Positions 1 to 15,732 of a stretch of 15,732 bases of DNA are shown here, piece after piece. The notes below the pieces were generated by a model. It was not told the DNA's origin. It saw nothing but the letters and a program-made list of their open reading frames with translations, and did not search any database. Source of the stretch: an uncultured Lachnospiraceae bacterium (GTDB taxonomy: Bacteria > Bacillota > Clostridia > Lachnospirales > Lachnospiraceae); contig CAMWKA010000010.1 of assembly GCA_947174725.1 (NCBI GenBank), positions 1 to 15,732 of the forward strand, in the 5' to 3' direction. Position numbers and translations under genes: made by a program. Each line of letters starts with the position of its first letter. The stretch's first letter is position 1.

Positions 1-1
1 A

Positions 2-70
2 TCATATGGAACAATTATAAATATCTATAATGTGGTAACAGATGAATTGGTATTCAGGAAAGGATATTAA
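2..70 (+). CDS. Possible 3' end of an upstream gene, cut by the window edge
   Basis: Frame 2 is open from the first base to a TAA at 68-70 and encodes about 22 residues (SYGTIINIYNVV followed by TDELVFRKGY). The other plus-strand frames stop almost immediately. This is compatible with the C-terminus of a gene that begins outside the window, but so short a piece cannot be assigned to a family and may be chance. The following 150 bases up to the first complete gene hold only a promoter candidate and a GC-rich hairpin near 191-212. Confidence 0.2.
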   Translation, partial: SYGTIINIYNVVTDELVFRKGY

Positions 71-105
71 ATTCTTGACGCTCCGAATGTAATCATCCGC
101 GATTC

Positions 106-134
106 TTGTAAAATTATATTTAATACTATATAAT
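106..134 (+). promoter_or_regulatory. Promoter candidate for the lipoprotein gene
   Basis: A -35-like TTGTAA at 106-111 is followed by a 17-base spacer and a perfect -10 TATAAT at 129-134. Transcription would begin near 141, giving a leader of about 85 bases. The leader contains an imperfect GC-rich hairpin (GCGCCGC near 191 against GCAGCGC ending near 212) just before the SD. Confidence 0.5.
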
Positions 135-226
135 AAATGAGGACAATCGATGATTTCGTGATTATTAATTGATATAAACGCGTTAAGAGAAGCGCCGCAT
201 AGAAAGCAGCGCGGAAATGGGGAAAA

Positions 227-928
227 ATGAAAAACAAAAAACATAAGATTTTTTATGGTATAATGCTTCTTCTGTTTGCCGTAGGCTGCGGTAAGAAAGA
301 AGGCGAAACGATTTCCGATAATATGGCGCTTGGGAACACAGGCAGTGATATCATAAATTTTACAGGAAGCCTGTCGGATAATATGTCGGGAGAACTATCA
401 CAGAATGGTATTATCGATCTTTCGGGAAGCGTTTCACTTAATGTTTCCGCGGATATGGCAGGGGTATCTTCCGATAGTATGTCAGGAAATCTGTCCGGTA
501 ATGAAGTGGGAGGAGACGCGCTTGTTGATCCGGAAAGCAGTATGGACAATGTTGCCAGTTCGATTTCCTCCAACGATCTTCTTGCGGAGTTGGGAGTGTA
601 CTCTAACTGTATTTATATTGCTAATATGAGCGGAAAAGATATTGATGTCCTGACATTGATATTTTCCGAGGGAGAAGTGAGAGGCGGAGAGATCCTTGGC
701 GGGAAAGTGTTAAAGGACGGAGAACTTTTTACTTATGCGGCAACGGATATTAAAGCTTTGCAGGAGGCAACCGGACTGAAGCTGACTGTCACGGCAACTG
801 CGAAGGATGGTACGGTAATGGCATTTCCGGAGGTGCGCGTGATCAATCCGTCAGGCTGTACCGTGGTCTTAAGCCGGGGGCAGTCCACCAGTGAGAATCA
901 GGCGGGATATGAAGTGTATATTGAGTAA
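227..928 (+). CDS. Putative secreted lipoprotein, unknown function
   Basis: A 233-residue protein that begins with a lipoprotein signal peptide: a positively charged N-terminus (MKNKKHK), a hydrophobic stretch at residues 8-19 and a lipobox ending AVGC with the lipid-accepting Cys21. It should be anchored on the outer face of the membrane. Residues about 30-100 form a low-complexity linker rich in Ser, Gly, Asn and Asp, with loose repeats of the type S-D-N/S-M-S-G. Residues about 115-233 look like a compact beta-rich domain, with alternating hydrophobic stretches and NMSGKDID and INPSGCTVVL segments. I do not recognise the family. The start is ATG at 227 with GGGG four bases upstream. A promoter lies at 106-134. 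No strong terminator follows; the T-run at 936-945 lacks a convincing stem. Confidence 0.75.
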   Translation: MKNKKHKIFYGIMLLLFAVGCGKKEGETISDNMALGNTGSDIINFTGSLSDNMSGELSQNGIIDLSGSVSLNVSADMAGVSSDSMSGNLSGNEVGGDALVDPESSMDNVASSISSNDLLAELGVYSNCIYIANMSGKDIDVLTLIFSEGEVRGGEILGGKVLKDGELFTYAATDIKALQEATGLKLTVTATAKDGTVMAFPEVRVINPSGCTVVLSRGQSTSENQAGYEVYIE

Positions 929-973
929 AGATAAAGATTTTTTTAAGTATCCTTTATAATTATTGTAATCATA

Positions 974-1002
974 TGGTAAATAATCATGTCCTTTGATATA
1001 AT
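974..1002 (+). promoter_or_regulatory. Extended -10 promoter candidate for the VanZ-like gene
   Basis: TATAAT at 997-1002 is preceded by TG at 994-995, an extended -10 element. The -35 region around 974-979 (TGGTAA) is weak. The same TGaTATAAT arrangement is found before the flotillin gene. Predicted transcription starts about 35 bases before the ATG at 1045. Confidence 0.4.
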
Positions 1003-1044
1003 AAGCCGAAAATTTACAGGTTTAGAGAAAGGTGTGGTTATTTT

Positions 1045-1701
1045 ATGGTTCGGCTGTTTATTATTGGGATAGACTGTTTTCCGATATGGATTCTTGTGAT
1101 CCCGGTAATTGCTATTTTGCAATTTTTTGTATTCAAGCAGCGCGGTTTTAGAAAGTTCTTTATGGCGTTGGTTTTTGCGTTTTATTTAATTGGCGTCTTT
1201 TTCGTGACGGGTATTCCTACGTTTGATTCTTTGAGAATAGAACTTCATTTTCAATGGATCCCTTTGATTGATATTGTAAACGAACCTGTGGGATATCTTA
1301 AAAATACGGTGTTGAATATTATTTTATTTATGCCGATGGGATTTTTACTTCCTGCACTCTGGAAGGAGTACCGTTCTTTCAAAGCAACGCTTTTTTCAGG
1401 ATTTGCGACGTCATTACTGATAGAGATATTACAGATCTTTACTTTTCGGTTGACGGATGTTGATGACCTGATTACGAATACGATAGGAACTGTCGCGGGA
1501 TATTATTTATGGAAGATGGCGGCGAAAAGGATTGTGAAAAAGCCGTCGGAGGGATACGAAGCGAAGAAAAGATTCGGAAGATATGAACCGATCATTATTT
1601 TAACGGTTATGTTCCTGATCCACTTTTTCTTAAAGCCTCTGGTATTAAATGCCGTATGGGATCTGGTCTTATCTAGTTCATGGTGGGAAAGGATAAGATA
1701 G
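1045..1701 (+). CDS. VanZ-like integral membrane protein
   Basis: A 218-residue membrane protein with about five hydrophobic segments (residues about 10-28, 35-55, 88-105, 112-132 and 175-195). The VanZ-like core is visible: NIILFMPMGFLLP near residues 90-102, then IEILQIFT, then R-x-x-DVDDLITNTIGTVAGYY near residues 133-150. In VanZ-family proteins the conserved Asp/Asn-rich loop is the family signature. VanZ of Tn1546 gives low-level teicoplanin resistance, but most chromosomal homologues have no known role and there is no van cluster here. The C-terminal approx. 70 residues add a basic linker and one more hydrophobic segment. The gene has its own promoter candidate. Its leader (GAAAGG followed by TGGTTATT) resembles the leader of the downstream MATE gene. 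Confidence 0.85.
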   Translation: MVRLFIIGIDCFPIWILVIPVIAILQFFVFKQRGFRKFFMALVFAFYLIGVFFVTGIPTFDSLRIELHFQWIPLIDIVNEPVGYLKNTVLNIILFMPMGFLLPALWKEYRSFKATLFSGFATSLLIEILQIFTFRLTDVDDLITNTIGTVAGYYLWKMAAKRIVKKPSEGYEAKKRFGRYEPIIILTVMFLIHFFLKPLVLNAVWDLVLSSSWWERIR

Positions 1702-1749
1702 TTTTTGAAAAATGAAAAGGCATAGTTTTATAAAAAAGGAGAATTAGTC

Positions 1750-2082
1750 ATGAAAATTGAATTTGAAAAGATTACGGAACAGGCGCACCTTAAATTTAAG
1801 GGCGGAGAAGGCAATACCAATTTGAAAATGTACGAGGATGAAAATACAAAGATCATGCGGGGGCGGCTGGAACCGGGTGCGTTTATCGGACTGCATACCC
1901 ATGAGGCCAATTGTGAAGTGGTCTTTATCGTGGAAGGCGAGGGCAAGGCTGTCTATGACAATGTGGAAGAGATCTTAAAAGCCGGAGACTGCCATTATTG
2001 TCCAAAGGGACACGCACACAGTCTGATCAATAACAGCGATCAGGATCTGATTTTTTATGCAGTTGTGCCGGAGCTGCGATGA
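1750..2082 (+). CDS. Small single-domain cupin protein
   Basis: A 110-residue protein with both cupin motifs intact. Motif 1 holds His49, His51 and Glu56 in the stretch beginning GLHTHEANCEVV. Motif 2 runs G79-x5-P85-x-G87-x2-H90-x3-N94. These supply the usual three-His/one-Glu metal site of a conserved beta-barrel. Such small cupins include mannose-6-phosphate isomerase-like and sugar- or metabolite-binding proteins, and the substrate cannot be told from sequence. An AAAGGAG SD lies at about 1736-1742, ahead of the ATG. The gap from the VanZ-like gene is only 48 bases, so co-transcription is likely. Confidence 0.85.
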   Translation: MKIEFEKITEQAHLKFKGGEGNTNLKMYEDENTKIMRGRLEPGAFIGLHTHEANCEVVFIVEGEGKAVYDNVEEILKAGDCHYCPKGHAHSLINNSDQDLIFYAVVPELR

Positions 2083-2085
2083 TAG

Positions 2086-2106
2086 GATCCTCCGGGATTG
2101 TTTTTG
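2086..2106 (+). terminator. Weak terminator-like hairpin after the cupin gene
   Basis: A short stem (GATCC at 2086-2090 against GGATT at 2095-2099, loop TCCG, one G-U pair) is followed by TTTTT at 2101-2105. The stem is only five pairs long, so termination would be partial at best. Confidence 0.3.
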
Positions 2107-2119
2107 TTTGATGGAATGA

Positions 2120-2167
2120 AAAAATATTGTGCCTGCGGTGCGGATGCACAGGCTACGGAAAGGCATG
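2120..2167 (+). repeat. Imperfect direct repeat, left copy, before the MATE gene
   Basis: This stretch aligns without gaps to 3514-3561, with 37 of 48 bases identical by my count. Both copies contain TGCCT near the left end and AGGCA near the right end, which could pair. This copy also holds a perfect small hairpin (GTGC, loop GGAT, GCAC) that is lost in the other. Nearly all differences are G or C here against A or T in the right copy. The pair brackets the MATE gene. Confidence 0.5.
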
Positions 2168-2179
2168 GTTATTAAAATC

Positions 2180-3514
2180 ATGCGATCGGAAGAAAAACTG
2201 GGAACGGAGCGAATGGGTAAGCTGATGATATCTATGGGGATTCCCACATTGGTCGCACAGCTTATTAATTTGCTTTATAATCTTGTTGACAGAATGTATA
2301 TCGGGCATATCGTCGGACCGGATGCGCTGACAGGAGTGGGACTTACACTGTCCATCATCATGCTGATCTCGGCATTTAGCGCATTAATGGGCGCAGGAGG
2401 CGCGCCGCTTGCGGCAATCGCCATGGGACAGGGTGACAAAAAGCGTGCTGCGACGATCCTTTCCAATGCAGTTGTTGTACTGCTGTGTTTTTCTGTTATT
2501 TTAATGGTTGTATTTTATTACGTCGAGAAGCCGTTTCTTTATCTGATCGGTGCCAGTGACGCAACCTATCCATATGCCGGAGATTATCTGAAGATCTATC
2601 TTTTGGGAACGCCCTTTGTCCAACTGGTGATCGGATTGAATCCGTTTATTACAGCGCAGGGTAAGTCAAGGACTGCGATGGCGTCTGTATTGATTGGAGC
2701 GGTACTTAATATTATCCTGGATCCCATTTTTATTATTGTGTTTCGCATGGGAGTACAGGGAGCGGCATTGGCGACCGTGCTTTCCCAGTGTGCCAGTGCA
2801 ATCTGGGTTCTGCATTTTCTGATGTCAAAGAAGGCATCGCTGCATATACAGAAAGAGTATTTAAGACCTCAGTGGCGTGTCATAGGAAACGTCATGTCCC
2901 TGGGCATCTCTCCATTTATCATGCAGAGTACGGAAAGTCTGATCGCAGTCATATTGAGCAGCGGCTTACAGAAATACGGGGGAGATATCTATGTGGGTTC
3001 CCTGACGATATTGCAGAGTATCATGCAGCTTGTGAATACGCCGATTTCCGGATTTACGCAGGGTGTGCAGCCGATTCTTAGTTACAATTATGGGGCGGGC
3101 AATACCGCAAGGGTAAAGCAGGCGTACCGGATCATTATTTCCTTAACAACAGGCGTTTCGTTTCTGTTGACGATTTCCGTGATGCTCTTTCCGGGTATGT
3201 ATGCAATGATTTTCACAGATGATGTGATTTTGATTGGCGTTGTGGAGAAGGTTGCGCCGATCTTTATGGCGGGTATGCTGATCTTTGGGATCCAGATGGG
3301 CTGCCAGACAACTTTTATGGGTCTGGGACAGGCGAAGATCTCTTTATTTATGGCCTTGCTTAGAAAGGTCTTTCTTTTAGTACCGTTCGCGGTTATCTTT
3401 CCGTTGTTCACGGGAAACGTCATGAGTATTTATTATGCGGAGTGTTGCGCAGACGCGCTGGCAGCGATGATCTGCGGGACAGTGTTTTTGTATTATCGAA
3501 AGAAGCTGGTGTGA
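2180..3514 (+). CDS. MATE family multidrug/cation exporter
   Basis: A 444-residue polytopic membrane protein, the normal MATE length of about 440-460 residues and 12 helices. Recognisable features are the N-terminal LGTERMGKLMISMGIPTL with LYNLVDRMYIGH (first helix and loop), GAGGAPLAAIAMGQGD in helix 2-3, and NPFITAQGKSRTAM. The second half repeats the theme with GFTQGVQPILSYNYGAGN, typical of the family's internal duplication. MATE proteins export organic cations or drugs in exchange for Na+ or H+; the substrate here is unknown. I chose ATG 2180 because the N-terminus then matches the family. ATG 2165 and GTG 2129 are in frame upstream, but the SD (GGAAAGG at 2157-2163) fits none of these starts perfectly. 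The gene is bracketed by an imperfect 48-bp direct repeat. Confidence 0.9.
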   Translation: MRSEEKLGTERMGKLMISMGIPTLVAQLINLLYNLVDRMYIGHIVGPDALTGVGLTLSIIMLISAFSALMGAGGAPLAAIAMGQGDKKRAATILSNAVVVLLCFSVILMVVFYYVEKPFLYLIGASDATYPYAGDYLKIYLLGTPFVQLVIGLNPFITAQGKSRTAMASVLIGAVLNIILDPIFIIVFRMGVQGAALATVLSQCASAIWVLHFLMSKKASLHIQKEYLRPQWRVIGNVMSLGISPFIMQSTESLIAVILSSGLQKYGGDIYVGSLTILQSIMQLVNTPISGFTQGVQPILSYNYGAGNTARVKQAYRIIISLTTGVSFLLTISVMLFPGMYAMIFTDDVILIGVVEKVAPIFMAGMLIFGIQMGCQTTFMGLGQAKISLFMALLRKVFLLVPFAVIFPLFTGNVMSIYYAECCADALAAMICGTVFLYYRKKLV

Positions 3515-3561
3515 AAAATATTATGCCTACGATTTGGATTTACAAGTTATAGAAAGGCATG
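3514..3561 (+). repeat. Imperfect direct repeat, right copy, after the MATE gene
   Basis: This is the partner of 2120-2167, beginning at the last base of the MATE stop codon. It ends with AGAAAGGCATG. A short reading frame starts at ATG 3565 with GAAAGG about seven bases upstream and runs for 24 codons to TAA 3637-3639 (beginning MKKSIMQTMNIS). It resembles nothing I recognise and could be the remnant of a gene that once used this leader. Confidence 0.45.
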
Positions 3562-3665
3562 ATCATGAAAAAGAGTATTATGCAGACAATGAATATTTCA
3601 TATAAAATATGGTATTCTAATGAATATAGAATGAATTAAAATGTAAAGGGAGAAAGTTTGTTGAT

Positions 3666-3923
3666 ATGAAGCAGTTTGATTATGTAATTACAGATGAAAT
3701 CGGCATACATGCAAGACCCGCGGGACAGCTTGCAAAGGAAGCAAAGAATTTTCAGTCGTCGATCAAGATTTCGATAGACGGGAAAGAGGCCAATGTGACA
3801 AAATTGATGGCAGTCATGGGGTTGGGTATTAAAAAAGGCAATACAGTAACCATTACGGCAGATGGCGCGGATGAGGAAGAGGCGATTGCGGTAATGGAAA
3901 AGTTTATGAAAGATCATTTATAA
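3666..3923 (+). CDS. ptsH: HPr phosphocarrier protein of the PTS
   Basis: An 85-residue HPr, the normal length. The active site GIHARPAG places the phosphorylated His at residue 15 and the conserved Arg at 17. HPr takes phosphate from Enzyme I at His15 and passes it to sugar-specific EIIA domains in the cytoplasm. Aligned without gaps to Bacillus subtilis HPr from memory, the regulatory Ser46 is Lys46 here, preceded by Thr45 (NVTKLMAVMGLG). Seryl phosphorylation by HPr kinase, which drives CcpA-dependent catabolite repression in Bacillus, is therefore not expected at that position. A weak SD (GGGAG) lies 13 bases before the ATG. An extended -10-like TGGTATTCT sits at 3610-3618. The Enzyme I gene follows after 53 bases. 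Confidence 0.95.
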   Translation: MKQFDYVITDEIGIHARPAGQLAKEAKNFQSSIKISIDGKEANVTKLMAVMGLGIKKGNTVTITADGADEEEAIAVMEKFMKDHL

Positions 3924-3976
3924 GGAATGTGTTAGGTCAAATGATTTAAAATTTGGGAAAGTGAGCGTATTGTTTC

Positions 3977-5587
3977 ATGGAAACATGTAAAGGAACGAAG
4001 ATCTATGACGGGATTGCCATCGGGAGTATCTTTTTTTATAAGAAGCATGAAAATAGCGTTGAAAGAAAGCGGGTAGAAGACATCGAGGCAGAGATTGCCC
4101 GTTATGAAGAGGCGAAGAAAAAAGCCATTGAGCAGTTAAATGCTCTCCATGAAAAAGCAGTTGTAGAAGTGGGAGAAATCAACGCGCAGATCTTAGAAGT
4201 GCATGCCATGATGCTGGAAGATGATGATTATAATGATTCGATCCATAGTCTGATCAAAAATCAGGGAATCAATGCCGAATGTGCCGTTGCGACTACAGGG
4301 GATAATTTTTCAGAAATGTTTGCCAATATGGATGACGAATATTTCAAAGCGAGAAGCGCTGATGTAAAAGATATTTCAGAGCGTGTAATTAATGTGCTGG
4401 GAGGTGGTCACGGCGCGGATGAACTGAAGGAGCCCTGTATCATTGCCGCTGAGGATCTGGCGCCCAGCGAGACGGTGCAGATGGATAAAACCAAGCTTCT
4501 GGCATTTGTGACAAGGCATGGATCCACCAATTCCCATACGGCGATCCTTGCCAGAACAATGAGCATCCCGGCTTTAATCAAGGTAGATATTAAGGAAGAG
4601 TGGAATCATAAGACGGCGATCGTAGACGGTTATACAGGGACGCTGATCGTTGATCCGGATGCAGATACCCTGATTTCTTATCGGGAGAAACAGAAACGGG
4701 ATGAGGAACAGAAGCAGCTGTTACTGGATCTGAAAGGAAAGGAAACTGTTACAAAGAGTGGACAGAAGGTAAAATTATATGCAAATATCGGAAATGTATC
4801 CGATCTGGGGGCGGTATTACAGAATGATGCAGCCGGTATCGGACTGTTTCGGAGTGAATTTCTTTATCTGGGAAAAAATACCTTTCCTACAGAGGAAGAA
4901 CAGTTTTCGGCATATAAGCAGGTTGCGGAGACGATGGCGGGCAAACGTGTGATATTCCGGACGCTGGATATCGGGGCGGACAAACAGGCGGATTATTTTC
5001 AGCTGGGAAAAGAGGAGAATCCCGCGATGGGTTACCGCGCGATCCGGATCTGTTTAAGTGAACCGGAGATCTTTAAGACACAGCTTCGGGCGATGCTGCG
5101 TGCAAGCAATTATGGAAAGATCGCCATAATGTATCCGATGATCACATCGGTGGACGAGATCAGGGATATCAAAAAGATCATGACGGAGGTTAAGGAAGAA
5201 CTTGCTACATTAGGCGTACCTTTTGATGATGTAGAACAGGGTATTATGATCGAGACCCCTGCGGCAGCCATGATCAGCGATCTGCTGGCGAAGGAGGTTG
5301 ACTTTTTCAGCATAGGCACCAATGATCTGACACAATATACCTTGGCAGTCGACCGGCAGAATAATCGGTTGGATCGATTTTATAATCCGCATCATGAGGC
5401 GGTTCTTAGAATGATTCGTATGGTGGTGGATAATGCGCATAAAGAGGGCATTTGGGCGGGTATCTGTGGGGAACTGGGAGCGGATATGACGCTGACGGAT
5501 AAGTTTCTGAAGATTGGTGTGGATGAGTTGTCCGTATCACCGGGTATGATTCTGCCATTGCGAAAAAAGATTCGGGACGCGGAATAA
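3977..5587 (+). CDS. ptsI: PTS Enzyme I (phosphoenolpyruvate-protein phosphotransferase)
   Basis: A 536-residue cytoplasmic enzyme that autophosphorylates from phosphoenolpyruvate and phosphorylates HPr. Order of parts: an N-terminal HPr-binding helical region (about 20-145) inside the phosphohistidine domain; the active site TNSHTAILART with His187; a linker; and the C-terminal PEP-binding TIM barrel. The barrel shows GIGLFRSEFLY, the RTLDIGADK motif, NPAMGYRAIR, EQGIMIETPAAA, the signature DFFSIGTNDLTQYTLAVDR and the catalytic Cys in GICGELGAD. Length and motifs are those of an intact Enzyme I. The start ATG 3977 gives the usual N-terminus (KGTKIYDGIAIG), although the SD is weak. The order HPr then Enzyme I with a short gap indicates one operon. 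Confidence 0.96.
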   Translation: METCKGTKIYDGIAIGSIFFYKKHENSVERKRVEDIEAEIARYEEAKKKAIEQLNALHEKAVVEVGEINAQILEVHAMMLEDDDYNDSIHSLIKNQGINAECAVATTGDNFSEMFANMDDEYFKARSADVKDISERVINVLGGGHGADELKEPCIIAAEDLAPSETVQMDKTKLLAFVTRHGSTNSHTAILARTMSIPALIKVDIKEEWNHKTAIVDGYTGTLIVDPDADTLISYREKQKRDEEQKQLLLDLKGKETVTKSGQKVKLYANIGNVSDLGAVLQNDAAGIGLFRSEFLYLGKNTFPTEEEQFSAYKQVAETMAGKRVIFRTLDIGADKQADYFQLGKEENPAMGYRAIRICLSEPEIFKTQLRAMLRASNYGKIAIMYPMITSVDEIRDIKKIMTEVKEELATLGVPFDDVEQGIMIETPAAAMISDLLAKEVDFFSIGTNDLTQYTLAVDRQNNRLDRFYNPHHEAVLRMIRMVVDNAHKEGIWAGICGELGADMTLTDKFLKIGVDELSVSPGMILPLRKKIRDAE

Positions 5588-5595
5588 GAAGTTGA

Positions 5596-5624
5596 TTGAG
5601 TTTGTAAGAAAGATATGGTAAAAT
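5596..5624 (+). promoter_or_regulatory. Promoter for the esterase cluster
   Basis: TTGAGT at 5596-5601, a 17-base spacer and TAAAAT at 5619-5624, with TGG just before the -10 region. This is one of the best promoters in the window. It starts nine bases after the Enzyme I stop codon. Transcription would begin near 5631, upstream of the terminator-like hairpin at 5645-5675. Confidence 0.6.
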
Positions 5625-5644
5625 ACAAAAGCAAGTAGTCATAC

Positions 5645-5675
5645 ATGGCATGGCTTATAGCTGTGCCATTTGTTT
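5645..5675 (+). terminator. Terminator-like hairpin in the leader of the esterase gene
   Basis: ATGGCATGGCT at 5645-5655 pairs with AGCTGTGCCAT at 5659-5669 (11 consecutive pairs, two of them G-U) around the three-base loop TAT, and is followed by TTTGTTT. It would end the HPr/Enzyme I transcript. Because it also lies downstream of the promoter at 5596-5624, it could act as an attenuator for the esterase cluster. Confidence 0.6.
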
Positions 5676-5709
5676 AAACGGACATAATTTCAAAGAAGTA
5701 AAATAAGAA

Positions 5710-6465
5710 ATGATTTGTATAAGAGACTGCATAGAAGAACATAAGCTCTGCCTCGTGGGCAGCAGTACCGCGCATATGGTTTTGGTCTGCCCGATGATGT
5801 CAGAGCAGTTACATAAAGTTGAGGAACATTGGCAAAAGATCAAAGAATTATCATCGGAAGATGGGATCATGAAAGAAGACTTTTTATTTGCCGCCATCGA
5901 GATAAGGGATTGGAATGGAGAATTATCACCCTGGGGGATGCAGATAAAAGGAGTTGGAGATTTTGCCGGAAAAGCGGATAAGATGCTCGACCTGATTATA
6001 AAACAAGGGATTCCTGCGATCCGTGATATGATGATCAGGGGTGGTGCTTCCGATAAACATAATCTTCAATTTTTGATCGGCGGATATTCCTTGGCAGGAT
6101 TGTTTGCATTATGGTCGATGTATCAAACGGATGTATTTTGCGGCGCGGCTTGCTGTTCCGGTTCGTTGTGGTATCCGCAGTTTATAGAATATGCAAAAAC
6201 TCACGATCTTCCGAAACAAAGTGTGATTTATCTTAGTCTCGGAACGAAAGAGGAGAAGGCAGGGCAGACGGTATTCTCTAAGATCGGTGATGCAACAAGA
6301 GAATTATATGCATATTATAAACTGTCAGAGACAGTAGAGGAAACCATATTGCAATGGAATCCCGGAAATCATTTTAAGGATGTTGACGCGCGGATAGATA
6401 GAGGATTTGCATGGTTGCTAAATAAAATTTCTATTTTAGCTGCCGAAGGTAGCATGGAGGATTAG
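5710..6465 (+). CDS. Alpha/beta-hydrolase, esterase-like
   Basis: A 251-residue cytoplasmic protein (no signal peptide) with the nucleophile elbow G-Y-S-L-A-G inside IGGYSLAGLFALWSMY, the arrangement seen in the Fes/IroE/esterase D-like group of alpha/beta-hydrolases. The Ser is the likely nucleophile. The segment VIYLSLGTKEEKA probably carries the strand before the acidic residue. The His in WNPGNHFKDVDARI is a good candidate for the catalytic base, followed by the usual C-terminal helix (RGFAWLLNKI). The natural ester substrate is unknown. The ATG at 5710 has only a weak SD. The 3' end is informative: the stop TAG at 6463-6465 lies inside GGAGGATTAG, which is repeated at 6600-6609 after an inserted element. 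The gene thus once overlapped the SD of the DUF3737-like gene. Confidence 0.75.
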   Translation: MICIRDCIEEHKLCLVGSSTAHMVLVCPMMSEQLHKVEEHWQKIKELSSEDGIMKEDFLFAAIEIRDWNGELSPWGMQIKGVGDFAGKADKMLDLIIKQGIPAIRDMMIRGGASDKHNLQFLIGGYSLAGLFALWSMYQTDVFCGAACCSGSLWYPQFIEYAKTHDLPKQSVIYLSLGTKEEKAGQTVFSKIGDATRELYAYYKLSETVEETILQWNPGNHFKDVDARIDRGFAWLLNKISILAAEGSMED

Positions 6466-6598
6466 ATTGAAAAATAAGCTCGATAGCTTATTTTTCAATC
6501 AGCAATTTGAGTCAGAGCCTCAAATTGCTTTGATCGCAGATGAGAAACCGCCTACGCGGATTTCTCATCGCGTGTCATCGCAGCAAGCTGCTCTGACA
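6463..6598 (+). repeat. Structured SD-associated repeat element, copy 1
   Basis: This 136-bp unit is 131/136 identical to 11325-11460. It is flanked by the direct repeat GGAGGATTAG (6456-6465 and 6600-6609), which is the SD of the downstream gene, so it looks like an insertion with target-site duplication. Predicted RNA hairpins: (1) GATTGAAAAATAAGCT at 6465-6480 with its perfect complement ending at 6500, four-base loop; (2) AGCAATTTGAG at 6501-6511 with CTCAAATTGCT at 6519-6529, loop TCAGAGC; (3) GATGAGAAA and CCGC against GCGG and TTTCTCATC, 6539-6569. Loop 2 can pair with GCTCTGA at 6590-6596. The element is open from a TTG at 6467, spaced six bases from GGAGG, straight into the next gene. 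There are no terminal inverted repeats and no transposase nearby. Confidence 0.85.
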
Positions 6599-6610
6599 GG
6601 GAGGATTAGT

Positions 6611-7456
6611 ATGAGAACAATTATCGAAAACCAACAGTTTGATGAGGAAAGAGCATTATATTATTCACAGGGATGCGATATTAAGAACTGTACATTTGCG
6701 GGTCCGGCAGATGGGGAATCCGTATTGAAAGAGTCTCATGATATTACGCTGAATGGCTGTAGTTTTTCCCTGCGTTATCCGTTGTGGCATGTCAGAGGTT
6801 TTTCCATGAGCGATTCAACGATGGATGAAAGTACAAGAGCCGCCATCTGGTATGCGGAAAATGGCGTAATCAGGGATTGTAATTTAAACGGCATTAAAGC
6901 CATTCGTGAGTGCCATCAGATCGTATTGGAGGACTGCCGGATCGTGTCTCTGGAATTTGGATGGAAGAGCAGCGATATTATCCTAAAGGATACGGAGATC
7001 GAATCAGAATATATCTTTATGGACAGCAGGAATGTCAGGCTGGAAAATGTTACGATGAAGGGAAAGTATTCTTTCCAGTATATGGAAAATCTGGAAATCA
7101 ATAATTGTATGTTAGATACTAAGGACGCTTTCTGGCATAGTAAGAATGTCACGGTTAAGGACAGCGTTGTGAAAGGGGAGTATCTTGCATGGTTTTCGGA
7201 AGGTCTGACATTGATCAACTGTAGGATCATAGGGACACAGCCGCTTTGTTATTGCAAGGATCTGAAGCTGATCAACTGTACCATGGAGGATACGGATCTT
7301 TCATTTGAGTATTCCGATGTGGAAGCGGATATAGTGGGTGATGTGATATCCATCAAAAATCCCCGGAGTGGACGGATCGTCGTGGACAGCGTTGGTGAGA
7401 CCATCTGGGAGAATCCTGTCATGGAGTGCAGAGGAGAGGTTATCATCCGAAAATGA
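6611..7456 (+). CDS. DUF3737-like right-handed beta-helix protein
   Basis: A 281-residue protein built almost entirely of short beta-strand repeats with the rhythm x-I-x-x-C-x-F/M (for example DIKNCTF, DITLNGCSF, IVLEDCRI, LEINNCML, LTLINCRI, LKLINCTM), the pattern of a right-handed parallel beta-helix. Length and N-terminus (MRTIIENQQF, then EERALYYSQGCDI) fit what I know as DUF3737. No catalytic site is known for this family. I chose ATG 6611, with GGAGG six bases upstream. An in-frame TTG at 6467 inside the inserted element gives a 329-residue version with 48 extra N-terminal residues. That extension is shared with an unrelated gene at 11329, so it is not part of the native domain. The GtrII-like gene follows after 37 bases. 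Confidence 0.8.
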   Translation: MRTIIENQQFDEERALYYSQGCDIKNCTFAGPADGESVLKESHDITLNGCSFSLRYPLWHVRGFSMSDSTMDESTRAAIWYAENGVIRDCNLNGIKAIRECHQIVLEDCRIVSLEFGWKSSDIILKDTEIESEYIFMDSRNVRLENVTMKGKYSFQYMENLEINNCMLDTKDAFWHSKNVTVKDSVVKGEYLAWFSEGLTLINCRIIGTQPLCYCKDLKLINCTMEDTDLSFEYSDVEADIVGDVISIKNPRSGRIVVDSVGETIWENPVMECRGEVIIRK

Positions 7457-7493
7457 CGTACTAAAGAAACGGCATAAGAAGGAGGAAGCTGAT

Positions 7494-9035
7494 TTGTTAC
7501 AAAGAATAAATAAACGGGAACTATTATATTTTATAGAGATGTCGTTTCTATTTGGATTAGTTGCACATGCATTTGCATTCTTTAATTATCTTCCGTCCCA
7601 TGACGCGTTGAACGCAGTTTATGCTTCGCCCGTGGAGGATCGATTGAAATATTATACAGGGCGTTTTTGTATTCCTTTGTTAAGAAAGCTGTTTGGTCCG
7701 CTGGTTCTTCCCTGGGTTGTGGGCGCGGTCTCTCTTTTTCTGGTGGCCTGTTCAGCATATTTTGTCTGCAGAATTTTAAAAATAAATAAAAAGCTTCATT
7801 GTACATTAGTAATTGCTATTATGAGTACAAATCTTACCATGACAACTATGTACGCAACTTACAGTCATGAAATGATATATGATATGTTAGCGCTTTTTCT
7901 TGCATGTTATGCGGCATATGCAATCTGCAATAAATGTCTGAGAGGGGGGTATATTCAAGCGGTGCTATGTGTTGTAATAATAGCCGGATTATACCAATCT
8001 TATGTATTTACGATTACTACCTTGATTTTACTTAATCATATATTGTTATTGATGAACGGTGCGAGATGGAAAGAAACCTTCATATCTGGATGTAAGCAGA
8101 TTATCCTTATTGCAATTGGAGTCTTAATTTATTTTATTTTGTATTATATGATCTGTTATTTTATGCAGATTAATATGGATCCCACGAAATCTATGTCAGA
8201 TACAAATCAATTAAGTTTTCTTTCACAAATATTATTTGTGTATCGAAAAGCAATTCGTAATCTTGTGTTTCCGTATTCTATTCTGCCGGTGATTTTGGTT
8301 AGTGGTAGTAGTTGTATTCTTATAGGAATTACAATTTTTAAATTGATAAAAAATTTTTGGAAAAATAGTCAAAATAATAAAAAACGTATCAAAGAATTTA
8401 TTCTTATGATAATTCTGATTATCGTTTTTCCGATTACATCTATAGGAATCGCAATCATTAATTCTTATATTCATGAGTGTATGATTTATGCGTTGTGGTT
8501 TACTTATTGCTTCGCATTTGCAGTTATTGAAAATCAAACTGAAAATCAGCCGGATATAAAAACGCAAAATAAAATGTTTATTTTTGTTGCGGCGTTAATT
8601 AGCATACTTATTTTTAATAATATTCTAATTGCGAACACCTGTTATTTAAAAAAATCTATAGAAGATCGTGCCACTCTTTCTGTTATGACAAGAGTTGTGG
8701 ATGATTTGGAAGATCGGGATGATTATAAGATGGGTGAAACGAAACTTATGTTTTATGGCACAGGACCATACTATATATATTTAGATGGATTTGAAGACGT
8801 TTATCAGATTACCGGCGTAGATTTCAAGGCGCCTATTTATGATTCTAATCTTTGGTATTATAATTGTTATCAGGCATATTTTGATTATGTCTTGGATTAT
8901 CCGGCACAAACGGTATCCTATGAAGAGTTTGAAAGTATGCTGCATCTTGAGGAGGTTAGGTCTATTCCTGCGTTTCCGGATAAAGATTACATTCAAAATA
9001 TTAATGGTGTGTTAGTTGTTAATATGGGGAACTAA
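7494..9035 (+). CDS. GtrII-like (glucosyltransferase-domain) polytopic membrane protein
   Basis: A 513-residue protein with roughly ten to twelve hydrophobic segments in its first 400 residues and a hydrophilic C-terminal domain of about 110 residues. The N-terminal region has NYLPSHDALNAVYASP and, after a short interval, YYTGRFCIPLLRKLFGP, which resembles the PSHD and GR motifs of GtrII-type proteins (glucosyl transferase II family). Those proteins use undecaprenyl-linked sugar to decorate surface glycans; activity here is inferred from family only. The start is TTG at 7494 with a strong GGAGGAAG SD at 7481-7488. Longer in-frame starts would overlap the DUF3737-like gene. Part of the gene (about 8340-8700) is markedly AT-rich, with the line 8341-8400 only about 15% GC, unlike its neighbours. 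It is probably the last gene of the esterase cluster. Confidence 0.7.
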   Translation: MLQRINKRELLYFIEMSFLFGLVAHAFAFFNYLPSHDALNAVYASPVEDRLKYYTGRFCIPLLRKLFGPLVLPWVVGAVSLFLVACSAYFVCRILKINKKLHCTLVIAIMSTNLTMTTMYATYSHEMIYDMLALFLACYAAYAICNKCLRGGYIQAVLCVVIIAGLYQSYVFTITTLILLNHILLLMNGARWKETFISGCKQIILIAIGVLIYFILYYMICYFMQINMDPTKSMSDTNQLSFLSQILFVYRKAIRNLVFPYSILPVILVSGSSCILIGITIFKLIKNFWKNSQNNKKRIKEFILMIILIIVFPITSIGIAIINSYIHECMIYALWFTYCFAFAVIENQTENQPDIKTQNKMFIFVAALISILIFNNILIANTCYLKKSIEDRATLSVMTRVVDDLEDRDDYKMGETKLMFYGTGPYYIYLDGFEDVYQITGVDFKAPIYDSNLWYYNCYQAYFDYVLDYPAQTVSYEEFESMLHLEEVRSIPAFPDKDYIQNINGVLVVNMGN

Positions 9036-9061
9036 ATAGTATTGTAATGTGTAATATTTCT

Positions 9062-9092
9062 TATTTTAAAGGGATTTAAAATATGATATAAT
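9062..9092 (+). promoter_or_regulatory. Promoter and overlapping palindrome before the flotillin gene
   Basis: TATAAT at 9087-9092 is preceded by TG at 9084-9085 (extended -10). The -35 is poor. Immediately upstream is a perfect inverted repeat, TATTTTAAA at 9062-9070 and TTTAAAATA at 9075-9083, separated by GGGA. Covering the spacer and -35 region, it is placed like an operator. It could equally be a weak hairpin at the end of the GtrII-like transcript. Confidence 0.45.
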
Positions 9093-9138
9093 AAATTTAG
9101 TAAATTTTTATCAAAAACATACAGAGGGGAGAAAACTT

Positions 9139-10764
9139 ATGTCACCAATTGTAGCAACATATTTAACAACCATATTGCCGATTGCGCTGATTGTGATTGT
9201 AATCTTTATTATAATGATGACCGGCTATGTAAAAGCTTCACCGGATACCGCTATCATTATTTCCGGTCTTCGTAAAAACCCGAAGGTGCTGATCGGTAAA
9301 GCAGGAATCAAGATACCGTTTCTGGAGCGAAAGGATGAATTGAATCTGCAGCTGATTTCCATTGACGTCAAAACATCCAATGCAGTGCCTACGGCAGATT
9401 ATATCAATATCAATGTAGATGCAACGGTGAATGTCAAAATCAGCGACGAACATGAAAAACTTAAGCTTGCGGCACAGAACTTTCTGAATAAGAATACGGA
9501 TTATGTTGCTCATGTTGCAAGAGAGGTTCTGGAGGGTAATGTCCGTGAGATCGTTGGTAAGATGGCATTAGAGGAAATGGTTTCCGACCGGCAGAAATTT
9601 GCCACGCTCGTTAAGGAAAACGCGGAACCGGATCTGGCTGCCATGGGACTTGACATTGTCAGCTTCAATGTACAGAACTTTGTTGATGGCAATGGCGTGA
9701 TTGAAAACCTTGGTGTTGATAATATTGTTAAGATCCAGAAGAACGCTGCGATCTCCCGTGCGGAAAGTGAAAAGGATATTGCAAAGGCACAGGCGATGGC
9801 GAGGAAAGAAGCCAATGATGCGCAGGTATCCAGTGAATTGGAGATTGCAAACGCACAGGCAAGGGCACAGAAGGAGAAGTCCATTGTGTTGGCTATATCC
9901 GAGCGGGAAGCTCAGGAGGCAAAGATCAGTGCCGATACATTGATCGCACAGAAGGAAAATGAATTGGCGATCACAAGGGCGGAACTTCAAAAGGCAGCAG
10001 ATACAAAGAAGGCGATCGCGGATGCGGCTTATCAGATCCAGAAGGAGACGGAGCGTAAGACCGTCGAAATTACAACGGCTGATGCGAATATTGCAAGACA
10101 GGAAAAAGAGATTCTTTTAAAGCAGAAAGAAGCTGAAGTAATGGAAAAGGCTTTGGATGCGGAGATCAGAAAGAAGGCGGAAGCGGAGAGGTTCGCAAGG
10201 CAGCAGAAAGCGGATGCCCAGTTGTATGAGATTCAGAGAAATTCCGATGCGCAGCTCTTTGAACGTCAGAAAAATGCGGAAGCGGAGAAATTTGAGAGAG
10301 AAAAGGAAGCGGAAGCATTGAGGGCGACTGCGGAAGCTCAGAAATTCGCAATGGAGCAGGAAGGTGAAGGTATCCGCGCGAAAGGTATGGCGGAAGCGGA
10401 GGCGATTCGTGCAAAGGCGCTTGCGGAAGCAGAAGGTATTGAGAAGAAAGCTCTTGCGATGCAGAAGATGAATGAAGCAGCGATTCTGGAGATGTACTTC
10501 AATGCTCTGCCTGACGTTGTGAAAAACGCGGCAACGCCGCTTAACAATGTTGACCGTATTACGATGTACGGTGACGGGAATACCACAAAGCTGATGAAGG
10601 ATGTCATGGGAACGGTGGTACAGATCACTGATGGATTGAAGGAGTCAACAGGCGTCGATCTGTCAGCCGTGCTTGCCGGATTCCTTGGCGGTAAGGCTGC
10701 AAACGTGGGTGGTTCCGGGACTGCCGGTGCGGAAGACGAAGCGGAGGACAAAACTACAGTATAA
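9139..10764 (+). CDS. Flotillin-like SPFH (band 7) membrane protein
   Basis: A 541-residue protein with one N-terminal membrane helix (about residues 8-28) and an SPFH domain at about 30-200 (VKASPDTAIIISG, then GIKIPFLERKDEL, VDATVNVKI, and the LEGNVREIVGKM and VQNFVDGNG segments). A very long coiled coil rich in Ala, Glu, Lys and Gln follows at about 205-455. The C-terminus holds a conserved region (LEMYFNALPDVVKNAATPLN, DRITMYGDG) and a Gly-rich acidic tail. This is the layout of Bacillus FloT/YuaG, which scaffolds membrane microdomains. No NfeD-type partner gene is adjacent. The ATG at 9139 has a good SD (GAGGGGAG). The gene has its own promoter region and ends in a strong terminator, so it is probably monocistronic. 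Confidence 0.92.
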   Translation: MSPIVATYLTTILPIALIVIVIFIIMMTGYVKASPDTAIIISGLRKNPKVLIGKAGIKIPFLERKDELNLQLISIDVKTSNAVPTADYININVDATVNVKISDEHEKLKLAAQNFLNKNTDYVAHVAREVLEGNVREIVGKMALEEMVSDRQKFATLVKENAEPDLAAMGLDIVSFNVQNFVDGNGVIENLGVDNIVKIQKNAAISRAESEKDIAKAQAMARKEANDAQVSSELEIANAQARAQKEKSIVLAISEREAQEAKISADTLIAQKENELAITRAELQKAADTKKAIADAAYQIQKETERKTVEITTADANIARQEKEILLKQKEAEVMEKALDAEIRKKAEAERFARQQKADAQLYEIQRNSDAQLFERQKNAEAEKFEREKEAEALRATAEAQKFAMEQEGEGIRAKGMAEAEAIRAKALAEAEGIEKKALAMQKMNEAAILEMYFNALPDVVKNAATPLNNVDRITMYGDGNTTKLMKDVMGTVVQITDGLKESTGVDLSAVLAGFLGGKAANVGGSGTAGAEDEAEDKTTV

Positions 10765-10781
10765 TGCTATAAAATATCTAT

Positions 10782-10845
10782 AAAAACGCTGTCGCTTGAA
10801 ACCTGTGAGTAGTATTGGCAGGTTTCAATGCGTCGCAGCGTTTTT
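10782..10845 (+). terminator. Strong intrinsic terminator after the flotillin gene
   Basis: A long interrupted stem: AAAAACGCTG at 10782-10791 pairs with CAGCGTTTTT at 10836-10845, and inside it TTGAAACCTG at 10796-10805 pairs with CAGGTTTCAA at 10819-10828. The 3' arm ends in a T-run. With A on the other arm, the structure would work in both directions. Confidence 0.8.
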
Positions 10846-10871
10846 CTATTTCTAAGGAAAGGGGAATCCAT

Positions 10872-11285
10872 ATGTGGTTTGTTTTAGCATTGTTATCAGC
10901 AGTATTTGCAGCGTTGACCTCTATCTTGGCAAAGGTAGGCATTGAAGGGGTCGGATCGAATCTTGCAACTGCCATACGGACATTTGTGGTATTGATTCTG
11001 GCGTGGGGAATGGTATTTCTTACGAAACAGCAGGGAGGGATCTCAGAGATCAGTCGGAAAAGCTGGATATTCCTGATTTTGTCGGGACTAGCTACAGGAG
11101 TTTCCTGGCTGTGTTATTATAAGGCGCTGCAGATTGGCGAGGCTTCCAAGGTAGTTCCGGTGGATAAGTTAAGCGTTGTCATTACCTTGATTTTGGCATT
11201 TGTTTTCCTGCATGAGCCGTTCTCCGTAAAGTCGGCCATCGGGGCGGTGTTGATTACCGCGGGGACGTTGGTGTTGGCACTATAG
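10872..11285 (+). CDS. Half-size EamA-type transporter
   Basis: A 137-residue membrane protein with about five hydrophobic helices (starting MWFVLALLSAVFAALTSILA). It covers a single EamA domain, whereas usual DMT-superfamily EamA exporters have two domains in about 290 residues. Typical features are the early helix with Ala-Leu-Thr-Ser-Ile-Leu-Ala-Lys, the segment SWLCYYKALQIGEASKVVP, and the end DKLSVVITLILAFVFLHEP with a final helix. Single-domain members must act as dimers; the substrate is unknown. The start is ATG 10872 behind AAGGAAAGGGG. A longer in-frame start at 10815 would lie inside the terminator and is rejected. No promoter is visible between terminator and gene. Confidence 0.85.
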   Translation: MWFVLALLSAVFAALTSILAKVGIEGVGSNLATAIRTFVVLILAWGMVFLTKQQGGISEISRKSWIFLILSGLATGVSWLCYYKALQIGEASKVVPVDKLSVVITLILAFVFLHEPFSVKSAIGAVLITAGTLVLAL

Positions 11286-11295
11286 TAAAAAGAAG

Positions 11296-11316
11296 TCGCA
11301 GCAAGCTGCTCTGACA
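11296..11316 (+). repeat. 3'-end remnant of the SD-associated element
   Basis: These 21 bases (TCGCAGCAAGCTGCTCTGAC plus A) repeat the right end of the full element at 11440-11460. The match continues through the following ACAGGGGAT-type SD sequence, so 29 bases in all (11296-11324 and 11440-11468) are identical at a spacing of 144 bases. The left part of this copy is missing. Confidence 0.8.
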
Positions 11317-11324
11317 CAGGGGAT

Positions 11325-11460
11325 TAGATTGAAAAATAAGCTTGATAGCTTATTTTTCAATCGGCAATTTGTATCAGAGCCTCAAATTGCTTTGATCGCA
11401 GATGAGAAACCGCCTGCGCGGATTTCTCATCGCGTGTCATCGCAGCAAGCTGCTCTGACA
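11325..11460 (+). repeat. Structured SD-associated repeat element, copy 2
   Basis: This copy differs from 6463-6598 at five positions: 11343, 11363, 11372, 11373 and 11416. Hairpin 1 (11327-11362) and hairpin 3 (11401-11431) are fully kept, because those changes fall in loops. In hairpin 2 (11363-11391) one change turns an A-U into a G-U pair and the adjacent double change shortens the stem. The loop TCAGAGC (11374-11380) and its complement GCTCTGA (11452-11458) are unchanged. CAGGGGAT stands on both sides (ending at 11324 and 11468) and supplies the SD of the downstream gene. The element is again open from a TTG at 11329 into the next gene. Confidence 0.85.
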
Positions 11461-11472
11461 CAGGGGATGAAA

Positions 11473-12009
11473 ATGGAAAAATCGCAAGATTATTTTGGTA
11501 AAGCAATGGGTAATTTTATACATGAAATGTCCGGCGCAGGAGCCATCCGGCATATGGTGGATCAGGGGTATTCGATCCGGCAGATCATGGAAAGGCTGGA
11601 TTATCCCACGCCCCAGCGCCGTGTGGAAGAAACGGCGTTGAAACATATGTTAAAGCAGGGGATCTTATTGGAACGGCTGCCGGATCAGGAATATCGTCAG
11701 ATAAAAATTCCTGCTTCGTGGGACAGAAGACAACTTTCCGAGGCTGTTTATGTCAGGAAAGAACGGGACGGAGAGGATTTTTCCTATGTGCTGCTTCCGA
11801 TCGCCGAGCTTAAAAAAGACAAGGAATTGTTATCCTGCCTAAGTGACAGGGAGCGGGATTATCTTTGCGATCTGCCATGGGAGGGCGCTACGGTATATCA
11901 TCGGTTGACGGGGCGGATGTATGAGATTGCGATAGAGCTTTCAACGGCCATCCCGAACGGAATGATATTCTACTTTATAAAAAGCAAGGAAGAAGTTGTT
12001 ATGTTATAA
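11473..12009 (+). CDS. Protein of unknown family with a possible N-terminal helical domain
   Basis: A 178-residue soluble, charged protein that I do not recognise. Residues about 10-65 (AIRHMVDQGYSIRQIMERLDY, then PTPQRRVEETALKHMLKQGI) look helical, and GYSIRQIMERLDYP is reminiscent of a helix-turn-helix-like module, which is inference only. The C-terminal part (WDRRQLSEAVYVRKE, LSDRERDYLCDLPW, VYHRLTGRMYEIAI) seems mixed alpha/beta. I chose ATG 11473, six bases after AGGGG; ATG 11467 is an in-frame alternative overlapping the SD. A TTG at 11329 in the inserted element would yield a 226-residue form with a 48-residue N-terminus almost identical to that of the DUF3737-like gene. The gene converges on the minus-strand oxidoreductase, leaving 22 bases between stop codons. 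Confidence 0.7.
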   Translation: MEKSQDYFGKAMGNFIHEMSGAGAIRHMVDQGYSIRQIMERLDYPTPQRRVEETALKHMLKQGILLERLPDQEYRQIKIPASWDRRQLSEAVYVRKERDGEDFSYVLLPIAELKKDKELLSCLSDRERDYLCDLPWEGATVYHRLTGRMYEIAIELSTAIPNGMIFYFIKSKEEVVML

Positions 12010-12031
12010 AAAGTCATGGGAGTTAAAGGTT

Positions 12032-13336
12032 TTAAAGTAAATGTGCATCCTTCACCGCCGGAACGTCGATCAGTTTTCCGTCTTCTTTAAACCGGGATCC
12101 ATGGCACGGGCAGTCCCATGTATGCTCCTGCAGATTCCATTTTAATGCACAGCCCATATGAGGACAGCGTTTTAGCGAGGGAAACAGCAGATTACCGGTT
12201 GTTTCCATAGCGTTTAGGAAAAGCTGGGGTTTTAATATACTTCGGCTGGGTGAGAATACTTCTTTGTAGATATTTTCCCTGCCAAGAACCAGATCGCGCA
12301 GAATCATGGCGGCTGCCATGGAAGAGGTCATGCCCCATTTATTGAAACCGGATGCAACATACAGATCCGGTGTGTGTTTGGAATAATTCCCGATATAAGG
12401 AACGCCGTCAAGGCTGATACAATCCTGAGCCGCCCAGTGATATATTTCTTTGGCTTCCGGGTATGCAGATGCGGCAAAGCTTCGAAGCATCTTCCAGTTT
12501 TCATGCTGTTTGCCGGTACGTCCGCCGCCGTCTCCCAAGATCAGCAGATTGCCGTAATTTCTAAAAGACAAGCCTTTTTTATCCGCATCGATATAGATTC
12601 CATTGACGTCCGGCGCATTGTTTAGCGCAATTACATAAGACCGGCTTTGATAAAGCTTTAAAAAATAGCTGCCTCTTTTATTCAGAAACGGAAAATGTGT
12701 GGCAACAATGATTTTGCCCGCTGTTATGATTCCGCGGTCAGTATATATGGTATGACCGTCGATTTTCTGCACAAAGGTATGTTCATAGATATTCAGAGAC
12801 TCCGATATCTTGGAAAGGAATTTCAATGGATGAAACTGTGCCTGTTTTGGAAATAAAACAGCGCCTTTGATGGAAAAAGGTAATGGAAGCTGTTCGGTAT
12901 GTTCTGCAGGAAATCCGATGGAACGCAGCGCGTTTATTTCCCGTTCAATCGCCTGATAGTTTTCACAGCTATAAACGCCGGCATGTTTTTCTTCAAAATC
13001 ACAGTCAATTATTTTGGCAAGTTCACGGTATTGCGCCAAAGCCTTTTGATGTGCTTCAAGATATAAGGTCGTCTTTTCTTTTCCCATAGATTGAAGCAGG
13101 TGGTCATAAATAAGCCCATGCTGGGAAGTGATCTTAGCTGTTGTATTTCCGGTATTTCCGCCTCCGATTCTATTTCCTTCCACCAGCATATAATCCGCAC
13201 CTTCCTGTTGGAGAAAATAAGCACAGAGAACGCCGCAGATTCCTCCGCCGATAATAAGATAATCTGTTTTAGCGTTGCGCTGTAAGGTTTTATGATTTTG
13301 GACTTTTGCTGTGGCATGCCAGAGAGACTGGGACAT
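12032..13336 (-). CDS. FAD-dependent oxidoreductase (DAO type) with C-terminal Rieske centre
   Basis: A 434-residue protein. The dinucleotide-binding fold begins at residue 25 with DYLIIGGGICGVLCAYFL (Gly30, Gly32, Gly35), then an Asp/Glu-type strand end (YMLVEGNRIGGGNTGNTTAK), a DAO-family trait. The FAD-contacting C-terminal part is visible in LYVASGFNKWGMTSSMAAAM. The end carries a Rieske [2Fe-2S] motif: Cys391-x-His393, 15 residues, then Cys409-x2-His412 (RCPHMGCALKWN, DCPCHGSRF). It probably passes electrons from an amine or similar substrate to or from the cluster; the substrate is unknown. The Rieske part seems shortened, since few residues lie between the DAO domain and the first Cys. 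A perfect AGGAGG SD stands seven bases before the ATG. It lies 27 bases downstream of the cyclase-like gene, so one operon is likely. Confidence 0.88.
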   Translation of the reverse strand: MSQSLWHATAKVQNHKTLQRNAKTDYLIIGGGICGVLCAYFLQQEGADYMLVEGNRIGGGNTGNTTAKITSQHGLIYDHLLQSMGKEKTTLYLEAHQKALAQYRELAKIIDCDFEEKHAGVYSCENYQAIEREINALRSIGFPAEHTEQLPLPFSIKGAVLFPKQAQFHPLKFLSKISESLNIYEHTFVQKIDGHTIYTDRGIITAGKIIVATHFPFLNKRGSYFLKLYQSRSYVIALNNAPDVNGIYIDADKKGLSFRNYGNLLILGDGGGRTGKQHENWKMLRSFAASAYPEAKEIYHWAAQDCISLDGVPYIGNYSKHTPDLYVASGFNKWGMTSSMAAAMILRDLVLGRENIYKEVFSPSRSILKPQLFLNAMETTGNLLFPSLKRCPHMGCALKWNLQEHTWDCPCHGSRFKEDGKLIDVPAVKDAHLL

Positions 13337-13363
13337 GTTGAAACCTCCTAAAAAGATAACTGC

Positions 13364-14155
13364 CTAGTATTCGTATTCAAAACTGGTGTGATAGGAAAAT
13401 AAATGAAATATCTGGATATTGTCTTTATACAGCACATATTCCGCAGGACATGAAGCGGACTCTATGATCTTTCTGGACATTTTTCCTTTTTTAGGTGCGC
13501 ATAGGTAATGTCCATTTTTTATACAGATCCGAATATGCAGCCGATAGTTTCCCTGTTTTAAAATGATCGATTCTTTGGTGCAGGAGAGAACCTGCACTCC
13601 AAGATAGGTAGCAAACCGGTATTCTTTGCCCTTATAATGAATCACACTGATGCAGCCGCGGAAGGTCAGTCCGCATACAGGAATTTCTGCCACGGCGGCC
13701 ATGATCGAACAATCCTCCCGAAAGTCATTGGCCTGTACCCATGCATAGGAAGAAGGGAAGGAACAGCCGCTGTCTTTTTCGATATAGCCCTTTCCGCCGG
13801 TAAAATCTATGTTCTTTCCGTTTAAAGTAACGCTTCCTTTTAACCGGTGGCTCATACTGATAATTCCGTGCCGACATTCCATGGGAAGAATTTGGAATGG
13901 TCCCATAATGTCATAGCGGATAGGAGATAAATCATGATAAGATATCTTTCCTGTAAGGGACAGCTCCGGCGTATGGATGTCCAGTATAATACCCTGTTTA
14001 GAAAAATGGTTACCTTTTGTCATAGACGTCTGCCAGGAGCCATTTTGCGTTATGATCTGGATAAATTGATTGGAATCTGACCGGCCTGCGATCACGCAGA
14101 GAGTTTCCGCGCCCTTCTGGTGTTTGAAATAGTATCCTTGAAAAAACTGATTCAT
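13364..14155 (-). CDS. Tocopherol-cyclase-like / CrtC-like lipocalin-fold protein
   Basis: A 263-residue soluble protein without a signal peptide. The N-terminus FFQGYYFKHQKGAETLCVIAG and the central GYIEKDSGCSFPSSYAWVQAND match the signature pattern I associate with the tocopherol cyclase-like family (usual form GYIEKDWG-x-SFP-x-x-Y-x-W-x-Q). Here the Trp after the Asp is Ser. In plants and cyanobacteria the family cyclises prenylquinols, but anaerobic Firmicutes make no tocopherol, so the bacterial substrate is unknown. The remaining sequence has many short beta segments, as expected for a double lipocalin-like fold. GGAG lies seven bases before the ATG. The FAD/Rieske gene follows closely, suggesting a joint role. 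Confidence 0.75.
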   Translation of the reverse strand: MNQFFQGYYFKHQKGAETLCVIAGRSDSNQFIQIITQNGSWQTSMTKGNHFSKQGIILDIHTPELSLTGKISYHDLSPIRYDIMGPFQILPMECRHGIISMSHRLKGSVTLNGKNIDFTGGKGYIEKDSGCSFPSSYAWVQANDFREDCSIMAAVAEIPVCGLTFRGCISVIHYKGKEYRFATYLGVQVLSCTKESIILKQGNYRLHIRICIKNGHYLCAPKKGKMSRKIIESASCPAEYVLYKDNIQIFHLFSYHTSFEYEY

Positions 14156-14227
14156 GCATGCACTCCATATTTAATAATGTATCAGGAATAAATTATTTCT
14201 TCGCTTTGCTATAAGCTTGCCCAAAAA

Positions 14228-14243
14228 TTGTTTAAGTAAACAA
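14228..14243. promoter_or_regulatory. Palindromic operator candidate upstream of the cyclase-like gene
   Basis: TTGTTTAAGTAAACAA has perfect seven-base arms around AG. It stands in the 159-base gap between the second MATE gene and the cyclase-like gene, 73 bases before the latter's start on the minus strand. I could not identify a clear minus-strand promoter next to it, so the operator role is tentative. Confidence 0.35.
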
Positions 14244-14314
14244 AGGTAGAAATAAAAACAACTATTAGTTTTGTAGCTTATGTACCAAAAGTGTTGGATG
14301 ATTTACTGGAATGT

Positions 14315-15679
14315 TTAGAGATTGGATCGATAGACTTTTTTGTTGCGGATGATAAGATAAACAATCAATACAAATGCCCCGTCAAAGGCCCATATGATTG
14401 GCTCCGTAATACAGACCCCTAAGTATCCGAGCCACGGAACCAGCAGACGGATGGCGATGATTTTGCCCAAAAGCTCTGTTGCGCTGACGATGATCGGCAC
14501 GATGCGCCGACCCATACCCTGAAGGACATTACGTAATACAATCAGAGGGATCAGTACATAGAAACAGGGAACGCTGATCCTTACATATTTGGTAGCCGTT
14601 TCAATCAGAAAATGATTAGCGGCGTCTTCTTTATCAATGATCAAACGTACAAACTGCTCTGTAAAGGGAAATAATAACAGCATGGAAATGGTGCTCCAAA
14701 GGATGCCTAAAAATAATCCCTTTTTTACGCCTTCAAAAACACGATCCATGTTGCCGGCACCGTAATTCTGGCTGGTAAAGGTAGCGCAGGCAGATCCGAT
14801 GACGGCGATGGGCATCATAAACAGGGAGATTACTTTTCGGGCGGAAATATGCGCCGCGATGGTGGCATCTCCAAGACCATTGATTCCGCTTTGTAAGATT
14901 ACAGATCCGAAACAGACGATGGCAAGCATCATTGCCATGGAAAGGCCGGTTGACAACATTTTTCCAAGTAAATTTCTGTCAAAAGAAAAATCCTTTTTGG
15001 ATAAATGAATTTCGGGACATTTCTTCATAATATAAATAAAGCATAAAATTGCGGAAATACATTGTGCCAGTATGGTTGCCAAAGCAGCGCCGCGGATGCC
15101 GAGCGGGATCACTACGACAAATAAAAGATCCATGCCGATATTCAGGATTGTCGATATGATAAGAAAGATCAATGGTGTCGCGCTATTGCCCAATGCTCTC
15201 AGGATATTGGCGCACATATTGTATGCCATCGTAAAGATCAATCCCATCAGAAGGATACTGATATAATCGTATGCATTATCTATAACACTATCCGGCGTAT
15301 GAAGAAGTACCAGAATATCCCGGATTAAAAACAGGCTGAGTGCAGTCAGGACAATTGTGGAAATGACGGACAGGGTAATCGTGGCGGCAACAGAACGACG
15401 AACATCTTTGGCGTTACCGGCGCCAAAAAACTGTGCTATGATAATGGAAAATCCATTGGTCAGTCCGTTGATAAAGACGATGATCAGTTCGCTCAGGGAC
15501 GCGGTAGCGCCGACACCTTCCAGCGCCTCTACGCCGATATTGCGGCTGACAATGATGAGATCCGCAAAATTGTAAAATTGTTGGAACAGATTGCCTAATA
15601 AAATAGGAAAGCCAAATGACAGCATAAGCTGCATAACATTGCCCTGTGTCATATTTTGGGTTTGAAATAGTTTTTTCAT
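14315..15679 (-). CDS. Second MATE family multidrug/cation exporter
   Basis: A 454-residue protein with about 12 membrane helices, complete at both ends. Family marks are TQGNVMQLMLSFGFPILLGNLFQQFYNFADLIIVSR at the N-terminus, GFSIIIAQFFGAGN in helix 2-3, NILRALGNSATPL, the half-way repeat HISARKVISLFMMPIAVIGSACATFTSQNYGAGN, and NVLQGMGRRIVP near the end. It belongs to a different MATE subgroup from the gene at 2180-3514 (VGVEALEGVGATASLSELI-type N-terminus against the LTGVGLTLSI type), so the two are not recent duplicates. The ATG has only a weak SD (ACAGG, ten bases upstream). A TATAAA-like -10 lies at about 15725-15730 at the window edge, in minus orientation. Confidence 0.93.
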   Translation of the reverse strand: MKKLFQTQNMTQGNVMQLMLSFGFPILLGNLFQQFYNFADLIIVSRNIGVEALEGVGATASLSELIIVFINGLTNGFSIIIAQFFGAGNAKDVRRSVAATITLSVISTIVLTALSLFLIRDILVLLHTPDSVIDNAYDYISILLMGLIFTMAYNMCANILRALGNSATPLIFLIISTILNIGMDLLFVVVIPLGIRGAALATILAQCISAILCFIYIMKKCPEIHLSKKDFSFDRNLLGKMLSTGLSMAMMLAIVCFGSVILQSGINGLGDATIAAHISARKVISLFMMPIAVIGSACATFTSQNYGAGNMDRVFEGVKKGLFLGILWSTISMLLLFPFTEQFVRLIIDKEDAANHFLIETATKYVRISVPCFYVLIPLIVLRNVLQGMGRRIVPIIVSATELLGKIIAIRLLVPWLGYLGVCITEPIIWAFDGAFVLIVYLIIRNKKVYRSNL

Positions 15680-15732
15680 CGTTGAATAGCCTGTTCTTTC
15701 CGATCGGCAGCGGCTGACACTCTATTTATATT

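Follow-up and report, generated by a model that had tools for sequence, protein, structure and literature searches.

How does a repeat come to stand directly before a start codon, with the same ten bases on either side of it, and leave both flanking genes intact? In the window, by which we mean the whole stretch of 15,732 nucleotides analysed here, an element had been predicted to sit exactly in a Shine-Dalgarno (SD) site that it duplicated. Read in the sequence, GGAGGATTAG does occur at 6456-6465 and again at 6600-6609: the TAG of the left copy is the stop codon of the open reading frame (ORF) 5710-6465, and the right copy is an SD, with GGAGG six bases 5′ of the ATG at 6611. Our analysis supports the claim that both flanking genes are intact around the element. 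The downstream gene, described as DUF3737-like, matches PF12541 (E 1.9e-113); the upstream gene had been called an esterase, an identity that is unproven, with no Pfam family matched at E<=1e-5.

The unit was also said to recur near 11325-11460, and we find there 155 nt (11321-11475) that are 93% identical, a likeness that rules out a chance repeat as the source of the two window copies. For this second copy an 8-nt flank, CAGGGGAT, had been reported; the flank actually shared is TCGCAGCAAGCTGCTCTGACACAGGGGAT, 29 nt long, at 11296-11324 and 11440-11468. It stands on both sides of the second copy, where the element's own tail, SD included, therefore occurs twice. Positions 6465-6609 are one copy of a modular repeat whose full form consists of hairpins A, B and C and a small hairpin D that terminates in an SD. 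The features of the window are as follows.

2120..2177, + strand: probable second-type cassette (GTGCCTGCGG ... CACAGGCTACGGAAAGGCATGGTTATT), preceding a MATE gene
3514..3571, + strand: degenerate copy of the second-type cassette, 76% identical to 2120-2177
6439..6465, + strand: left flank, a small hairpin (GCTGCC-GAA-GGTAGC) and then ATGGAGGATTAG; a D-like tail by eye, with the TAG stop of the upstream ORF at 6463-6465
6465..6500, + strand: hairpin A (GATTGAAAAATAAGC / GCTTATTTTTCAATC), with a TTG (6467-6469) inside it, facing the left SD
6502..6528, + strand: hairpin B, with GTCAGAGC in its loop (6511-6518) as the 5′ partner in the pseudoknot
6535..6572, + strand: hairpin C
6580..6591, + strand: small hairpin D (GCAG/CTGC), its 3′ arm overlapping the pseudoknot strand
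6590..6597, + strand: 3′ strand of the pseudoknot, GCTCTGAC, complementary to 6511-6518 at 8 of 8 positions and ending two bases 5′ of the SD; called from sequence and covariation
6600..6609, + strand: right SD and spacer GGAGGATTAG, preceding the ATG at 6611; element-borne by family comparison, with CAGGGAGG also resembling the native SD of the relative G018
6611..7456, + strand: DUF3737 gene, downstream of the element's SD
11296..11327, + strand: additional D tail, SD included, immediately 5′ of the second element
11327..11472, + strand: second element copy (A-B-C-D), with SD AGGGG at 11462-11466, preceding the gene 11473-12009

Three relatives (G018, G015 and G008) carry different sequence at 6439..6465. 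The upstream ORF 5710-6465 now extends into the left D-like tail, and by eye the C-terminus that it encodes (6420-6465) reads WLLNKISILAAEGSMED before the stop, compared with WLINKFLT, WLLNKFPI and WLLNNSC in these relatives, respectively. Elsewhere in the window, three likely cassettes of the second type (1010-1044, 2120-2177 and 3514-3571) carry the SD GGAAAGG or AGAAAGG. In relatives such cassettes often read ...CGCAGGTTACGGAAAGGCATGGTTATTAGT-ATG, and several copies there have, by eye, a loop CCTGCG complementary to CGCAGG 5′ of the SD. The GTG start of the MATE ORF (2129) falls inside its cassette; the ATG at 2180, after GGAAAGG, is the likelier start (window 2129-2180).

Modules, fold and spread of the repeat

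We derived the module plan from 38 stretches of the window's own genome (G000; 1,976,686 bases, partial, 72.67% complete), the window itself and 60 loci of G018 and G015. The modules are A (ATTGAAAAATAAG..CTTATTTTTCAAT), B (GCAATTTGAGTCAGAGCCTCAAATTGC), C (GATGAGAAACC..GGATTTCTCATC) and D (GCAGCAAGCTGCTCTGACATGGAGG...). One or more of these modules are missing from many copies, in some because the contig ends. Three loci of G015 (L102, L104 and L338) have solo D modules, small hairpin plus SD, directly 5′ of genes; these may be what is left of longer copies, or the element in its minimal form.

The fold was assessed on an alignment of 35 out of 58 non-redundant copies, the other 23, with insertions, missing modules or a misplaced start, having been removed by eye. 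Helices A, B and C, together with the pairing of the B loop and the D strand, are paired in 95.9% of cells; 20 of the 43 pairs are changed on both sides, and the covariation score of the whole structure is 0.308, compared with 0.020-0.057 when slid. Taken alone, the pairing of loop and strand is formed in 89.3% of cells and scores 0.354 (0.027-0.093 when slid). Two of its five measures, double-change pairs and pair types, are not above shuffles, being reached by 148 and 159 of 500, and the outermost pair does not form in 21 of the 35 copies. Over the inner seven pairs, a loop and its own strand form 6.80 of 7, compared with 5.87 when swapped between loop types. On the evidence of covariation, the B loop and the strand just 5′ of the SD are shown to be the partners of a pseudoknot. 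The second window copy retains 7 of the 8 pairs that join 6511-6518 and 6590-6597 in the first, for which a nested fold gives -65.4 kcal/mol (z -6.9). Because hairpin D overlaps the 3′ strand of the pseudoknot, the two may alternate or share it.

The element had been described as lacking terminal inverted repeats, and indeed no inverted repeat joins its ends; the fold shows internal hairpins. G-U pairs fill 0 of 525 cells in A, 4 of 312 in B and 3 of 385 in C (together 7 of 1222), and 18 of 245 in the pseudoknot. Hairpins A-C are therefore near-perfect palindromes, and the scarcity of G-U pairs may point to upkeep of the palindrome at the DNA level.

Searching the genome itself and related genomes, as had been suggested, returned dozens of copies per genome for these Lachnospiraceae of the gut. 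At the DNA level we found at least 75 matching pieces in G000 (best 40 of 70 candidates scored), and matches in 8 of 98 genomes, G000 included. A covariance model at E<=1e-3 gave at least 87 matches in G000, 110 in G018, 70 in G015, 52 in G008, 21 in G045 and 19 in G066, partial copies counted and the best 150 of 766-1265 candidates scored per genome. At E<=1e-5, with the best 10 candidates per genome, 295 genomes sampled from the order yielded at least 17 with a match to the model, representing at least 11 of 130 genera and two families. The distribution of the repeat across the order is patchy. The pattern of hairpin A occurs in at least 108 stretches of genome contigs; among the matches listed, most are titled Lachnospiraceae, Roseburia, Acetatifactor, Lachnospira, Eisenbergiella or Eubacteriales. 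In these copies from wider genomes the sequences of B, C and D differ and the plan is the same, and many end ...ACGCTCCGGAATGGAG-spacer-ATG. Two exact patterns had no match in viral contigs, and there was no match among 72,556 plasmid and 50,697 phage records.

With its high copy number, conserved fold and varying presence at orthologous sites, the unit behaves as an interspersed structured repeat. A known Rfam family was rejected at the thresholds used: the window has no match at E<=1, and in eight loci of relatives only a tRNA reached the gathering threshold, with the element unmatched. The literature search, confined to papers outside subscription and thus allowing no claim of absence from print, found no description of the repeat.

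The Shine-Dalgarno tail and its sites

Among 51 distinct tails of the window type, 40 start with TGG[AG]G (33 with TGGAGG) and 50 are SD-like; for 57 tails of the other type the counts are 44, 12 and 54, respectively. Based on this common start, and on the share of TGGAGG that differs by lineage, we assign the SD core to the tail of the element, whose lineage it follows. The spacer adjoining the start codon varies more freely than the core, and may be partly native. TGGAGGATTAG is exact in only 9 of the 51 window-type tails, 6 of which then continue with T[AG]TG, and exact GGAGGATTAG is likewise present in only 9.

To the right, the tail leads to a gene start at a narrow distance. In a strict test, limited to the 64 of 156 copies with a recognised tail, no duplicate and at least 260 nt after the tail, a start codon opening an ORF of at least 50 codons lies 8-16 nt past the pseudoknot strand in 43, compared with 166 of 1280 random positions, and 39 of these 43 are at 10 or 11 nt. 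No start codon opening such an ORF is present for 21 of the 64 tails. A looser test, which has no control, finds an SD and a start downstream in 130 of 148 copies. The 156 copies, all with an A hairpin, are not independent, several coming from one genome.

To the left, the predicted placement after SD-like sequence is borne out. SD-like 4-mers occur there in 116 of the 156 copies, compared with 19-32 in windows further upstream; left flanks that are not another tail are SD-like in 68 of 99 (13-21 further upstream), with 31 that are not. The proposal of a safe site between operon genes is only partly upheld. In 101 of 148 copies the 120 nt upstream include the end of a co-directional ORF (at least 80 codons, or 50 where the stretch begins inside an ORF), but the element is not confined to such places: some copies lie away from any start codon, for example L011, and the junction L217/L230 has promoter-like sequence upstream (TTGACT-16-TATAAT by eye).

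Orthologous junctions free of the element, for which the original prediction had called, do exist, and both window junctions lack it in a relative (L106, L137). At the first, the element is missing from G018, which has the SD GGGAGGATTGGT-ATG; in G015 the junction holds a different, short tail that ends GGAAAGGCAAGGTTATTAGT-ATG, and in G008 a different cassette that ends GGAAAGGCAGAGTTATTAGT-ATG. At the second, the element is found in G018 and G008 (part of G008 reads N) and absent in G015 (GGAGGATTTATA-ATG). At a further junction, L013, the relatives G018, G008 and G022 lack the element and have the SD GGGAAAGG, and G015 keeps only the D tail; G000 no longer has the GGGAAAGG of the orthologues, and no native sequence clearly corresponds to its left GGAGGTCAG. 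L016 has type 1 modules in G000; G018 carries the second type there, as does G022, though lacking A. Relatives differ in modules at L009, L012, L015, L017, L022, L025, L026 and L031, and at L011 the site in G015 is empty.

The best pair of filled and empty sites, L230 and L217, comes from two MAGs titled Roseburia sp., with flanks 94.9 and 97.6% identical. The filled site reads GGAATGGAGACAGC-GTGAAAAATAAG...GGAATGGAGATAAT-ATG and the empty site GGAATGGAGACAAGT-ATG; in a longer reading they are ...TTTTGGAATGGAGACAGC-GTGAAAAATAAG...CTCCGGAATGGAGATAAT-ATGAAAAATATAAAG and ...TTTTGGAATGGAGACAAGT-ATGAAAAAAATAAAG, respectively. The insertion lies between the SD and the start codon, with the native SD staying on the left and the tail SD of the element standing on the right. 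Since the native SD of L217 looks like a decayed D tail, this site may have an older history.

How the repeat would move and act

We consider it probable that the unit is a mobile, strand-oriented, modular repeat acting as a portable ribosome-binding site (RBS); its translational control and mode of movement are what we infer. When transcribed, the fold would present the element's SD to the ribosome and thereby take over initiation of the downstream gene. The pseudoknot would present or gate this SD, and the left SD would then face the element's own NTG-AAA-AAT start. Insertion would join the element within the interval between SD and start codon, plausibly from a single-stranded or circular donor acted on in trans by some enzyme, and with a crossover inside the SD the spacer bases beside the ATG may remain native. 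Copies would later lose or exchange modules via short repeats; deletion between short direct repeats, such as ATCGCAG around C (by eye), would account for the losses. Of the two flanking SDs, one would be older (native or an earlier tail) and one brought in, with no target duplication.

A bolder version, which we put forward tentatively, has a horizontally spreading RNA/DNA element with a pseudoknotted RBS as its cargo. Recombination of a circular form at the SD/start interval would bring translation initiation at dozens of unrelated genes in each host genome under the element's control, with native SDs replaced or given to the leader ORF and pseudoknot-type cassettes swapped at the same gene between species. 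The closed joint of such a circle would itself read SD-spacer-NTG, i.e. ...GGAGGATTAG+NTGAAAAATAAG.... Given that neither a transposase (Y1 being the sole family searched) nor a circle was found, the case for mobility is built on presence and absence at orthologous sites.

Alternatively, the repeat could belong with the selfish single-strand DNA elements typified by IS200/IS605 or REP/RAYT, an account that we find conceivable and lean towards doubting. A Y1 enzyme acting in trans would take the perfect hairpins as its substrate and place the element on the 3′ side of a short target, TAG/TTA; the right-end SD would merely render the insertion harmless. The single orientation, the hairpins near both ends, the lack of terminal inverted repeats and the near-absence of G-U pairs in A, B and C would all fit, as would the TAG that stands left of hairpin A at 78/96/90% (156 copies) and that may also be the element's own end. 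Y1 transposase (Y1_Tnp) matches occur in 7 of 9 genomes scanned, carriers and non-carriers of the repeat among them; some are broken or partial, and open frames are found in G018 and G022. However, Y1_Tnp has no match in G000 (72.67% complete) or G008 (88% complete), both with many copies, or in G005. No A hairpin was seen at the 9 Y1 loci checked, of 10 fetched, and G002 and G027 have Y1 matches with few or no copies of the element found. The lack of a match in either G000 or G008, and of an A hairpin at these loci, led us to reject a Y1 transposase as the obvious partner.

The covariation of a pseudoknot against the SD also invites a reading as a cis-regulatory RNA, riboswitch-like or controlled by a leader peptide, in which the pseudoknot switches translation and NTG-AAA-AAT-AAG opens a leader ORF. 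The overlap of hairpin D with the pseudoknot makes two states possible. Among the 156 copies, TG is preceded by T (92), G (53) or A (10) in 155 and by C in one, but C is also rare (4%) at the neighbouring stem base, so that the NTG is only weakly special. The leader frame NTG-AAA-AAT runs on into the gene in 24 of 131 copies and ends upstream of it in 87; in both window copies, too, it is fused. Based on these counts, the fused leader-gene product is not the conserved function of the element, and a conserved in-frame fusion was rejected. The scan of downstream genes took in the two in the window and eight chosen among 20 that were sampled from 100: of these ten, nine have Pfam families of differing function and one has no family, so that no one pathway unites them as would be expected for a riboswitch class. 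Module presence, moreover, varies among relatives. We judge a regulator of this kind unlikely.

In the window, TTG-started frames are open at 6467-6610 and 11329-11472, in frame with the downstream genes, and gene callers may append 48 residues (MKNKLDSLFFN...) to both proteins. The annotation of gene starts is affected, with both window genes appearing, through the in-frame leader, longer than is probably the case.

Improbable as a general mechanism, in our view, is the one originally predicted, transposition into purine-rich SD sites with duplication of 7-10 bp of the target. In the 121 copies that have a start within 200 nt (131 of the 156 have a start), we set the 14 nt bordering the element on its left against the 14 nt that precede the gene start. 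The matches average 7.98 of 14, compared with 7.32 after shuffling (0 of 1000 as high), and the excess is found both in the 43 window-type copies (7.77 vs 7.27; 9 of 1000) and in the 78 of the other type (8.10 vs 7.54; 0 of 1000). It lies mainly where the left flank is itself tail-like. The 46 copies with a tail as left flank reach 9.39 (8.16 shuffled; 0 of 1000), whereas a weak excess is seen in the 49 other-type copies without a left tail (7.29 vs 6.99; 23 of 1000) and the 26 window-type copies without one are at the level of shuffles (6.81 vs 6.72; 377 of 1000). The predicted pattern, agreement of the flanks within each copy and disagreement between copies, thus holds on average over the 121 copies and fails in these 26, and, with the supposed duplication at the second window copy being a 29-nt repeat of the tail, duplication of 7-10 bp of target lacks support as a general rule. 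An SD core that differs by element lineage also argues against it, as does the right spacer ATAAT of L230 where the native spacer in L217 is ACAAGT. The attribution of the excess to neighbouring tails depends on the call of left-flank tails, for which we set a broad pattern, and for this reason duplication is unneeded rather than disproved.

At the window locus the right end, CAGGGAGGATTAGT, is atypical of a tail, where CATGG is usual (T follows CA in 48 of 51 tails, here G), and resembles the native AGGGAGGATTGGT of G018, and the left ATGGAGGATTAG looks like the usual tail. By family comparison the right SD appears element-borne, yet it is native-like, and duplication at this one locus is possible; a crossover inside the SD, or duplication and then drift, would each give such ends.

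Least probable of all is a vertically inherited operon spacer spread solely by gene conversion between existing SD regions, for which the cassette exchange at L016 (type 1 in G000, type 2 in G018) and the numerous short module differences might speak, but which sits badly with the element-free junctions L106, L137 and L217 and with a patchy distribution over at least 11 of 130 genera.

Small interspersed repeats are usually viewed as promoters, terminators, RNA stability elements or passengers. If the unit is a portable RBS, as we propose, its movement would rewrite translation initiation genome-wide, via a structured RBS settled directly 5′ of starts. This would explain how around 100 copies of a mobile repeat are present without gene breakage, and orthologous genes whose SDs have been replaced in nature would be available for measurement.

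Relation to known elements

The bcr1 repeat of the Bacillus cereus group is around 150 bp long, structured, interspersed and mobile-looking, as is the element described here. Its host group differs, and it is not known to have an SD or start-codon placement. The REP, BIME and REPIN sequences with their RAYT, and the derivatives of IS200/IS605, share with the element the hairpins, the absence of terminal inverted repeats, the high copy number and a possible action in trans. The element differs from these in that no Y1 gene was found in G000, in its three hairpins plus SD and in its orientation to genes.

MITEs, in the passages of PMC10969869 and PMC3049150 that treat them, are likewise short, non-autonomous, folded and interspersed; in contrast, our element is without terminal inverted repeats, established target-site duplication or a partner transposon found in the Y1 search. 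The Rickettsia palindromic elements, as covered in part of PMC10969869, are also palindromic repeats readable in frame with host genes. They lie inside ORFs according to the same passages, whereas the element described here lies mostly 5′ of the start codon and its in-frame fusion is not conserved.

The BOX elements of Streptococcus pneumoniae, according to the relevant part of PMC3049150, are small interspersed modular composite repeats as well and form stem-loops when transcribed. The same part reports that their module number varies between strains and that they can carry start codons of small ORFs, two further points of likeness, and that the expressed BOX ORFs tested there had no good SDs. 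Set apart from BOX by description, with the sequences themselves not compared, the element described here has an SD core at its 3′ end, a pseudoknot that covaries against this SD and a placement directed at start codons.
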